A DNA stretch of 64,000 nt from Hyphomicrobiales bacterium (lineage in GTDB: Bacteria; Pseudomonadota; Alphaproteobacteria; Rhizobiales; Devosiaceae): the NCBI GenBank assembly GCA_027487555.1, contig JAIYDI010000014.1:62001-126000 (forward strand), written 5' to 3'. Under the pieces are notes generated by a model, which did not search any database, was not told the origin of the DNA, and saw only the letters and a program-made list of their open reading frames with translations. Shown in pieces: positions 1-64,000 of the stretch. The first letter of the stretch is position 1. Each line of letters opens with the position of its first letter. A program made the translations under genes and the position numbers.

Positions 1-338
1 GACTGATCGACCAATCGGAACTGCAGGTAAAGGCCGGCTCGCAACTGGTAGGCGACGCGACACGGAAGCTTGAGCAGATCGTCGCCTCGGTGCGCGAGAA
101 CTCGACCCTGATGCGCGAAATCGCCGCCGCCTCGGGCAGCCAGACCTCGGCCATCCAGGAAATCACCGTCGCTGTCCGTCAGATGGACGAAATGACCCAG
201 CATAATGCCGCGCTGGTGGAACAGACCAATGCGGCCATCGAACAGACCGAGGCGCAGGCCCAGGAACTCGACATGATCGTCGATGTGTTCGAGACCTCGT
301 CGGTTGCGAACCCGCGTCAGCTGCGCCGGCGCGCCTGA
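1..338 (+). CDS. Methyl-accepting chemotaxis protein, C-terminal fragment
   Basis: The gene enters from the left edge; the reading frame starts at base 3 and about 111 C-terminal residues are visible. They form the end of an MCP signalling coiled coil, with the segments ASGSQTSAIQEITVAV and MTQHNAALVEQTNAA typical of the membrane-distal methylation helix of soluble or membrane chemoreceptors, ending in an arginine-rich tail. The role would be relaying ligand or redox signals to CheA/CheW. The sensor domain lies outside the window, so the ligand cannot be judged. A strong terminator follows, so it is not co-transcribed with the phage-like genes downstream. Confidence 0.9.
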   Translation, partial: LIDQSELQVKAGSQLVGDATRKLEQIVASVRENSTLMREIAAASGSQTSAIQEITVAVRQMDEMTQHNAALVEQTNAAIEQTEAQAQELDMIVDVFETSSVANPRQLRRRA

Positions 339-368
339 CCCCCTTACTTTACACCTCCTCCCCCCGAC

Positions 369-400
369 AGGCGCCGCGAACCACTTGCGGCGCCTTTTTC
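369..400 (+). terminator. Rho-independent terminator after the MCP gene
   Basis: A perfect 8-bp stem (GGCGCCGC at 370-377 with GCGGCGCC at 387-394), a 9-nt loop and a run of five T directly after it. It lies about 30 nt past the MCP stop codon and insulates the phage-like operon from upstream transcription. Confidence 0.85.
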
Positions 401-544
401 TTGGGGTGAGATTTCCCGGCCCAATCTTATCCCCGCGTGACGGGGCTGTGCTATAGATTGGGTATGGTCGAGAAATTGGGTCCCGGCGGCGGTGCCGCGG
501 TTCTCCGAGGGCCATGCAATTCAATCATATTTGACGGAGGGCAC

Positions 545-970
545 ATGCCCATCGACGCAGCTGAGCTCCAGCAGCGCGAGATCGCGCGCGACCACTACGA
601 GCGTTCGGACCTGACGCTGGCACAGATTGCCCGGACATCCGGCCTGTCTGGTGGCGCCATCCGCGAGCTGGCGGAAAACAACCGCTGGAGCAACGAAGAC
701 CGCGAGGACCCGCAGTTCGATACGCGGCTGCTGCTCACCCGGCTGTTTGAGGCGATGGAGGGAGAGATCATGAGACTGGAGGCGCGCATGCGCGACGACG
801 AGAAGACGAGCGAGATCGCCACGCTGGGGCGTCTCGCGCAGGTGATGGACAAGCTGCTCGCCCTCGACGGCTCGCTGGCAGAGCGCAAGGGGCCGACACG
901 CGAGAGCGTCGAAATGATCGAACTGCGCCAGCGCATCGTGCGCCGCATGAAGGAGCTGGAGGTGAAGTGA
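545..970 (+). CDS. GTA small terminase-like HTH protein (g1 position)
   Basis: 141 residues. The ATG at 545 has GGAGGG just upstream and is preferred over an in-frame GTG at 437. An N-terminal helix-turn-helix (about residues 18-45, around LTLAQIARTSGLSGGAIREL) is followed by charged helices, the layout of a DNA-recognising small terminase subunit. The stop overlaps the start of the large terminase gene (GTGA), so translation is probably coupled. The family assignment rests on position and the HTH; the protein could also be an HTH protein unrelated to phage TerS. A possible -10 (TATAGAT, 452-458) lies upstream, but no convincing -35 was found. Confidence 0.7.
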   Translation: MPIDAAELQQREIARDHYERSDLTLAQIARTSGLSGGAIRELAENNRWSNEDREDPQFDTRLLLTRLFEAMEGEIMRLEARMRDDEKTSEIATLGRLAQVMDKLLALDGSLAERKGPTRESVEMIELRQRIVRRMKELEVK

Positions 971-2226
971 CAGGGCGTCGCCTCTCCGAACTCACCGTCC
1001 AGACACTCGTCGAGCAGATCAAGCCCCACGAAGTCGAAAAACTCGCGTTCGACTGGGAGACCTTCGGCCGCGATGCGCAGAAGCCACCCAAGGGCGATTG
1101 GCTCACCTGGCTGCTGATCGGCGGGCGCGGTTCAGGCAAGACACGGGCCGGGGCCGAATGGGTGCGCAGCCTCGCGGCCAACGGCGTGAGCCCGATAGCG
1201 CTGGTGGGCGAGACGATCATCGAGGCCAAGGCCGTGATGATCCACGGCCCATCCGGGATATTGAAGGTGACGCCGCGCAAGGACCAACCGCTGGTGAAGG
1301 GCCACATGCTGTTCTGGAAGAACGGCGTGGAGGCGCAGGTGCTGGGCGCCGCGGACCCCGAGCGGTTCCGCGGGCCGCAATTCGCCGCCGCGTGGTGCGA
1401 CGAGCTGGGCAAGTGGACGCGCGCCGAAGAGAGCTGGGACAACCTCATGCTCTCGATGCGGCTGGGGAAGCATCCACGCACGCTGGTGACGACGACGCCG
1501 CGCCCGACGCGGCTGATGCGTCGGCTGCTCGCCGACAAGGCGGCGGCCGTAACCCGCATGGCCACCAAGGAGAATGGCGAGCTGGCGCGGAGCTTCCTCG
1601 AGGCGATCATCGCGCGCTACGAGGGCACGGTGCTCGGCCGGCAGGAACTCGACGGCGAACTGATCGACGACAAGCCCGACGCGTTGTGGAACCGGCGGAG
1701 CTTCATTCCGCATGATGGCACCGAGGCCGAGCGGATCGTGGTGGCGCTCGACCCGCCCGCGACGGCGGGGCGGACATCGGATGCCGCGGGGATCGTGGTG
1801 GCGGGCCGGATCGGCGACAGCGCAGTGGTGCTGGCGGACATGACGTTCGCGCCGGCGCCGCCACTCGCCTGGGCAGAGCGCGCGGTGGCGGCCTATCGCG
1901 AGTTTTCGGCCGATTGCATCATCGCCGAGGTGAACCAGGGCGGCGACATGGTGTCGACGGTGCTGCGGCAGGTGGACCCGGACGTGCCGGTGCGGGCGGC
2001 GCGGGCAAAACGCGGCAAGTGGCTGAGGGCCGAACCGGTGGCGGCGCTCTATGCGCGGCGGCGGGTGAGGCACGCGGAAGGGCTGACCGCGCTCGAGGAC
2101 GAGATGTGCGCGTTCGGCGCCGATGGGCTCGCGGATGGGCATTCACCGGACCGGGTGGATGCGCTGGTCTGGGCGCTGACGGAGTTGTTGCTCGGGGACG
2201 CGGAGCCGCGGATCAGGTGGGCGTAG
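967..2226 (+). CDS. terL: GTA large terminase (g2)
   Basis: 419 residues. ATP-driven motor and nuclease that loads DNA into GTA heads. Walker A is GGRGSGKT at residues 52-59 and Walker B is the AAWCDE segment near 140-146. The C-terminal half begins with IVVALDPPATAG, matching the RNase H-like nuclease domain with its acidic residues. The start is a GTG overlapping the upstream stop codon. The last 14 nt overlap the end of the convergent vapC gene. A second copy of its final 32 nt (2946-2977) lies between the two toxin modules. Confidence 0.93.
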   Translation: MTGRRLSELTVQTLVEQIKPHEVEKLAFDWETFGRDAQKPPKGDWLTWLLIGGRGSGKTRAGAEWVRSLAANGVSPIALVGETIIEAKAVMIHGPSGILKVTPRKDQPLVKGHMLFWKNGVEAQVLGAADPERFRGPQFAAAWCDELGKWTRAEESWDNLMLSMRLGKHPRTLVTTTPRPTRLMRRLLADKAAAVTRMATKENGELARSFLEAIIARYEGTVLGRQELDGELIDDKPDALWNRRSFIPHDGTEAERIVVALDPPATAGRTSDAAGIVVAGRIGDSAVVLADMTFAPAPPLAWAERAVAAYREFSADCIIAEVNQGGDMVSTVLRQVDPDVPVRAARAKRGKWLRAEPVAALYARRRVRHAEGLTALEDEMCAFGADGLADGHSPDRVDALVWALTELLLGDAEPRIRWA

Positions 2227-2254
2227 GGTCCCAGGGGTTGAGGAGGGGGATGCC
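2195..2254. repeat. terL 3' end / vapC 3' end border, copy 1
   Basis: This 60-nt segment is identical to 2946-3005 (offset 751). It covers the last 32 nt of terL including its stop and, on the other strand, the shared C-terminal codons of the PIN toxin. It is the native copy, in place at the end of terL. Identity stops sharply inside the toxin genes. Confidence 0.95.
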
Positions 2255-2635
2255 CATGCCTTCGAAGTCCGCAGTGTTGCGAGTGACAAGCACCAGATCA
2301 TTCGCGACAGCCGTGGCGCCTATCAGAAGATCGGCACTTGGAAAGGTCCTCTGCCGCTTCAGATAGGCTGCGGACCGCGCGACTGCGATATCGACCGGCA
2401 AGATCGCCTGACTGAACCTTTCTTCGACAACCCGGTCGATCCACTCCCGGATCCAGTGAGCATGATCTGCCCCTTGAGCGGCGGCCTTCAGGTAGCCCCA
2501 CTCCAGCTCCAGGATCGTAATCGCCGAAATGGCCATGGCGACATCCGCGTTGGTGCGGTGCCAGTCGAATAGCGTCTGCCGCTCTGGGCGGAAGCGACGT
2601 AGGTCAGAAACGACATTCGTATCGAGAAGATACAT
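2213..2635 (-). CDS. vapC: PIN-domain toxin (VapC family), module 1
   Basis: 140 residues, the usual VapC length. PIN-fold acidic residues are visible: Asp5 in the LLDTNVVSD start, Glu43, Asp102 in SADLLIGATA and Asp123 in TRNTADFEG. The family are Mg-dependent ribonucleases cutting tRNA or rRNA. The start codon overlaps the stop of the small upstream ORF, the usual antitoxin-toxin coupling, and the 3' end overlaps the terL 3' end. It is transcribed against the GTA operon. The C-terminus (GIPLLNPWDPTPT) is identical to that of the second module's toxin, while the rest is strongly diverged. All active-site residues are present, so it is probably functional. Confidence 0.88.
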   Translation of the reverse strand: MYLLDTNVVSDLRRFRPERQTLFDWHRTNADVAMAISAITILELEWGYLKAAAQGADHAHWIREWIDRVVEERFSQAILPVDIAVARSAAYLKRQRTFPSADLLIGATAVANDLVLVTRNTADFEGMGIPLLNPWDPTPT

Positions 2636-2838
2636 CAGGGACGGACGGACACGCCGATATCCGCAGACGGCACTTCGGCCTCATCCACTTGGCGCGGCGG
2701 CAGTTCGATGTCGAAATCCAGCTCAGGGCCGCCACTCTGCAGCAGCGCGCCAAAAGGCACGATGCGCGGTGCGGCGCCAAGCGGTGACTGCCGCTGCGTT
2801 GGCATATCAGGGCCGGAAGACTTCATCGGCGCAACCAT
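2635..2838 (-). CDS. Putative antitoxin of VapC module 1
   Basis: 67 residues, with an AGGAG-like ribosome site before the ATG. It overlaps the vapC start by one base, so the two genes form an operon. The sequence is proline-rich with an acidic C-terminal half (FDIELPPRQVDEAE), which could wrap around the PIN active site, but no ribbon-helix-helix, AbrB or Phd DNA-binding domain is recognisable. The role as antitoxin is inferred only from size, position and coupling. It shares no visible similarity with the antitoxin of module 2. Confidence 0.55.
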   Translation of the reverse strand: MVAPMKSSGPDMPTQRQSPLGAAPRIVPFGALLQSGGPELDFDIELPPRQVDEAEVPSADIGVSVRP

Positions 2839-2865
2839 TTTCTGCTCCTAGCTGATTGCGAGACT

Positions 2866-2948
2866 CTAACACATCGCCCTTTGGGCGCAAAATTCAACGG
2901 GAACCGGAGGCCCTAATGGTCAACTGGCTGAACCGCCTTGCCGGCGGG
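2866..2948. repeat. Portal upstream region and first 11 codons, truncated copy
   Basis: An 83-nt copy of the region upstream of the portal gene plus its first 11 codons (ATG at 2916), 80/83 identical to 3693-3775. At 2946-2949 it joins directly onto a copy of the terL 3' end through the shared triplet GGG. The open frame running through the joint (2856-3107) is a chimera, not a gene. Confidence 0.95.
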
Positions 2949-3005
2949 ACGCGGAGCCGCGGATCAGGTGGGCGTAGGGTCCCAGGGGTTGAGGAGGGGG
3001 ATGCC
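2946..3005. repeat. terL 3' end / vapC 3' end border, copy 2
   Basis: A 60-nt perfect duplicate of 2195-2254. Here the terL fragment (2946-2977, including the TAG) is an orphan with no terL upstream. The vapC part encodes the real C-terminus of the second PIN toxin. Confidence 0.95.
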
Positions 3006-3389
3006 GAGAGGCTCGAAATCGCGCGTGTTGCGCGTGACGAGGGTGAGGCTATGCACGGAGGCGGTGGCGGCGATGAGGGCATCGGCGAGGTCTGTGCCGT
3101 GACTTGACATGTAAAGCCCAGCCATTCGCGCCACAGCCAAGTCGACAACAAACGAGCGGCTCCCGAAATTGGGAAGCACACTGTTGGTGAGCCACTCACG
3201 CAAGACAAAAGTTTCCGGGCGGCGACGCCGCTCGGCCAGCAGCACGCCCTTCTCAATCTCCAGGATCGAGATGACGGAAACCGAGACGGCAGTCAGGTCA
3301 ATAGTTTGCGCCCATGTGCGAAAGGCAAGCGGTGCAAGATCCGGCTGCCGGTACTCGGAGATGACGTTGGTGTCAAAGAGCACCGTCAC
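2964..3389 (-). CDS. vapC: PIN-domain toxin (VapC family), module 2
   Basis: 141 residues, with PIN residues Asp6 (LFDTNVIS), Glu44, Asp103 in LADALIAATA and Asp124 in TRNTRDFEP all present. It overlaps the upstream Phd-type antitoxin gene by 4 nt (ATGA), so the two are translationally coupled. It is clearly homologous to the module 1 toxin but differs through most of its length; only the last 13 residues are identical. It is probably an active ribonuclease held by its antitoxin. It is antisense to the GTA operon and lies between two copies of GTA border sequence. Confidence 0.9.
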   Translation of the reverse strand: MTVLFDTNVISEYRQPDLAPLAFRTWAQTIDLTAVSVSVISILEIEKGVLLAERRRRPETFVLREWLTNSVLPNFGSRSFVVDLAVARMAGLYMSSHGTDLADALIAATASVHSLTLVTRNTRDFEPLGIPLLNPWDPTPT

Positions 3390-3667
3390 TCTTCCCCAAA
3401 GCCCACAGGACGTGGTTGCGAGCGATCCCGCTCAAATTCGTAGCGAAATTTCGCTTCGGGGCGCATGTCCGCCAATGCCGACAACACCGACCCAGGTCGT
3501 GGATGGCGTTCCTGCAGCGCCAGGAACTCCTCATGACTCAGAAGCACAAAGGCGGGCTTGCCGCCCTCGGTAATCAGCACCGGGGCCTCGGCCGCAGCGG
3601 CGGTGGCACGCGCGGTATCCTTGTGCAGTTCCTCGGCAGTAATGGTGGTTTTGGCTTCGAGCGACAT
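3386..3667 (-). CDS. Phd/YefM-type antitoxin of module 2
   Basis: 93 residues from the ATG at 3667, which has GGAGGC upstream; an in-frame start 57 nt further upstream lacks this support. The N-terminal part (ITAEELHKDTARATAAAA, then VLITEGGKPAFVLLSHEEF) is the Phd/YefM fold, which binds DNA and autoregulates. The C-terminal tail would neutralise the toxin. It forms an operon with the downstream PIN toxin. The combination of a Phd antitoxin with a PIN toxin is common. Confidence 0.85.
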   Translation of the reverse strand: MSLEAKTTITAEELHKDTARATAAAAEAPVLITEGGKPAFVLLSHEEFLALQERHPRPGSVLSALADMRPEAKFRYEFERDRSQPRPVGFGEE

Positions 3668-3692
3668 CTGCGCCTCCGCTGAGGTCTTCACC

Positions 3693-3775
3693 CTAACACA
3701 TCGCCCATCGGGCGCAAAATTCAACCGGAACCGGAGGCCCTAATGGTCAACTGGCTGAACCGCCTTGCCGGCGGG
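3693..3775. repeat. Portal upstream region and first 11 codons, functional copy
   Basis: The native copy of the 83-nt border, containing the portal ribosome site (ACCGGAGG) and codons 1-11. It differs from the truncated copy at 2866-2948 at only three positions. Confidence 0.95.
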
Positions 3776-4879
3776 GCGGGCGAACAGAAATCCACTGGCG
3801 CGGTGACGACGCTGGCGCCGCTATCCGGCCCGCACTGGAGCCGCAGGGGCTACCAGAGTCTGGTGCAACTGGGCTTCATGCGCAACCCGGTGGCCTATCG
3901 CGCCATCCGCCTTGTGGCGGAAACTGCGGCGAGCGTGCCGCTGGCAGTGGAGGAGCGGGGCGGCGGTCGGTTGAACAGGCATCCGCTGCTCGACAGGCTG
4001 GCGCGGCCCAATGTCCGGCAATCGGGCGGGGAATGGCTCGAGACGCTGTTCTGTCACCTGTTGACCTCGGGCAATGCCTATGCTCGCGCCAGCCTCGTCG
4101 GCGATGGCGTGGCAGAACTGCAGGTGCTGCGCCCCGACCGCATGCGGGTGCTGCCTGATGCGGTCGGCTACCCGCGGGCCTATGAATATGCGGCGGGCGG
4201 CCGCGCGCTGGAACTGCGCCTCGACACCAAGCCGGTGCCAGAACTGCTGCATCTGGGGCTGTTTCACCCGCTCGACGATCATTACGGCTTTGCGCCCTTG
4301 GAGGCTGCGGCCGAGGCGCTCGATATCCACAACGCGGCGTCGGGCTGGAACAAGGCGCTGCTCGATAACGCCGCGCGACCTTCCGGTGCGCTGATCGCCG
4401 GTGGCGGGCAACCGCTGACCGATACGCAGTTCCGCCGGTTGAAGGGCGAACTCGAAAGCAATTTCCAGGGTGCGCAGAATGCCGGACGGCCGCTGGTTCT
4501 CGATGGCGGGCTCGAGTGGAAGCCGATGGCGCTGACTCCGGCGGAGATGGATTTCCTCGGGCTCAAGGAGGCGGCGGCGCGCGATATCGCGCTCGCCTTC
4601 GGGGTGCCGCCGCAACTGCTCGGCATTCCCGGCGACAACACCTATGCGTCCCTCGCCGAGGCCAACAAGGCGCTGTGGCGCCACACGATCGTGCCGTTGG
4701 TGAAGCGCGTGGTGGACGATCTGAGCTTCTGGCTGTCGCCGGCCTTCGAGGGCGCGCGGCTGGTGCCGGATTTCGAGCATGTGGAGGCGCTGAGCGAAGA
4801 TCGCGCGGCGCTCTGGGCGCGGGTCAGCGCGGCGGATTTCCTCAGTGACGAAGAGAAGCGGGCGATGCTGGGAGTTTAG
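3743..4879 (+). CDS. GTA portal protein (g3), HK97 family
   Basis: 378 residues. Forms the dodecameric ring through which DNA enters the head and to which the tail binds. The family pattern is visible: FMRNPVAYRAIRLVAETAASVPL near residues 47-70, the wing/stem region, and the C-terminal LKEAAARDIALAFGVPPQLLGI with YASLAEANKALWRHTIVPL. It is preceded by CCGGAGG. The 3' end overlaps the convergent DUF2442 gene by 4 nt. Full-length and apparently intact despite the rearranged upstream region. Confidence 0.93.
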   Translation: MVNWLNRLAGGAGEQKSTGAVTTLAPLSGPHWSRRGYQSLVQLGFMRNPVAYRAIRLVAETAASVPLAVEERGGGRLNRHPLLDRLARPNVRQSGGEWLETLFCHLLTSGNAYARASLVGDGVAELQVLRPDRMRVLPDAVGYPRAYEYAAGGRALELRLDTKPVPELLHLGLFHPLDDHYGFAPLEAAAEALDIHNAASGWNKALLDNAARPSGALIAGGGQPLTDTQFRRLKGELESNFQGAQNAGRPLVLDGGLEWKPMALTPAEMDFLGLKEAAARDIALAFGVPPQLLGIPGDNTYASLAEANKALWRHTIVPLVKRVVDDLSFWLSPAFEGARLVPDFEHVEALSEDRAALWARVSAADFLSDEEKRAMLGV

Positions 4880-5139
4880 GCGGCGCGGCGGCGAGCACCA
4901 CGACCGGCGAGAAGGCCGAGCACGGAGATATCCTCGTCAACATCCGGCCAGTGGATGCCCTCGCCGAGGCCGATGAGCCGCCAATTGTCGCGTGCGGCGG
5001 GCGTTGCGTTGCGGAGGCGCGGAAACCACTCAAGTGGCGCCGACAGTTCGCGACCATCATCGAGCGTAACGGTGAGGCGAATGTCGTCCATTCGCACATC
5101 GGTCGCGAGGGGCTCTGTCTCAATCTGCAAAGTGCTCAT
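4876..5139 (-). CDS. DUF2442 protein, second gene of an antisense pair
   Basis: 87 residues. The DUF2442 signature is clear: VTLDDGRELSAPLEWFPRL followed by WRLIGLGEGIHWPDVDEDISV. It overlaps the DUF4160 gene upstream by 20 nt, an arrangement seen in many genomes and often proposed as a toxin-antitoxin pair, though no biochemical role is established to my knowledge. It is convergent with the portal gene, overlapping it by 4 nt. A GGRGARRRAA basic tail ends the protein. Confidence 0.8.
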   Translation of the reverse strand: MSTLQIETEPLATDVRMDDIRLTVTLDDGRELSAPLEWFPRLRNATPAARDNWRLIGLGEGIHWPDVDEDISVLGLLAGRGARRRAA

Positions 5140-5356
5140 GCCAGGCCCTCAGAAACGCACCACAATGGGCTTCTACCATGGAGCGGACAAAGCCCAACTC
5201 ATGGTCGCGAAACCGTTTGGATGATGCCAGTTCCACCGGCTCAAGCCAATACTTCGCAAGCTGATTGCCATGCTCAACATGGATATGCGGTGGCTCGTCG
5301 TTCTCGCGGCTGTAAAAGAAGAACCGATAGCCTTGAAGCAAAAGCACCGTTGGCAT
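5120..5356 (-). CDS. DUF4160 protein, first gene of an antisense pair
   Basis: 78 residues from the ATG at 5356 (GGAG about 9 nt upstream; a GTG at 5362 is too close to that site). The family hallmark is GYRFFFYSRENDEPPHIHVEHG, with the conserved E-PPHIHV core that looks like a metal or catalytic histidine site, followed by a KYWLEPVELASS segment. It is translated ahead of and overlapping the DUF2442 gene. I consider this a putative toxin-antitoxin-like unit; which partner is toxic is unknown. Confidence 0.8.
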   Translation of the reverse strand: MPTVLLLQGYRFFFYSRENDEPPHIHVEHGNQLAKYWLEPVELASSKRFRDHELGFVRSMVEAHCGAFLRAWHEHFAD

Positions 5357-5506
5357 GGGCACTAACTCCGCTGTCCGACGTCAGCGCCACCACTAAAGAC
5401 GAGATATCGCTGATGCGCCAGTGCGGATCAGCCAGCAATCCGCCTGTCCGGGGCGTGGATAGCGTCAGAAGACCGGGCAATACCTGAAATAGAGGGAAAA
5501 CCTCGA

Positions 5507-5695
5507 ATGGACGAGCTGACCAAGACGGTCATTTCGCGCGGCGATCTCGCGCATCTGGCGCTGTTTTTGTGGGCGAGCGCGGCGACGGGGGCTGCCGCTT
5601 TCGCGCTCAGGGAACTGGTGGCGGCGAACCGGCGCTTCGACGCCTTCGTCAAGGAGATCGCAAGCCTCAACCAGCTGTTCCACAAGCGGGAGTAG
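5507..5695 (+). CDS. Small GTA membrane protein between portal and protease
   Basis: 62 residues with one predicted membrane helix (about residues 16-36, LALFLWASAATGAAAFALREL) and a charged C-terminal helix. It is preceded by AGAGGGAAAA. It holds the place of the small ORF (g3.5) often found between portal and protease in GTA clusters. The function is not known to me. Separated from the portal gene by the antisense DUF pair. Confidence 0.7.
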   Translation: MDELTKTVISRGDLAHLALFLWASAATGAAAFALRELVAANRRFDAFVKEIASLNQLFHKRE

Positions 5696-5698
5696 GAG

Positions 5699-5878
5699 AT
5701 GAGCAAAGTGATGGGCAAGCCCCGGCCGAAGGGGCGGGGCGGCCGAAAGTCGACGGGCCGGGACACGATGGGCCGCGAGCCGGACCAGGTGTTTCGCGAG
5801 TTCGCCTGGAACCTCGCGGGTACGCTGGCGAAACCGGCGGGCCGGATTGGCGCCGGGGCCGGGGAGGGCAAGCCCTGA
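5699..5878 (+). CDS. Small basic ORF coupled to the prohead protease
   Basis: 59 residues, ATG 3 nt after the preceding stop; the stop TGA shares its last base with the protease ATG. The N-terminal third is very basic and glycine-rich (KPRPKGRGGRKSTGRD), followed by an amphipathic FREFAWNLAGTLAKPAGRIG. The length, tight spacing on both sides and the overlap suggest a translated gene; no family recognised. It could be a short virion or scaffolding protein, or only a translational relay. Confidence 0.5.
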   Translation: MSKVMGKPRPKGRGGRKSTGRDTMGREPDQVFREFAWNLAGTLAKPAGRIGAGAGEGKP

Positions 5879-6366
5879 TGGCGCCGCTCCCCATCGACGC
5901 CGAAGGGCGGTTCTCGGGCTATGCCAGCGTGTTCGGCATGGCCGATGACGCGGGCGACGTGGTGCAGCCCGGAGCATTTCGCACGTCGCTGAAAAGACGC
6001 GGCGCAAGCGCCATCAAGATGCTGTTCCAGCACGATCCGCGCGAACCGATCGGCACCTGGGAAAGGGTGGCGGAGGATGGCTATGGCTTGTTCGTCACCG
6101 GGCGGCTGGTGGCGGGCGTGCCGCGCGCCGACGCGCTGAAGCGGCTGATCGAACGGCGGGCGGTGGATGGCCTGTCCATCGGCTTTCGCACCGTGAAGGC
6201 GAGCCGCGACGGCCGCAGCGGCCTGAGGCGCATTGCCGAGATCGACCTGTGGGAAATCTCGGTGGTGACTTTCCCGATGCTCGACCCGGCGCGGATCGCC
6301 GGAAGCCCGCCCGCACCCGACCTCAACGCGACGCTGAGCGCCGCGATTGCGCTGATTTCTGCCTGA
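5878..6366 (+). CDS. GTA prohead protease (g4), HK97 family
   Basis: 162 residues, typical of U35 prohead proteases. It processes the capsid protein N-terminus during head maturation. Likely catalytic residues: His52 in LFQHDPREPIGTW and Ser100 in VDGLSIGFR. The start ATG at 5878 has GGGGAGGG upstream; the frame is open further upstream, but that part overlaps other genes and shows no protease features. It lies directly before the capsid gene, as usual. Confidence 0.92.
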   Translation: MAPLPIDAEGRFSGYASVFGMADDAGDVVQPGAFRTSLKRRGASAIKMLFQHDPREPIGTWERVAEDGYGLFVTGRLVAGVPRADALKRLIERRAVDGLSIGFRTVKASRDGRSGLRRIAEIDLWEISVVTFPMLDPARIAGSPPAPDLNATLSAAIALISA

Positions 6367-6384
6367 CGAAATGAAGGTTAAAAG

Positions 6385-7611
6385 ATGACCGACACGATTG
6401 CATTTGAAACCAAGGCCGGCGACGGCGCGGCGCCGCAGGGTATCGAGCCCTTGTTCCGCGAGTTCATGGGGGCATTCGAGAGCTTCAAGGAGGCGAACGA
6501 CCGCCGGCTTGCCGAGCTCGAACGCCGCGGCGCGGCCGACCCCTTGACCGAGGACAAGCTCGGGCGGCTCAACGCCGTGCTCGACAGCACCAAGGCGACG
6601 CTCGAGCGGCTGACGCTCGAACGCAACCGTCCGCCGCTCGAGGGCGGCCGCCCCACGCTGGGCGACGAGTACAAGGATGCGTTTTCGGCCTATGTGAAGC
6701 GCGGCGAGGAGAAGGCGCTGTCGATCGGCTCGAATGCCGATGGCGGCTATCTGGTGCCGGCGGAAACCGAAACCGAGATCACCCGGCGCCTGACCGAGAT
6801 CTCGCCGATCCGCGCCATTGCGACGGTGCGGAACGTGTCATCGAGTGTGTACCGGAAGCCGGTGACGCTGACCGGGCCGGCGGTGGGCTGGGTGGCGGAG
6901 ACGGCGGCGCGCCCGCAGACCGACAGCCAGACCATCGACCAGCTGGATTTCCCCACGGCGGAACTCTACGCCATGCCGGCCGCGACCTCTGCCTTCCTCG
7001 ATGATGCGGCGGTGGATGTGGGAGCCTGGATTGCCGAGGAAGTGAATGCCGCCTTCGCCGCGCAGGAAACCACCGCGTTCATTTCGGGCAATGGCACCAA
7101 CAAGCCCAAGGGCTTCCTTGCCGAAACGCAGGTGGCGGAATCGGCCTGGGCCTGGGACAAGCTCGGCTATGTGGCGACGGGCGTTTCGGGCAACTGGCCG
7201 GTGGATGACGCGTCGGACGTGCTCGTCGACCTGGTCTACACGCTGAAGGCGGGCTACCGGCAGAATGCCAGCTTCGTGATGAACCGCAAGACACAAGGCG
7301 CGGTGCGGAAGTTGAAGGATGCCGAGGGCAATTACCTGTGGCAGCCGGGCGCCGTGGCGGGCGCAAAGCCGACGCTGATGGGCTTCCCATTGGTGGAGGC
7401 CGAGGACATGCCCAATATCGGCGCCAATACCACGCCCGTCGCCTTTGGCGATTTCCGACGCGGTTATCTCGTCGTCGACCGGCAGGGGGTGAACGTGCTG
7501 CGCGACCCGTACTCGGCCAAGCCCTATGTGCTGTTCTACACCACCAAGCGCGTCGGCGGCGGGGTGCAGGATTTCGACGCGATCAAGCTGTTGAAGTTCG
7601 GCACGGCGTAA
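6385..7611 (+). CDS. GTA major capsid protein (g5), HK97 fold
   Basis: 408 residues. The first about 95 residues are charged and helical (FMGAFESFKEANDRRLAELERR), the scaffold-like delta domain removed by the protease. The HK97 shell domain follows, with SIGSNADGGYLVPAETETEI near 112-131 and the P-domain and A-domain segments to FDAIKLLKFGTA. Co-directional with the protease and 18 nt downstream of it. No frameshift or deletion seen. Confidence 0.95.
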   Translation: MTDTIAFETKAGDGAAPQGIEPLFREFMGAFESFKEANDRRLAELERRGAADPLTEDKLGRLNAVLDSTKATLERLTLERNRPPLEGGRPTLGDEYKDAFSAYVKRGEEKALSIGSNADGGYLVPAETETEITRRLTEISPIRAIATVRNVSSSVYRKPVTLTGPAVGWVAETAARPQTDSQTIDQLDFPTAELYAMPAATSAFLDDAAVDVGAWIAEEVNAAFAAQETTAFISGNGTNKPKGFLAETQVAESAWAWDKLGYVATGVSGNWPVDDASDVLVDLVYTLKAGYRQNASFVMNRKTQGAVRKLKDAEGNYLWQPGAVAGAKPTLMGFPLVEAEDMPNIGANTTPVAFGDFRRGYLVVDRQGVNVLRDPYSAKPYVLFYTTKRVGGGVQDFDAIKLLKFGTA

Positions 7612-7706
7612 GCGCCGCCGGCCGAGTGCGCGGTGAGCAGTGGGGGCCGCATGTCCCCCACCGTTCGCCGGCCAGTTCCCTTTCTTCCATTCAGACCGGA
7701 GGCGAA

Positions 7707-8273
7707 ATGATCTCCACTCTCCTCACCGGCCCTGCCGGGGAGCCGCTGGCGCTTGCCGAAATGAAGCTGGCGCTGCGGCTCGATGGCGATGAAGAGGACG
7801 CGCTGGTTGCTCGCCTCATCACGGCTGCGCGGCTCAATGTGACGGCGGTGACGGGCCGTGCGCTCGTCACCGAAACCTGGCGACTGGCGCTCGATGGCGT
7901 GCCGCGCGACCGCGTGGTGCGGCTGCCGGTTTCGCCGCTGGTCGCGGTGATGGCGCTCCGCACGCTCGACGACGACGGCAATGCGACCGACTGGCCCGTG
8001 ACCGGGCTGGTGCTGGCAAAGAGCCCGGCGCTGATCGTCTTGCCCGAGGCGCTGGTGGGCGCGGAGCGGCGGGCGCAGCTCGGCATCGAGATCGACTACG
8101 AGGCCGGCTACAGCGATGCGGATGCTGTGCCGGCAGACCTGAAGCAGGCCATGGCGCTGCTCGTCGGGCACTGGTTCGAGCATCGCGAAGCCGGTGTCGT
8201 CGATGTGACGGCGGCGGCGCTGCCGCTGGGGGTCGCGGCATTGCTCGCGCCCTATCGGGAGCTGCGGCTGTGA
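7707..8273 (+). CDS. GTA head-tail connector (g6)
   Basis: 188 residues from the ATG at 7707 (GGAGGCGAA upstream). The N-terminal region EPLALAEMKLALRLDGDEEDALVARLITAARLNVTAVTGRAL is the signature of gp6-like head-tail connectors, and the C-terminal part contains VPADLKQAMALLVGHWFEHRE. It would form the adaptor ring below the portal. The end overlaps the next gene by 4 nt. The 95 nt between capsid and this gene hold nothing recognisable. Confidence 0.9.
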   Translation: MISTLLTGPAGEPLALAEMKLALRLDGDEEDALVARLITAARLNVTAVTGRALVTETWRLALDGVPRDRVVRLPVSPLVAVMALRTLDDDGNATDWPVTGLVLAKSPALIVLPEALVGAERRAQLGIEIDYEAGYSDADAVPADLKQAMALLVGHWFEHREAGVVDVTAAALPLGVAALLAPYRELRL

Positions 8274-8611
8274 GCCGCGACCTGCCGATGATCGGCAGCC
8301 TCACCGACCGCGTGGCGCTGGCGCGGAAGGTGGATGTGTCGGAGCCCGAGGGCGGCACGCTGATCACCTATGTGCCCGTCACCAGCCTTTGGGCGCGGGT
8401 GCGGGCGCTATCAGCGCGAGCGTCCTCACAGGCCGAAGCGCGCGGCTCGCGCCAGAGCCACGACATAGTGGTGCGGTTTCGCACTGATATCGCGCCGGGT
8501 GATCGCTTCACCTGGCGGGGGCGCAGTCTCGCGGTGCTGGGGACCGAGGACCCGGACGGACGGCGCGCCTGGCTTGCCTGCCGCTGCGAGGAGACGGGGG
8601 TGACCGGATGA
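8270..8611 (+). CDS. GTA head-tail stopper/adaptor (g7)
   Basis: 113 residues, GTG start overlapping the previous stop (GTGA). Small beta-rich protein of the phage head-tail adaptor type (SPP1 gp16-like): MIGSLTDRVALARK at the start, then SHDIVVRFRTDIAPGDRFTWRGRSLAVLG. It plugs or joins the connector to the tail. Overlaps the following gene by 4 nt. Confidence 0.85.
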   Translation: MSRDLPMIGSLTDRVALARKVDVSEPEGGTLITYVPVTSLWARVRALSARASSQAEARGSRQSHDIVVRFRTDIAPGDRFTWRGRSLAVLGTEDPDGRRAWLACRCEETGVTG

Positions 8612-9003
8612 GCCATCCGATCATTGCCCTGCAGAAAGGGCTGGTAGCGGCGCTTCAGGTCACGCCGGAACTGGCGGGTGTTGCTGTGGTCGACGCGCCG
8701 ACAAAGGGCGCAGCGCCGCCCTGGATCGCCATTGCCCGGCACGATCTGCTGCCGCGCGATGGCGACCTGACGCCGGGCTTCGAGCACCGGCTGGTGCTGC
8801 AGTGCTGGGCGGCGGACCCAAGCCGCAAGGCGGTGCTCGGGCTGGTGAGTGCGGCGCTTGGATGTGTGGAGGCGCTGACCCTGTCGGATGGCCTGCGCAT
8901 CACGCATGTGGCGCATGAACGGACCGACACCGCGATCGATACGGACACCGGCCGGGCGCGCGCCGCGCTGGCGGTGCGGATTTATAGTGAGTGGGTGGGG
9001 TAG
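8608..9003 (+). CDS. GTA tail terminator, DUF3168 (g8)
   Basis: 131 residues. DUF3168 family, matching MSHPIIALQKGLVAALQVTPEL at the start and the later region around HRLVLQCWAADPSRKAVLGL. In GTAs and siphophages this protein caps the tail tube at the head end. It ends the head-connector gene block; a REP-like hairpin region follows before the tail tube gene. Confidence 0.88.
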   Translation: MSHPIIALQKGLVAALQVTPELAGVAVVDAPTKGAAPPWIAIARHDLLPRDGDLTPGFEHRLVLQCWAADPSRKAVLGLVSAALGCVEALTLSDGLRITHVAHERTDTAIDTDTGRARAALAVRIYSEWVG

Positions 9004-9020
9004 GGCCGGTGCCCGCCGCC

Positions 9021-9126
9021 CTCGTGGTTCGTCGTTCGACAGGCTCACGATGAGGAGGCTCACCATGAGGTCGGTTGGGGCCGGTGCATCGCTCGGACCT
9101 CATCCTAAGCCTGTCGAAGGACGAGG
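9021..9126. repeat. REP-like inverted repeat inside the GTA operon
   Basis: Arms at 9031-9055 and 9098-9122 are complementary at 22 of 25 positions and contain the core TTCGACAGGCT. A partial third copy (GGCTCACCATGAGG) lies at 9057-9070. The same core recurs at 61662-61734 downstream of dusA, so this is a dispersed extragenic repeat. It sits between g8 and g9 in the GTA operon and would fold into a strong RNA hairpin. Confidence 0.85.
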
Positions 9127-9158
9127 TCAGATCACAAGACATTTCAAGGAGAAACACC

Positions 9159-9572
9159 ATGGCGGCACAGAGTGGCCGGGACATGCTGCTGAAGCTCGAT
9201 GAAACGGGCGCGGGCAGCTTCGTGACTGTCGCCGGGCTGCGCACCAAGCGGCTGGCGTTCAACGCGCAGAGCGTCGACGTGACCGATGCCGAGAGCGCCG
9301 GACGCTGGCGCGAACTGCTCTCGGGCGGCGGGGTCAGGCGGGCCAGCGTGTCGGGCAGCGGCATTTTCAAGGACCAGGCCTCGGACGCGGCGATTCGCTC
9401 GATCTTTTTTTCGGGCGAGGTGCGCAACTGGCAGCTTGTGCTGCCGGATTTTGGCACGGTGGCGGGGCCGTTCCAGATCACGGCGCTCGAGTTTTCTGCC
9501 GACCACGCGGGCGAGGTGCGTTTCGAGCTTGGGCTCGAAAGCGCCGGCGCCCTCAGCTTTACGGGGGCCTGA
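9159..9572 (+). CDS. GTA major tail (tube) protein (g9)
   Basis: 137 residues from the ATG at 9159, with AAGGAG 9-14 nt upstream. An upstream in-frame start would only translate the REP repeat. The family pattern is SGRDMLLKLDETGAGSFVTVAG, NAQSVDVTDAESAGRWRELL and a C-terminal FELGLESAGALSF. It stacks in hexamers to make the tail tube. Follows the REP-like element and precedes the tail chaperones. Confidence 0.92.
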   Translation: MAAQSGRDMLLKLDETGAGSFVTVAGLRTKRLAFNAQSVDVTDAESAGRWRELLSGGGVRRASVSGSGIFKDQASDAAIRSIFFSGEVRNWQLVLPDFGTVAGPFQITALEFSADHAGEVRFELGLESAGALSFTGA

Positions 9573-9573
9573 C

Positions 9574-9888
9574 ATGGCGAACAGGAGACGGGGCGAAATC
9601 GCCGCGATGATCGGCGACGAGGAGCGCGTGCTGTGCCTGACGCTCGGGGCGCTGGCGGAACTCGAAGCACGGCTCGGGGCCGGCGATCTGATGGGCTTGG
9701 CCGAGCGCTTCGAGGGCGGACGGCTCTCGGCGCGCGACCTGACGGCGATCATCGGCGCGGGCTTGCGGGGCGGTGGCAATGCGCTGTCCGACGATGACCT
9801 GGCGCGAATGAGTATCGAGGGCGGGCTGACCGGCGCGGCGAAAATCGCGGCGGAGCTGTTGGCCGCAAGCTTCGGGGATGGATCGTGA
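9574..9888 (+). CDS. GTA gene 10, tail assembly protein
   Basis: 104 residues from the ATG at 9574, one base after the previous stop. Recognised as the gene-10 family by RRRGEIAAMIGDEERVLCLTLGALAELEARLG, then RDLTAIIGAGLRGGGNALSDDDLARM. Probably a tail assembly chaperone that works with the next ORF. Overlaps the next gene by 4 nt (GTGA). Confidence 0.85.
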   Translation: MANRRRGEIAAMIGDEERVLCLTLGALAELEARLGAGDLMGLAERFEGGRLSARDLTAIIGAGLRGGGNALSDDDLARMSIEGGLTGAAKIAAELLAASFGDGS

Positions 9889-10100
9889 GCGCGCGGGCCT
9901 TTCCGTGGGAGGCGGCGATGGGCTTTGGCTTCGGCATTCTGCGGCTGGGGCCCGCGGCCTTCTGGGCGATGACCCCGCGCGAATTGGCGGCGGCGCATCG
10001 TGCGCTCGCTGGGCCAGTGACGGCGCCGCCCGACCGCAACCGCCTTGCCGAACTGATGGCGGCATTTCCGGATGGAGGGCGCGATGGCCGATCCGTTTGA
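9885..10100 (+). CDS. GTA phage tail assembly chaperone (g10.1)
   Basis: 71 residues, GTG start. The motif MGFGFGILRLGPAAFWAMTPREL is characteristic of the short phage tail assembly chaperone family (rcc01693-like) found between g10 and the tape measure gene. It overlaps the start of the tape measure gene by 17 nt. Confidence 0.85.
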   Translation: MSARAFPWEAAMGFGFGILRLGPAAFWAMTPRELAAAHRALAGPVTAPPDRNRLAELMAAFPDGGRDGRSV

Positions 10101-10629
10101 CAGCGAATTGACGAGCCTGAGCGGGGTTTCGGCGGAGCTTGAGCGCATCTCGAAGCTCTCGGATGGCGTCGGCACCGCGCTGGCGAAGGCGCTGCGCGGC
10201 GCCGTGACCGAGGGCGGCTCGCTGAAATCGGTGCTGGCGGAGGTGTCGGCAAGCCTGGCGCAACTGGCGCTGAAGGCCGCCTTCGCGCCGCTGGGCGACC
10301 TCTTGAGTTCGGCGCTGAACGGGCTCTATCAGGCGACGAATCCGGCCGTGGGAGGAGTGACGGCCTTCGCGAAGGGCGGCGTGCTCGCAAGCCCGACCTA
10401 CTTTCCGCTGGGCCAGGGGTTTGGTTTGGCGGGCGAAGCCGGGGCCGAGGCAGTGATGCCGCTGACGCGCGGGGCCGACGGCCGGCTGGGTGTCGCGACG
10501 GGCGGCGGCGGCGCGGTGAACGTGACGTTCAATGTGACGGCACAGGACGCACGGAGCTTCGCAAGGAGCGAGGCGGAACTGAGCGCCATGTTGCTGCGCG
10601 CCGTGAAGCGCGGCAGACGGGGGAGTTGA
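10084..10629 (+). CDS. GTA tail tape measure protein (g11), short
   Basis: 181 residues; the ATG at 10084 follows GGAGGGC and is chosen over one 12 nt upstream. An N-terminal helical part (LTSLSGVSAELERISKLSDG) and alanine/leucine-rich helices are followed by the conserved FAKGGVLASPTYFPLGQGFGLAGEAGAEAVMPL segment of phage tape measures. The short length sets a short tail, as is typical of GTAs. A beta-rich C-terminal part contains VNVTFNVTAQDA. Confidence 0.88.
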   Translation: MADPFDSELTSLSGVSAELERISKLSDGVGTALAKALRGAVTEGGSLKSVLAEVSASLAQLALKAAFAPLGDLLSSALNGLYQATNPAVGGVTAFAKGGVLASPTYFPLGQGFGLAGEAGAEAVMPLTRGADGRLGVATGGGGAVNVTFNVTAQDARSFARSEAELSAMLLRAVKRGRRGS

Positions 10630-10631
10630 CC

Positions 10632-11252
10632 ATGGCTTTTCATGCCATCCGCTTTCCGCTCGATATCGCGCTCGGGGCGCGGGGCGGGCCGGAGCGGGCC
10701 ACCGATATCGTGACGCTCGCCTCGGGCCGCGAGGAGCGCAACAGCCGCTGGGCGCATGCGCGGCGGCGCTACAATGCCGGCTATGGGGTGAAATCGCGCA
10801 CCGACATGCAGGCGGTGCTGGCGTTTTTCGAGGAGCGGCGCGGACGGTTCCATGCCTTCCTCTGGCGCGATGGGCTGGACTTCTCGTCGAATGGCACGGC
10901 CCTGCCGACGCCGTTCGACCAGGCAATCGGCACGGGCGATGGGTTAACGAAAACCTATTATTTGACTAAGCGTTATGGCGTAGTTTTCGACCCCTACCTG
11001 AGGCCTATCACCAAGCCGGTGGCCGGCAGCGTGCGGGTGGCGGTGGCGGGCAGCGAAGTGACGGGCTTCAGCGTCGATACGCTGACAGGGCGTGTGACGT
11101 TGGCAGTCGCTGCTGCGGTTGGGCAGGCGGTGACGGCCGGCTTTCTGTTCGATGTGCCGGTGCGTTTCGATACCGACCGGCTGGACGTGGAACTGACGAG
11201 TTTCGACGCGGCGGAAGCGCCGGCGATCCCCTTGATCGAGGTGCGCGAATGA
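10632..11252 (+). CDS. GTA distal tail protein (g12), DUF2460
   Basis: 206 residues, ATG at 10632; a TTG two codons upstream overlaps the previous stop. The family signature is HAIRFPLDIALGARGG, HARRRYNAGYGVKSRTDM and FFEERRGRFHAFLWRDGLDF. It forms the first ring of the baseplate below the tail tube. Overlaps the hub gene by 4 nt. Confidence 0.9.
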   Translation: MAFHAIRFPLDIALGARGGPERATDIVTLASGREERNSRWAHARRRYNAGYGVKSRTDMQAVLAFFEERRGRFHAFLWRDGLDFSSNGTALPTPFDQAIGTGDGLTKTYYLTKRYGVVFDPYLRPITKPVAGSVRVAVAGSEVTGFSVDTLTGRVTLAVAAAVGQAVTAGFLFDVPVRFDTDRLDVELTSFDAAEAPAIPLIEVRE

Positions 11253-12139
11253 AGGCGTTCGATGCGGGCTTTGCCGCCCATATCGGCAGTGGCGCGACGA
11301 CGCTGGCCACCTGCTGGAAGCTGACGCGCACCGATGGCGCGGTGCTGGGCTTCACCGACCATGACGCGGCGATGAGCTTCGACGGCACCGACTATCTGCC
11401 CGCCCATGGGCTCGATGGCGCGGAGCGGCCGGCGCGGCTCGGCGCGGCGGTGGATACGAGCGAAGTCGCGGGCGTGCTGCATTCGGATGCCATCGCCGAG
11501 GCGGATATTCTGATGGGCCGCTATGATGGCGCGGCGGTGGAAATCTACCGCGTCAACTGGCGAAATGTGGATGAGCGGACGCGGCTCGGGCGCTGGACCA
11601 TTGGCGAGATCACGCGGGAAGATGGCGCGTTCCGGGCGGAACTGCGCTCGGGCCTTGCGGCGCTGAACGTGCCGAAGGGCCGGATCTATGCGCGGCTTTG
11701 CGATGCGGAACTGGGCGATGCGCGCTGCGGCATGGACCTGAGCGGCGCGGCCTGGCGGGCCGAGGCGGTGGTGACGGCGATCGGCGACCGCTACCGGATC
11801 GAGGTCGAGGGGATCTCCGGCTTCGCCGCCGGATGGTTCGACCTCGGCATTGCGGCGTGGTCGAGCGGTGTCCGGTTCGGGCTGAAAGATCGCGTGCTTG
11901 CGACCGAGCGGCCGGGCACGGAGGACGTGTTGAGTTTCGCGGTGCCGGTGGGCGAGTGGGCGGCAATAGGCGATACGCTGGTGCTGACCGCTGGCTGCGA
12001 CCGGACCTTCGCCACCTGCCGGGCGCGCTTCGGCAATGGCGTGAACTTCCGCGGTTTTCCGCATATCCCGGGCAGCGACTATGTGCTGCGCTACCCGCGC
12101 AGTGGCACCAAGCGCGACGGCGCGCCGGTGGTGCCGTGA
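11249..12139 (+). CDS. GTA hub protein (g13), DUF2163, likely Fe-S
   Basis: 296 residues. DUF2163/phage_BR0599-type baseplate hub. Four cysteines are spaced in two pairs, Cys151/Cys160 (CDAELGDARC) and Cys250/Cys257 (CDRTFATC). In RcGTA the equivalent hub carries an iron-sulfur cluster, so these are the expected ligands; that part is inference by family. Both ends overlap neighbours by 4 and 4 nt, in a tightly coupled tail block. Confidence 0.9.
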   Translation: MKAFDAGFAAHIGSGATTLATCWKLTRTDGAVLGFTDHDAAMSFDGTDYLPAHGLDGAERPARLGAAVDTSEVAGVLHSDAIAEADILMGRYDGAAVEIYRVNWRNVDERTRLGRWTIGEITREDGAFRAELRSGLAALNVPKGRIYARLCDAELGDARCGMDLSGAAWRAEAVVTAIGDRYRIEVEGISGFAAGWFDLGIAAWSSGVRFGLKDRVLATERPGTEDVLSFAVPVGEWAAIGDTLVLTAGCDRTFATCRARFGNGVNFRGFPHIPGSDYVLRYPRSGTKRDGAPVVP

Positions 12140-12555
12140 GCGCCGAGCCGGGCGCGGTGATCGCCGCGGCGACGGCCTGGCTTGGCACGCCCTATCGGCA
12201 CCGCGCGGCGCTCAAGGGCGTCGGCTGCGACTGCCTCGGATTGCTGCGTGGCGTGTGGCGCGACGTGACGGGCGAGGAGGCGGGGCCGATCCCGCCCTAT
12301 CGGGCCGACTGGCGCGACCTCTCGTCTGTCGACGAACTGGAGGCGCTGGCGGCGCGCTACCTGAGCGAGGTGGCGGAAACAGAGCCGGGCGATGTGCTGC
12401 TGTTCCGCATCGGGCCGGCAAAGGTGCCGCGCCATTGCGGCATCCTCATCGCGCCCAATCGCTTCATCCACGCGCAGGAAAAGCTCGGCGTGATTGCCGC
12501 AGATCTCGCGCCCGGCTGGGCTCGGCGCGTGGCGCGCATCATGCGCTTCAACTGA
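12136..12555 (+). CDS. GTA NlpC/P60 peptidoglycan peptidase (g14)
   Basis: 139 residues, GTG start overlapping the hub stop. NlpC/P60 cysteine peptidase with Cys33 in CDCLGLL, His100 in RHCGIL and a further His112. It cuts the recipient's cell-wall peptides during DNA injection. The PGDVLLFR segment typical of the family precedes the histidine. Confidence 0.92.
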   Translation: MSAEPGAVIAAATAWLGTPYRHRAALKGVGCDCLGLLRGVWRDVTGEEAGPIPPYRADWRDLSSVDELEALAARYLSEVAETEPGDVLLFRIGPAKVPRHCGILIAPNRFIHAQEKLGVIAADLAPGWARRVARIMRFN

Positions 12556-12574
12556 CCCAATACAGGAAGCAAAC

Positions 12575-15500
12575 ATGGCAACCTTGGCTCTGTCCGTCGC
12601 CGGACAGTTCGTCGGCGGCGCATTGGGCGGACCGATCGGCGCGACCATCGGGCGGGCGCTCGGCGCCCTCGCCGGCAGCGCCATCGACCAGAGCCTGTTC
12701 GGCGAGCAGCCGGCCGCCACTGCCCATTCCGATATCCGCCTGCAGGGGGCGAGCGAGGGCGGCACGGTGGCGCGGCTCTATGGCTGGGGGCGGCTCACCG
12801 GCAATATCATCTGGGCGACGGAACTCGAGGAAATCTCCTCGGAATCGCGCGGGGCGAAAGCCACATCGTCGAGCAACGAGACCGAGCTGGTGGTGAGTTT
12901 CGCGGTGGCGCTGTGCGAGGGCGAGGTGGCGCATCAGGGCCGGATTTGGGCCGATGGGCAATTGCTCGATACCAGCAGCCTGACGCTGCGGTTTTATCGC
13001 GGAACCGAAACCCAGACCCCGGACAGCCTGATCGCAGCGAAGCAGGGGGATGGTAATGCGCCGGCCTATCGTGGGCTTTGCTACATTGTGTTCGAGCGGC
13101 TGCCGCTCGGTGAATTCGGCAACCGCATCCCGCAGATTTCGGTGGAGCTCTGCCGCGTGGTGGGCGAGCTCGAACCCGACATCCGCTCGGTGGCGCTCAT
13201 CCCCGGCGCGACGGAGTTCGGCTACGACCCGACCCCGCGCGTCCGCATCGTGCGGAAGGGCACGACCGAGACCGAGAACAGCCATCAGACTGCCGGGCAA
13301 TCGGATTTTACCGTCTCGATCGACGAGCTCGTGGCGCTTTGCCCCAACCTCGAACATGTCGAGCTGGTGGTGGCGTGGTTTGGTGACGATCTGCGCGCGG
13401 GAGAGTGCCGCGTGCGCCCAAAGGTCGAGTCAGCGAGCCGCAAGGTGAAAGGGACCGAGTGGCAGGTGGCGGGGCTCGACCGGGCGGATGCCGAAAGGGT
13501 GTCGGAAGTCGATGGCGGCCCGGCCTATGGCGGCACGCCGTCCGACGAGGCCGTGCGCGCGGCAATTGCGGACCTCAAGGCGCGCGGGCTGGCTGTGACG
13601 CTCTACCCGATGCTGATGCTGGATATTCCGCCCGGCAACGCGGTGGGCCAGCCGGCCTATCCCTGGCGCGGACGGATTTCCGGCACCGATGGTGCAACAG
13701 CGGCTGCCGACGTGGCGAGCTTCATGGGCACGAGCGGCAGCTGGGGCTATCGCCGCTTCATCCGGCACTATGCGCAGATGGCGGCGGACGAGGGCTGCGC
13801 CGGGCTGCTCGTCGGCTCGGAGATGGTGGGGCTCAACCGGCTGCGGGATGCGGAGGGCGGCTTCCCGTACGTTGCGGCCATGATCGCCCTGGTGGAGGAC
13901 GTCGCGGCCCTCGCGCCGGGGGTGGACCTCGTCTATGCCGCCGACTGGTCGGAATATTCCGGTTTCCAGCCGGAGGAGGCGCCGGGCGATATCATCTATC
14001 CGCTCGATGCGCTGTTTGCGCATTCCGCCATCGCGGCCGTGGGCATCGACAATTACCTGCCGCTGAGCGACTGGCGCGACGGCGAGGGCCATGCGGATTT
14101 TGCGCTGTGGGATGGGCCCGAGGCGCTGGATTACCTCGCCGCCAATGTCGCGGGTGGCGAACTCCATGATTTCTATTATGCGAGCGCTGCCGACCGGCGC
14201 GACGGCGTGCGGACGCCGATCACCGATGGTGTGGACGGCGAGCCTTGGGTGTGGCGGGTGAAGGATATCGCCAACTGGTGGGGGCGGCGGCACTACCCAC
14301 GGGTCGGCGGGGTGCGGAGTGGGACGCCGAGCGCCTGGCAGGCCGGGATGAAGCCCATCTGGTTCACCGAACTCGGCTGTGCCGCGGTGGACAAGGGCGC
14401 CAACCAGCCGAACGTGTTTTACGACGCAAAGAGTGCCGAGAGCGGGCGGCCACATTTTTCCTCCGGTGCGCCCGATGCGTTGGGGCAAAGGCAGTTTCTG
14501 AGGGCGCATGCCGTGCATTGGGCAGGGGCGGGCAACCCGATCTCGCCGGTCTATGGTGGGCCTATGGTGGACCGGAGCCGCATCTCGCTCTGGGCCTGGG
14601 ATGCGCGGCCCTATCCTGCCTTCCCGCTGCTGGGCGATGTGTGGTCGGATGCTGAAAACCATGCGACTGGGCACTGGCTGAACGGGCGGCTGGGCGGGCT
14701 CGCGAGCGACGAACTCGCTGCTGCTGTTGCGGCGGATTATGGCGTCGCGCTTGCCGAGGCAGCCGCGGCCGGGCCACTGATTTCCGGACTCGTGGTCGAG
14801 ACGCTTGGCAGCGGTCGCGATGCGCTGGAGCCAATATTGGCAGCGACCGGGCTGGAGATTGCCGACGGTGATGCCGGGCTGCGTATCGCACGGCCTGCGG
14901 CGCGACGGGCCGTTGCGATCGACGAGCCGGTGGCGGGCGATGGCCCGTTGACCATCCGCAAGCGCGGCGATGCGCGCGAGAAGCGGGGGCGGCTGAGTTT
15001 CACCAGTCTCGACCGGCTCGGCGACTACCAGACGCAGAGCGTCCTGGCGCAATTGCCCGACGGCGCGCGCCTCGATGGGCTGGCACTGCCGCTGGTGCTC
15101 GATGCCGATGCGGCGCGGCAGGTGGCCGAGGCGATCCTCGTGGCGAAGGCAGAGGGCGACGACACCATCGCGCTCACCCTGCCGCCGTCATTTCTGGCGT
15201 TGGAGCCGGGCGATGTGATCGCACTGCCGGGATTGGCCGAGGGGCCGTTTGTTGTCACCGAAATCCGCGACGGACTCGCGCGCGAAATCGCGGGGCGGGC
15301 ACTGCCGCCGCCGACGCGGGCCCTGGTGCTGGGTGGCGGCGGCAAGCGCCGGAGCGCAGTTCCCGATGCCGGCGCGGTGCCGGAACTGCTGCTGGTGCCG
15401 CTGCCGCCCTTGCCCGAAACGCCCGAGATCGCGCGGCTCGCCATCGGCGCCTATGCATCGCCCTGGCCGGGAACGATCGAGCTGCGTGCGGCCGAAAGTG

Positions 15501-16288
15501 GCGAGGTGCTGGCGCAATTGAACCGTGCCGCCGCGATGGGCGAGGTGCTGACGCCACTGGGCTCTGGGCCGATCACCCGCTGGGACAGTTCCAGTTTCGA
15601 GATCGAGCTTTATGCCGGCCATATCGCCGATGGCGCGGAACTGCCGGTGCTTTCGGGTAGCAACCGGCTGGCAGTAGAAAATGATGCGGGTGGCTGGGAG
15701 CTGCTCGGATTCCGCGTAGCGGACCTGGTGGCGACCCGCACCTATCGGCTCACCGGCCTGCTGCGCGGGCTGGCTGGCACCGATATCGCCATGGGCGCGA
15801 TTTCGGTGGGCAATCGCGTGCTGCTGATCGATAGCGCCGTCGCGATGCGCGATGTGCCCGCCGCGTCCCTCGGCATGGACCGCAACCTGGTCGCCTATGC
15901 CGGGCGCGCCGATGCGGAGGGGACGCCGGCCGCGGTGACGGTACCGACTGCGCTCGTCGCGCCGCTGCCGCCCGCGCACATCAAGGCGCGCCGGTTGCCG
16001 AGCGGCGATATCGCCATGGCCTGGACGCGGCGATCGCGCGCCGACAATGGCAATTGGGCGCTGAGCGACGTGCCGCTCGAGACGCCCACCGAGAGCTATC
16101 GTCTCGCCATCCGCACCGGCTCGATGATCCGCCGCGAGGTGACGGTGACAGCCACCGGTTGGACCTATTCGGCCGCCCAGCAGGTGGCCGATTTCGGCGG
16201 GCTGGCGCCGGATTTCACCGTCGATGTCGCGCAGGTGAGCAGCGTTTGGGGGCCGGGCGCACCCGCCACGGAGGATTTCCATGCGTGA
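12575..16288 (+). CDS. GTA TIM-barrel tail fibre/host-contact protein (g15)
   Basis: 1,237 residues, the largest gene of the cluster. It begins with a glycine-rich hydrophobic stretch (FVGGALGGPIGATIGRALGALAGSA), then the baseplate region, a TIM-barrel glycosidase-like domain in the middle (about 380-700, including VYAADWSEYSGFQ and WFTELGCAAVDKGANQPN), then beta-rich C-terminal domains. In RcGTA this megatron protein penetrates the outer membrane. ATG at 12575 is preceded by AGGAAG. Intact frame. Confidence 0.93.
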   Translation: MATLALSVAGQFVGGALGGPIGATIGRALGALAGSAIDQSLFGEQPAATAHSDIRLQGASEGGTVARLYGWGRLTGNIIWATELEEISSESRGAKATSSSNETELVVSFAVALCEGEVAHQGRIWADGQLLDTSSLTLRFYRGTETQTPDSLIAAKQGDGNAPAYRGLCYIVFERLPLGEFGNRIPQISVELCRVVGELEPDIRSVALIPGATEFGYDPTPRVRIVRKGTTETENSHQTAGQSDFTVSIDELVALCPNLEHVELVVAWFGDDLRAGECRVRPKVESASRKVKGTEWQVAGLDRADAERVSEVDGGPAYGGTPSDEAVRAAIADLKARGLAVTLYPMLMLDIPPGNAVGQPAYPWRGRISGTDGATAAADVASFMGTSGSWGYRRFIRHYAQMAADEGCAGLLVGSEMVGLNRLRDAEGGFPYVAAMIALVEDVAALAPGVDLVYAADWSEYSGFQPEEAPGDIIYPLDALFAHSAIAAVGIDNYLPLSDWRDGEGHADFALWDGPEALDYLAANVAGGELHDFYYASAADRRDGVRTPITDGVDGEPWVWRVKDIANWWGRRHYPRVGGVRSGTPSAWQAGMKPIWFTELGCAAVDKGANQPNVFYDAKSAESGRPHFSSGAPDALGQRQFLRAHAVHWAGAGNPISPVYGGPMVDRSRISLWAWDARPYPAFPLLGDVWSDAENHATGHWLNGRLGGLASDELAAAVAADYGVALAEAAAAGPLISGLVVETLGSGRDALEPILAATGLEIADGDAGLRIARPAARRAVAIDEPVAGDGPLTIRKRGDAREKRGRLSFTSLDRLGDYQTQSVLAQLPDGARLDGLALPLVLDADAARQVAEAILVAKAEGDDTIALTLPPSFLALEPGDVIALPGLAEGPFVVTEIRDGLAREIAGRALPPPTRALVLGGGGKRRSAVPDAGAVPELLLVPLPPLPETPEIARLAIGAYASPWPGTIELRAAESGEVLAQLNRAAAMGEVLTPLGSGPITRWDSSSFEIELYAGHIADGAELPVLSGSNRLAVENDAGGWELLGFRVADLVATRTYRLTGLLRGLAGTDIAMGAISVGNRVLLIDSAVAMRDVPAASLGMDRNLVAYAGRADAEGTPAAVTVPTALVAPLPPAHIKARRLPSGDIAMAWTRRSRADNGNWALSDVPLETPTESYRLAIRTGSMIRREVTVTATGWTYSAAQQVADFGGLAPDFTVDVAQVSSVWGPGAPATEDFHA

Positions 16289-16379
16289 CCCGATTTCGCG
16301 GCGCCTCGGCGCTGCGATGGGCGCGGCGCGGCTGCGCCTCGTCGTCATTGTCGTTCAAACCAAGCTGAGGAGCTTTCTC

Positions 16380-16556
16380 GTGTCCCTGAATTTTCTCGAC
16401 GGCTTCAAGACCTATATCGTGGCGGCGGCAATGGTCGTCGCGGCCCTTGCGCAATTGCTGGGCGTGAACCTGCCCAGTTTCGACGGGCACTCTTCGGGGC
16501 AGTTGCTGATGGAGGGCCTCGCGATCCTGTTCCTCAGGAAGGGGATCAAGGGGTAG
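16380..16556 (+). CDS. Small holin-like membrane protein at the GTA end
   Basis: 58 residues from a GTG at 16380 that has AGGAG 7 nt upstream. One membrane helix (FKTYIVAAAMVVAALAQLLG), then a hydrophilic loop and a short hydrophobic C-terminus ending in FLRKGIKG. The frame is open back to an ATG at 16281 inside gene 15 (91 residues), but that extension is basic and low-complexity. Small proteins of this type occur at the end of alphaproteobacterial phage clusters; a holin or pinholin role is a guess. Confidence 0.6.
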   Translation: MSLNFLDGFKTYIVAAAMVVAALAQLLGVNLPSFDGHSSGQLLMEGLAILFLRKGIKG

Positions 16557-16602
16557 CCCCCGTTCATCCGCCATTCAGGAATCGTCAGGCAGTGCTGTGC
16601 GG

Positions 16603-16890
16603 ATGAAAAACTTCGTGCAGACGGCATTGGCGGGACTTTTGGCGCTCGGCCTTGTGGGCGGGTCTGCGCTTGCCCAGTCGGACGAATGTCTGTCGAAACG
16701 CGATATCCAGGAAATGACCGACTCAGGCGAACTGGTGCAGCTGTCGCAGGCCCTCGCCGCCTCGGGCGTCGAGGGCAAGATCATTTCCTCCCAGGTCAAG
16801 GTCTGCATGGTCGATGGCCAGTGGCAATGGCTCGTCAATGTCATGGATGACACGGGCGAAAGCCGTGCTGTGACCTTGCCCGCCCAGTGA
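16603..16890 (+). CDS. Small periplasmic PepSY-like protein
   Basis: 95 residues with an N-terminal signal peptide (hydrophobic core ALAGLLALGLVGGSALA, cleavage before QSD). The mature part has two cysteines and the pattern VCMVDGQWQWLVNVMDDTGESRAVTLPA, resembling PepSY-type modules that bind and inhibit peptidases or kinase sensors. It stands 96 nt upstream of a response regulator gene, a common arrangement for such proteins. It is probably an accessory input to that two-component system. Confidence 0.7.
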   Translation: MKNFVQTALAGLLALGLVGGSALAQSDECLSKRDIQEMTDSGELVQLSQALAASGVEGKIISSQVKVCMVDGQWQWLVNVMDDTGESRAVTLPAQ

Positions 16891-16985
16891 CAGCCTTCTA
16901 GATTAGCTCAAATCCTCGCGAGGAGGGACCGGGACCATGGCCCGGACCTTGCGGGGCATGACAAGCGGCAACAGGGGACTTGTCG

Positions 16986-17645
16986 ATGCGCATCCTGGTG
17001 GTGGAAGACGACGTCAATCTCAACCGGCAGCTCAAGGATGCGCTGACCGAGGGGGGCTATGTCGTCGACGTGGCCTTCGATGGCGAGGAAGGGCATTATC
17101 TGGGTGATACCGAGCCCTATGACGCCGTGGTGCTGGACATCGGCCTGCCGCAGATGGACGGGCTGTCGGTGCTGGAAGAATGGCGCCGGGCCGGCCGCAA
17201 GATGCCGGTGCTGCTGCTGACCGCCCGCGACCGGTGGAGCGACAAGGTGCAGGGCATCGATGCCGGGGCCGACGATTATGTCGCCAAGCCCTTCCATATG
17301 GAAGAAGTATTGGCGCGGGTCCGCGCGCTGGTGCGCCGCGCCGCCGGGCAGGCGAGCAACGAGATCACGGCAGGGTCGGTACGGCTCGACGTCAAGGCCG
17401 GCCGCGTGACCGTGGACGGTCAGGCGGTGAAGATGACAAGCCACGAATTGCGGCTGCTGAGCTACCTGATGCACCACAAGGGCAAGGTGATCAGCCGCAC
17501 CGAACTCACCGAGCATCTGTACGATCAGGACTTCGACCGCGACTCCAACACGATCGAAGTGTTTGTCGGGCGCCTGCGCAAGAAGCTGCCGGACGACTGT
17601 ATCCAGACCGTGCGCGGCCTCGGCTACCAGATCGCCGAGGACTGA
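16986..17645 (+). CDS. OmpR/PhoB-family response regulator
   Basis: 219 residues. Receiver domain with the EDD acidic pocket at 7-9, phosphoacceptor Asp51 and the KPF lysine, followed by a winged-helix DNA-binding domain (SHELRLLSYLMHHKGKVISRTELTEHLY, ending RGLGYQIAED). ATG at 16986, after a possible TTG at 16980. It precedes and probably forms an operon with the kinase 30 nt downstream. It is like the FeuP/PhoP group of rhizobial regulators, but I would not name it. Confidence 0.92.
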   Translation: MRILVVEDDVNLNRQLKDALTEGGYVVDVAFDGEEGHYLGDTEPYDAVVLDIGLPQMDGLSVLEEWRRAGRKMPVLLLTARDRWSDKVQGIDAGADDYVAKPFHMEEVLARVRALVRRAAGQASNEITAGSVRLDVKAGRVTVDGQAVKMTSHELRLLSYLMHHKGKVISRTELTEHLYDQDFDRDSNTIEVFVGRLRKKLPDDCIQTVRGLGYQIAED

Positions 17646-17674
17646 GCGGCTGAACGCCTGAAAGGGCACGCGCG

Positions 17675-19162
17675 GTGACCGAGATCAAGCCCGAGGCGGC
17701 CGAACACAAGAGCGCGAACGCCTGGTTGCGCCGGCCGCGCGACTGGATTGTCGCCGCGCTTTCACGGATCGGCATCAGGCGCAATTCCATCGCGACATCG
17801 CTGTTCCTGCTTTCGGCCGGCTGGCTGATCGTGGCGCTGGTGGCGACGGCGTTCCTGTTGACCGAGCTCTACTCGCGCGCGCTCGACGCCAGCCTTTCCG
17901 AGACGCTGGAATTCCATATCGAAACGCTGACGGATCTCACCCTGCTCGGCGATGACCCCAAGAGCGAGACCATCAAGGTCGCAGACCCGCGCTTCGACCG
18001 TTCCGGCTCCGGCTGGTACTGGGCCATCCGCGATACCAATGGCGAGTTGCTGAATTTCTCTAACTCCTACCTGGGCATGAAGCTCCCACAACTCACCGGC
18101 AGTTTCGACGACACCAATACCCGCAGCGCCGTGATGACGGACCCGTTCGGGGTACGCATCCGCATGATCGAGCGCGAGGTGCGGGTGCCCGACTTGCCGC
18201 TCAACATCATGGTGACCGGCAGCCTCGACGAGATTTTCCAACTCGTGGACCAGTTCCGCGGGCAGACGCTGATCGTGCTGGGCGCCGTGGCGATCATGCT
18301 CGCTGTGATGTCGACCATTGTCGCGCGTATTGCGCTGAGGCCCGTCGGGCAGTTGCGCCGCGAAGTCGAGAAGATGCGCGAGGGCGAGGCCGCGGCGCTC
18401 AGCGGCAAGTACCCAACCGAGCTCGCGCCGCTCTCCGACGAAGTGAACGAATTGATGCGCTCGAACCTGCAGATCATCGAGCGGGCGCGCAACCAGGTGG
18501 GCAACCTCGCCCACGGGCTGAAGACGCCGCTCGCCGTTCTGCGCAACGAGGCGAGCGCCGCCAAGGACAATCCGCTCGCGAAGGTCGTGGCATCGGAAAC
18601 CGAAAAGATGACGCAGCTGGTCACCACTTACTTGGACCGGGCACGGCTTGCGGCGCGGTCGGCGGTGGTCGGGAAGCGCGCCGATGCCACCAACCTCATG
18701 CTGCGCCTTACCCGCGTGATGCAGAAACTCAATCCGCGCGTCACCATCGCCATGATGCGGCCGGATGCACAACTGCCCTGGTTCCGCGGCGACGAGGGCG
18801 ACCTTGAGGAAATGGCGGGCAATCTGCTCGACAATGCCTGCAAATGGGCGAAATCGTCGGTGGGCGTTACCATGGTTGCCGAGCGGGCGACCTCAGGCAC
18901 CAGCCTGCTGATCACGGTCGAGGACGACGGGCCTGGCCTCAGCGAGGAAGACGCCAAGAAAGTGCTGCGGCGTGGTGTGCGGCTCGACGAGAAGACGCCG
19001 GGCTCGGGGCTGGGCTTGGATATCGTCAAGGAACTGGTTGACGTCTATGGCGGCTCGCTGCAATTGAAGCGGTCGGTTCTGGGTGGTCTCAGGTGCGAAC
19101 TGCGGCTGCCGGCGGCAAAGGTTGGCGGCTTCCGTACTTTCGCCCCAAACCGCAAGGAATAA
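17675..19162 (+). CDS. Sensor histidine kinase, partner of the upstream regulator
   Basis: 495 residues, GTG start. Membrane segments at about 40-64 and 196-220 enclose a 130-residue periplasmic sensor; a HAMP linker follows, then the phosphoacceptor His280 in NLAHGLKTPLAVL and an HATPase domain with N box (NLLDNACKWA), G1 (DDGPGL) and G2 (GSGLGLDIV). PhoQ/FeuQ-like organisation. The signal is not evident; the small PepSY-like protein upstream may feed in. Confidence 0.92.
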   Translation: MTEIKPEAAEHKSANAWLRRPRDWIVAALSRIGIRRNSIATSLFLLSAGWLIVALVATAFLLTELYSRALDASLSETLEFHIETLTDLTLLGDDPKSETIKVADPRFDRSGSGWYWAIRDTNGELLNFSNSYLGMKLPQLTGSFDDTNTRSAVMTDPFGVRIRMIEREVRVPDLPLNIMVTGSLDEIFQLVDQFRGQTLIVLGAVAIMLAVMSTIVARIALRPVGQLRREVEKMREGEAAALSGKYPTELAPLSDEVNELMRSNLQIIERARNQVGNLAHGLKTPLAVLRNEASAAKDNPLAKVVASETEKMTQLVTTYLDRARLAARSAVVGKRADATNLMLRLTRVMQKLNPRVTIAMMRPDAQLPWFRGDEGDLEEMAGNLLDNACKWAKSSVGVTMVAERATSGTSLLITVEDDGPGLSEEDAKKVLRRGVRLDEKTPGSGLGLDIVKELVDVYGGSLQLKRSVLGGLRCELRLPAAKVGGFRTFAPNRKE

Positions 19163-19197
19163 GGTCGGCCCCTCGGTCGCATCGGGATTTGAATTTC

Positions 19198-19683
19198 ATG
19201 CAGCGTTTTGCCCGCCTTCTGCCTTTTGCCGCCCTTGTCCTGCTCGCAGGCTGCAGCTTTGGGCCGACGTCGTCCAACGTTGCGACGGGCCCGACCCTGA
19301 CCCAGCCGGGCGCGACAAGCGGCGCGCTTATCTCCGCGCCGGCGGAGCCTGTCGCACCGACCACGGTTGCGGCCACCGCGGCGACGACGATGAACGACGT
19401 CACGGCTTTCGTCGATGCAGGCGTGATTGGCCGGCTGACCTCGAAGGACAAATCCGAGGCCGCGAGCGCACAGTACAACGCCCTGACCTTCGGGCGGCCC
19501 GGCGCGCCGCGCGCCTGGTCCGGTGACAAGGGTGTGGTCGGGCAGGTGACAGTTGGGCCCTTCGTGCGGGTGAACAACATCGATTGCCGCGACTTTACCC
19601 ATGCCGTGACGCTTTCCGGCGGTACTTTCACGAAGAAGGGCACGGCCTGCAAAGATGCCAGCGGCACCTGGACCGTAAGCTGA
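19198..19683 (+). CDS. Outer-membrane lipoprotein, surface-antigen type
   Basis: 161 residues with a lipobox LLAGC, so Cys19 is the lipidated residue. The linker is rich in Ala, Thr and Pro, and the C-terminal half contains SAQYNALTFGRPGAPRAW and CRDFTHAVTLSGGTFTKKGTACKDASGTW, close to the 17-kDa surface antigen type of rhizobial lipoproteins. It is 35 nt after the kinase gene and may be in the same operon. Probably an envelope structural or stress protein. Confidence 0.8.
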   Translation: MQRFARLLPFAALVLLAGCSFGPTSSNVATGPTLTQPGATSGALISAPAEPVAPTTVAATAATTMNDVTAFVDAGVIGRLTSKDKSEAASAQYNALTFGRPGAPRAWSGDKGVVGQVTVGPFVRVNNIDCRDFTHAVTLSGGTFTKKGTACKDASGTWTVS

Positions 19684-19696
19684 CGCTGTATCGGAA

Positions 19697-19725
19697 CGGT
19701 CCAGGTCAAAGACTGGACCGATTCT
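19697..19725 (+). terminator. Probable terminator after the lipoprotein gene
   Basis: A perfect 8-bp stem (CGGTCCAG at 19697-19704 and CTGGACCG at 19713-19720) with an 8-nt loop, followed by ATTCT. The T run is weak, so termination may be partial. Confidence 0.5.
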
Positions 19726-19830
19726 CATCGGACACTGTGCCGGTGCAGGCCAGCCCGGCACGGGAAGGCTTCGTTAACCGTGGACGATTTACCTTAACGG
19801 GACAGAAGGCTTGCAACGCCATTGGTCCCC

Positions 19831-21030
19831 ATGCCCGACGCCTCAACACCGCAGCGCGCCGCTTCGACGCAATCGCGTCGGCCCCGTCCGGTCGAGCGCC
19901 CGTTCTATGGCCTCATCGACTCGATCATCGTTGCCGACCCTACCGACTTCGTCTTCGATGGCTCGGTGTCCCATGGCCATGCGCAATGGATCTGGACCTG
20001 GCTGGCGCGCGACATCGCCCCGGACCTGATCGACCGCAGCGAGGCGGACGAAGCGCTGGCCCGGGACCTGTTTGCCGGGCACTTGCCTGAGATTCTGGCC
20101 CGGGCGCGCGGGGTCTATGCCGATGCCGCCTACGATCCGGAACTCACCCGCCGCGCCATCGTTCAGCTGAATGGCGAAGAGGTCTGGGGGCGCGTCCCCG
20201 CTGTGCTCGCGGCGCTCAAGTCGCGGCTGCTGCTCGAAAAGGCGCAGGAATTCGGCCGCGCCATCAATGCCATGGCCGATGACGCGGCGCTGGTCGCCGC
20301 GCTGCCTTCGATCCCCAAGACCGATTCGGTAGTCCATGCCATGTTCCTGCATGCCATGGTGGGGCAGGTGATGGCGCCGCACCGACTGATTGTCGCGGCG
20401 ATCAAGATCACCAATGCCGCAACCGACGCTGCGCTGCAGCGCGCCGGGTTCACCCCGCTGGTCGAGGCCATGCTGGCGCATGCGCAGGCGCAGATTCCCG
20501 TCGTGCAGCCGATAGGCCCGTTTGCCGACGTTGATCTGATCTGCCGGGCCATCGACCGCTTTCATAAGCTGATGCGCGCGGTGGGCGGCTATATCGAGCT
20601 CACCCGTATGGGCCGCTGGGCGTCGATCAGTGCTTCGCTGACCACGCAGATTTCCGAGCAGATCGAGCCGCGGCTGCAGCATGTCATGCCCGATATCAAC
20701 CTCTCGATGCGGCGGCGCGAAGGCGCGGACCGGGTCGACAGCGAGCAGTTGCTGGCGGCCCTGAATGGCTGCTTCCTGCTCGCAACTGTGCGTGAATGCC
20801 GCGACTCGCTGGCAGTCAACACCACATTCGAGCAGGCCTGGGCGCAGGTCGGACAGGTGCTCGAAGTGCATGTGCAGCGCTATCTCGATCTCTATCGCAG
20901 CCACCCGCACGACCGTGGAATCGGCCAGCGGCTCGAGGCGGCCATCAAGATGGCGGAGCTGCGCTACAATTCCGAATATGCCGACGTGCTGCGCAAGGCG
21001 CGCGAGAGCGTCGAGCGGCGCGTCAGCTGA
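19831..21030 (+). CDS. Conserved-looking protein of unknown function, 399 aa
   Basis: 399 residues from the ATG at 19831 (a TTG lies three codons upstream). I do not recognise the family. The protein is soluble, mostly alpha-helical and acidic-alanine rich, with a proline/arginine N-terminus, a conserved-looking FYGLIDSIIVADPTDFVFDGS near residue 25, and a C-terminal coiled-coil-like part. No signal peptide or membrane segment. Its upstream region contains an inverted CGTTAA/TTAACG pair (19772-19799). It converges with and overlaps the oxidoreductase gene by 8 nt. Confidence 0.75.
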   Translation: MPDASTPQRAASTQSRRPRPVERPFYGLIDSIIVADPTDFVFDGSVSHGHAQWIWTWLARDIAPDLIDRSEADEALARDLFAGHLPEILARARGVYADAAYDPELTRRAIVQLNGEEVWGRVPAVLAALKSRLLLEKAQEFGRAINAMADDAALVAALPSIPKTDSVVHAMFLHAMVGQVMAPHRLIVAAIKITNAATDAALQRAGFTPLVEAMLAHAQAQIPVVQPIGPFADVDLICRAIDRFHKLMRAVGGYIELTRMGRWASISASLTTQISEQIEPRLQHVMPDINLSMRRREGADRVDSEQLLAALNGCFLLATVRECRDSLAVNTTFEQAWAQVGQVLEVHVQRYLDLYRSHPHDRGIGQRLEAAIKMAELRYNSEYADVLRKARESVERRVS

Positions 21031-23044
21031 AGCGCGCGGCCTCGGACGACACCAGGCGGGCTGTGTAGAGCCCACCCCCCTCGCGCACGAAAAGCAGGGC
21101 CTCCGCCGGAGGCGCAGGGTTGGCGAGCACGGCAAATCCGCCTGTCTCGCCCGGCGGCGCGCCGGCGAACACCACCCCGATTGCCCGCCGTGCATCCGCA
21201 GCATCGGAGCGCGAGAACAGCAGGGCGCCGGGCTCGAAAACCCGACCGTCGGTTGATGCGAGGCGCGCCATGAGCGGCTTGTCGCCGAAGCGTCCGGCCA
21301 ACCAGGATGGGGGCGTGGTCGATGACACGGGGCGGTCTGGCGCCATCCAGCCCTCGTCGGCAAGATCGGCGCCCATCGCGACCCTCTCCCGCGCGATGTC
21401 TGCGGCGGCGAGCGGCTGGAATGCGGCGAGATCCACTCCGGCTGCGACAGCGCCGAGCGACAAGAGCCCCGGGCTGCGTCCTTTGGCGGCCGCATCGGCC
21501 TCGCCGATTGCGCGCGTGAAAAAGCTCTGGCCGCGATCGAGAAAAGCCGGTTGTCGCGCGGATGTGGCGCGCGGCGCAACCGGATTTGGCCCGTCGGGTG
21601 TCTCGTAAAGTGCTGGAATCACCGGATCATCGATCGGCGGTGCGGTGCGACCGAGCAGGTTCAGCACTGCGGCCTCGCCGCTGCGGATTGCAGCGATGGT
21701 GCTGCGCCAGCCGGCGGCCGCGCCCGCGACGGCGATGCCATCGAGGGTCCCATGCGGTACCAGCATCCGCGATTCCGTCGACCAGCCGGTGCGACCGCCA
21801 GCGGCGAGCCAAAGCGCCAGCTGCGGCTGGAAGCTGCCGGCCGCCACCAGCGTATCGGTATCGAAGCGCGCCGATGCAGCCGGGGTCGCGGCAATGCCGG
21901 CAAAGCCCACCGAGAGGTGGTAACTGTCCCGTGTGATGACCGGTTGCGCCTCGAGCGGCACGAGCCCGGACGAGAACGTCACACCAGTTGCCTTGCAGAA
22001 ATCGATGAAGCGGGAATTGGGCGCGAGGCGGCTGTCGACGATCCGCCCGACTGCGACACCCGCATCGTGCAGATACAACGCCAACCGATAGGCATGCGAG
22101 TGCGGCGTGGCGACGAGCGCGCGCCGGCCCGGCCATACGCCATGGCGGCGCGCCAGATTGAAACCATCGAGCGAACCATAAATGCCCGGCAGGCGGTTGC
22201 CGGCAAAGATCGGCAGGCGCTCCACGGCACCTGTGGCAATGACGATATGCGGCGCGGAGAGCGCCACGACCCGGCCGCGGGCCTTGCCATCGACAATCCG
22301 GACCTCGTGCGCAAGCACGCGCCCCGGATAGAGCCGAAACGCCTCGGCACCCGTGCGGATCTCCGCGCTGCCTTTCGGAGCATCCTTTGGTGCCCGGGCG
22401 GGGGTGAGTGCCGCAACAAGTGCTGCGATCTGGTCGCGCGGACCGGCTTCGCTTTCCACCGCGCCGAAATAGGGCAAGGCACCGCCCGGGTCTGGCGCCG
22501 TCTCGACTATGATCACACGCTTGCCGAGCCCCACCGCGAGGCCGGCTGCCGCCAGGCCCGCGACACCGGCGCCGATGACGATGAAATCGGCCTCGCGGGT
22601 TTCTTCGGGCACCAGGTCGAGCCAGGGGGTCACGCTGGCGGCGGGGTCGCCGAGCCGCAGGTTGAATACCTGTCGCGCCCCGAGTACCTGCCGCCTGACC
22701 CAGCCGCCAATGCCGGTGAGCGGGAAGCGGTCACGGCGCCCCGCGAGCGTCAGGAGATCGGCACCATCGACAGCGGGCAGCCGCGCCATGGGCAGGGCGG
22801 CGGCGGGACTCTCGCCGACGGGTAGGACGGCGGGGCCCGAGGCCGGGTCGAGCCCGATCAGTGCCGTCCCCTGCCTTCCGAGCAGATCGAACCCCGCGGC
22901 GAGCGCGGCAGAGAGGACCGTGTCCCCGGCGAAGCCTGCAATCTCGCGGCCGTTGAGCCGGAAGCGCAGCGGCCGAGCGCGATCGAGCCTTGTGCCGGAG
23001 AAGCCGTTTGGCGCGCTTGCGGGCAGTCGGAATGGGCCGCTCAT
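21023..23044 (-). CDS. Sarcosine oxidase alpha-like FAD/NAD(P) oxidoreductase
   Basis: 673 residues, ATG at 23044 overlapping the upstream stop. The N-terminal 110 residues resemble the 2Fe-2S-like domain of sarcosine oxidase alpha subunits (RPLRFRLNGREIAGFAGDTVLSALA region) but lack its four cysteines, as in SoxA. A Rossmann dinucleotide site (GAGVAG, 158-163) with a downstream acidic end of the strand follows, and a second NAD(P)-type glycine motif (IVIATGAVERLP) is visible. It likely oxidises an amine or amino acid with the upstream partner. The substrate is not known. Confidence 0.75.
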   Translation of the reverse strand: MSGPFRLPASAPNGFSGTRLDRARPLRFRLNGREIAGFAGDTVLSAALAAGFDLLGRQGTALIGLDPASGPAVLPVGESPAAALPMARLPAVDGADLLTLAGRRDRFPLTGIGGWVRRQVLGARQVFNLRLGDPAASVTPWLDLVPEETREADFIVIGAGVAGLAAAGLAVGLGKRVIIVETAPDPGGALPYFGAVESEAGPRDQIAALVAALTPARAPKDAPKGSAEIRTGAEAFRLYPGRVLAHEVRIVDGKARGRVVALSAPHIVIATGAVERLPIFAGNRLPGIYGSLDGFNLARRHGVWPGRRALVATPHSHAYRLALYLHDAGVAVGRIVDSRLAPNSRFIDFCKATGVTFSSGLVPLEAQPVITRDSYHLSVGFAGIAATPAASARFDTDTLVAAGSFQPQLALWLAAGGRTGWSTESRMLVPHGTLDGIAVAGAAAGWRSTIAAIRSGEAAVLNLLGRTAPPIDDPVIPALYETPDGPNPVAPRATSARQPAFLDRGQSFFTRAIGEADAAAKGRSPGLLSLGAVAAGVDLAAFQPLAAADIARERVAMGADLADEGWMAPDRPVSSTTPPSWLAGRFGDKPLMARLASTDGRVFEPGALLFSRSDAADARRAIGVVFAGAPPGETGGFAVLANPAPPAEALLFVREGGGLYTARLVSSEAARFS

Positions 23045-24141
23045 CAGACAGCGACCTCGCTCGGTTCGGCCGTCGTGAAGGACAGCGGCTGGTGCTCCGC
23101 GGCCGCGGACCGGGGGGCACCCTTGGCGGCCGCCCGCGCTGCGAACCATTCCGCCTCGTCCGCGGGCGAGGTACCCATCAGCATCCGTGCGATCATCGGG
23201 GCGAACATCGCGCCGGTAGGACCGAGTCCTGCCATATACCGCGCGCGACCGCCGCGGGCGGTGCCGAAGACCGGCGCGCCGTCGCGGCTCACAAGGCTCT
23301 GGAAACGGGCTTCGGCAAGGCGCGGCAGCGCTGGGCCCGGGGGCAGGGACGCACCGATGCGTGCGCCTGCATCGGCCGGGTTGCCGTCGGCGAAGGCGAC
23401 GAGCCCGCCCTTGCCGAGATCGGCCAGCGTCACGCCGCGATCGGGGAAATAGACGATGCTGCCCTGCAGCGCGACACGTGGGCTTGCGGCGAGGATGGAG
23501 GTGCGCGGCACGAGCGTCAGCAGCCGGTCGCGCGCGTCCTCGGGCAAGAGTGTGGCAAGTGCGTCTTCGCCGGCGAGGATCGTATCGGCGGCTTCGGTGG
23601 TGAGCCCGCCGAAGGTGAGGCGGCATGAGCCATCGCGCTTCACCGAGACCACGGTCTCGCGCTGGTCGAGCAGGCGGACGCCGGCCTTCGCCAGCCAGTC
23701 GGCCAGTGCTGGGCCGAATCGCCCCGCGGAGAGCGCCTGCACATCGCGGATGCGGGTGCCGGCCATGGTGCGCTTGCCCGCCTCGCGCATCGGCTCGGCG
23801 GCAAAGCCGGCCAGGCGCGCCAGGTGGCGGAAATGCGAAAGCGCATCGGCGCCCTCGGCTGAATCGGCGAGCGCGACGAGATCGCGCCTTTCGACAAGGC
23901 CATTGCCGATGCTGCCCACCAGCTTCACTGTCTCGGTCGTGGCGCGCCCGAGCAGCGCCAGCGTAGCGGGCCGGGTAAGCGGCCAGAGGGAAAGATCGAT
24001 TGCGCGCGGCAGGCGATAGGTGCTCTGCGTCGGCGCGATCAGCACGATGCGCTTGCCATGCAGCAGGGCCAGCTGTCCGGCAATAAGGCCGGGCAGCGTG
24101 CCGGAGCCGATGACGGCCATGTCATAGGGAGCGTCGGCCAT
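23044..24141 (-). CDS. FAD-dependent oxidoreductase, DAO-like
   Basis: 365 residues with an N-terminal FAD-binding GxGxxG-type motif (MAVIGSGTLPGL) and a later C-terminal FAD segment (GARYMAGLGPTGAMFAP region). It is co-transcribed with the sarcosine-oxidase-like gene (ATGA overlap). The two may form one enzyme complex, for example an amino acid or opine dehydrogenase. No soxB/D/G-like genes are near, so it is not a complete heterotetrameric sarcosine oxidase. Confidence 0.7.
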   Translation of the reverse strand: MADAPYDMAVIGSGTLPGLIAGQLALLHGKRIVLIAPTQSTYRLPRAIDLSLWPLTRPATLALLGRATTETVKLVGSIGNGLVERRDLVALADSAEGADALSHFRHLARLAGFAAEPMREAGKRTMAGTRIRDVQALSAGRFGPALADWLAKAGVRLLDQRETVVSVKRDGSCRLTFGGLTTEAADTILAGEDALATLLPEDARDRLLTLVPRTSILAASPRVALQGSIVYFPDRGVTLADLGKGGLVAFADGNPADAGARIGASLPPGPALPRLAEARFQSLVSRDGAPVFGTARGGRARYMAGLGPTGAMFAPMIARMLMGTSPADEAEWFAARAAAKGAPRSAAAEHQPLSFTTAEPSEVAV

Positions 24142-24283
24142 TCCCGATCACATTGCCGACAACAAAACGGCAGATGCGGCAATCAGCCGTTGCCTGAATG
24201 CGATGACCCGCTGCAATTTGTGCACAAAAGGCTCTATAGATCGGGCCCGTTCGACCCCGCGACCCCCAGGCCGATCCCTGTCC

Positions 24284-25408
24284 ATGGTAATTTTCTGGTC
24301 TCTCGCCCTCGCCGTAACGGCCATCGCCTCAGCTGCACTCTATTATGCGGGTGCAGCGCGCGGGGTCAACGCGGGGCAATCCGATCTCGACAGTCCGGAA
24401 CGCCGGCATCTGAAGGCGCAACTCGCCGAAATCGAAGCAGATCGCGCGATAGGGCGCCTGGGCGACGAAGAAGCCATCGCTGCCCGGGCGGAACTGGCGC
24501 GTGAGGCACTCAAGCTCAAAAGTGAGTCGGGCAGCAAGGGTGGGGTCGAAGCCGGCGCGCGGCGCGCGGTGACATTGCTGTCGATCGCCGCGACGGCGAT
24601 TCTCGCGGGCCTCACCTATTCGGTTCTGGGCAGCCCTGACATGCCGGCCAGGCCGCTGGCGGAGCGCACCGAGGAGATCGCTGCCGAGAAGGCCACCGAG
24701 GGTCTGTCGCTCACCGATGCCGTGGCCAAGATCGAGGCGCAACTCGCGCAGACCCCCGACGATATCCGCGGCTGGACGGTGATCGCGCCGGCCTATATGC
24801 AACTGGGCCGCTATGCCGATGCCGAAAAGGCGTTGCGCAAGGTGATCGCCGCCGAGGGCCCGACTGCCGATCGCGAGACCGATCTGGGCGAAGCGCTGAT
24901 GATGGAAAAGGGCGGCGACGCCACGGGCGAGCCGATGGACCTGTTCAGGAGCGCCGCGGTGCGCGACCCGGCGCATGTGCGCTCGCGCTACTACATGGCG
25001 GGTGAACTGACGCGGATCGGCAGATTTGTCGAGGCGGAAGCCGCCTGGGCGAGCCTGCTGGCGCTGTCGAAGGGCGGCGAGGCCTGGGTCGCCAATGCCG
25101 AAGCCGGACTTGCCTTTGCGCGGAACAAGGGCGTCATGCCGACCGATCCGGCGACCGGCACGCCGGGCGGTAGCCTGCCGGACCAGTCGGCCATCGAGGG
25201 CATGGTCGAGGGTCTGTCGAGCCGCCTCGACACATCGGGCGGCACCATCGAGGAATGGACGCGTCTTGTACGCAGCCGTCTTGTCCTCGATCAAAAGGAT
25301 CTGGCGCAAAAGGCGTATGACGCGGCCCGGGCGGCTTTCCCCGATGCCTCGGTGCGTACCGAACTCGATGTCCTTGCCGCTGACAATGGATTGGTGGCCA
25401 CCAAATGA
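24284..25408 (+). CDS. ccmI: Cytochrome c maturation protein CcmI (CycH)
   Basis: 374 residues from the ATG at 24284. An N-terminal membrane helix (MVIFWSLALAVTAIASAALYY), a soluble loop with DSPERRHLKAQLAEIEADRAIGRLGDEEAI, a second helix near residues 90-115 and a TPR-like C-terminal domain (TVIAPAYMQLGRYADAEKALRKVI). It holds apocytochrome c for heme ligation with CcmF and CcmH. It overlaps ccmE by 4 nt. It diverges from the oxidoreductase operon on the other strand. Confidence 0.92.
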   Translation: MVIFWSLALAVTAIASAALYYAGAARGVNAGQSDLDSPERRHLKAQLAEIEADRAIGRLGDEEAIAARAELAREALKLKSESGSKGGVEAGARRAVTLLSIAATAILAGLTYSVLGSPDMPARPLAERTEEIAAEKATEGLSLTDAVAKIEAQLAQTPDDIRGWTVIAPAYMQLGRYADAEKALRKVIAAEGPTADRETDLGEALMMEKGGDATGEPMDLFRSAAVRDPAHVRSRYYMAGELTRIGRFVEAEAAWASLLALSKGGEAWVANAEAGLAFARNKGVMPTDPATGTPGGSLPDQSAIEGMVEGLSSRLDTSGGTIEEWTRLVRSRLVLDQKDLAQKAYDAARAAFPDASVRTELDVLAADNGLVATK

Positions 25409-25878
25409 CCCGCAAGCAGAAGCGTCTCGCAATCATCGGCGGCCTCGGTGCCGTGCTCGCCATCGCCGCAACGCTGATCTTCATAGCGCTGCGTGACCAG
25501 ATCGTGTTCTTCTACTCGCCGTCCGAGGTGAAGGAGAAGGCGATTGCGGTGGGCACCCCGATCCGCTTGGGTGGCCTCGTGAAGACCGACAGCTGGACCT
25601 GTACCGGCGGCACCTTCAACTTCGTCGTCACCGATGGAGCCAGCGAACTCTCCGCCCATTTCAAGGGCCTGCTGCCTGACCTGTTCCGCGAGGGGCAGGG
25701 CGTGGTGGTGGAAGGCGCCGTGGCGACCGACGGCACCTTTGCCGCCACCAACGTGCTCGCCAAGCACGACGAGAATTACATGCCGCGCGAAGTGGTGGAT
25801 GAGCTGAAGAAGCGCGGCGAATGGAACCGGCCGGAATCGACGGGTGCCGTCGGCAAGCCGCGTCCAGTCTGCACGTAA
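25405..25878 (+). CDS. ccmE: Heme chaperone CcmE
   Basis: 157 residues. An N-terminal membrane anchor and a beta-barrel OB domain; heme binds covalently to His121 in the conserved LAKHDENYMP motif. It receives heme from CcmABCD and hands it to CcmF. The ccmABCD genes are not in the window. It is translated from an ATG overlapping the ccmI stop. Confidence 0.95.
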   Translation: MTRKQKRLAIIGGLGAVLAIAATLIFIALRDQIVFFYSPSEVKEKAIAVGTPIRLGGLVKTDSWTCTGGTFNFVVTDGASELSAHFKGLLPDLFREGQGVVVEGAVATDGTFAATNVLAKHDENYMPREVVDELKKRGEWNRPESTGAVGKPRPVCT

Positions 25879-25893
25879 CGAGGAAGAGCGTCG

Positions 25894-27864
25894 ATGAGCA
25901 TCGAACTGGGCCATTTCGCACTGACGCTCGCCTTTGCCATTGCGGCGGTATCGGCCGTGCTCGGAGTGATGTTCTGGAAGCGCGCGGAAATGGTGGCCGG
26001 CTGGCTGCAGCAGGGTGCCGTCCTGCAGTTCCTGCTGGTCGCGGCAAGCTTCGGCGCGCTGATCCAGGCCTTCGTCACCTCGGACTACTCGCTGAAACTC
26101 GCCTATGATCACGCCAATTCGGCCCAGCCGCTGATCTACAAGATCACCGCCGTCTGGGGGAACCACGAAGGCTCGATGGTATTGTGGGTACTGATCCTCG
26201 TGATCATGGGCGCCGCCGTCGCAGCCTTTGGCCGCAACCTGCCCAAGGACCTGCTGTCACTCGTGCTGAGCCTCCAGAGCATGCTGACCGCGTCCTTCAT
26301 CGGCTTCACCCTGTTCACTTCCAACCCGTTCCTCCGCCTCTCGCCCGCTCCGTTCGAGGGGCAGGATCTGAACCCGGTGCTGCAGGATATCGGCCTCGCG
26401 ATCCATCCGCCGCTGCTCTATGTCGGCTATGTCGGCTTTTCGATCGCGTTCAGCTTTGCCATAGCCGCGCTGATCTCGGGCCGGATCGATGCGGCCTGGG
26501 CGCGCTGGGTCAGGCCGTGGGCGCTGGTCAGCTGGTGCTTCCTCACTCTCGGGATCGCCATGGGCTCCTATTGGGCCTATTACGAGCTCGGCTGGGGCGG
26601 CTGGTGGTTCTGGGACCCGGTCGAGAACGCGAGTTTCATGCCCTGGCTGTCGGGTACGGCGCTGCTGCATTCGGCGCTGGTGATGGAAAAGCGCAATGCG
26701 CTGAAGATCTGGACCATCTTCCTGTCGATCATCACCTTCTCGCTCAGCCTGCTCGGCACCTTCATGGTGCGCTCGGGCGTCTTGACCTCGGTCCACTCCT
26801 TCGCATCCGACCCGACGCGCGGCCTCGTGATCCTCTCGATGCTGGCCGTGTTCATCGGCGGCGCTTTCAGCCTGTTTGCGCTTCGGGTGAATTCGCTGCG
26901 CGCCGGCGGTCTCTTCGCGCCGATCAGCCGCGAAGGCGCGCTGATCCTCAACAACCTGTTCCTCGCGACGGCGACCGTCGCGGTGCTGGTGGGGACGCTT
27001 TACCCCTTGCTGCTCGAGGCCCTGACGGGCGACACCATCTCGGTGGGTGCGCCCTTCTTCAACATCACCTTCGGGGCGGTTATGGCGCCGCTGCTCGTGG
27101 TGCTGCCCTTCGGGCCGTTCCTTGCCTGGAAGCGGGGCGATTTCGTCGCCGTGGCACAGCGCCTCGCCGGTGCCGGCGCGCTGGCGCTATTCCTCACGAT
27201 TCTCGGCTTCGCGCTGTCGGGGGCGTCGATTTCGCTCGCGCCGCTCGGGCTGCTGCTCGGCTTCTGGGTAGCGTTCGGGGCTCTCGCCGAACTGGTCGAC
27301 CGGGCGAAGTTCTTCCGTACCGATGTGATGACCTCGCTGCGCCGTCTCGTCGGCCTGCCGCGGACGGCCTGGGCGACGGCATTGGCGCATTTCGGCGTGG
27401 GCGTGACGGTGCTCGGCATTGTTGCCGCCTCTGCGTGGCAGGCTGAGGTGATCACCACTGTCGATACGGGCCAGACGCTCACCATCAACAATTATGCCGT
27501 CACCTTCGACGGAAAGGATGTGGAGCAGGGGCCCAACTACGTGGCGCAACGCGGGCACTTCACTATTGCAAGCCCCGCCGAGCCGACACGCACCGCGATT
27601 GCCGAGCGGCGCACCTATACGCAATCGGGCATGCCGACGACGGAAGCCGATATCGAGACCTACGGCTTCTCGCAGCTCTATATCCAGCTGGGTGAGCCGG
27701 GGCCGGACGGCAAGACCGTCGTCCGGCTCTGGTACAAGCCCTATGTGACGCTGATCTGGCTCGGCTGCCTGGTGATGGCCGGCGCGGGCTTCCTGTCGCT
27801 AAGCTACCGGCGGCAGCGGGTGGGCGCGCCGCGCCCGGCCCAGGTAAGGGTGGCGGCGGAATGA
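25894..27864 (+). CDS. ccmF: Heme lyase subunit CcmF
   Basis: 656 residues, the normal length, with about 14-15 membrane helices. The tryptophan-rich WGGWWFWDPVENASFMPWL heme-handling motif and histidines such as in IHPPLLYVGYVGFSI are intact. Membrane core of the cytochrome c synthetase with CcmI and CcmH. Starts 15 nt after ccmE; overlaps ccmH by 4 nt. Confidence 0.95.
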   Translation: MSIELGHFALTLAFAIAAVSAVLGVMFWKRAEMVAGWLQQGAVLQFLLVAASFGALIQAFVTSDYSLKLAYDHANSAQPLIYKITAVWGNHEGSMVLWVLILVIMGAAVAAFGRNLPKDLLSLVLSLQSMLTASFIGFTLFTSNPFLRLSPAPFEGQDLNPVLQDIGLAIHPPLLYVGYVGFSIAFSFAIAALISGRIDAAWARWVRPWALVSWCFLTLGIAMGSYWAYYELGWGGWWFWDPVENASFMPWLSGTALLHSALVMEKRNALKIWTIFLSIITFSLSLLGTFMVRSGVLTSVHSFASDPTRGLVILSMLAVFIGGAFSLFALRVNSLRAGGLFAPISREGALILNNLFLATATVAVLVGTLYPLLLEALTGDTISVGAPFFNITFGAVMAPLLVVLPFGPFLAWKRGDFVAVAQRLAGAGALALFLTILGFALSGASISLAPLGLLLGFWVAFGALAELVDRAKFFRTDVMTSLRRLVGLPRTAWATALAHFGVGVTVLGIVAASAWQAEVITTVDTGQTLTINNYAVTFDGKDVEQGPNYVAQRGHFTIASPAEPTRTAIAERRTYTQSGMPTTEADIETYGFSQLYIQLGEPGPDGKTVVRLWYKPYVTLIWLGCLVMAGAGFLSLSYRRQRVGAPRPAQVRVAAE

Positions 27865-28328
27865 GGCTGCTGGCGGCACTGCTGCTCGTCGTGCTCAGCG
27901 TCCTGCCGGCGCTGGCCGTGCGCCCCGACGAGATGCTGGCCGACAAGGCGCTCGAGGCGCGGGCGCGCGCCATCTCGGCGGGCCTGCGCTGCCTCGTCTG
28001 CCAGAACCAGTCGATCGAAGATTCCGACGCCGATCTCGCCCGGGATCTTCGCGTCATCGTGCGCGAGCGGCTGACATCCGGCGATACAGACAAGCAGGCG
28101 GTGGACTACATCGTTGCCCGCTACGGTGAGTATGTGCTGCTGAACCCGGTAGTGGCGCCGCATACGCTGCTGCTCTGGTTCGCGACACCCGTTGTGCTGC
28201 TGGTGGGCGGTGCCGGCATAGCCTTCGCCGTCCGGCGGAAGAAAAGCGTCGCGGTGGTTGCCCCCATGGCGCTTTCAGCCGAGGAGCAGGCCGCACTCGA
28301 CGACCTCGAGCGCCCCTCGCGCCGCTGA
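27861..28328 (+). CDS. ccmH: Cytochrome c maturation thiol protein CcmH (CycL)
   Basis: 155 residues. Signal anchor at the N-terminus and the redox motif Cys44-Leu-Val-Cys47 in LRCLVCQNQSIEDSDADLARDLR, then a membrane helix near 105-123. It reduces the heme-binding cysteines of apocytochrome c. It closes the ccmIEFH operon; degP follows 162 nt later. Confidence 0.95.
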   Translation: MRLLAALLLVVLSVLPALAVRPDEMLADKALEARARAISAGLRCLVCQNQSIEDSDADLARDLRVIVRERLTSGDTDKQAVDYIVARYGEYVLLNPVVAPHTLLLWFATPVVLLVGGAGIAFAVRRKKSVAVVAPMALSAEEQAALDDLERPSRR

Positions 28329-28490
28329 GCATCCCCAGCTCGTTGGCGCCTGATCGCGGCGCCGTGAAAGGCGCTGGATTTCAGCAATATTGAGCAACAT
28401 TACCGATATTTAACGCCGGTGCCATGCTGACGAAAGGCGCTGCCCTTCATATCTCCAGCCCATCTAGAGAGCTCATTGAAGGAGAACAAT

Positions 28491-30038
28491 ATGCCCTCGA
28501 ATTTCAGTTCTTCGGCCCGCAAGTGGATTGGGGCATCGGCGCTCGCCATCATCGCGGGTTTCGGTGGCGGCTCTGCCTTTGTCGCGGCCACCGCACCCTC
28601 TCATGCACAGTCCGGTGCGGCGACCCTGGTCCCCGCGGCCCAGATTGCCGTACCGGCGGTGACCAATGCCCCGAGCTTCGCTGACCTCGTGGAGGCCGTG
28701 AAGCCGGCAGTGGTGTCGATTATTGTCGAAGGCGGCGGCAAGGATACGCATAACCTGCAAAAGGGCGGCAAGCAGTTCGAGTTCAACTTCCCGGATCTGC
28801 CCGACGACCATCCCTTCAAGGATTTCATGGACCAGTTCGGGCAGCAGTTCGGTGAGCGCGGCAATGGCCCCCAGTCGCCGCGCAAGTTCATGGCGGCGGG
28901 CTCGGGCTTCGTCATCTCGGCCGACGGTTACATCGTCACCAACAACCATGTCGTCGAGAATGCCGACAAGGTGACGGTGGTGTTCGACAATGGCGATGAA
29001 GCCTCCGCCAAGGTTATCGGCACCGACGAGAAAACTGACCTTGCGGTGGTCAAGATCGAGGGCAAGTCGGACCTGCCCTTCGTGAAGCTGGCTGACGTGG
29101 AACCGCGCGTCGGCGAGTGGGTCGTTGCCGTCGGCAACCCCTTTGGTCTCGGTGGTACGGTGACCGCAGGTATCGTGTCGGCGCGCGGCCGCGACATCCA
29201 GGGCTCGTCCTATGGCGATTTCCTGCAGATCGACGCGGCGGTGAACACCGGTAACTCCGGCGGCCCGGCCTTCAACCTTTCGGGTGAAGTGGTCGGCGTC
29301 AACGCCGCCATCTTCTCCCCCAATGGCGGCAATGTCGGCATCGCCTTCGCCATTCCGGCGAGCGTGGTCAAGCAGGTCACCGCACAGTTGATCGACTCCG
29401 GCACGGTGACCCGCGGGTTCCTCGGCGTCGGCATCCAGGATGTGGGCAAGGATATCGCCGAAAGCGTCGGTCTCGCCTCGGCCAAGGGTGCGCTCGTTAC
29501 CGAGCCGACCAAGGACAGCCCGGCCGACAAGGCCGGCATCAAGTCCGGTGACGTCATCACCAAGGTGGACGGCAAGGAAATCAATAACGCGCTCGACCTG
29601 AGCCGTACGATTGCCGGCAAGAACCCCGGCACCGAAGTCGACGTCATCGTGTGGCGAAACGGCAAGGAAGAGAGCGTCAAGGTCACCCTCGGCAAGCTCG
29701 ACGAGGCGAAGCTCGCTTCGAACGACAAGCCGGCCAAGGAAGAGCCGAAGTCGGCTGAGCCGGCCCCGACCAGCGTCGGCATCACCCTGGTGCCGAATGC
29801 CGATGGCCAGGGACTGCTGATCCAGAACGTTGAGCCGGATTCCGCCGCAGCAGAGCGTGGGCTTGGCGTGGGCGACACCATCCTGCAGGTCAACAACCAG
29901 GACGTGGCAAGCGTTGCCGACTTCGAAGCTGCCGTGAAGGCCGTGAAGGATGCCGGCCGCAACACCGCTCTCGTGAAGGCGCAGCGTGATGGCCAGACCC
30001 GTTTCATCGGGCTGCCGCTGGACGACGCGTCGAACTAA
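28491..30038 (+). CDS. degP: Periplasmic serine protease DegP/HtrA family
   Basis: 515 residues from the ATG at 28491 with AAGGAG upstream. Signal peptide, trypsin-like protease domain with the triad His153 (NNHVVENAD), Asp183 (DLAVVKI) and Ser256 (GNSGGPAF), then two PDZ domains (about 270-365 and 420-510). It degrades or refolds damaged envelope proteins. The N-terminal part has the glycine/glutamine-rich DedE-like stretch of the DegP group. It has its own terminator. Confidence 0.95.
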   Translation: MPSNFSSSARKWIGASALAIIAGFGGGSAFVAATAPSHAQSGAATLVPAAQIAVPAVTNAPSFADLVEAVKPAVVSIIVEGGGKDTHNLQKGGKQFEFNFPDLPDDHPFKDFMDQFGQQFGERGNGPQSPRKFMAAGSGFVISADGYIVTNNHVVENADKVTVVFDNGDEASAKVIGTDEKTDLAVVKIEGKSDLPFVKLADVEPRVGEWVVAVGNPFGLGGTVTAGIVSARGRDIQGSSYGDFLQIDAAVNTGNSGGPAFNLSGEVVGVNAAIFSPNGGNVGIAFAIPASVVKQVTAQLIDSGTVTRGFLGVGIQDVGKDIAESVGLASAKGALVTEPTKDSPADKAGIKSGDVITKVDGKEINNALDLSRTIAGKNPGTEVDVIVWRNGKEESVKVTLGKLDEAKLASNDKPAKEEPKSAEPAPTSVGITLVPNADGQGLLIQNVEPDSAAAERGLGVGDTILQVNNQDVASVADFEAAVKAVKDAGRNTALVKAQRDGQTRFIGLPLDDASN

Positions 30039-30047
30039 GTGCACGCC

Positions 30048-30081
30048 ACGGCACCGCGGGTCCTCTCGCGGTGCCGTTTCT
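30048..30081 (+). terminator. Rho-independent terminator after degP
   Basis: Perfect 11-bp stem (30048-30058 with 30067-30077, ACGGCACCGCG), 8-nt loop and a following TTTCTT tract. It lies 10 nt after the degP stop. Confidence 0.9.
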
Positions 30082-30155
30082 TGAATGGTGAATGGTGTCG
30101 TGTGACGGGCAGCCGGGCGTGGTTGTTCAAGAGTTGGCTGTCCATTCACCACTCA
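30082..30155. repeat. Extragenic inverted repeat upstream of a response regulator
   Basis: Arms TGAATGGTGAATGG (30082-30095) and CCATTCACCACTCA (30142-30155) match at 13 of 14 positions. The element lies between the degP terminator and the regulator gene and could form a stem with a 46-nt loop. Similar AT-rich inverted repeats occur in rhizobial intergenic regions. Its role is unknown. Confidence 0.6.
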
Positions 30156-30188
30156 CTATTCACAACTCTCTCGCTCGGGGCAGGCGAC

Positions 30189-30860
30189 ATGAAGATCCTC
30201 TTGATTGAAGACGACCGCGAGGCGGCGAGCTACCTGATCCAGGCGCTGGACGAGGCTGGGCACGTTACCCACCACGCGAGCGACGGCGAGACCGGTTACG
30301 CCATGGCCTCGAGCATGGACTATGATGTCCTGATCGTTGACCGCATGCTGCCGCGCCGAGATGGCCTCTCCATCGTCGAAAGCCTCCGCGCCGAGGACGA
30401 CCGGACCCCGGTTCTCATCCTTTCCGCGCTGGGCGAGGTCGACGACCGGGTGACGGGCCTCCGCGCGGGTGGCGACGATTATCTCGTGAAGCCCTATGCC
30501 TTTACCGAGCTGCTCGCCCGCATCGAGGTTCTGGCGCGGCGCGCCAGCCCCGCCGAAGCGGCGACCAGCTTTGCTGTCGGGGACCTGCTGCTCGACAGGC
30601 TGAGCCGCAAGGTCGAGCGCGACGGCGAGGCGATCCTGCTGCAGCCGCGCGAGTTCCGCCTGCTCGAATACCTGATGAAGAATGCCGGCAAGGTGGTCAC
30701 CCGCACCATGCTGCTCGAGAATGTCTGGGACTATCACTTCGACCCGCAGACCAATGTCATCGACGTGCATATGTCGCGGCTGCGCGCCAAGATCGACAAG
30801 GGCTATGCCAACCCGCTGCTGCACACGATCCGTGGCGCCGGCTATATGATCCGGGAGTAG
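30189..30860 (+). CDS. OmpR-family response regulator
   Basis: 223 residues. Receiver with acidic pocket (EDD) and Asp51 in VDRMLP, KPY lysine, then a winged-helix domain with QPREFRLLEYLMKNAGKVVTRTMLLENVWDYHFDPQTNVIDVHMSRLRAKID. The kinase gene follows 3 nt later. Together with degP and glnE this matches a conserved rhizobial order. Confidence 0.93.
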   Translation: MKILLIEDDREAASYLIQALDEAGHVTHHASDGETGYAMASSMDYDVLIVDRMLPRRDGLSIVESLRAEDDRTPVLILSALGEVDDRVTGLRAGGDDYLVKPYAFTELLARIEVLARRASPAEAATSFAVGDLLLDRLSRKVERDGEAILLQPREFRLLEYLMKNAGKVVTRTMLLENVWDYHFDPQTNVIDVHMSRLRAKIDKGYANPLLHTIRGAGYMIRE

Positions 30861-30863
30861 CGG

Positions 30864-32279
30864 ATGCGCCGGCTCGCCGTTCTCTGGCGCACGACGACAG
30901 TGCGCCTTACGGCGCTGTTCATGCTGTTTTTCGTCGTATTCGCCGTGCTGCTGCTGGGGGTGATCTTCTGGCAGTCAACAGTTCAGCTGCAACGCCAGCA
31001 GACCGAGGCCATCGACAAGGAGAGCGCGCAGCTGCAGCGGCTCGACCGCAATAATGGCTTCCGCGCGACCATTCTCGCCGTGCAGCGCCTCGCCGCCATG
31101 CCGGGGCCCGGCATCTATTATCTGGCCGACCCGACCGGGCAGGTCATTGTCGGCAATGTCTCGGATCTGCCCGCCGAAATCCTCTCCGACCCGGGCACCT
31201 ACAGCTTCAACTACGACCGGCAGCGGCCGTTCAGCGACGACGAGGCTGCCGATGGCCCGCCGCGCGGCATGGCCATGGTGCGCTCCGCCAAGCTCGAGTC
31301 CGGCCTTATCCTCGTAGTTGGCCGCGACGTGCTCGAACGGCGCGGTTTCTCGGCGCTGATCTTCCAGTGGTTCCTTTTCGGCGCCATCGGCATCCTGGTG
31401 TTCTCGATGGCTGCGGGCCTGTTCACTGCCGTGCGGGTGCTTCGGCGCGTCGATTCCATCACCTCGACCTCGCGCAAGATCATGTCCGGCTCCTTGTCCG
31501 AGCGCGTGCCCGTGACCCGGCGCAACGATGAATTCGACGGCCTCGCGACCAACCTCAACCAGATGCTCGACCGCATCGAGCAATTGATGCTGGGGCTGAA
31601 GGAGGTCACCGACAATGTCGCGCATGACCTGAAGACGCCGCTGACGCGGCTGCGCAACCGCGCCGAGGCAGCGCTGCGCGAGGGCGGCCACGAGCGCGAG
31701 GCTTTGGAACAGACGATCGAGGAGAGCGACCGGCTGATCAAGACCTTCAACGCGCTGCTGCTCATCGCCCGCGCCGAGGCCGGCACGCCGACAGGCGCCA
31801 TGTCGAGGCTCGATCTGAGCGCCGTGGTTGCCGATGTGGCCGAACTCTATGGGCCGCTGGCGGAGGACGAGGGACTGCAACTGGTGACCGATGTCGCGCC
31901 CGATGTGACCGTGGAGGCAAACCGCGAACTGATCGGTCAGGCGCTCGTCAACCTCGTCGAGAATGCGCTGAAATACTACGAGCCGGTTCCCGGTGTGCCA
32001 GGACGGATAGCCGTCGGGCTCAGGCGGGATGGCACCCGCGTGCTGGTCGAGGTCGCCGACACGGGCAAGGGGATCCCGGCAGAAGACCGGAAGCGCGTCA
32101 TGGAGCGGTTCGTAAGGCTTGAGAAGAGCCGCACCGCTCCAGGGTCGGGTCTCGGGCTGTCGCTGGTGGCGGCTGTGGCGCGGCTGCACCGTGGCGAGCT
32201 CAGGATCGAGGACAACGCCCCCGGCGTTCGGGCGGTCATCGACCTGCCGGCAGCACAGATCACATCACGTTCCAACTGA
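30864..32279 (+). CDS. Sensor histidine kinase, partner of the regulator
   Basis: 471 residues with membrane segments at about 15-36 and 168-190, a periplasmic loop, HAMP, phosphoacceptor His254 in NVAHDLKTPLTRL, and an HATPase domain with N box NLVENALKYY, DTGKGIP and GSGLGLSLV. Co-transcribed with the regulator. EnvZ-like architecture; the signal is unknown. Confidence 0.93.
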   Translation: MRRLAVLWRTTTVRLTALFMLFFVVFAVLLLGVIFWQSTVQLQRQQTEAIDKESAQLQRLDRNNGFRATILAVQRLAAMPGPGIYYLADPTGQVIVGNVSDLPAEILSDPGTYSFNYDRQRPFSDDEAADGPPRGMAMVRSAKLESGLILVVGRDVLERRGFSALIFQWFLFGAIGILVFSMAAGLFTAVRVLRRVDSITSTSRKIMSGSLSERVPVTRRNDEFDGLATNLNQMLDRIEQLMLGLKEVTDNVAHDLKTPLTRLRNRAEAALREGGHEREALEQTIEESDRLIKTFNALLLIARAEAGTPTGAMSRLDLSAVVADVAELYGPLAEDEGLQLVTDVAPDVTVEANRELIGQALVNLVENALKYYEPVPGVPGRIAVGLRRDGTRVLVEVADTGKGIPAEDRKRVMERFVRLEKSRTAPGSGLGLSLVAAVARLHRGELRIEDNAPGVRAVIDLPAAQITSRSN

Positions 32280-32438
32280 ACGGCAAAGGTGACTTGTGTC
32301 GGTGTTTCGTAGCGCTCCATGAGCCCGGGAAAGTTGCCCCTGGTACCGGAGGAGTTCCAGACGCGCCAGCGCCGACTTTGTTCAAATTGCCGGCTTTTCG
32401 GTAGCGCTTCGCCACAGGATGGCGTGCCACGAGGGGGC

Positions 32439-32675
32439 ATGACCACCTTCATCGTGCACCTTCCCGCCAAGGACTTGCCACGTCTCGACATGTTCGAGAG
32501 AGGCACGGTAATGCCCGTATCGACCCCCGAGGTCGTGGCGCTGAGGCCCGGCAGAGCGGTACGCGTGGTCAAGACCACCTTCCGCACTGTCAGCCGCATG
32601 GCGGTCATGTTTCCCGAGTGGGAGTTCCAGGCCCTGGCGGGGGATGGCAAGCGGCAGCCCGAGGCCGGCGCCTGA
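32439..32675 (+). CDS. Small hypothetical protein
   Basis: 78 residues from an ATG at 32439 preceded by GAGGGGG. Sequence pattern: TTFIVHLPAKDLPRLDMFERGTVMPV, VVALRPGRAVRVVKTTFRTVSRMAVMFPEWEFQAL, and a charged tail. No family recognised. It has a fairly protein-like composition, but the frame is short and overlapped by an opposite-strand open frame, so it may be spurious. It lies 160 nt after the kinase gene and 60 nt before a VOC gene. Confidence 0.45.
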   Translation: MTTFIVHLPAKDLPRLDMFERGTVMPVSTPEVVALRPGRAVRVVKTTFRTVSRMAVMFPEWEFQALAGDGKRQPEAGA

Positions 32676-32735
32676 GTCCGGCTTGACGCCGCTCACGCGC
32701 TGTCGGACATTCCGCCACAGCACCTAGGGGACCAA

Positions 32736-33107
32736 ATGGCAGGCATTCTCGACCATGTCGGCTTCAACGTCGCGGACTTCGACAAAAGCCGCGCGTTCTA
32801 TGTGGCGGCGCTCGCGCCGCTCGGCATCACCATGCTTTTCGGCGACGAGAAATGGGCCATGTTCGGCCGCGATGGCGCGGGCGCGTTCTGGGTGGGGCAA
32901 ATGGGCCCAGTGCCTGGCCCTATCCATCTGGCCTTCGCGGCAGCGGACCGGGCTGCGGTGCGGGCGTTCCACGCGGCTGCGCTGGCGGCCGGAGGGAAGG
33001 ATAACGGAGGGCCCGGCCTCAGGGACTATCACCCCAACTATTACGGGGCCTTCATCATCGATCCGGACGGCCACAATATCGAGGCCGTCTGCCATATGCC
33101 GGAATAG
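32736..33107 (+). CDS. VOC-superfamily (glyoxalase-fold) protein
   Basis: 123 residues. VOC fold: GILDHVGFNVADFDKSRAFYVAALAPLG at the start, AFWVGQMGP in the middle, IHLAFAAADRAAVRAFHAAALAAGG and YYGAFIIDPDGHNIEAV at the end. Histidines and glutamates of the metal site are near His7, His71-like and Glu118. Could be a glyoxalase, extradiol dioxygenase or antibiotic-resistance protein. No context pins the substrate. Preceded by TAGGGG. Confidence 0.85.
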   Translation: MAGILDHVGFNVADFDKSRAFYVAALAPLGITMLFGDEKWAMFGRDGAGAFWVGQMGPVPGPIHLAFAAADRAAVRAFHAAALAAGGKDNGGPGLRDYHPNYYGAFIIDPDGHNIEAVCHMPE

Positions 33108-33120
33108 GCCTGACCCGTCT

Positions 33121-33729
33121 TCAGTGCTGAGTGGGCACCGAGGTTTCGCCGACACCGAGGCCCGCGACTTTCCCGCCCTTGAGCACATAGCCGATATACT
33201 GCGCAATGTCCGAGTACCCGCCCGGTCGATCCGACCGATAGGCGATCTTGCTGCCCGAGGCTGCGCCGAAGGTTGCCTTAAGGTCGGCGGACTTGGCGCC
33301 GAGGCCTGGAATGCCGAAATCCGGGGCGGTGAAGCCAGCCGGGGCAGCATCGCATCCGCCCGCCGGGCGCGTCGATGATTCGGCAGCCACCATCATCACG
33401 AACTCGAAGCCCCCGAGTGCGTTCGAGATGAACCAGGTATTGGCACCCTCGCCCGCATAGCAGAGCCAGACGGCCTTGCCGCCGCCTTCTCCATCGGTCT
33501 GGATCGTGCCGCCAAAGGCCTTCTGCACCTCGGCGAGGCGCGTGCGCTGCAGCGTGACGCCGAGCTTGCCGACGCGGATTTCCTTCACCGGCGCCGTGTC
33601 GATATTGGCCTTGCTGAAATTGAAGCTGTTGCCGAAGATCATCTGCCCCAAGCCGCCAAGCTGCGCGGCTGTGGCGGGGAGGGTGCCAAGAGCGAGGGCG
33701 GCAAGCAGGGCGGCGGCTTTGAGGCGCAT
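33121..33729 (-). CDS. Exported hypothetical protein
   Basis: 202 residues; the signal peptide LKAAALLAALALGTLPATAAQ is clear. The mature protein has GKLGVTLQRTRLAEVQKAFGGTIQTDGEGG and SNALGGFEFVMMVAAESSTRPAGG, and is soluble and beta-rich. Not a family I recognise, but the sequence is clean and protein-like. The start at 33729 is divergent from glnE. An open frame continues far upstream into glnE in antisense but has no coding features. Confidence 0.75.
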   Translation of the reverse strand: MRLKAAALLAALALGTLPATAAQLGGLGQMIFGNSFNFSKANIDTAPVKEIRVGKLGVTLQRTRLAEVQKAFGGTIQTDGEGGGKAVWLCYAGEGANTWFISNALGGFEFVMMVAAESSTRPAGGCDAAPAGFTAPDFGIPGLGAKSADLKATFGAASGSKIAYRSDRPGGYSDIAQYIGYVLKGGKVAGLGVGETSVPTQH

Positions 33730-33819
33730 GGGACAACCACTCGGTAACGGGATGCGGCACCATAGCTTCGCTTTTGCGGAAATCCAGTAGGCTGACGACA
33801 AAGTAACCAGAACTCGGCC

Positions 33820-36645
33820 ATGTTCTGTTGCATGGCGGCGACAGGGGCGAGGGGGCCTCGCGACATGAACGTTGCGCTCGACACGCTGCTGACGCAGGCG
33901 CCGTACCTTGCGGAGATTGCGGCAAGCGAGGCTGACTGGTTCGCGGGCGCGCGGGCGCGGCTCCCCGATGACGTTCTGTCGCTCGAGCTCGACGCGATCG
34001 ACGCTGCGGCACGGACCGCGGCGACAGAAGACGAGATCGGCCGACAGCTGCGGCGCGCCAAGGCACGGATCGCGCTCTTGGCCGCGGTCTCGGAGGTGAC
34101 GGGCGCCTGGAGCACGGCGCAGTCGACGGCGGCGCTCTCCGACCTTGCCGACCACGCGCTCGACGCCGGACTTGAGGTGCTGATGCGCATCGCCCATGGC
34201 AAGGGACAGGTTGGGGCAGGGTCGTCGACCGGACGGACATCGGGCCTCGCCATCTTCGCACTCGGCAAGCATGGCGGACGCGAGCTCAACTATTCGAGCG
34301 ATATCGATATCGTCGCCTTCTTCGATCCGGAGCGGGTGGACATGCGCGATCGGGGCGAGGCGACCCGCATCTATTCGCGCATCGTGCAGCGGCTCGCCGC
34401 GATGATGGAAGACAAGGTCGGCGGCCGCTACGTCTTCCGTACCGACCTGCGCTTGAGGCCCGACCCGAGTTCGACGCCGGTGGCGCTCTCCATCGACGCG
34501 GCGCTCACCTATTACGAAAGCCGCGGCCAGAACTGGGAGCGGGCCGCCTGGATCAAGGCACGGCCCTGCGCCGGCGACATCGCGGTCGGCGAGGCCTTCG
34601 TCAAGGAGCTCGCCCCCTATGTGTGGCGGAAGCATCTCGATTTCGCCACGATCGCCGATATCCAGGCAATGAAGCGACAGATCAACATCACCAAGAATGT
34701 CGGCGACATCCGCGTCGCCGGCCACAATGTGAAGCTCGGGCTCGGCGGCATCCGCGAGATCGAGTTCTTCACCCAGACACAACAGTTGATCGCCGGCGGC
34801 CGGGACATGAAGCTGCGTGTCAGGCCCACGGCCAATGCGCTTGCGGCACTGTCGGCGGCCAACTGGATTTCGACCAAGACCGCGGCCGACCTGATCTTGA
34901 CCTATTGGTACCTGCGCGCGGTGGAGAACCGGCTGCAGATGCTGCGGGATGAACAGACGCATGTGATGCCCGAGGATGACGCTGGCATCAACACCATCGC
35001 CATTCTGATGGGAGTCGACCGTGCCCGCTTCGAGGCCGAGTACATGGCGGCGCTGCGGCGAGTGCTCGGCTACTATTCCGAGCTCTTCGCCGAGGGCGAA
35101 AGCCTCGCTTCGGGCGAGGGCAACCTCGTCTTCACTGGGTCGGACGACGATCCGGGCACGCTCGAAACCCTCTCCAACATGGGGTTCAAGGAGCCGTCCA
35201 GGGCCATCGCCATCGTGAAGAAATGGCACTATGGCGGCTATCTCGCGACGCGGGCTGCCGCCGCGCGCGCCCATCTCACCGAACTTCTGCCCAGCCTGTT
35301 GCGCACTCTGGCCGAAGCCAAGAACCCCGACGACGCGCTCTTCCGCTTCGACCAGTTCCTGTCGCGCCTGCCGGCGGGGGTGCAGCTCTTTGCACTCTTG
35401 CGGGCGCATGCCAACCTGCAGAGCCTGCTGGTCGCGCTGATGGCCTCTGCGCCGCGCATGGCGGAGGCGGTGATCCACCGCGCCCATGTCATGGATGGGC
35501 TGATCGACCCGGCCTTTGCCGATGGCGTGCGGCATCGCGCGGTGCTGCTCGGCAAGATCGAGGCGTTCTTTTCCGACGCGCGCGACTACCAGGATGTCAT
35601 CGACCGCGCCCGCATCATCGGGCAGGAGCAGATGTTCCTGATTGCGGCTGGCCTGCTCGCCGGCACGATGAGCGCCGACCGCGCCGGCCGCCAGTTCACC
35701 ACACTTGCCGAAGCGCTGCTCACCCGGCTCTTCGATGCGGTGCGCGCCGAGTTCGAGAAGCGCCATGGCAGGGTACCCGGCGGCCGCGTCGCCCTGCTCG
35801 CCTTTGGCAAGATGGCGAGCGCCGAAATGACGGCCCGCTCCGATCTCGACTTCATCATGCTCTATGATGCGCCGCCGGAGGTGGACGCCTCGGACGGCGA
35901 CAAGCCGCTGGCCCCGAGCCACTACTATGCGCGGCTGACGCAGCGGCTGGTTGCGGCCGTGTCCGCGCCAACGGCCGAGGGCGTGCTCTACGAGGCCGAT
36001 ATGCGGCTGAGGCCCTCGGGCAATGCCGGGCCATTGGCCTCGAGTCTCTCCGGCTTTCTCACCTACCACCACGACAGCGCCTGGACGTGGGAGCACCTGG
36101 CGCTGAGCCGGGCCCGTGTCGTGCTGGCCGACGGCACCCTCGGCGCGGAGGTGGAAACAGCCATCGAGGAGATCTTCTCGCGCCCCCGGGATGTTGCAAA
36201 GACCGTAGACGACGTCACCCAGATGCGGGCCTTGATGGCGCGCGAGCGGCCGCCGCGCCACCCCTTCGACCTGAAACTCGCGACCGGCGGCCTCGTCGAT
36301 CTCGAGTTTATCGCGCAGTCGGCGCAGCTTGTGGCACGCGACCGGATCGACCTGCCGCAGGCGACGACGGCCATGGTGCTGAAACGCCTTGGCGAGATCG
36401 GGCTCGTACCCGAAGGCGACCGCCTGGCCGAAATCCTCGCGCTGTTTTCCACCGTTCTGCAGGTGATGAGCGCCGCGCTGGCCGATCCGTTCAAGGATGA
36501 GGGCTGGACCGAGGCGTTCCGGGAGTTGCTCGCGCAGCGCACCAATTCCCCGAGCTTTTCGCGCCTCGCCGCCGATATCGCCGAAATGCAGGGTGAAGTC
36601 AGCGCCGCCGCCGGGAAGTGGTACGCCAAGGCGAAGGGGCTCTAG
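33820..36645 (+). CDS. glnE: Bifunctional glutamine synthetase adenylyltransferase/deadenylase
   Basis: 941 residues, near family length. Removes or adds AMP on glutamine synthetase according to nitrogen status. N-terminal nucleotidyltransferase-fold domain with GKHGGRELNYSSDIDIVAFF near residue 148-167, and a second one with AFGKMASAEMTARSDLDFIMLYD near 662-684, each with its DxD pair. The first ATG at 33820 has no clear ribosome site; an ATG at 33865 (MNVALD) with GAGGGGG upstream may be the true start. Confidence 0.95.
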   Translation: MFCCMAATGARGPRDMNVALDTLLTQAPYLAEIAASEADWFAGARARLPDDVLSLELDAIDAAARTAATEDEIGRQLRRAKARIALLAAVSEVTGAWSTAQSTAALSDLADHALDAGLEVLMRIAHGKGQVGAGSSTGRTSGLAIFALGKHGGRELNYSSDIDIVAFFDPERVDMRDRGEATRIYSRIVQRLAAMMEDKVGGRYVFRTDLRLRPDPSSTPVALSIDAALTYYESRGQNWERAAWIKARPCAGDIAVGEAFVKELAPYVWRKHLDFATIADIQAMKRQINITKNVGDIRVAGHNVKLGLGGIREIEFFTQTQQLIAGGRDMKLRVRPTANALAALSAANWISTKTAADLILTYWYLRAVENRLQMLRDEQTHVMPEDDAGINTIAILMGVDRARFEAEYMAALRRVLGYYSELFAEGESLASGEGNLVFTGSDDDPGTLETLSNMGFKEPSRAIAIVKKWHYGGYLATRAAAARAHLTELLPSLLRTLAEAKNPDDALFRFDQFLSRLPAGVQLFALLRAHANLQSLLVALMASAPRMAEAVIHRAHVMDGLIDPAFADGVRHRAVLLGKIEAFFSDARDYQDVIDRARIIGQEQMFLIAAGLLAGTMSADRAGRQFTTLAEALLTRLFDAVRAEFEKRHGRVPGGRVALLAFGKMASAEMTARSDLDFIMLYDAPPEVDASDGDKPLAPSHYYARLTQRLVAAVSAPTAEGVLYEADMRLRPSGNAGPLASSLSGFLTYHHDSAWTWEHLALSRARVVLADGTLGAEVETAIEEIFSRPRDVAKTVDDVTQMRALMARERPPRHPFDLKLATGGLVDLEFIAQSAQLVARDRIDLPQATTAMVLKRLGEIGLVPEGDRLAEILALFSTVLQVMSAALADPFKDEGWTEAFRELLAQRTNSPSFSRLAADIAEMQGEVSAAAGKWYAKAKGL

Positions 36646-36648
36646 ATC

Positions 36649-36712
36649 TTTTCACATTTTGGTTGAAACGCAGAATTGATCTAAACCCTTGTTTCGTCGC
36701 GCTTTCGAACCG
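36649..36712. repeat. Dispersed repeat element, copy 1
   Basis: About 64 nt between glnE and the kinase gene. Its reverse complement matches 45920-45980 closely: shared stretches include TTTTGGTTGAAACGC, GATCTAA, CCCTTGTTT and GTCGCGCTTTCGAACCG. Half of it (36681-36712) is coding for the end of the kinase gene. A copy in the opposite orientation lies 9.2 kb away. Confidence 0.85.
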
Positions 36713-38213
36713 TGAAAGTCAGGCAGCTTTCCCTGAAAACCCGCAAGGCCGCCTTCACGTCCTCGAGTGCCGCCAGCGGCAGGGATACGGCGACGGTCGT
36801 GCCAAGGCCAGGCCGGCTGTCTATGGCGAGGTGCCCGCCCGATTGCTCGGCGATAGCGCGGGAAATGGCGATGCCGAGCCCCGCGCCTTCGCGGTCGCGG
36901 GTCAGCGCAGCATCTCCGAATACGAAGGGCTGCGACAGGGTTTCGAGCCGCTCCTGCGACATGCCGATGCCGGTATCGCTGATCTCGAACACCACGCCGT
37001 CCTCGGCGGCATAGGCGGCAAGGGTCACCCGCCCGCCACGCGGGGTGAAGCGGATGGCGTTCTCGGCGAGGTTCGACACCATGCGCTCGAGCGCGAAGCG
37101 ATCGCCCGAAATCTGCGCCTCGCAGGCCGAACCCAGGCCCAGCAGCAGCCCGGCGCGCTGCGACTGTGCCGAGAAGCGTTTCAACACCGAGCGGAGCAGG
37201 TCGTCGGCGGTGAAGCGATCGCGCTTCATTTCGCGGCGCCCGCCCTCGAGTTCCGCGAGTTCGAGGATAGAGGCGAAGAAGCCGAGCAGGCGCTCGCCGG
37301 AGCCCTTAACTGCCTCGACATAGTTCAGGTAGCGCGGATCGCCGAGGGGCCCATAGGGCTGCTGCTTGAGCATGTCGGCGAAACCGATGATGTGGTTGAG
37401 CGGCGTCCGGATATCGTGGCTCAGATGGGCGAGGAACGAGGTCTTCGACCGGCTGGCGGCCTCGGCGCGCAGCTTCTCTTCGTGGTAGCGGCGGGCCAGC
37501 AGGCGCTGCTCCTCGCGGACATTGGTGAGAAGCTGCGTCGTGCGACGGCTCTCGGTGACATCCATCACCAGTGTCACAAAACCTGAGGTGGCGAGCGGAC
37601 GCTCCTCGATGAGCAGGGTCGAGCCATCCTCTCTATGCAGTTCGAGCAGCCGGTTTTCCCAGTCCTCGCGGACGGATTCCATGTAGCCGCCCTGGGCGAG
37701 CGCTTTCACCACCTCGTGATAGGCGGCGCCGGGCACCAAAGTGTCAGACGTGACACGCAGGCGCTCGGCGAAGCGCTGGTTGGCGGCAATCAGCCGGGCA
37801 TCGGCGCTCCAGCAGGCAACGCCGAAGGGTAGTGTTTCGATGAGTGCGCTATGGCGAGCCCGTTCGCCCGACGCATGGTCGCGCCGGCGGCGCCAGGCAA
37901 GTGCGCTGGCGAGCGCGGCGAGTGCGAAGGCAGCCCCGCCGCGCATCCATACCGCATCGAGCGAGAGGCGCTCGGCGCCGACCGGGGTTTCGAGAGCTGC
38001 CGTGGCCGCCGCCAGTTCCCGCCACGTATCGGTGACGACATAGAGCGTCGCGCCGGCAAAGGCAGTGATGACGACTGCAAGCGTAACGGGCGCAAGGCCC
38101 CTCACCAGCCCGGCAACCGGGTCGATCACCGCCCTCTGCAACCAGGCGCGATCCCCCGCTTCGGGTGCACGGAATCGCTTTGCATCGTCGGCGGATTTCT
38201 CCGTCGCACGCAT
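36681..38213 (-). CDS. PAS-domain sensor histidine kinase
   Basis: 510 residues. Two N-terminal membrane helices (about 41-62 and 92-107), a PAS-like region (about 120-225, ALIETLPFGVACWSADARLIAANQRFAERL), a coiled linker, His266 in LAHLSHDIRTPLNHI and a full HATPase domain (NLAENAIRF, DTGIGM, GAGLGIAISRAI). PleC/DivJ-like architecture, so a role in cell-cycle or envelope phosphorelay is possible. The last about 10 residues (TVRKRDETRV) and the stop codon come from a dispersed repeat. No partner regulator nearby. Confidence 0.9.
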   Translation of the reverse strand: MRATEKSADDAKRFRAPEAGDRAWLQRAVIDPVAGLVRGLAPVTLAVVITAFAGATLYVVTDTWRELAAATAALETPVGAERLSLDAVWMRGGAAFALAALASALAWRRRRDHASGERARHSALIETLPFGVACWSADARLIAANQRFAERLRVTSDTLVPGAAYHEVVKALAQGGYMESVREDWENRLLELHREDGSTLLIEERPLATSGFVTLVMDVTESRRTTQLLTNVREEQRLLARRYHEEKLRAEAASRSKTSFLAHLSHDIRTPLNHIIGFADMLKQQPYGPLGDPRYLNYVEAVKGSGERLLGFFASILELAELEGGRREMKRDRFTADDLLRSVLKRFSAQSQRAGLLLGLGSACEAQISGDRFALERMVSNLAENAIRFTPRGGRVTLAAYAAEDGVVFEISDTGIGMSQERLETLSQPFVFGDAALTRDREGAGLGIAISRAIAEQSGGHLAIDSRPGLGTTVAVSLPLAALEDVKAALRVFRESCLTFTVRKRDETRV

Positions 38214-38398
38214 CCCTATCTCCGATCTACATGAACCGGGGGTACCCGAACTTTCAACCCCGCAGCAGCGACATTGAATCTGCTTCGGGGGGCATGTCCA
38301 GAGGGGGGAATCGAGGGGTGGAACGACCCGACGGAAATTCGTGAGTCCGTCGAGTCACTTACGCATGGTTAAAAAATTATTCCAGGACCGCGCCGTCC

Positions 38399-41038
38399 TC
38401 AGCCGGCCAAAGTGCGCTCCAGAATGTCGGCCGTATTGCGGCTGAGGTTCACGGATTCCTGCAAGGATTTCATAGCCTTCTGGGCCTCCGCCCGCCGTTT
38501 GGGTTCGAAGCTCTGCCAGATGCGGAACGCTGTGAGCACCCGTGCCGCCACCTGCGGATTGCGGGCGTCGACATCGCCGACGAACTCGGCAACGAAGCGG
38601 AAACCCGCGCCATCGGCCCGTGCGAACTGCGTCGGGTTGTTCATCCCGAAGGTCGCCATCAGCGCGCGCAGGCGGTTGGGATTGTTGCGGGGGAAATCAG
38701 GCTCGTCGAGGATCGCCCCGATGCGCGCGATGATGCCCTCGACCGGGGCGGCGGCGACGGTGCCAAGCCACTTGTCGAGCACCAGCGGGTCGCCGGTGAA
38801 GCGGGTGCGGAAATCGGCGAGCACCGTCTCAGCGTCCGTAGTCCACGCCTGCACGATGGTGGTGAGGGCCGATAGGCGATCTGTCATGTTGGACGCGCTG
38901 TCATATTGCGCGCGCGCCAGTGCCGCCGCTCCGGCAGCACCGCCAGCCACCATCTGGCCGAGCGCCACGTTGCGCAGCAGCCGTCGCCCCGCCTGCTCGA
39001 AATCGGGTGAGTAGTCCGGGCCGACGGCATTGGCATGGTAGGTTTCGCGCAACAGTTCGCCATTGCGGGCTACGACGGCGGCAAGGAAGCGCTGGCGGAT
39101 CTCTCGGATACGATCAGGGTCGATGTCGCTGCCGAGCGCGCGGGCGATGACGCTTTCCTGCGGCAATTGCAGCGCATTGGCCTTGAAGGCGGCATCGAGG
39201 CCCGGCGAGCGAGCCGTCTCGGCCAAGGCAGCGGCCACGTTGTCCAGATTGCCTTCGGTCCAGGTCTCGCCGCGCACCGCCTTGACCAGGATGTCGAGGC
39301 TTGCATCCTGCAGCGCCTGCCAGCGGTTGAAGGGATCGGTGTCGTGCCGGGCGAGGAAGAGCTGGTCGGCGGCGCTGGCGTCCGAGCTGATCTTCACCGG
39401 CGCCGAGAAGCCGCGGAACAGCGACGGCACCGGGCGGTTGGCAATGCCGGTAAATGTGAGGTCGAGGCTGGGGCTGTCCATGACGATCAGGTCGCCCTCG
39501 ACTGTACCGCCGGCGACACCCGTCCAGGTCATGTCATGGCCATTGGGGCCGACGAGGCCGAACTTGATCGGCAGCACCATCGGCTGCTTCTCCGTCTGGC
39601 CCTGCGTCGGTTTCGTTTCCTGCGTCAGCGAAAGCGTATAGGTCTGCGTCGACGCATCATAGCTATCAGTGGCCGTCACCTCCGGCGTACCCGCCTGCAG
39701 GTACCAGTGCTGGAACTGGCTGAGGTCGCGGCCCGACGCGTCCTCGAAAACCTTTATGAAGGCCTCGATAGTGGTCGCGTCCCCGTCATGGCGCGCGAAA
39801 TAGAGATCCATGCCCTTGCGGAACGTCGCCTCGCCCAGCAGCGTCGCCAGCATGCGGCAGATCTCGGCGCCCTTTTCGTAGACAGTCGCCGTGTAGAAAT
39901 TGTTGATTTCCTTGTAGTGGTCCGGCCGCGGCGGATGCGCGAGCGGCGAGCCGTCCTCAGGGAACTGCACCTGTCGCAGTGCCCGCACATCCTCGATGCG
40001 GGCAACCGGACGGCTCCGCTCATCCATCGAAAATTCCTGGTCGCGATAGACCGTCAGCCCTTCCTTCAAGCAGAGCTGGAACCAGTCGCGGCAGGTGATG
40101 CGGTTGCCCGTCCAGTTGTGGAAATACTCGTGCGCGATGACGCTTTCGATGGCGGCATAGTCGCCGTCGGTGGCGGTTTCGGGCTTGGCGAACACCAGCC
40201 GGTCGTTGAAGATGTTGAGGCCCTTGTTCTCCATCGCGCCGAAGTTGAAATCCGACACGGCGACGATGTTGAACACATCGAGATCATACTCGCGGCCGAA
40301 GCGGCGCTCGTCCCACGCCATCGAGCGCTTCAGCGAGTCCATCGCATAGGCGCACTCGGCTTCCTTGCCATGCGTACAATAGATGCCGAGCGCCACCCGG
40401 CGCCCCGAGGCCGTGGTGAAGCTGTCATGGATCGAGCCGAGATCGCCTGCTACCATGGCGAACAGATAGCTCGGCTTCGGGAACGGATCGTCCCACACGG
40501 CAAAATGCTGGTTGTCGGCGAGCACACCGCTTTCGACAAGATTGCCGTTCGAGAGCAGCACGGGCGCCAGGGTTTTGTCGGCCTGCATGCGCACATGATA
40601 GGGCGCAAGGATATCCGGACGATCGAGGAACCAGGTGATGCGGCGGAAGCCCTCGGGCTCGCATTGCGTGCACCAAGTACCCGACGAGCGGTAGAGCCCC
40701 ATCAGCTTGGTATTGCCTTCGGGCTGCACCGTGACTTCGGTCTCGAGCACGAAGCGCCGGAGCGGCGGCTCGTGGATCGTGAGGCTCGTCGACGTCTCCT
40801 CATAGGCGGTGAGCGCCAGTGGCAGCCCGTCGATGGCGATCGAGGTAAGCTTCAACTCCTCGCCGTCGAGTTCGAGCGCCGTTCCAGGTTCGGTTCCTGC
40901 CCGCGGCACCAGCGTGAGCAGGGCACGGACGTGGCTCGTCTCCGGCGCGATGCGGATATCGAGCTCAACCTTCTCTACCTTATAGGGGGTTGGGGCATAA
41001 TCCTTGAGAAACACGGTCTCGTCGGTTTCGCCGCGCAT
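38399..41038 (-). CDS. pepN: Aminopeptidase N (M1 family)
   Basis: 879 residues from the ATG at 41038, which has GGAG 6 nt upstream; a start 42 nt further upstream is possible but unsupported. Gram-negative PepN form: substrate-recognition GAMEN at 267-271, zinc motif HEYFHNW with His303 and His307, the third zinc ligand Glu about 19 residues on, and the C-terminal alpha-helical domain. Cytosolic broad-specificity aminopeptidase. The 60 nt between it and the kinase are AT-rich with no clear terminator. Confidence 0.94.
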   Translation of the reverse strand: MRGETDETVFLKDYAPTPYKVEKVELDIRIAPETSHVRALLTLVPRAGTEPGTALELDGEELKLTSIAIDGLPLALTAYEETSTSLTIHEPPLRRFVLETEVTVQPEGNTKLMGLYRSSGTWCTQCEPEGFRRITWFLDRPDILAPYHVRMQADKTLAPVLLSNGNLVESGVLADNQHFAVWDDPFPKPSYLFAMVAGDLGSIHDSFTTASGRRVALGIYCTHGKEAECAYAMDSLKRSMAWDERRFGREYDLDVFNIVAVSDFNFGAMENKGLNIFNDRLVFAKPETATDGDYAAIESVIAHEYFHNWTGNRITCRDWFQLCLKEGLTVYRDQEFSMDERSRPVARIEDVRALRQVQFPEDGSPLAHPPRPDHYKEINNFYTATVYEKGAEICRMLATLLGEATFRKGMDLYFARHDGDATTIEAFIKVFEDASGRDLSQFQHWYLQAGTPEVTATDSYDASTQTYTLSLTQETKPTQGQTEKQPMVLPIKFGLVGPNGHDMTWTGVAGGTVEGDLIVMDSPSLDLTFTGIANRPVPSLFRGFSAPVKISSDASAADQLFLARHDTDPFNRWQALQDASLDILVKAVRGETWTEGNLDNVAAALAETARSPGLDAAFKANALQLPQESVIARALGSDIDPDRIREIRQRFLAAVVARNGELLRETYHANAVGPDYSPDFEQAGRRLLRNVALGQMVAGGAAGAAALARAQYDSASNMTDRLSALTTIVQAWTTDAETVLADFRTRFTGDPLVLDKWLGTVAAAPVEGIIARIGAILDEPDFPRNNPNRLRALMATFGMNNPTQFARADGAGFRFVAEFVGDVDARNPQVAARVLTAFRIWQSFEPKRRAEAQKAMKSLQESVNLSRNTADILERTLAG

Positions 41039-41269
41039 CCATAACTCCCGGACAATCAAGTGATTAGATAACTGTGGCACTCTAGCTACAGTCGAATCCC
41101 GGCGATAGTGTATCCTGTCTAGCTGACTTCGACAGCAGAAGCCGTGACGCAGCGTCGCGCCCGGCAGGTTCAGCTCAAGGGCAGCGCACGAGTTTGGCAG
41201 GTATTCAGCCTGTCATGTGCGGCATCCACATAAAGACCGGACTCCGGCCGAAACGGGTGAAGAACCCGC

Positions 41270-41300
41270 TTGACCTCAACCATGCTTGAGGTCGTAGCGG
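41270..41300 (+). promoter_or_regulatory. MerR-type promoter/operator
   Basis: A -35 TTGACC (41270-41275) and a -10-like TAGCGG (41295-41300) are separated by 19 bp, and the spacer region holds the palindrome ACCTCAA (41273-41279) / TTGAGGT (41286-41292). Over-long spacing with a dyad between the boxes is the hallmark of MerR-family activators (SoxR, YbbI-like). It drives the ABC exporter gene starting 37 nt downstream. No MerR-family gene is in the window. Confidence 0.8.
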
Positions 41301-41336
41301 TTTTGTCCCGATTGCGGCGGGAGTGGGAGCGAGACG

Positions 41337-43202
41337 ATGATTGATTCTGTATTCCGCTGGTTCGAGAACCGGCTCAATCCCTATCCCAAGTCCGACCCGG
41401 CGCAGCCGCCCAAGGGGCTGGTGGCGTTCTGCCTGCACTATTCGAAGGGTGCGAAGCGCTGGCTGATCGCCATGGCCGTGCTCGGCGCGGCGATCGCTGT
41501 GGGCGAAATCATGCTGTTTGGCTTCATGGGCTCGCTGGTTGACTGGCTGAGTACTGCCGACAAGGCGACGTTCCTTGAAACCGAGGGGTGGAAGCTTTGG
41601 GGCATGGCTGCCTTCCTGCTGCTCCTGCTCCCGGCCCTGCAACTCATTGATACCCACATCATCCACCAGACGCTGCTGGGCAATTTTCCGCAGCGCATCC
41701 GCTGGATGGCGCATCGCTACCTGCTCCGGCAGTCGATGAGCTATTTCCAGGACGAGTTTGCCGGCCGCATCGGCGCCAAGCTGATGCAGACGGCGCTCGC
41801 CGTGCGCGAAGTGGTGATGAAGCTGCTCGACGTGACGATCTTCGTCGTCGTCTATTTCGCCGGCGCGGTGGTGCTCGCTGCCATGAGCGACGTCTGGCTC
41901 GCCGTACCCTTCATCGTCTGGCTGGCGTTCTACGTCACGCTGCTGTGGTACTTCATCCCGCGCCTCGGCAAGGTCAGCGAAAAGCAGGCCGACAGCCGCT
42001 CGATGATGACCGGCCGCATTGTCGACAGCTACACCAACATCGCCACGGTGAAGCTCTTCTCGCACTCGCAGCGCGAGGAATCCTACGCCCATGAGGCAAT
42101 GGACGAGTTCATGGGCACGGTGCACCAGCAGATGCGCATGGTGACCATCCTGCAGGTGGCCATCACCACGTCCAACTGCATCCTCCTCGCCGCGGTGTGC
42201 TGGATCGGCATCTCGCAATGGCTCAATGGCGTGATGAGCCCCGGCGCCGTCGCCGTCGCCGCTTCGCTGGTGCTGCGCTTCCAGGGCATGAGCCAATGGG
42301 TCATGTGGGAAATGTCGGCGCTGTTCGAAAACATCGGCATCGTGCGCGACGGCATCAATTCGATTTCGTTGCCGCGCGTCGTCTCCGATGCGCCGGATGC
42401 GAAGCCGCTCGGGCCGGTGAAGGGCGACGTGCGCTTCGACAATGTCGGCTTCCACTATGGCAAGGCGTCGGGCGTCATCGAGGGGCTCGACCTCGCCATC
42501 CGGCCCGGCGAGAAGATCGGCCTCGTCGGGCGCTCGGGCGCCGGCAAGTCGACCATCGTCAACCTGCTGCTGCGCTTCTATGATCGCGAAAGCGGGCGCA
42601 TCAGCATCGACGGCAAGGACATCGCCCATGTGCAGCAGGATTCGCTGCGCGAGCAGATCGGGGTCGTGACGCAGGATACCTCGCTGCTGCACCGTTCGGT
42701 GCGCGAGAACATCCTCTACGGCCGCCCGGATGCGTCCGAGGAGGAGATGCGCGAGGCGGCCCGGCTCGCCGAAGCCGACAAGTTCATCGAGACGCTGGTC
42801 GACATGAAGGGCCGCACCGGCTTCGACGCCCATGTCGGCGAGCGGGGCGTCAAGCTCTCCGGCGGGCAGCGGCAGCGGATTGCCATCGCGCGGGTGCTGC
42901 TCAAGAACGCGCCGATCCTCGTGCTCGATGAGGCGACCTCCGCGCTCGACAGCGAAGTCGAGGCGGCGATCCAGAGCCAGTTGCACCTCCTCATGCGCAA
43001 CAAGACAGTGATTGCCATCGCGCACCGGCTCTCGACCATCGCGGCGATGGACCGGCTCGTGGTGCTCGACCAGGGCAAGAGCGTCGAGCAGGGCACGCAT
43101 GCCGAACTGCTCGCGCTCAACGGCCATTATGCCAGGCTGTGGAACCGTCAGTCCGGCGGTTTCCTCGAGCCGGACGTGCAGGAGGAGGTTGCAGCGGAAT
43201 GA
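41337..43202 (+). CDS. ABC exporter half-transporter 1 (fused TM and ATPase)
   Basis: 621 residues. An N-terminal six-helix membrane domain (about 45-320) and an ABC ATPase with Walker A (GRSGAGKST, about 398), signature LSGGQRQR (about 508), Walker B ILVLDEATSALD and the H-loop AHRLSTI. MsbA/multidrug exporter type. It is the only gene directly behind the MerR-type promoter. It is 621 residues like its paralogue at 43877, and the two may form a heterodimer. GGGAGTGGGAGCGAG precedes the ATG. Confidence 0.92.
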   Translation: MIDSVFRWFENRLNPYPKSDPAQPPKGLVAFCLHYSKGAKRWLIAMAVLGAAIAVGEIMLFGFMGSLVDWLSTADKATFLETEGWKLWGMAAFLLLLLPALQLIDTHIIHQTLLGNFPQRIRWMAHRYLLRQSMSYFQDEFAGRIGAKLMQTALAVREVVMKLLDVTIFVVVYFAGAVVLAAMSDVWLAVPFIVWLAFYVTLLWYFIPRLGKVSEKQADSRSMMTGRIVDSYTNIATVKLFSHSQREESYAHEAMDEFMGTVHQQMRMVTILQVAITTSNCILLAAVCWIGISQWLNGVMSPGAVAVAASLVLRFQGMSQWVMWEMSALFENIGIVRDGINSISLPRVVSDAPDAKPLGPVKGDVRFDNVGFHYGKASGVIEGLDLAIRPGEKIGLVGRSGAGKSTIVNLLLRFYDRESGRISIDGKDIAHVQQDSLREQIGVVTQDTSLLHRSVRENILYGRPDASEEEMREAARLAEADKFIETLVDMKGRTGFDAHVGERGVKLSGGQRQRIAIARVLLKNAPILVLDEATSALDSEVEAAIQSQLHLLMRNKTVIAIAHRLSTIAAMDRLVVLDQGKSVEQGTHAELLALNGHYARLWNRQSGGFLEPDVQEEVAAE

Positions 43203-43213
43203 GCAAGCTCGAT

Positions 43214-43588
43214 CTAGGGGCGCTGGGCCTTGGCGCGCTCGGCAAGATACCAGCGCTCGAGCCACTCGGAGAGCATGTCGAGGGGGATATGGTCTGCATC
43301 GCCCCCGGCGTGTGCGGTCCCTTGGGCGAGGTCGATGGTCAGGGACAACCCGGCGACATCGCCGGGAAAGCGCCTGAGGGCAACCCGCAGGCGGTCGTCG
43401 GCAAGCCAGGTGGCGCTGTCGACATGCCAGTTCCACTCGCCGATCTCGACACGTAGCGCTTGGTCGCGGGCGCGGATCACCGTTCCCGCGACCACCCATT
43501 GCGAGTTCATCGCCTCATGGGCCGTGAGCACGAGCACATGGGTGCCATTGGGCGAGGGCTGGCGGCGGGTATCGTCGGTTGTGCTCAT
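43214..43588 (-). CDS. Hypothetical protein between the two exporter genes
   Basis: 124 residues from the ATG at 43588. Polar soluble protein with the segments HVLVLTAHEAMNSQWVVAGTVIRARDQALRVEIGEWNWHVDSATWLADDRLRVALRRFPGDVAGLSLTIDL and IPLDMLSEWLERWYL. No family recognised; it is antisense to the exporter direction and fills most of the gap between them. Could be a cytosolic partner or unrelated. Codon use looks normal. Confidence 0.6.
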   Translation of the reverse strand: MSTTDDTRRQPSPNGTHVLVLTAHEAMNSQWVVAGTVIRARDQALRVEIGEWNWHVDSATWLADDRLRVALRRFPGDVAGLSLTIDLAQGTAHAGGDADHIPLDMLSEWLERWYLAERAKAQRP

Positions 43589-43693
43589 AGCAGGGTCCCG
43601 ATCTTGGCGCAGGCAAGTCTTCAATTCTCAGATTAACGTTGCAGCGCTGCAATAGTCTTGATGCACGAACTGAGCCATAGAGGAGGCCTGCCC

Positions 43694-43715
43694 AGCCGGG
43701 TACTCCGGCCCGGCT
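43694..43715 (+). promoter_or_regulatory. Leader hairpin upstream of ABC exporter 2
   Basis: Perfect 7-bp stem AGCCGGG (43694-43700) / CCCGGCT (43709-43715), loop TACTCCGG, then a pyrimidine tract. It precedes a 29-codon ORF in the exporter's leader and may take part in attenuation. Confidence 0.45.
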
Positions 43716-43749
43716 TCCCCTTCCCACTTCCGAGTCCCAGGAGGACCCG

Positions 43750-43839
43750 ATGGATAGCTTCAACCTTCGCCTTATTGCCCCTGCTGCCCGCGCTTTGATC
43801 AAAAGCAAACCGAAACAATATCTTAGAGCCCTGACCTGA
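43750..43839 (+). CDS. Leader ORF of 29 codons before ABC exporter 2
   Basis: ATG at 43750 with a strong AGGAGG 5 nt upstream; the product MDSFNLRLIAPAARALIKSK... is 29 residues, basic and amphipathic. The stop (43837-43839) lies inside an inverted repeat and 37 nt before the exporter ATG. Good ribosome site and position suggest a translated leader peptide or small membrane-active protein, but no homologue is known to me. Confidence 0.5.
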   Translation: MDSFNLRLIAPAARALIKSKPKQYLRALT

Positions 43840-43860
43840 TTCTGGTATTCAGCTCAGGCT
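43829..43860 (+). promoter_or_regulatory. Inverted repeat before ABC exporter 2
   Basis: CCTGACCTGA (43830-43839) and TCAGCTCAGG (43850-43859) match as inverted arms at 9 of 10 positions around TTCTGGTAT. The stop of the leader ORF sits in the left arm. It could be a transcription-factor operator or a pairing element in the leader RNA. Confidence 0.4.
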
Positions 43861-43876
43861 CGGAAATGAGTGGATC

Positions 43877-45742
43877 ATGCTCAACCGAGTCGTTTCCTGG
43901 TTCGACGCCCGCTACAGCCCTGTAGCGCTTGCGAAGGACACCACGCCCCCAACGGGCGTCGACAAGTTCATCTTTTACTTCCTCAAGCAGTTTCGCGGGG
44001 CCATCTGGCTGCGGATGATTCTGGTTGCCATCGGTTCTGTCGCCGATGCGATGATGCCGATCTTCGTCGGCATGCTGGTGGGCATGCTGTCCATGACGCC
44101 GCCCGGGCAGATGTTCGCACAGCACTGGCAGACCCTGCTCTGGATGGTCGTGGTGCTGGCGGGTATCCGGCCGGTTACCTTCGTGCTTGACCAATTGGTG
44201 CGCAACCACGCCATCGTTCCCTCCATCGTCAACCTCGTGCGCTGGCAAAGCCATTGGCACGTGGTGCGGCAGAGCTGGACCTTCTTCCAGAACGATTTCG
44301 CCGGCCGGATCGCCAACAAGGTGATGCAGGCGGGCGAGGCGATCGAGACGGCAGTCAACCTGTCGATCGACGCAGCCTGGTATGCATTGATCTTCGTGGT
44401 GGTGGCGATCTTTGCGCTTGCCGGCATGAACCACTGGATTCTGCTGCTGCCGGTGGCCGTATGGCTGGTGCTCTATGCCATCCTGTTCGTCATCTGCATG
44501 CCGCTTATCGCCAAATATTCGGAGTCCCTGTCGGACGCCCGCTCGGTGATGACCGGCCGCATCGTCGATGCCTACACCAATATCCACACGCTCAAGACCT
44601 TCTCGTCCTCCGGGCACGAGGACAAGTATGTGGCGGACTCGGTGCTGGAACACACGGTGGAGTTCCAAAAGCTGATGCGCGTCTTCACCTATATGTGGAG
44701 CGTGCTGTTCGTGCTCAACGCCGGGCTGGTGATCTCGATCACCTGGCTGGCGCTCGCTGGCTGGAACGACGGCACGCTCTCTGCGGCTGCCGTTGCGACG
44801 GCAATCCCCTTCGCGCTGCAGATCATGAACATGAGCGGCTGGATCCTCGATATCGGCTCCAACATCTTCCGCCAGATCGGCACGGTGAAGGATTCGATGG
44901 ATACCATCGCCCAGCCGATCAAGATGATCGACCCGCCGACCGCGCCCGCCCTCCGGGTTGCCGAGGGCCTGATCGAGTTCGACAACGTCACTTTCAACTA
45001 CTGGCGCGGCGAGGAGGGCAAGGTGATGGAAAACTTCCACCTCACCATCCGCCCCGGCGAGAAGGTTGGGCTGGTCGGCCGGTCGGGCTCGGGCAAGTCG
45101 ACGCTGGTCAACCTGATGCTGCGGCTCTTCGATGTCGAGGGCGGGTCGATCCGCATCGACGGACAGGACGTGCGGACGGTGACGCAGGAGAGCCTGCGCT
45201 CGGCCATCGGGCTTGTCAGCCAGGATACGTCGCTGCTGCATCGCTCCGTGCGCGAGAACATCAAGTACGGCCGACAGATGGCCACCGATGACCAGATGGT
45301 CCGTGCCGCCGAGCAGGCCAAGGTCGCCGAGGTGATCGCCGGGCTCGTCGATCCGCATGGACGGCGCGGCTTCGACGCCCATGTCGGCGAGCGTGGCGTG
45401 AAGCTCTCGGGCGGGCAGCGGCAGCGTGTCGCCATCGCCCGGGTGCTGCTGAAGGATGCGCCGATCCTCGTGCTTGACGAGGCGACGTCCGCGCTCGACA
45501 GCGAGGTCGAGGCGGCGATCCAGGAGCAACTCACCTCCCTGATGGAAGGCAAGACGGTGATTGCGATCGCGCACCGGCTCTCGACCATCGCGGCGATGGA
45601 CCGGCTTGTGGTGCTCGAGAAGGGCCAGATCGTCGAGGAAGGCACTCATGCCGAACTGCTGGCGCGGGGCGGCCACTACGCCAAGCTCTGGGAGCATCAG
45701 TCCGGCGGCTTCCTCGATGCCGAGGCCAAGGCGGCGGAGTGA
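43877..45742 (+). CDS. ABC exporter half-transporter 2 (fused TM and ATPase)
   Basis: 621 residues with the same architecture as the first transporter: membrane domain 35-320, Walker A GRSGSGKST near 401, LSGGQRQR, DEATSALD, AHRLSTI. Its product differs mainly in the membrane half. The two genes are separated by 670 nt that include a reverse-strand gene and a leader region, so they are not a simple operon. It has its own terminator. Substrate unknown; multidrug or lipid export is likely. Confidence 0.92.
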   Translation: MLNRVVSWFDARYSPVALAKDTTPPTGVDKFIFYFLKQFRGAIWLRMILVAIGSVADAMMPIFVGMLVGMLSMTPPGQMFAQHWQTLLWMVVVLAGIRPVTFVLDQLVRNHAIVPSIVNLVRWQSHWHVVRQSWTFFQNDFAGRIANKVMQAGEAIETAVNLSIDAAWYALIFVVVAIFALAGMNHWILLLPVAVWLVLYAILFVICMPLIAKYSESLSDARSVMTGRIVDAYTNIHTLKTFSSSGHEDKYVADSVLEHTVEFQKLMRVFTYMWSVLFVLNAGLVISITWLALAGWNDGTLSAAAVATAIPFALQIMNMSGWILDIGSNIFRQIGTVKDSMDTIAQPIKMIDPPTAPALRVAEGLIEFDNVTFNYWRGEEGKVMENFHLTIRPGEKVGLVGRSGSGKSTLVNLMLRLFDVEGGSIRIDGQDVRTVTQESLRSAIGLVSQDTSLLHRSVRENIKYGRQMATDDQMVRAAEQAKVAEVIAGLVDPHGRRGFDAHVGERGVKLSGGQRQRVAIARVLLKDAPILVLDEATSALDSEVEAAIQEQLTSLMEGKTVIAIAHRLSTIAAMDRLVVLEKGQIVEEGTHAELLARGGHYAKLWEHQSGGFLDAEAKAAE

Positions 45743-45764
45743 TCCGGCGCCCATGGCGAAAGTC

Positions 45765-45794
45765 AGGGCAGGGCCGCAGCGTCCTGCCCTTTTC
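45765..45794 (+). terminator. Rho-independent terminator after ABC exporter 2
   Basis: Perfect 8-bp stem AGGGCAGG (45765-45772) / CCTGCCCT (45783-45790), a 10-nt loop, and a following TTTCTCC tract. It lies 22 nt after the exporter stop. Confidence 0.8.
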
Positions 45795-45919
45795 TCCTGC
45801 CGGAACGGTTGCCATATCCCGGTCTGGGTATCGGTACCTGCGGCATCGGCGAGAGATCTGATTTCTGCGCCGTGCCGCCCCCCAATTCAGCGCTTTCGGG
45901 GAAGGTCGCATGACGTTCC

Positions 45920-45980
45920 CGGTTCGAAAGCGCGACAAAACAAGGGCTTAGATCATTTCAGCGTTTCAACCAAAACGTGA
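45920..45980. repeat. Dispersed repeat element, copy 2
   Basis: Reverse-complement match to 36649-36712, with the blocks CGGTTCGAAAGCGCGAC, ACAAGGG, TTAGATC and GCGTTTCAACCAAAA. It lies in the 291-nt gap between the exporter and the MFS gene and is not coding there. The rest of the gap (45795-45919 and 45981-46032) shows nothing else recognisable. Confidence 0.85.
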
Positions 45981-46032
45981 ACTGAACTAGGGCCAAGCTG
46001 CCTGTGCGCAAAGCGAAGAAGGGACTGCCTGG

Positions 46033-47496
46033 ATGACGCCCTTTCACCACGTTCTGGGCAACAATCTCGTTGCCAATGTCACCAACTTCACGGTTTGGTT
46101 CGCCATTACCTTCTGGGTCTATCTGGAGACCCGGTCGGTGTTCGCCACCGGCATGATCGCCGGCATCTACCTGGTGCTCACGGCTGGACTCGGCATCTGG
46201 TTCGGCTCGCTCGTCGACCACCACGCCAAACGCCAGGTGATGCTCGGCTCGAGTGCGGTCTCCTTCGTCTTCTATACGCTGTCGTTGGGCCTGCTGGTGG
46301 CCTTCCCCGAGGCTGTGTTCCAGAACGAATATGGCTGGCAACTCTGGGCGTTCGTGCTGCTGGTGATGCTGGGTGTGATCGCCGGCAATATCCGCTCCAT
46401 CGCCCTGCCGACACTCGTCACCATCCTTGTTCCCGCCGACCGGCGCGACAGAGCCAATGGCCTTGTCGGCATGGTCACCGGCATCGGTTTTCTGACGACA
46501 TCGGTCATCTCGGGGCTGCTTGTCGCCTGGGGCGGCATGGTGGCGACACTCCTGCTCGCGCTGGCATTGACGGCGCTGGCGTTCATCCACCTCTGGTATG
46601 TCCGCCTCGAGGAGGGCCGCGTGGCACCGCATCCGGACGCGCCGGCAGAAAAGCGCAGTGTCGACCTCGCCGGCACCATCCGGGTCATCGGCGCGGTGCC
46701 GGGCCTGTTCGCCCTCATCTTCTTTGCCGCGCTCAATAATTTCCTCGGCGGCATCTTCATGGCCTTGCTCGATGCCTATGGTCTTTCGCTGGTATCGGTG
46801 GAGGTCTGGGGCCTGCTGTTCGGCGTGCTTTCCAGCGCGTTCATCATCTCTGGGCTCATGATCTCGCGCACCGGTCTCGGCAAGAAGCCGCTGCGCACCT
46901 TGCTTCTGGTCAACCTGGTCGTTTGGGCGGCCTGCAGCGTGTTCACCATCCAGTCCTCGATCTGGCTGCTGGCCGCGGGAATCTTTCTGTGGATGCTGCT
47001 GGGGCCCTATGCCGAGGCCGCCGAGCAGACGACCTTGCAGCGGGTGGTGCCGCTCGACCGGCAGGGGCGGGTGTTCGGGTTCGCGCAGTCGGTCGAACAA
47101 TCGGCCTCGCCGCTCACGGCCTTCCTCATTGCCCCGGTTGCCGAGTTTGTCTTCATCCCGCTGATGACCGATGGTTGGGGCGCCGCCACGATTGGCTCGT
47201 GGTTCGGCACCGGACAGGAGCGCGGCATAGCACTTGTGTTCACCATTGCCGGGCTTGTCGGCGTGGCGATCACCTTGCTGGCGCTCACGTCGAAATACTA
47301 CCGCCAGCTTTCCGAGGCCTATGCAAACGCGCCGGATCCGGTCGCAGCAGCAGCGGCACCAGCGCCGCCGGCAAGCGCTAGAGCGCGCGCTGCACCGCCG
47401 AGCGCGGCGCGGGCTGTATCGAAAGCCCAGCTCTCGGCCCTTCATGCCGGGGGCGGCGGCCTCACGCCTTGCAGTAGAGCCCGTACAGCGTGGTGA
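46033..47496 (+). CDS. MFS exporter
   Basis: 487 residues with twelve predicted membrane helices, an N-terminal VTNFTVWFAITFWVYLETRSVFATGMIAG segment and the loop DHHAKRQVMLGSS between helices 2 and 3, of the MFS drug/siderophore exporter type. The C-terminal 50 residues are an alanine-, proline- and arginine-rich tail without structure. Its 3' end overlaps the convergent bigR gene by 35 nt. Substrate unknown. Confidence 0.9.
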   Translation: MTPFHHVLGNNLVANVTNFTVWFAITFWVYLETRSVFATGMIAGIYLVLTAGLGIWFGSLVDHHAKRQVMLGSSAVSFVFYTLSLGLLVAFPEAVFQNEYGWQLWAFVLLVMLGVIAGNIRSIALPTLVTILVPADRRDRANGLVGMVTGIGFLTTSVISGLLVAWGGMVATLLLALALTALAFIHLWYVRLEEGRVAPHPDAPAEKRSVDLAGTIRVIGAVPGLFALIFFAALNNFLGGIFMALLDAYGLSLVSVEVWGLLFGVLSSAFIISGLMISRTGLGKKPLRTLLLVNLVVWAACSVFTIQSSIWLLAAGIFLWMLLGPYAEAAEQTTLQRVVPLDRQGRVFGFAQSVEQSASPLTAFLIAPVAEFVFIPLMTDGWGAATIGSWFGTGQERGIALVFTIAGLVGVAITLLALTSKYYRQLSEAYANAPDPVAAAAAPAPPASARARAAPPSAARAVSKAQLSALHAGGGGLTPCSRARTAW

Positions 47497-47767
47497 GCAC
47501 CGCCTCCACCTCTGGGCTCGCAAGCCGGTAGTGGATCGATTGCCCGGCGCGACGCGTCTTCACGAGGCCGAGCGCTCGAAGCTTCGACAGGTGCTGCGAC
47601 AGCGGGCTCTGGTTGAGCCCGACCCGCTCGCCAAGTTCGGTGACTGTCAGCTCCTCCTCGAGCAGGTGGCATAGCACCATCAGCCGGCTGGGATTCGCCA
47701 TGGCGGCGAGCAGACCGGCGGCCGTCTCGGATTTTTTGGCGAGTTGAGCGGGTTGCATCTTGATCAT
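47462..47767 (-). CDS. bigR: BigR-type ArsR-family redox/persulfide repressor
   Basis: 101 residues. ArsR-family winged helix (ANPSRLMVLCHLLEEELTVTELGERVGLNQSPLSQHLSKLRALGLVKTRRAGQSIHYRL). Two cysteines, Cys33 in the helix-3 region and Cys99 near the C-terminus, match the thiol pair that senses persulfides in BigR/SqrR. It is divergent from a DUF2892 gene and a DUF442 gene, the normal BigR regulon. The frame is also open from an internal ATG at 47758. Confidence 0.88.
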   Translation of the reverse strand: MIKMQPAQLAKKSETAAGLLAAMANPSRLMVLCHLLEEELTVTELGERVGLNQSPLSQHLSKLRALGLVKTRRAGQSIHYRLASPEVEAVLTTLYGLYCKA

Positions 47768-47797
47768 ATTAGAACATCCGAATATATAAATATACGG
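47768..47797. promoter_or_regulatory. AT-rich BigR operator/divergent promoter
   Basis: The 70-nt gap between bigR and the DUF2892 gene has an AT-rich core (ATTAGAACATCCGAATATAT at 47768-47787, then AAATATACGG), with a near-palindromic ATATATAAATATA. BigR boxes in related species have the same AT-rich inverted form. It probably covers both promoters. Confidence 0.6.
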
Positions 47798-47837
47798 GTT
47801 TGCTTTGCAAGCCTAGCAGCGAAAGAGGAAGCTCGCC

Positions 47838-48056
47838 ATGTTCACCACCAATGTCGGCACGCCGGACCGCATCATCCGTATCGTCATCGGGCTCGTGCTC
47901 GTGGCGCTGCCGTTCGCACTCGGGGCCGCGCTGCCCGGATGGCTCGCCATCGGCCTGCCGATCGTCGGCCTCGTGCTGTTTCTGACCGCTTTCATCGCCT
48001 TCTGCCCGATCTATCGGGTGCTCGGCGTTTCCACCGCGTCGCGAAAGGACGTCTGA
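47838..48056 (+). CDS. DUF2892 small membrane protein
   Basis: 72 residues with two membrane helices. The NVGTPDRIIRIVIGLVLVALPF and FCPIYRVLGVST segments are the DUF2892/YgaP-type signature that often follows a rhodanese or accompanies BigR. Cys in FCPIY is conserved. Part of the sulfide/persulfide-response locus. One nt before the next gene. Confidence 0.9.
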   Translation: MFTTNVGTPDRIIRIVIGLVLVALPFALGAALPGWLAIGLPIVGLVLFLTAFIAFCPIYRVLGVSTASRKDV

Positions 48057-48057
48057 T

Positions 48058-48417
48058 ATGAGTCTGTTCTCGTTCAAGCCCAAGGGGCTCACCTTTCAGT
48101 CCGTCGATGCCGACTTCGCCGTCAGGGGCCAGATCAGCGTCGCCGACGTGAAGGATGTTGCTGCCGCCGGCTTCAAGTCTATCGTCTGTGCGCGGCCTGA
48201 CAACGAATCGGGTGACCAGCCGAGCTTTGCGACGATTGCTGCTGAGGCGGAACGCAACGGCTTGCAGATCGTGCATGTTCCGGTGGCGGGCGGGCTCACG
48301 CAATCCAACTTCCAGCGCTTTGCCGATGCCATGCAGGACCTGCCGCGGCCGATTCTCGGCTATTGCCGCTCGGGTGCCAGGGCCGGCAGCCTTTATGCCG
48401 CTTGGAAGCGCGGATGA
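48058..48417 (+). CDS. DUF442 (TIGR01244-type) sulfur-transferase-like protein
   Basis: 119 residues. Dual-specificity-phosphatase-like rhodanese fold with active-site Cys103 in GYCRSGARAG. In many genomes this domain is fused to an ETHE1-type persulfide dioxygenase (Blh); here the gene ends after the DUF442 domain, and no dioxygenase gene is nearby. It would handle sulfane sulfur in the BigR response. Start overlaps none; gap of 1 nt from the DUF2892 gene. Confidence 0.9.
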   Translation: MSLFSFKPKGLTFQSVDADFAVRGQISVADVKDVAAAGFKSIVCARPDNESGDQPSFATIAAEAERNGLQIVHVPVAGGLTQSNFQRFADAMQDLPRPILGYCRSGARAGSLYAAWKRG

Positions 48418-48528
48418 CGCCTTGCCGGTGCATTGAGGCTGGGTGCAGGGGCGGGGCGCCTTCGCCACCTTGTGCACAAACGCCACGCCGGACGGCCCGA
48501 GCAGCCGCCAATACCGACCAGAAACAAC

Positions 48529-48550
48529 GAAGGGCCCGCAAGGGCCCTTC
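48529..48550 (-). terminator. Terminator for the outer-membrane protein gene
   Basis: Perfect 9-bp stem GAAGGGCCC (48529-48537) / GGGCCCTTC (48542-48550) with a 4-nt loop. On the minus strand it is followed by GTTGTTTCT, so it serves the gene ending at 48573; it could also act on read-through from the + side. Confidence 0.8.
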
Positions 48551-48572
48551 TGACTTCATGCGCTGAAAACAC

Positions 48573-49484
48573 TCACAGAGCGTCTGAAGCATACCCGCCG
48601 CGGAACGGCGCAACGCTGGTCGCCAGCGGATTGAGCGAGCCCGCTGCACTCTCATTCCCGAACGGCACAGACAGACCAACCTTCACCGAATGCTCGAAGG
48701 CGTCGTCATTGTCCAACTGGGTCATCGAGTAGAAGCCCTCATAGGCAGCCGTCATGTTGAGCGGCGTGTCCGTCGGCAATGCGTAAGCCAGCTTTGCGCC
48801 CCACACCGCGTAACCGCCCGGATCATCCGTATTGTCGAAGTTGGCACTGTATCCAAGCCCTGCAGAGAGCATGATGGCGAGCTCATCACTCACAGCATAA
48901 AGTGCACCGGCCTCGATGAACGGCCCAACCATGCCCTCGAGCTCATCATCGCCATTATACTCGTCGCTGCCGGCGAGAGCGTAGCCCAGCTTGCCGAACA
49001 CAGTGGCATCCCCTGCATCGACAGTTCCTTCGATGCCGATCGCATAACCGGCAAGCACGTCTTCGACGTCGTCATCGGGGTAGACCCCGACTGCGCCGAA
49101 GGCACCGAAATAGCCATTGTCCAGAGCGGCACCGACGTGAGCGCCGAGCGCCCCGACATAGGCCGGGGTCAGGTCATCATTGGCGCTCGCACCCTCGAGC
49201 ACAACCGCTTCAAGGTAGCCGTCGACGCCGAACATCAGCGCTTCAGAACCGCCCCATGCCGAGAATGACGCATAGGCACCGCCGACAAGATCGTCGTAAT
49301 CGAGATCCCCGTCACCGTCATACTCTGCCGCGTAACGACCGAGGCCGCCGACTTCCATCGCGCCGATCCACGAATACTCTTCCGCGGCGACAGGCTCGAC
49401 GGCAGTCGGAGCATCGGCTGCATGCGCAGCCCCAACGATCAGGCAAGCAGTGCCTGCAACCAACAGACGCGCGAACATCGCCAT
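48573..49484 (-). CDS. Outer-membrane beta-barrel protein
   Basis: 303 residues; the signal peptide ends AHA-ADAP. The mature protein is acidic and shows alternating beta strands (YSWIGAMEVGGLGRYAAEYDG, YAVSDELAIMLSAGLGYSANF, FEHSVKVGLSVPF), like the small acidic porins or opacity-type barrels of rhizobia. Starts at 49484 or 49478; both follow a G-rich site. The 320-nt gap to the beta-mannosidase gene contains an operator-like palindrome at 49721. Confidence 0.8.
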   Translation of the reverse strand: MAMFARLLVAGTACLIVGAAHAADAPTAVEPVAAEEYSWIGAMEVGGLGRYAAEYDGDGDLDYDDLVGGAYASFSAWGGSEALMFGVDGYLEAVVLEGASANDDLTPAYVGALGAHVGAALDNGYFGAFGAVGVYPDDDVEDVLAGYAIGIEGTVDAGDATVFGKLGYALAGSDEYNGDDELEGMVGPFIEAGALYAVSDELAIMLSAGLGYSANFDNTDDPGGYAVWGAKLAYALPTDTPLNMTAAYEGFYSMTQLDNDDAFEHSVKVGLSVPFGNESAAGSLNPLATSVAPFRGGYASDAL

Positions 49485-49720
49485 AAGCAGCCCCCCAGAA
49501 TCAGCCATTACCTTCAATATGACATGATCCCAGGCAGTTGTATCCTTTTCCGAGATGATTCTCCGGCGTTTGTGGCGTCCGCGCAACAAGCAGTAACACC
49601 TAGCCTCGCAGCACCGGTATTCAATCGCCTTTGCCCGGGCGTGTGGTGGTTCATAGCCGCTGCATGGGGCCGGTCCACGATTGTGAGCCGATGCGAAGCG
49701 GGCTAGAAGGTCGAGGTTTA

Positions 49721-49734
49721 TGCAATCGATTGCA
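49721..49734. promoter_or_regulatory. LacI-family operator-like palindrome
   Basis: TGCAATCGATTGCA is a perfect 14-bp palindrome with a central CG, typical of LacI/GalR-family operators. It lies 70 nt upstream of the beta-mannosidase ATG, suggesting substrate-induced control. No LacI-family gene is in the window. Confidence 0.65.
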
Positions 49735-49803
49735 CTGACCCGGACATCTGTCCGCCAACGCCGCACCACAGACGTCCGGACTGACGCCGGGCTGGAGGAG
49801 ACC

Positions 49804-52272
49804 ATGACCGAAGCCGCCCATTATTCCGAGCTCGACCTGTCGGGCGCTTTCACCCTCAGCTCCCCCCGGCGCAATTCCAGCCTGTCGATCAGCCTGCCCG
49901 GCGACGTGCACTCGGCATTGCTCGCGGCAGGCGAAATTCCCGACCCATATTTCGGCACGAATGAGCAGGCGGTGATGTGGGTGCACGCTACGCCATGGAC
50001 CGTCGAGCGCGCATTCGAAGCGACGCCGGCCGATATCGATGGCCACCTGACACTCACACTTGAGAATGTCGACACCATCGCCACGGTGTTCCTCAATGGC
50101 GAGGCGATCGCTGAAACCGACAACCAGTTCGTCCGCTACGATATCGACGTGACGGGCAAGGTGCGTGCGGGGACCAACCACCTGCGCATCGCCTTCGCCG
50201 TCACCAAGGATGTGGCGAAGGCCCGCGCCGACGCGCATCCGTTCCCCATTCCCTTCACCTATAACTATCTCAGCAATGGCCTGCCCGGCGTGCACATGAA
50301 CTTCGTGCGCAAGGCTGCCTGCCATGCCGGCTGGGACTGGGGCATCTGCCTGATGCCGACGGGCGTTTATGGCCGCATGGCACTGCGCCGCTCGCGCCTC
50401 GCCCGGCAGGAAAGCATCACCGTAGTGCAGAGCCACGGCAGGAACACTGTCGAACTGTCGATCACGACACGGGCCTTTGCCTTCGCCGCGGGCTCGGTCG
50501 AGCTCACCCACGAGATCGGGGGGCAAAAGCTCGTCGACAAGCTGGCGATGCGGCCGGGCGAGAATGTCTTCACCCACACCGTCACCATCGACAACCCGCG
50601 CCTCTGGTGGCCCAATGGCCATGGCGAGCAGCACCTCTATGACTTCTGGACAACGCTCGATGGAGAGACGACCAAACGCCGGCTCGGCCTGCGTCAGCTC
50701 GACTGGGTCGTCGAAAAGGACGAGATCGACCATTCCTTCAAGTGCCGGGTGAATGGCCGCGACATCTTCATGTTCGGCTCGAACTGGATACCCGCCGACG
50801 CGCTGCCGAGCCGTATCACCCCAGCATCGGTGCGCGACCTGCTCGAAAGCGCCCGGGCCGTGAACCAGAACATGATCCGCGTCTGGGGCGGCGGGCAGTA
50901 CGAGCCGGACTATTTCTACGAAGCCTGCGATGAGCTCGGCCTGCTGGTCTGGCACGACTTCATGTTCTCGTGCATGAGCTACCCGTCGAACCGCGAATTC
51001 CTCGCCAATGTGCGCACCGAGGTGACGCAGCAGGTGCGGCGCCTGCAGCACCACGCGTCGATTGCCATCTGGTGCGGCGACAACGAGGTGATCGGCTCCC
51101 TGCACTGGTATCCCGAAACCAAGGCAGCGCCCGAGCGCTATGTCGCCAATTACGACCGGCTCAATTCCATGCTGGGCTATATTGTCGAGGACGAGGACCC
51201 ACAGCGCCGCTTCTGGCCGTCCTCGCCCTCGCTCGGCTACATGGACTATGCCGATGGCTGGCACCTCGATACCCGCGGCGATACGCATTACTGGAGCGTG
51301 TGGCACGAGGCGAAGGACTTCTCGGCCTATCGCAATGTGAATCCGCGCTTTGCCTCGGAATTCGGCTTCCAGAGCTTCACCTCGATGAAGGTCATCGAGA
51401 GCTTCACGAGGCCGGAAGACCGCAATCCGTCCTCCCCCGTGATGGAGGCGCACCAGCGCAATGTCGGCGGCAATACCCGCATCATCGAAACGATGACGCG
51501 CTATTTCCGCTTCCCGTCGGACTTCGAGAAGATGGTGTTTCTCTCCCAGGTGCAGCAGGGGCTCGCCATCAAGACCGCCATCGAATACTGGCGCTCGACC
51601 AAGCCGCGCTGCATGGGCACGCTCTACTGGCAGATCAACGACATCTACCCGGTGGCGAGCTGGTCGAGCCTCGACTACGGCGGCGGCTGGAAACTGCTGC
51701 ACTACATGGCGCGGCGCTTCTTCAATCCCATCAATGTCGTGGCTGTGCCTCAGGGCGATGCGCTGCTGCTCAAGGCGATCAACGACACGCCGGACCGCGC
51801 GACGGTCGGCCTCGAGGTGCTGGCCGTGAACGCGCTGGGTGGCACCCGACCCCTCTCCAATGTGACGGTGACCACCGAGCCGGGCGGCGCACTTGTCGCG
51901 GCAACAATCGACAAGGCCGACCTGAAGCCCAACGAGTTCCTGTCTTTCACCTGGACCGCGGAGGACGGAAAACTCCTGGGCGAGAACGACTTCTTCCCGG
52001 AGGCCTACAAGGCCTATGATCTGGCCGAGGCGAATGTCAGCACCCGGTGGGAAGGCAGCGAGGAGGCGCCCGTGCTGGTGCTTTCCACCGACAAGCCGGC
52101 GGTCTTCGTTACTGCCACCACCGATGTGCCCGGCTATTTCTCCGATAATGCGCTTACCCTGCTGCCCGGGCGCGAGGCAAGGCTCAGCTTTACCCCGCGC
52201 TTGGGCGCAGTGGCGACGAAATCGGCGCTCGCCGCCAGCCTCAGGGTCAACCACCTGCGCGAGACCTATTGA
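49804..52272 (+). CDS. GH2 beta-mannosidase
   Basis: 822 residues, cytosolic. ATG at 49804 behind GGAGGAG; an in-frame start at 49720 lies in the operator. Sugar-binding N-terminal beta domain, then the immunoglobulin-like domain, then the TIM barrel with the acid/base Glu428 in WCGDNEVIG and the nucleophile Glu519 in ASEFGFQSF. It cleaves terminal beta-mannose from short mannosides. WCGDNE differs from the usual WCGNNE by one residue that does not change the catalytic Glu. Confidence 0.92.
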   Translation: MTEAAHYSELDLSGAFTLSSPRRNSSLSISLPGDVHSALLAAGEIPDPYFGTNEQAVMWVHATPWTVERAFEATPADIDGHLTLTLENVDTIATVFLNGEAIAETDNQFVRYDIDVTGKVRAGTNHLRIAFAVTKDVAKARADAHPFPIPFTYNYLSNGLPGVHMNFVRKAACHAGWDWGICLMPTGVYGRMALRRSRLARQESITVVQSHGRNTVELSITTRAFAFAAGSVELTHEIGGQKLVDKLAMRPGENVFTHTVTIDNPRLWWPNGHGEQHLYDFWTTLDGETTKRRLGLRQLDWVVEKDEIDHSFKCRVNGRDIFMFGSNWIPADALPSRITPASVRDLLESARAVNQNMIRVWGGGQYEPDYFYEACDELGLLVWHDFMFSCMSYPSNREFLANVRTEVTQQVRRLQHHASIAIWCGDNEVIGSLHWYPETKAAPERYVANYDRLNSMLGYIVEDEDPQRRFWPSSPSLGYMDYADGWHLDTRGDTHYWSVWHEAKDFSAYRNVNPRFASEFGFQSFTSMKVIESFTRPEDRNPSSPVMEAHQRNVGGNTRIIETMTRYFRFPSDFEKMVFLSQVQQGLAIKTAIEYWRSTKPRCMGTLYWQINDIYPVASWSSLDYGGGWKLLHYMARRFFNPINVVAVPQGDALLLKAINDTPDRATVGLEVLAVNALGGTRPLSNVTVTTEPGGALVAATIDKADLKPNEFLSFTWTAEDGKLLGENDFFPEAYKAYDLAEANVSTRWEGSEEAPVLVLSTDKPAVFVTATTDVPGYFSDNALTLLPGREARLSFTPRLGAVATKSALAASLRVNHLRETY

Positions 52273-52429
52273 TAGGCAACAACGCGGACGTTCTGGCGCC
52301 GCATGCTCAGTCAGGTCACCTCCCCCCTCGTGGTGGAGGGAGCGGTGAGTGAAGGTTTCGCGGCGTTGAACCGCGGGCAGCTACAGGCGCGGTCGGCGCC
52401 CCGAAGGACCATCGGCTGATTGACAAGGC

Positions 52430-52461
52430 CGACCGGCCGCACTCATTTGGAAGGCCGGTCG
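52430..52461. repeat. Strong intergenic hairpin between mannosidase and EamA genes
   Basis: CGACCGGCC (52430-52438) and GGCCGGTCG (52453-52461) form a perfect 9-bp stem with a 14-nt loop. It lies 150 nt after the mannosidase stop; no T run follows, so it may be a repeat or an RNA structure rather than a terminator. A TTGACA at 52420 is close by without a matching -10. Confidence 0.5.
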
Positions 52462-52499
52462 CGACTCCCTCCTTTGGCGGCCTCTCCGGAATTTTTTGC

Positions 52500-53411
52500 A
52501 TGACCACGAAGATCGCGCCCATCGAGGAGCGCCGCAATCTCGGCATCGCCATCCTGCTGGTGGCGCAGCTTTTCTTCACCGCGCTCGATACCTCGGCCAA
52601 GTACATGTCGGTGGCCGGTATCCCGGTAACCGAGATCGTCTTCATCCGCTATTTCGTGCATGTGGCGCTGATCCTCGTCTTGATCGCCCCTGTGCAGCGG
52701 GGCATCTTCCGCACGCGTGCCTGGAAGCTTGAGGTCCTGCGCGGGCTTTGCCTGCTCGGCATCACGGTCGCCAACTTCCTCGCCATGCGCTACCTGCCGC
52801 TGACAGTGACGGGCGCCCTGATGTTCACCATGCCGCTGATGGTGACGGCGCTCTCGGGGCCGCTGCTCGGGGAAAAGATCGGTCCGAACCGCTGGGTTGC
52901 CGTGGGAATCGGCTTTGTCGGCATCCTGATCATCATCCGGCCCGGCACGGAGGCCTTCCATCCCGCAGCGTTGATCGCACTTGCCGGGGCGCTCGCCGCC
53001 GCCTTTTATTCGATCATCACCCGCAAGCTCGCCGGCGTCGACGGCCCCACGACGCAGCAGCTTTATTCCGGGCTGATTTCGCTCGGCTGCATCACGCCCT
53101 TCGCCTTCCAGGATTGGGTCTGGCCGTCGGATGGCGCCACCTGGTTCGCCTTCCTCATCGCCGGCGTGGCGGGCATGCTTGCTCACCAGCTCAACACCAT
53201 CTCGCTGCGCTTCGCCTCGCCCTCGGTATTGGCGCCCTTCAGCTATACCGAATTGCTGCTGCTCGCGCTCGCAAGCTGGCTGATCTTTCAGCAGCCCCCC
53301 GATATCTGGTTCTATCTGGGCGCGCCGATCATCATTGGATCGGGCGTCTATATCTGGTGGCGCGAGCGGGAAACGCACAAGCCCGTCACCATCGGCCCGG
53401 TGGAAGACTGA
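52500..53411 (+). CDS. EamA/DMT-family permease 1
   Basis: 303 residues with ten predicted membrane helices in two EamA repeats; the RYLPLTVTGALMFTMPLMVTALSGPLLGEKIG segment is the family core. It is of the drug/metabolite superfamily (metabolite efflux). Shares its stop with the next start (TGATG) and is clearly a duplicate of the next gene. Confidence 0.9.
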   Translation: MTTKIAPIEERRNLGIAILLVAQLFFTALDTSAKYMSVAGIPVTEIVFIRYFVHVALILVLIAPVQRGIFRTRAWKLEVLRGLCLLGITVANFLAMRYLPLTVTGALMFTMPLMVTALSGPLLGEKIGPNRWVAVGIGFVGILIIIRPGTEAFHPAALIALAGALAAAFYSIITRKLAGVDGPTTQQLYSGLISLGCITPFAFQDWVWPSDGATWFAFLIAGVAGMLAHQLNTISLRFASPSVLAPFSYTELLLLALASWLIFQQPPDIWFYLGAPIIIGSGVYIWWRERETHKPVTIGPVED

Positions 53412-54328
53412 TGCGGGGCGCAGTCAAACCGATCGAGGACAGACGTCTGCTCGGCATCGGGCTCTCGCTCTTCGGCTTCTTCTGCTTCTGCGTTACCGAC
53501 AGTTGCGCCAAGTGGCTCACGCTGCGCGGCATGCCGACCATCGAGGTGGTGTTCATCCGTTATTTCGGGCAGTTCGTCATTATCTGCGCGCTGGCCTTGC
53601 CGCATGCCCCCAGAGCGATTTTGACGACGCGGCGGCCCTGGCTCGAAGTGGCGCGGGGCCTGGCGCTGCTCGGTTCGACGCTCGGCAATTTCTTTGCGCT
53701 GACCTTCATTCCGCTCACCATCACCGCCTCCATCGGCTTCACCATGCCGCTGATCCTGTGCGCGCTCTCGATCCCGTTCCTGGGCGAGAAAGTCGGCTGG
53801 CGGCGCTGGGTGGCAATTGTGGTCGGGTTCATCGGCGTCCTGATCATCGTCCGGCCCGGCACCGATGCCTTTCATCCCGCCATGCTGCTATCGCTTGTCG
53901 CTGTCACCTTCAGCGCCTTCTACTTTCTTCTGACGCGCAAGCTGGCCGGGGTGGATTCCACCAATACCCAGCAATTCTATGCTGCCGCCGTGGCGACTGC
54001 CTGTCTCGTGCCGTTCGCCTTTGGCGGCTGGGTCTGGCCCGAGGGGCTCGAGCAATGGATCCCCTTCATCCTGATCGGCGCGGCGGCAACGCTGGGGCAC
54101 CAGGCCATCGTTACAGCGCATCGCTTCGCGCCCGCCTCGACGCTTGCGCCCTTCAACTATTCGCTGATCGTCTACATGACCATTTCGAGCTGGTTTGTTT
54201 TCGGCCAGCCACCCGATGGCTGGGTCTTTCTCGGCGCGCCCATCGTCATCGCCTCGGGCGTCTATATCTGGTGGCGTGAGCGTCAGCTCTCGAAGTCGGT
54301 GGCTGCCGACGCACTTTCGGGGGATTGA
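53411..54328 (+). CDS. EamA/DMT-family permease 2
   Basis: 305 residues, ten helices. Same organisation as permease 1 with GFTMPLILCALSIPFLGEKVGWRRWVAIVVGFIGVLIIVRPG. Two cysteines cluster in the first helix (FCFCVTDSC). Tandem duplication of the permease; they could form a heterodimer. Overlaps by one base with permease 1. Confidence 0.9.
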   Translation: MRGAVKPIEDRRLLGIGLSLFGFFCFCVTDSCAKWLTLRGMPTIEVVFIRYFGQFVIICALALPHAPRAILTTRRPWLEVARGLALLGSTLGNFFALTFIPLTITASIGFTMPLILCALSIPFLGEKVGWRRWVAIVVGFIGVLIIVRPGTDAFHPAMLLSLVAVTFSAFYFLLTRKLAGVDSTNTQQFYAAAVATACLVPFAFGGWVWPEGLEQWIPFILIGAAATLGHQAIVTAHRFAPASTLAPFNYSLIVYMTISSWFVFGQPPDGWVFLGAPIVIASGVYIWWRERQLSKSVAADALSGD

Positions 54329-54343
54329 GGGCAGGGCGCGCAC

Positions 54344-55045
54344 ATGCTCGAGCTGGGCGAAACCGTCATCCTGCTGCACGGCCTCGCTCGCAGTTCGAGG
54401 AGCCTGCTGGGGCTGGAACTCGACCTCCGCGGGTCCGGTTATGCCACCCATGCCATCGACTACCCCTCGACACGCCTGCCCATCGCCGCGCTGGCCGGCG
54501 CCATAGCGCGCGATCTGGCCACCGAGGAGATCTGGAACGACAGTTCGCGCGTGCATTTCGTCACCCACTCGATGGGCGGCATCGTGCTGAGGCAGCTGAT
54601 TGGACGCGTCCTTATGCCTGAGGAGCTTGGCGCCATCGGCCTGGTCGTCATGCTGGCGCCGCCCAACCAGGGGAGCGAAGTGGCGGACCTCACGTCGCGA
54701 TGGCCGCTGTCACGCATGATCATGGGTCCGGCACTCGAAGAACTGGCGGTTTCGCGCAAGCAAGCCATCCCCGCATGGAAGCCCGACATTCCGCTTGGAA
54801 TCATCGCCGGGACTGCGGGTTCGGCCTATCCGCTCGGGCAGCTCTGCCTGCCCAAGCCGCATGACGGGCGCGTGAGCGTGGACGCGACCCGTCTCCAGGG
54901 AATGCGCGATCACCTGGTTCTGCCGGCATCGCACAGCCTGATGATGCGACGGCCGGATGTGCGCCGCCAGGTGCTGCATTTCCTCGAGACCGGGTGGTTC
55001 CTCAGGTCTGCGGCGACACCGGGCGCCGGAAGAGGCCGCCCCTGA
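54344..55045 (+). CDS. Lipase-like alpha/beta hydrolase
   Basis: 233 residues. Oxyanion-hole HGLARS near residue 12 and nucleophile Ser76 in THSMGG; an Asp/His triad partner is near SVDATRLQGMRDHLVLPASHSLMMR. Related to LipA-type lipases and to PGAP1-like hydrolases. Probably cytosolic or inner-membrane associated. It overlaps the convergent permease gene by 44 nt. Confidence 0.85.
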   Translation: MLELGETVILLHGLARSSRSLLGLELDLRGSGYATHAIDYPSTRLPIAALAGAIARDLATEEIWNDSSRVHFVTHSMGGIVLRQLIGRVLMPEELGAIGLVVMLAPPNQGSEVADLTSRWPLSRMIMGPALEELAVSRKQAIPAWKPDIPLGIIAGTAGSAYPLGQLCLPKPHDGRVSVDATRLQGMRDHLVLPASHSLMMRRPDVRRQVLHFLETGWFLRSAATPGAGRGRP

Positions 55046-55847
55046 GAACCAGCGCGACGACGAAGACCGCCGCCTGTACCAGCACGATCGACGCACCTGC
55101 AGCCGCGTTGATGGCATAGGAGATCAGCGTCCCCATCACGGACGAGCCGATCGCGACCGCCGCGGAGATGGCCAGCATGGTGTCGAACCGGCGGGCCAGG
55201 AGAAACGCGGTGGCGCCCGGCGCGATCAGCATTGCCACCACGAGGATGATGCCGACGGCCTGCAGCGCCGCCACAATGGTCACTGACAGCATCGCAAGCA
55301 GCCCATAATGCAGCAGCGGCACTCTCAGGCCGATGGCGCGCGCATGTTGCGGATCGAAGGCATAGAGCAGGAAGTCGCGCCGCTTTGCGACAACGATCCC
55401 CAGCGTGATCAGGGCGATCAGCGCGGTTTCCCCGACATCGGACCAGCTGACCCCAAGCATGTCGCCAAACAGGATATGGTTGAGGTGCTGGTCGGTCTCG
55501 ATGCGCGAGTAGAGCACGAGCCCGAAAGCGAACATGCCGGTGAAGACAATGCCCATGGCCGTGTCTTCCTTGATGCGGCTGTTGTCCTTCAGGTAGCCGG
55601 TGCCCACGGCCGACAGCAGTCCGGCAATGAACGCGCCGACCGCGAGCGGCAAGCCCACCAGGTAGGCGAGAACAATACCCGGCAACACGGCGTGCGAGAT
55701 CGCGTCGCCCATCAAAGACCAGCCCTTGAGCACCAGAAAGCACGACAGAACCGACGATACGGCCCCCACGAGCACCGCGACCAGCAGCGCGCGCTGCATG
55801 AACTCGTAGGTGAACGGTTCGATGAAGAACGCGTGGAGGGCGTCCAT
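55002..55847 (-). CDS. sitD: Mn/Fe ABC transporter permease SitD-like
   Basis: 281 residues, ATG at 55847 overlapping the upstream stop (TGATG). About eight membrane helices and the ABC-3 family motif (MGDAISHAVLPGIVLAYLVGLPL), plus TAMGIVFTGMFAFGLVLYSR. The fourth gene of the sit operon. Its 3' end overlaps the hydrolase gene by 44 nt. Confidence 0.9.
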   Translation of the reverse strand: MDALHAFFIEPFTYEFMQRALLVAVLVGAVSSVLSCFLVLKGWSLMGDAISHAVLPGIVLAYLVGLPLAVGAFIAGLLSAVGTGYLKDNSRIKEDTAMGIVFTGMFAFGLVLYSRIETDQHLNHILFGDMLGVSWSDVGETALIALITLGIVVAKRRDFLLYAFDPQHARAIGLRVPLLHYGLLAMLSVTIVAALQAVGIILVVAMLIAPGATAFLLARRFDTMLAISAAVAIGSSVMGTLISYAINAAAGASIVLVQAAVFVVALVLRGGLFRRPVSPQT

Positions 55848-56704
55848 CACGATGGCCTCGCCTCAGCAAGCGCACGGCGCCGCGCTGCGAGCCGCCCGTG
55901 CTTTGGCGCAAAGAAGAACGCCATCAGGAACAACAGGGTCTGCAAGGAGACGATGACGCCGCCCGTCGCTCCATCGAGGAAGAAGCTGATATAGGCGCCC
56001 GTCGCGGCGGTCCCCGCCCCGATCAGCACAGCGGCGATCAGCAGCGTGCGGAAGCGGTCGGTGAGCAGATAGGCTGTGGCGCCGGGCGTCACCACCATCG
56101 CGATGACAAGGATGGCCCCGACTGTTTGCAGCGCCGCGACGATGCTGCCGGCGAGCAGCGCGAAGAACAGGATCTGCAAGGGCCGCGGCCTTATACCGAC
56201 GCTGCGGGCGTGGTTCTCGTCGAAGAACACCAGCAGCAGGTCCTTCCACTTCAGCACGAGGATCGCGAGCGTAATGGCGGCGATCACCACGATTTGCACG
56301 ACATCCTCGTCGGAGATGCCAAGGATATTGCCCATCACGATGGCCTGCACATCCACCGAAGTGGGGTTGAGCGAGACGATCAGCAGTCCGAGCGCGAAGA
56401 AGGATGTGAAGATGATGCCGATGACCGCGTCCTCGCGCAGGCGCGACCTGGCCCGGACGATGACCATTGCGGCCGCGGCGAGTCCGCCCGCAACGAATGC
56501 ACCCAGGGAATAGGGCAGGCCGAGCAGATAGGCTGTCGCAACCCCCGGCACGACGGCATGCCCCAGCGCGTCGCCGATCAGCGACCAGCCCTTCAGCATC
56601 AGGAAGGCCGACAGAAACGCGCAGACACCGCCAACAAGCGCCGAAACCCAGATCGCCTTGGTCATGTAGTCATAGCTGAACGGAACGAGCAGTTCGGCCA
56701 ACAT
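55847..56704 (-). CDS. sitC: Mn/Fe ABC transporter permease SitC-like
   Basis: 285 residues, ATG at 56704, ABC-3 permease with GDALGHAVVPGVATAYLLGLPYSLGAF and DAVIGIIFTSFFALGLLIVSL. Paralogue of the next permease. Coupled to the ATPase gene by overlap. Confidence 0.9.
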   Translation of the reverse strand: MLAELLVPFSYDYMTKAIWVSALVGGVCAFLSAFLMLKGWSLIGDALGHAVVPGVATAYLLGLPYSLGAFVAGGLAAAAMVIVRARSRLREDAVIGIIFTSFFALGLLIVSLNPTSVDVQAIVMGNILGISDEDVVQIVVIAAITLAILVLKWKDLLLVFFDENHARSVGIRPRPLQILFFALLAGSIVAALQTVGAILVIAMVVTPGATAYLLTDRFRTLLIAAVLIGAGTAATGAYISFFLDGATGGVIVSLQTLLFLMAFFFAPKHGRLAARRRALAEARPS

Positions 56705-57603
56705 CACTCGGACCCCCGGCGCTGGCTGGGCAGGGCAGGCTTGCCGCCATCGCCCTCGCCGTAGAACACCACCGGACGCTCGTCATCGGTGAGCACTGTC
56801 ACCCGCCGCGCGTCTGTATCGTCGTGCAGGTCGTCCCCTGCGAGATGAAAATGCCTGAGCACGCCGCCGAATGCCCGTTCCAGATTGGCCTGGGTGAAGA
56901 CCTCCGCGGTCGGGCCTGCGGCGAGAACCGTGCGGTTCACCAGCACCACCTGATCGCAGAAATCCGGAACGCTGCCGAGATTGTGGGTGGAGACCAGCAT
57001 CAGTTGCCCCTGGGCCCGCAACTCGCGCATCAAATCGATGATGGCGTTCTCCGTCTGCACATCGACGCCTGTGAAGGGCTCGTCCAGCAGGATGATGCTG
57101 CCCTCCTGTGTCAGCGCGCGGGCAAGGAACACACGCTTTTTCTGCCCTCCCGACAATTCGCCGATCTGCCGCTTGCGAAAATCCGCCATGCCGACCCGCG
57201 ACAGCGACTGTGTGACGAGTTCGCGGTCCCGTGCCGACGGAATGCGGAAGAACCCCATGCGGCCCTGCCGGCCCATCATCACCACGTCTTCGACGAGTAC
57301 GGGGAAGTTCCAGTCAACCTCCTCGGCCTGCGGCACATAGGCGATGATGTTGCGCCTGAGCGCCTCCTCGACCCTGAGCCCCGCGACCCGCACGTCCCCC
57401 GAAGCCGGGCGGACAAATCCCATGATCGATTTGAACAGCGTCGACTTGCCGCTGCCGTTCACCCCGACGAGACCAGCAATCGTGCCACCCGCGAGGCTGA
57501 AGCTCGCATCCCGCAGCGCAACATTGCCATTGGGATAGGCGACGGTGACCCCACGCACATCAAGGCTGAGTGCGGCGCCAGGCGGCAACGCGGCACGCCT
57601 CAT
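56704..57603 (-). CDS. sitB: Mn/Fe ABC transporter ATPase SitB-like
   Basis: 299 residues. Walker [12 protein letters not shown], signature [15 protein letters not shown], Walker [14 protein letters not shown]-loop STHNLG. Longer C-terminal tail than usual (about 40 residues, [17 protein letters not shown]), rich in His and Asp, perhaps metal-binding. ATG at 57603 overlaps the substrate-binding gene's stop. Confidence 0.9.
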
Positions 57604-58505
57604 GTGCCGAACCCCCTGGCGATCGTATCCACCGTGACCTCGAGCAGCTTGAGGAAGGTCGGCGTCGGGCCATCCGGCCCACTGAGGGAATCCACATAGA
57701 GCACCCCGCCATAGGCGGCGCCCGTCTCCTTGGCCACCTGTCGCGCCGGCTTGTCGGAAATGGTGCTCTCCGAAAACACGACCGGAATCCTGTTGGCCCG
57801 CACCGCCTCGATGACCCGGCGGACCTGCTGCGGCGTGCCCTGCTGGTCGGCATTGATCGGCCAGAGATAGAGTTCCTTGAAGCCGAAATCCCGGCACAGG
57901 TAGCTGAAGGCGCCCTCGCTGGTGACGAGCCAGCGCTGTTCCTCGGGGATCTGCGCCAGGCGGGCACGCAACGGCGCATCGAGCGCGCGGATCTGGTCCG
58001 AATAGGCGGCGGCATTGGCGGTGTAGGTGTCCGCATTGGCGGGGTCGAGCCCGACCAGGGCCTTGCGGATATTCTCCACATAGATCAGCGCGTTGGAGGG
58101 CGACATCCAGGCATGCGGGTTGGGCTTGCCGGCATAGGGCCCGTCGCCGATGCCGATGGGCTCGATCCCATCGGTGACGACGACCTGCGGAACGTCCCTG
58201 ACATTCTGGAAGAATTTCTCGAACCAGCGCTCGAGATTGAGGCCGTTCCACAGGACAAGGTTGGCGCCCTGCGTTTTCACCACATCCCGGGGGCCGGGCT
58301 GGAAATTGTGGATTTCCGCCCCGGGCTCGGTGATGGATTCCACCACCGCGGCATCGCCTGCGACGTTGCGCGCAATGTCGGCAATGATGGTGAAGGTGGT
58401 CAGCACCTTGAACGTGCCGGCAGCCCGAACGGGGTAGTATGGCAGGGCGACGGCACCCGCCGCCGAGGCCAGCATGAGGGACGTTAGGCGACGCCGGGTG
58501 ATCAT
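57600..58505 (-). CDS. sitA: Mn/Fe substrate-binding protein SitA-like
   Basis: 301 residues with a signal peptide. The cluster A-I metal-binding family has ligands His66 (EIHNFQP), His131 (NPHAWMSP), Glu197 (TSEGAF) and Asp272 (YVDSLS). The HHED set fits Mn/Fe import (PsaA/SitA), not Zn, which uses a third His. First gene of the sit operon, divergent from the M24-fold gene. Confidence 0.92.
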
Positions 58506-58522
58506 CGACCATACACCTGCTT

Positions 58523-58567
58523 TTTGCGAATGGTTCTTATTAGCGGCGCAAATATGTGTCCTGTCAA
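58523..58567 (-). promoter_or_regulatory. Promoter region of the sit operon
   Basis: On the minus strand a consensus -35 TTGACA (58567-58562) stands 17-18 bp from a CTAATA/GCTAAT -10 candidate (58544-58538). An inverted pair TTTGCG (58523-58528) / CGCAAA (58547-58552) brackets the -10 region, as a repressor of the Mur/Fur or MntR kind would. The regulator is not identified. Confidence 0.5.
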
Positions 58568-58639
58568 CTCTTCAGGCAAGGCATTGATCAGCCTGACACT
58601 TTGCCGCACTCTGAAACTGGGACTGGAGGAACGTGACTC

Positions 58640-60028
58640 ATGGCCGGCTTTCGCCTGATTGATGCTGTTTTGCCGGAATTCGGCATACCCGCGACGCGCC
58701 CCGAATTGCCGCGCGAACTCTATCGGCAACGCCTCATCGCGTTGGGCAAGGCGCGGCGAGCGGCCGGATTGGATGCGCTGGTGATCTTCGCCGACCGCGA
58801 GCACAGCGCCAACCTCGCTTATGTCACCGGCTTCGATCCGCGCTTCGAAGAAGCGCTGATGGTGATTACGCCGGATTCGACGCCGACGATCCTCGCCGGG
58901 CCGGAAAACCTCGGCCGCGCCGTCAATTGCGCCATCGAGGTCGAGGCTCGGCTCTATCCGCCCTTCGGCCTGCTCGGGCAGGATCGCACCAATACACCCG
59001 CTCTCGAGGAGGTGCTGCGCAATGCGGGCCTTCGCGCAAACCAGCGCATCGGCGTTTTGGGCTGGAAGTATTTCGGCGCCTTCGAGGCGGCAAAGCCCGA
59101 GGCATGGCTGGAGATTCCGTCCTACATCGCCGATACGCTGCGCAAGATCGTCGGGCCCGATGGCCGCGTCATCAATGCCAATGCGCTGATGATGCATGCG
59201 GTGACCGGACTGCGCGCCGTCAACGAGATCATCCAGATCGCGCAGTTCGAGTTCGGCGCTGTGGCGGTATCCGAGGCGGTCAAGGCCATAATCAAGGGTG
59301 TCGCGCCGGGAAAGAGCGGCTTCGAGGTCGTGGGAGGGGCAGGGCTCGGCGTCTTGCCGCATTCGTGCCATACCATGTTCTCGTCCGGGCCCGATCTGGT
59401 TGGACTCAACAGCGCGACGCACCGCCGACTCGAACCGGGCGACCCGATGACCACGGCAGTCGGCTATGTTGGCGGCCTCTCGAGCCGCATGGGCTGGCTC
59501 GCCCATGATCCGAGCGATCTGCCCGCCAATGCGCGCGACTATGTCGAGCGGCTCGCCGGGCCGTATTTCCTCTGTGCCGCCGAATGGTACGAGACCATCG
59601 GAATAGGCGTTGCCGGCGGCACCATGGATGCCATTGCCCGCCGGCATCTGGGTGCGCCCTTCTTCAATCTCGTCCTCAACCCCGGCCATCTGATTCATCT
59701 CGACGAATGGATGAATACTCAGGTGTATCCGGGGTCGTCGGAGCCCTTCCTCTCGGGGCAGGCGGTGCAGATCGATATTATTCCGGCTGCCGGCCCGCCC
59801 TACTTTGGTGCCAATATCGAGGACGGCATCGCGCTGCTCGACGACGCGGGACGGGCGGCGCTCAAGGGCGACTTCCCCGAGGTGTGGGGCCGCATAGAGG
59901 CGCGCCGTGCCTTCATGGCCGACGTACTCGGCATCACGCTCGAGCCCGAGGTGCTGCCGCTCTCGAACCTCGCCGGCGCCATGCCGCCCTTCTGGCTCGA
60001 ACCGGGCCGCATCCTCGCCCGCCAATGA
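58640..60028 (+). CDS. M24-fold (creatinase/aminopeptidase P-like) protein, probably not a peptidase
   Basis: 462 residues. A creatinase-type N-terminal domain (ALVIFADREHSANLAYVTGFDPRFEEALMVI) and a pita-bread C-terminal domain (about 190-400). M24 metallopeptidases need D-D-H-E-E metal ligands; here the paired Asp stretch reads MTTAVGYVGG...SSRMGW, the usual TIEPG is VQIDIIP, and only the NPGHLIHLD histidine and GANIEDGI glutamate look conserved. It may be a substrate-binding or non-metal enzyme such as creatinase-like. Divergent from the sit operon. Confidence 0.75.
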   Translation: MAGFRLIDAVLPEFGIPATRPELPRELYRQRLIALGKARRAAGLDALVIFADREHSANLAYVTGFDPRFEEALMVITPDSTPTILAGPENLGRAVNCAIEVEARLYPPFGLLGQDRTNTPALEEVLRNAGLRANQRIGVLGWKYFGAFEAAKPEAWLEIPSYIADTLRKIVGPDGRVINANALMMHAVTGLRAVNEIIQIAQFEFGAVAVSEAVKAIIKGVAPGKSGFEVVGGAGLGVLPHSCHTMFSSGPDLVGLNSATHRRLEPGDPMTTAVGYVGGLSSRMGWLAHDPSDLPANARDYVERLAGPYFLCAAEWYETIGIGVAGGTMDAIARRHLGAPFFNLVLNPGHLIHLDEWMNTQVYPGSSEPFLSGQAVQIDIIPAAGPPYFGANIEDGIALLDDAGRAALKGDFPEVWGRIEARRAFMADVLGITLEPEVLPLSNLAGAMPPFWLEPGRILARQ

Positions 60029-60214
60029 GGCCAATCCCCTTGCCAAGCTGGCCTGACGCGATTATTTCTTGCAGCATCGACATTTGGCTGACGTAAGGCC
60101 GTATGCCACCGCTCCCGGTCAGGCGCACGTTCAATTGGCTCCAAACATCGACTGACCGGACAGGATGATCTTCTTCATTTTGTCCACGACGCAAAACTCG
60201 AAGAAGGTATTCCC

Positions 60215-60424
60215 ATGCAAAAGGGCACCGTCAAGTTCTACAATGATCAGAAGGGCTATGGCTTCATTCAGCCGGACGCTGGTGGCAAGGACGTGTTCGT
60301 GCACGCCACTGCCCTGCAGCGCTCGGGCCTGACTGGCCTGACCGAAGGCCAGAAGGTCTCGTTCGAGACCGGCGAAGACCGTCGCACCGGCAAGGTTGCC
60401 GTCACGACGATCGAAGCTGCCTGA
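60215..60424 (+). CDS. cspA: Cold shock protein
   Basis: 69 residues. RNP motifs KGYGFIQ and DVFVHATAL are intact (RNP1 KGYGFI, RNP2 VFVHA). Binds single-stranded nucleic acid and opens mRNA structure. GAAGAAGG precedes the ATG. The 186 nt upstream could be a long 5' leader typical of CspA mRNAs, but no thermosensor structure was resolved. It ends with its own terminator. Confidence 0.95.
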
Positions 60425-60444
60425 TCGTTTCAGGATTGAATGGG

Positions 60445-60477
60445 AAAAGGCCGGCTCGTTGAGCCGGCCTTTTCTTT
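60445..60477 (+). terminator. Rho-independent terminator after cspA
   Basis: Perfect 13-bp stem AAAAGGCCGGCTC (60445-60457) / GAGCCGGCCTTTT (60461-60473), 3-nt loop, then CTTTT. It starts 21 nt past the cspA stop. Confidence 0.95.
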
Positions 60478-60626
60478 TGGCGCTTGTTCCACGGCTGTCG
60501 GGTGCTTCGGGTGCCCATGACCATGCGTGCTCCTCGGCGATCCCGGTAAGGGCCGCGTCCGCGACGTCGCCGCCAGCGCCGAGGTCGGCCCCGGCGGATG
60601 CTCCCCCGCTGGAAACGCAACGCAGA

Positions 60627-61643
60627 ATGGCTTATCTCCGGGCCATGAGCCTTTCCCTTGCCGAGGCGCGCCGCTTTGCCGTGGCGCCGATGATCGACTG
60701 GACCGATCGCCATTGCCGGTTTTTCCACCGGCAATTGACGAAACACGCGCTGCTGTTCACCGAAATGGTGGTGGATCAGGCGATCATCCATGGCCCGCGC
60801 GAACGGTTGTTGGGCTTCTCGGATGCCGAGCACCCCGTGGCGGTGCAACTGGGCGGGTCGGACCCGAAGTTGCTCGCCGAGGCGACGCGGATCGCAACGG
60901 GGTTCGGCTATGATGAGATCAACCTCAATGTCGGCTGCCCGTCGGACCGCGTGCAATCGGGTAGGTTCGGCGCTTGCCTCATGGCCGAACCGGCGCTGGT
61001 GGCCGAGTGCGTGCGCGCCATGCGGGAGGCGACCGACCTGCCGGTGACGGTGAAGTGCCGCATCGGCATCGACGACCAGGATACCGAGGAAAGCCTCGAT
61101 CGCTTCGCCGACCATATGGTCGGGGCAGGGGTGGCGGCGCTTTATGTCCATGCCCGCAAGGCCTGGCTCAAGGGCCTGAGCCCCAAGGAAAACCGCACCA
61201 TACCGCCGCTCGATTATCCGCGGGTCCACCGCCTCGCCCAGCGCCTTGCGCCCCTGCCGATGGTCATCAATGGCGGTATCCTCAGCCTCGACGACGCCGA
61301 AACCCATCTCGGGCACATGCATGGGGTGATGCTTGGTCGCGCCGCCTACCAGGAGCCGATGCTCTTGGCCGAGGTGGATCGGCGGCTGTTCGGAGATACC
61401 GCCCCGGCCGTGACGTTCAACCGCGTCATCGACGCGATGATCGCCTATGCGGAGGCCGAGTGTGCCAGGGGCACGCGGGTCAACGCCATCACGCGCCACA
61501 TGCTCGGGCTCGCCAATGGCCGGCCCGGCGCGCGGAGTTTTCGCCAGATTCTGAGCGTCGATGCGGCCAAGCGCGGCGCCGGCCCCGAGGTGATCGAACT
61601 GGCGCGGCAGGCGCTGGTGACGGCGGACCGAGGCGCGGCGTAG
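60627..61643 (+). CDS. dusA: tRNA-dihydrouridine synthase A
   Basis: 338 residues. FMN TIM barrel: APMIDWTDRHCRFF at the start, INLNVGCPSDRVQSGRFGACLM with the catalytic Cys117, and VHARKAWLKGLSPKENR. DusA type reduces U20/20a of tRNA. ATG at 60627; an ATG at 60645 is possible. The 147 nt between the cspA terminator and the start have no clear features. A REP-like repeat follows. Confidence 0.94.
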   Translation: MAYLRAMSLSLAEARRFAVAPMIDWTDRHCRFFHRQLTKHALLFTEMVVDQAIIHGPRERLLGFSDAEHPVAVQLGGSDPKLLAEATRIATGFGYDEINLNVGCPSDRVQSGRFGACLMAEPALVAECVRAMREATDLPVTVKCRIGIDDQDTEESLDRFADHMVGAGVAALYVHARKAWLKGLSPKENRTIPPLDYPRVHRLAQRLAPLPMVINGGILSLDDAETHLGHMHGVMLGRAAYQEPMLLAEVDRRLFGDTAPAVTFNRVIDAMIAYAEAECARGTRVNAITRHMLGLANGRPGARSFRQILSVDAAKRGAGPEVIELARQALVTADRGAA

Positions 61644-61661
61644 GCGATACGCCGAGAGTAA

Positions 61662-61734
61662 CCTCATGGTGAGCTTGTCGAACCACGAGGGTACTTGGGC
61701 GCGATGTCACGCCTCGTCCTTCGACAGGCTCAGG
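61662..61734. repeat. REP-like inverted repeat after dusA
   Basis: Arms 61662-61690 and 61712-61734 carry the core CTTCGACAGGCTCAGG and its mirror GAGCTTGTCGAACCACGAGG, the same family as 9021-9126. It lies between convergent dusA and the deaminase gene and may end transcription from both sides. Confidence 0.8.
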
Positions 61735-61760
61735 CTACTGGTAGTCCAAAGGCTTGCCCC

Positions 61761-62261
61761 TCACCCCTTCGCACTCCAGAAATCCGCCTGCAGCTGCGCG
61801 GCTTCCTCGGCCAGCAATGGCCCCACGACTTCCGTCGGGCGCTGGCCGGCTTCGAACACGACATGGCAGGGCAGGTCGAGCGTTGGGTTCTCGTCATGCG
61901 CGCCAGTCTGGGCCTTCAGGTCTCTTTCCGTCTGCCCGAACACCACGCGGCCGATGCCGGCCCAATAGATGGCGCCCGAACACATCGCGCAGGGCTCTGC
62001 CGAGGTATAGAGGGTGCAGGTCTGCAATTCCTCGAGGCTGAGGTTCCTCGCAGCCCAGGAGGCGAGGAGCTTTTCGGCATGGGCGGTCCGGTCATGGCCT
62101 TCGGAGCTGAAGCCATTGCCCTGTTCGCGGATGACATTGCCGTCTTTGTCGGCCAGCAGCGAACCGAAGGGATGGTCGCCCGCCTCGCGGGAACGCCGCG
62201 CGACGTCGAAGGATTGGCGCAGCAGTGCCTCGTCATAGGACCGTAGATTGGTTGCAGTCAT
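61761..62261 (-). CDS. Nucleoside/guanine deaminase, CDA superfamily
   Basis: 166 residues. Zinc motif His61-Ala-Glu63 and Pro-Cys91-x-x-Cys94 (AEPCAMCSGAIYWAGIGRVVFG). Family of guanine, cytosine-type or tRNA-adenosine deaminases; a free guanine or cytidine/nucleoside deaminase is likely. Divergent neighbour is none; dusA converges. Confidence 0.9.
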   Translation of the reverse strand: MTATNLRSYDEALLRQSFDVARRSREAGDHPFGSLLADKDGNVIREQGNGFSSEGHDRTAHAEKLLASWAARNLSLEELQTCTLYTSAEPCAMCSGAIYWAGIGRVVFGQTERDLKAQTGAHDENPTLDLPCHVVFEAGQRPTEVVGPLLAEEAAQLQADFWSAKG

Positions 62262-62311
62262 CGGGCGCCCCGTTAGGTTTCGCCCGATAATGCATGGCGG
62301 CTTGCCGCTTG

Positions 62312-62998
62312 TCAGTTGCTGAGTTCGAGCGCGTTGCCGGTCACCGCATAGCGGGTGAGCGTCGACAGGAAGGTCATGCCGAGCAGGCTGGTATCGAGCG
62401 CACCTTTTTCCGCAACGAATGCCCGCACATTGTGCCGCACGATGCCCCCGACATCGATCTCGTCGAGCGTCACCAGCGCGGCGCGGCCTGTGCCGTTTGC
62501 CGTCGAGACCTTCACCGAATAGGAGAGCACTTCAGGCGAGAGACCAATCAGCTTGGCGTCCGCCTGGGTCAGCACCACCGCGCTCGCTCCGGTGTCGAAG
62601 ATCGTATGGACCTCGGCGCCATTGATGCGCGCATTGATCTTGAAGTGCCCATCAAAGCCCGACCGAAAGCTGACGGTGCCCGCCTCGCCCAGGATCTGCG
62701 GGGTACCGGGCACGAGCTCGCCATACACCCGGCTCGCCACATCGGACAGGTCGTCGCGATAGGCATAGCCGACAAGGGCGATGACGAACACGGCGGCCCA
62801 GGCGAACAGATTGCCCACCAGCTCCTTCGCCTTGTAGCTGCGCGAAAACAGGCCGCCCGCGACAATGACAAGGATGATGACCAGCGGCACCAGTTGCCCG
62901 AACTGTTGCTCGGTCAGCCCGACCATGCTGCCCGCATCCGAGCTGATCAGCAGCGCGAGGCCAATGGCGATGACGATGGCAAAACCGATGAACAGCAT
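62312..62998 (-). CDS. Membrane-anchored clan AA aspartic protease (TIGR02281 type)
   Basis: 228 residues. N-terminal membrane helices (about 1-20, 36-54, 63-80) then a retropepsin-like domain with the active-site DTGAS near residue 135 and a hydrophobic FLSTLTRY tail. One DTG motif per chain means it would act as a dimer. Periplasm-facing domain probable. Substrate unknown. Confidence 0.9.
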   Translation of the reverse strand: MLFIGFAIVIAIGLALLISSDAGSMVGLTEQQFGQLVPLVIILVIVAGGLFSRSYKAKELVGNLFAWAAVFVIALVGYAYRDDLSDVASRVYGELVPGTPQILGEAGTVSFRSGFDGHFKINARINGAEVHTIFDTGASAVVLTQADAKLIGLSPEVLSYSVKVSTANGTGRAALVTLDEIDVGGIVRHNVRAFVAEKGALDTSLLGMTFLSTLTRYAVTGNALELSN

Positions 62999-63066
62999 GA
63001 CTTACCCTCAGCGCTCTGCTGCAGAGAATGGGAACAAGGTGGCCAAATTCAAGCGCCCATCGGGTC

Positions 63067-63846
63067 TCATGCGAAGATCGACAGCATGACGAGTACGCCC
63101 ACCTCGATCAACGCCTGCACCGCGCCGATCAGATCACCCGTCTGTCCGCCAACCAGACGCTGGCAAAGCCGGCTCCAGCCCCATGCGATCAGCGCCGCGA
63201 CAACAAGCGCGACGATGATCGCCACGAGGGACGTGAAAGGCCCCGCGACGACGAGTGCCAGCAGCGCCGACAGCCCCGCGCCAAAGACCAGTGGCCGCGC
63301 CTGCACGCGGCCCGCGCCGGCCGACGCGCCGTCGCGCCGCGCCGGGGGCAGGGCGTGGCTCAGCCATAGCGCGGCTGGCCGCGCGATCAGGGTCGCGGCG
63401 AGCCATATCGCGCCCGCAGCGATGACATTGCCTGCGGCAATTTCGGCAAAGGCCCCGACCCGGACGATGATGTAGAGCGCCAGCGCCGCGACACCATAGG
63501 TGCCGTGCCGGCTGTCCTTCATGATCTCGAGGCGGCGCTCCGGCGTGGTGCCGCCGGCCAGGCCATCGGCCGCATCCGCAATCGCGTCGTCCGCCATGCC
63601 GCCTGTGACCGCGATCATCGCCGCGACACCGACCGCTGCCGCGACGATGCCGGGCACATGCAGCAGGTGGAGGGCTATGGCGAGCAGCACGGGCCCGATG
63701 CCGATCACGAGGCCCGCGAGCGGCAGTGCATATGCGATGCGGTTGAGGTCGGGGGGCTCGAACGGCCTTCCGCCGGTCGGCAGCCGCGAATAGAATCGCA
63801 ACGCCAATATCAGGTCGTCCGCGAAACTCGCACGCTTCTCCGGCAT
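63067..63846 (-). CDS. cobS: Adenosylcobinamide-GDP ribazoletransferase CobS
   Basis: 259 residues, membrane protein. The FYSRLPTGG start, then GGMADDAIADAADGLAGGTTPERRLEIMKDSRHGTYG, which holds the metal/substrate acidic motif. Makes adenosylcobalamin by joining the lower ligand. ATG at 63846; an upstream extension is unlikely. Divergent from the next gene, as in many rhizobia with cobT. Confidence 0.93.
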   Translation of the reverse strand: MPEKRASFADDLILALRFYSRLPTGGRPFEPPDLNRIAYALPLAGLVIGIGPVLLAIALHLLHVPGIVAAAVGVAAMIAVTGGMADDAIADAADGLAGGTTPERRLEIMKDSRHGTYGVAALALYIIVRVGAFAEIAAGNVIAAGAIWLAATLIARPAALWLSHALPPARRDGASAGAGRVQARPLVFGAGLSALLALVVAGPFTSLVAIIVALVVAALIAWGWSRLCQRLVGGQTGDLIGAVQALIEVGVLVMLSIFA

Positions 63847-63961
63847 CAGCCCATCCTGTCGCCGCCGATCCGGCCCGGCCTCGGTCGCGTTCAATTGCAA
63901 AAGCCGGCCAGTTGCTCCACAAGCCCGCTTACCATCCCTAGCCCCGGAGTCGCTACGCGAA

Positions 63962-64000
63962 ATGGCGTCGCCCTTTGCCGATATCGTCGACCTGCTCAAC
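63962..64000 (+). CDS. cobT: Start of a probable cobT, truncated by the window edge
   Basis: Only 13 codons visible (MASPFADIVDLLN) after GGAG. The position divergent from cobS, and the similarity to the SPF..D....LL start of nicotinate-nucleotide:dimethylbenzimidazole phosphoribosyltransferase, suggest cobT. This is mainly a context call. The 115 nt between the two genes show no recognisable cobalamin riboswitch. Confidence 0.4.
   Translation, partial: MASPFADIVDLLN

Follow-up and report, generated by a model that had tools for sequence, protein, structure and literature searches.

The segment 41270-41300 of the window, i.e., of the whole 64,000-nt stretch of DNA analyzed here, very probably represents a SoxR-dependent promoter of the downstream ABC exporter gene (ABC1). 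On the plus strand, it comprises a -35 hexamer TTGACC (41270..41275, 5/6 match to TTGACA) and a weak -10 hexamer TAGCGG (41295..41300, 2/6 match to TATAAT), separated by a spacer of exactly 19 bp (41276..41294), which is over-long as in MerR-family promoters. The likely SoxR box is the perfect 7+7 dyad ACCTCAA-CCATGC-TTGAGGT (41273..41292), a copy of which lies beside soxR and which is kept upstream of exporter orthologues. Two characteristics of SoxR promoters, a 19-20 bp spacer and the motif CCTCAA-N6-TTGAGG between the hexamers, are found at this site. The sequence-only reading had already described a MerR-type promoter with this dyad and spacer, and the present analysis confirms that the site exists. 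Its attribute "textbook" has to be qualified with regard to the -10 hexamer, and the distance to the exporter gene, given there as 37 nt, amounts to 36 nt between position 41300 and the ABC1 ATG at 41337.

With its arms allowed to be 0-20 nt apart, the ACCTCAA/TTGAGGT dyad occurs only once in the window and in 0/100 dinucleotide-preserving shuffles. Likewise, the 27-nt pattern TTGACCTCAA-N6-TTGAGGT-N2-TA, searched with up to three mismatches, gives a single match in the window and none in 100 shuffles, while in the whole 4.53-Mb genome four matches are obtained versus none for the reversed control. The perfect dyad with 6-nt loop is present at only two places in the genome, namely at 41273-41292 and on contig C4 (C4:428725-428744). 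A consensus scan of 40980-41400 did not reveal any sigma-70 promoter with normal spacing, and no Rfam family was detected at gathering score in the region 40000-48000 near the exporter. By themselves, the arms are not fully specific to SoxR, since a second MerR subfamily of the Devosiaceae adjoins a very similar dyad. Genes of this subfamily (L107, L113, L118, L121, L124, L125, L126, L130, and L134) are found next to ACCTCAAG-N-CTTGA(A/G) sites, mostly in the form ACCTCAAG...CTTGAAGT.

ABC1 (41337..43202, plus strand), the putative SoxR target, encodes a fused TMD-NBD ABC exporter of 621 aa (PF00664 and PF00005). Its best NCBIfam models are MsbA-like, albeit with scores under their cut-offs, its relatives include ABCB-type and Sav1866-like proteins, and the best named relatives are Devosia proteins with up to 85% identity, for which reason the host is regarded as a Devosia-type alphaproteobacterium. 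The divergent neighbor is pepN, encoding aminopeptidase N (38399..41080, minus strand; TIGR02414 at 1133 bits), whose ORF is taken from a GTG, although a later ATG may be the real start; it is not thought to belong to the regulon. In the intergenic region between pepN and ABC1, a further block at 41080-41135, perhaps the pepN promoter, is well conserved among 17 loci chosen for having the box. Downstream follows a second ABC exporter gene, ABC2 (43877..45742, plus strand), whose product is 47% identical to ABC1. It does not possess a box of its own, and its membership of the regulon is doubtful. Here, about 670 bp lie between the two exporter genes; several relatives, among them G002, G005, G006, G007, G009, and G012, have a spacing of roughly 170-250 nt. 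ABC2 is followed by genes encoding an MFS protein and, at 47462-47767, a regulator of the ArsR type, which is the sole DNA-binding regulator among the six window frames scanned against Pfam.

In the 4.53-Mb genome, nine matches to MerR_1 (PF13411) were obtained, none of which is found on contig C16 carrying the window. Hence, the earlier statement that no MerR gene is nearby holds, and that of a regulator encoded elsewhere is supported. Among the nine genes is soxR at C4:428755-429189, counted from the likely ATG (L029:8756). Its product reaches 212.6 bits with the equivalog model TIGR01950 (cut-off 116.9), and the best PDB match is SoxR from E. coli (2zhg, E 1.6e-49), with the alignment covering residues 19-156, i.e., 138 residues. 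The cysteine motif C-X2-C-X-C-X5-C for binding the [2Fe-2S] cluster is present, with CIGCGCLSMQHC aligned to CIGCGCLSRSDC of the E. coli protein. The sequence-only reading had suggested looking for a MerR-family gene with the same dyad in its own promoter; the only other perfect dyad of the genome indeed adjoins soxR, sitting between this gene and a divergent MFS pump gene (PF07690; DHA2-like models match below their cut-offs) with its likely ATG at L029:8664 on the strand opposite to soxR. There, a TTTACC-19 bp-TACGTA arrangement is directed at the pump gene, 53 nt before its ATG. When genome positions were compared, no dyad with up to two mismatches adjoined one of the remaining eight MerR-family genes. 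The stretches of about 300 nt preceding their HTH matches did not yield one either, in a scan covering solely dyads that span 20 nt with a -35-like start.

The third genome match (C27:20716-20742, one mismatch) precedes a glyoxalase-like (VOC) frame (L030, about 8744-9220), which by eye resembles the glyoxalase-fold protein (PF00903) of locus L132, intact and located behind a perfect box. The start of the C27 gene is not clean in this assembly, as the ATG closest downstream of the box is out of frame and soon stopped. The fourth match (C3:49919-49945, two mismatches) coincides in part with the 3' portion of an ORF (L031, 4558-5940) and is regarded as doubtful. Perfect SoxR boxes are also found before genes for a small protein with a hydrophobic appearance and a length of about 134-141 aa (L034, L036, L039, L042, L052, L035, and L044), which in L035 and L044 are divergent from soxR. 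The protein of L052, the one scanned, does not have a Pfam match, and this group is a candidate for an unnamed SoxR target. Other boxes precede genes for small SnoaL-like/DUF4440 proteins (L038, L040, L054, and L136), assigned by scanning in L038 and L136 and by resemblance in L040 and L054.

For the 12 best ABC1 orthologues of the genus, including the one studied here and comprising loci not picked for having a box (an earlier footprint used 17 loci picked for it), identity to the window amounts to 92% in the arms, compared to 53% for the loop and 50% for the rest of the 300 nt; no other 27-nt stretch in this region is conserved as well as the box. A dyad with 0-1 mismatch was established in 18 of 80 named loci, always 59-68 nt upstream of the start inferred for the exporter, while in the other 62 the best dyad has at least three mismatches. 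Two of these (L155 and L180) show a 3-mismatch dyad at the same place as the box of the 18 loci, and the remaining 60 have at least four. These counts omit the G-loci centered on the paralogue ABC2 or with partial ABC1 (such as L077 and L080-L090). Of the 19 genomes of the genus, 16 contain a site of at most two mismatches; considering sites anywhere, one is present in 15/15 genomes with soxR versus 1/4 without (G011, 82% complete). Among the loci fetched around these sites, ABC1 orthologues are preceded by a site in ten other genomes of the genus (G001, G002, G004, G005, G010, G011, G012, G014, G015, and G018), to which G008 was added from coordinates. In the same set, another eight sites are directed at MFS genes, and for six of these soxR flanks the opposite side within the stretch fetched. 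G017, on the other hand, encodes an ABC1 with 83% identity but possesses neither soxR nor the box.

Co-occurrence of box and SoxR was analyzed in a family set of 136 genomes, probably overlapping with the 80 named loci, so that the two sets are not independent. SoxR scores over the cut-off in 39 genomes and ABC1 is found at 1e-200 in 122. The 14 genomes without an exporter match at this threshold were omitted; four of them have SoxR (G010, G013, G025, and G027). In G010, ABC1 is split and exporter pieces are found behind a perfect box; the contig that carries it also contains, at a distance of about 2 kb, frame-split pieces of a second SoxR-like gene (G010:C43:5204-5615). A box was counted when the 27-nt pattern was present with up to two mismatches, matching exporter and box coordinates by hand, hence weaker boxes (such as in L168 and L175) are recorded as absent, provided that the family set includes those species. 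Among the 122 ABC1 genomes, SoxR is encoded in 24/29 with a box and in 11/93 without, with 82 having neither (Fisher p 1.6e-12, a value that ignores common descent). At a completeness of at least 90%, the corresponding numbers are 23/27, 10/84 and 74. The largest genus group (g5, 71 ABC1 genomes) shows both features in 13, the box alone in 4, SoxR alone in 1 and neither in 53 genomes (p 5e-10, likewise ignoring kinship), whereas the association is not significant in the own genus with 17 ABC1 genomes (both 10, box alone 1, SoxR alone 3, neither 3; p 0.10). The 11/93 exporter genes that stand without a box in genomes with SoxR are counter-evidence to a SoxR promoter. Furthermore, in 5/29 genomes, G011 (82% complete) as well as G028, G047, G098, and G102 (99% each), the box precedes ABC1 without a SoxR over the cut-off, which means that the box either persists after soxR is lost or serves another protein. 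By hand count, the 27-nt pattern is perfect in 14/24 boxes of genomes with SoxR versus 0/5 without (one-sided p 0.025), which in this small sample is compatible with decay after SoxR loss.

Physical linkage between a SoxR relative and ABC1 was observed in 4/80 named loci, considering the fetched upstream flank; for the other 76, the flank did not contain a SoxR match at the threshold applied. A head-to-head cluster of a SoxR-like gene, a box, an FMN reductase gene (PF03358) and ABC1 exists in two gammaproteobacterial relatives, Xanthomonas sp. XNM01 (L194) and Luteimonas abyssi (L206). Their SoxR-like proteins show 58 and 64% identity and their boxes one and two mismatches, respectively; reductase gene and ABC1 share the strand, and the ABC1 match begins 81 and 78 nt, respectively, past the reductase stop. 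In Rhizobiales AFS086343 (L215), a perfect box is directed at an FMN reductase gene, but a minus-strand gene lies between box and ABC1, while in Pararhizobium arenae (L217) a perfect box is located beside soxR.

As described for other bacteria, SoxR binds DNA whether reduced or oxidized, but activation is restricted to the oxidized form, which alters the over-long spacer (PMC4411124, PMC4146615). A close counterpart to the arrangement found here is soxR-mfsA of Stenotrophomonas maltophilia, as reported in PMC4411124: the mfsA promoter (ACCTCAACTGCAGTTGAGGT) equally shows TTGACC, a 19-bp spacer and ACCTCAA-N6-TTGAGGT, soxR is located head to head with the MFS pump gene as on contig C4, and mfsA is activated by SoxR and induced by paraquat, plumbagin and menadione. 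Unlike the S. maltophilia system as described there, a second, distant box is present here before an ABC exporter gene. Similarity also exists to the E. coli soxR-soxS site, where, as cited in PMC4411124, CCTCAAGTTAACTTGAGG forms the box located between the hexamers. However, enterobacterial SoxR controls the single gene soxS (PMC4411124), whereas the boxes here are directly at pump genes. The SoxR regulon of Streptomyces coelicolor is described as small, with six genes bearing SoxR boxes, among them the ABC transporter gene SCO7008/EcaA and genes for redox enzymes, but it belongs to an actinobacterium and the inducer is the endogenous antibiotic actinorhodin (PMC4146615). Copper-responsive CueR/HmrR promoters share the 19-bp spacer and the palindrome between the hexamers, yet their arms, given as ACCTTCC / GGAAGGT in PMC1526738, differ from ACCTCAA / TTGAGGT. 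An ABC1-type exporter as SoxR target was not encountered in the open-licence papers searched, an absence of little weight given this restriction, and neither was a redox-sensing SoxR in Devosia; the "SoxR" in the abstract of one Devosia study is an ArsR-type repressor. The system is of the known S. maltophilia soxR/mfsA kind, of which the ABC exporter as putative SoxR target in a Devosia-type bacterium would be a new example.

That the box is used by a different MerR-family protein, either a metal sensor of the CueR/CadR kind or a member of the second Devosiaceae subfamily with its ACCTCAAG...CTTGAAGT sites, is improbable, although nine MerR-family genes are present in the genome and three of the six others scanned score above the CueR cut-off. 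The regulator is most likely SoxR and not a metal sensor, since the only other perfect dyad lies between soxR and the MFS pump gene, while no dyad with up to two mismatches was seen beside the remaining eight genes or, in the scan for 20-nt dyads with a -35-like start, within some 300 nt before their HTH matches. Moreover, the CueR operator ACCTTCCC-(5)-TGGAAGGT and the other published operators of CueR/HmrR, MerR and ZntR compiled in PMC1526738 have different arms, and metal-sensing MerR proteins were rejected as main reading. The second subfamily has the related dyad in its favor, but among the matches listed the identity between its members and the nine MerR proteins encoded here does not exceed about 36%. 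The persistence of the box in the four soxR-less genomes with 99% completeness would agree with another regulator.

The same persistence could also indicate that the box is a relic. This possibility, or binding of SoxR without activation due to the weak -10 hexamer (repression or no effect), is unlikely as well: a relic would be difficult to reconcile with arms kept at 92% versus 50% for the surroundings and with the spacing of 59-68 nt between box and gene that all 18/18 named loci with 0-1 mismatch show. The poor match of TAGCGG to TATAAT is paralleled by the mapped mfsA promoter of S. maltophilia, where a -10 hexamer CATGCT is likewise poor and activation nevertheless occurs (PMC4411124). 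A chance palindrome is practically negligible considering the 0/100 shuffles, the four genome matches versus none in the reversed control and the conservation, and nothing was found in its favor.

With SoxR as the likely regulator, the inducer class narrows to redox-cycling compounds. Of the redox drugs, metals and organic toxicants initially considered as inducers, redox-cycling compounds are retained by this assignment, while metals are disfavored by the differing operator arms and by the lack of a dyad beside the other MerR-family genes within the range scanned. Binding and activation by SoxR at 41270-41300 as well as the inducers are inferred from analogy to the systems described. Accordingly phrased as a model, the SoxR protein encoded on contig C4, bearing the cysteine motif of a [2Fe-2S] cluster, would sit on the box inside the 19-bp spacer, and in the reduced state the hexamers would be out of register and the promoter quiet. 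Redox-cycling compounds such as quinones, viologens and phenazines would oxidize the cluster, and oxidized SoxR would then distort the spacer such that RNA polymerase can use the promoter and ABC1 is made, which presumably exports the redox compound or its products. The same SoxR would act at the C4 box between soxR and the MFS pump gene, and perhaps also at the third box before the glyoxalase-fold frame, resulting in a small regulon with boxes directly at pump genes.

With this, an exporter lacking any other assignment receives a likely regulator from DNA alone, and as redox-cycling compounds are the predicted inducers, the cargo becomes testable. The fused ABC exporter of Devosia-type bacteria would join the candidate direct SoxR targets, in line with the notion that beyond the enterics SoxR governs the handling of redox-active small molecules. 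For specialists on SoxR, this would hardly come as a great surprise. Beyond the single promoter, it is conceivable, though we would stop slightly short of calling it probable, that SoxR of the Devosiaceae runs a compact efflux and detoxification regulon against redox-active natural products, comprising ABC1, the MFS pump, and the glyoxalase-fold, SnoaL-like and small hydrophobic proteins. ABC1 would then be an old partner of soxR, still arranged head to head with it together with the FMN reductase gene in some gammaproteobacteria, that would have become unlinked while keeping its box, mostly losing it where soxR was lost.
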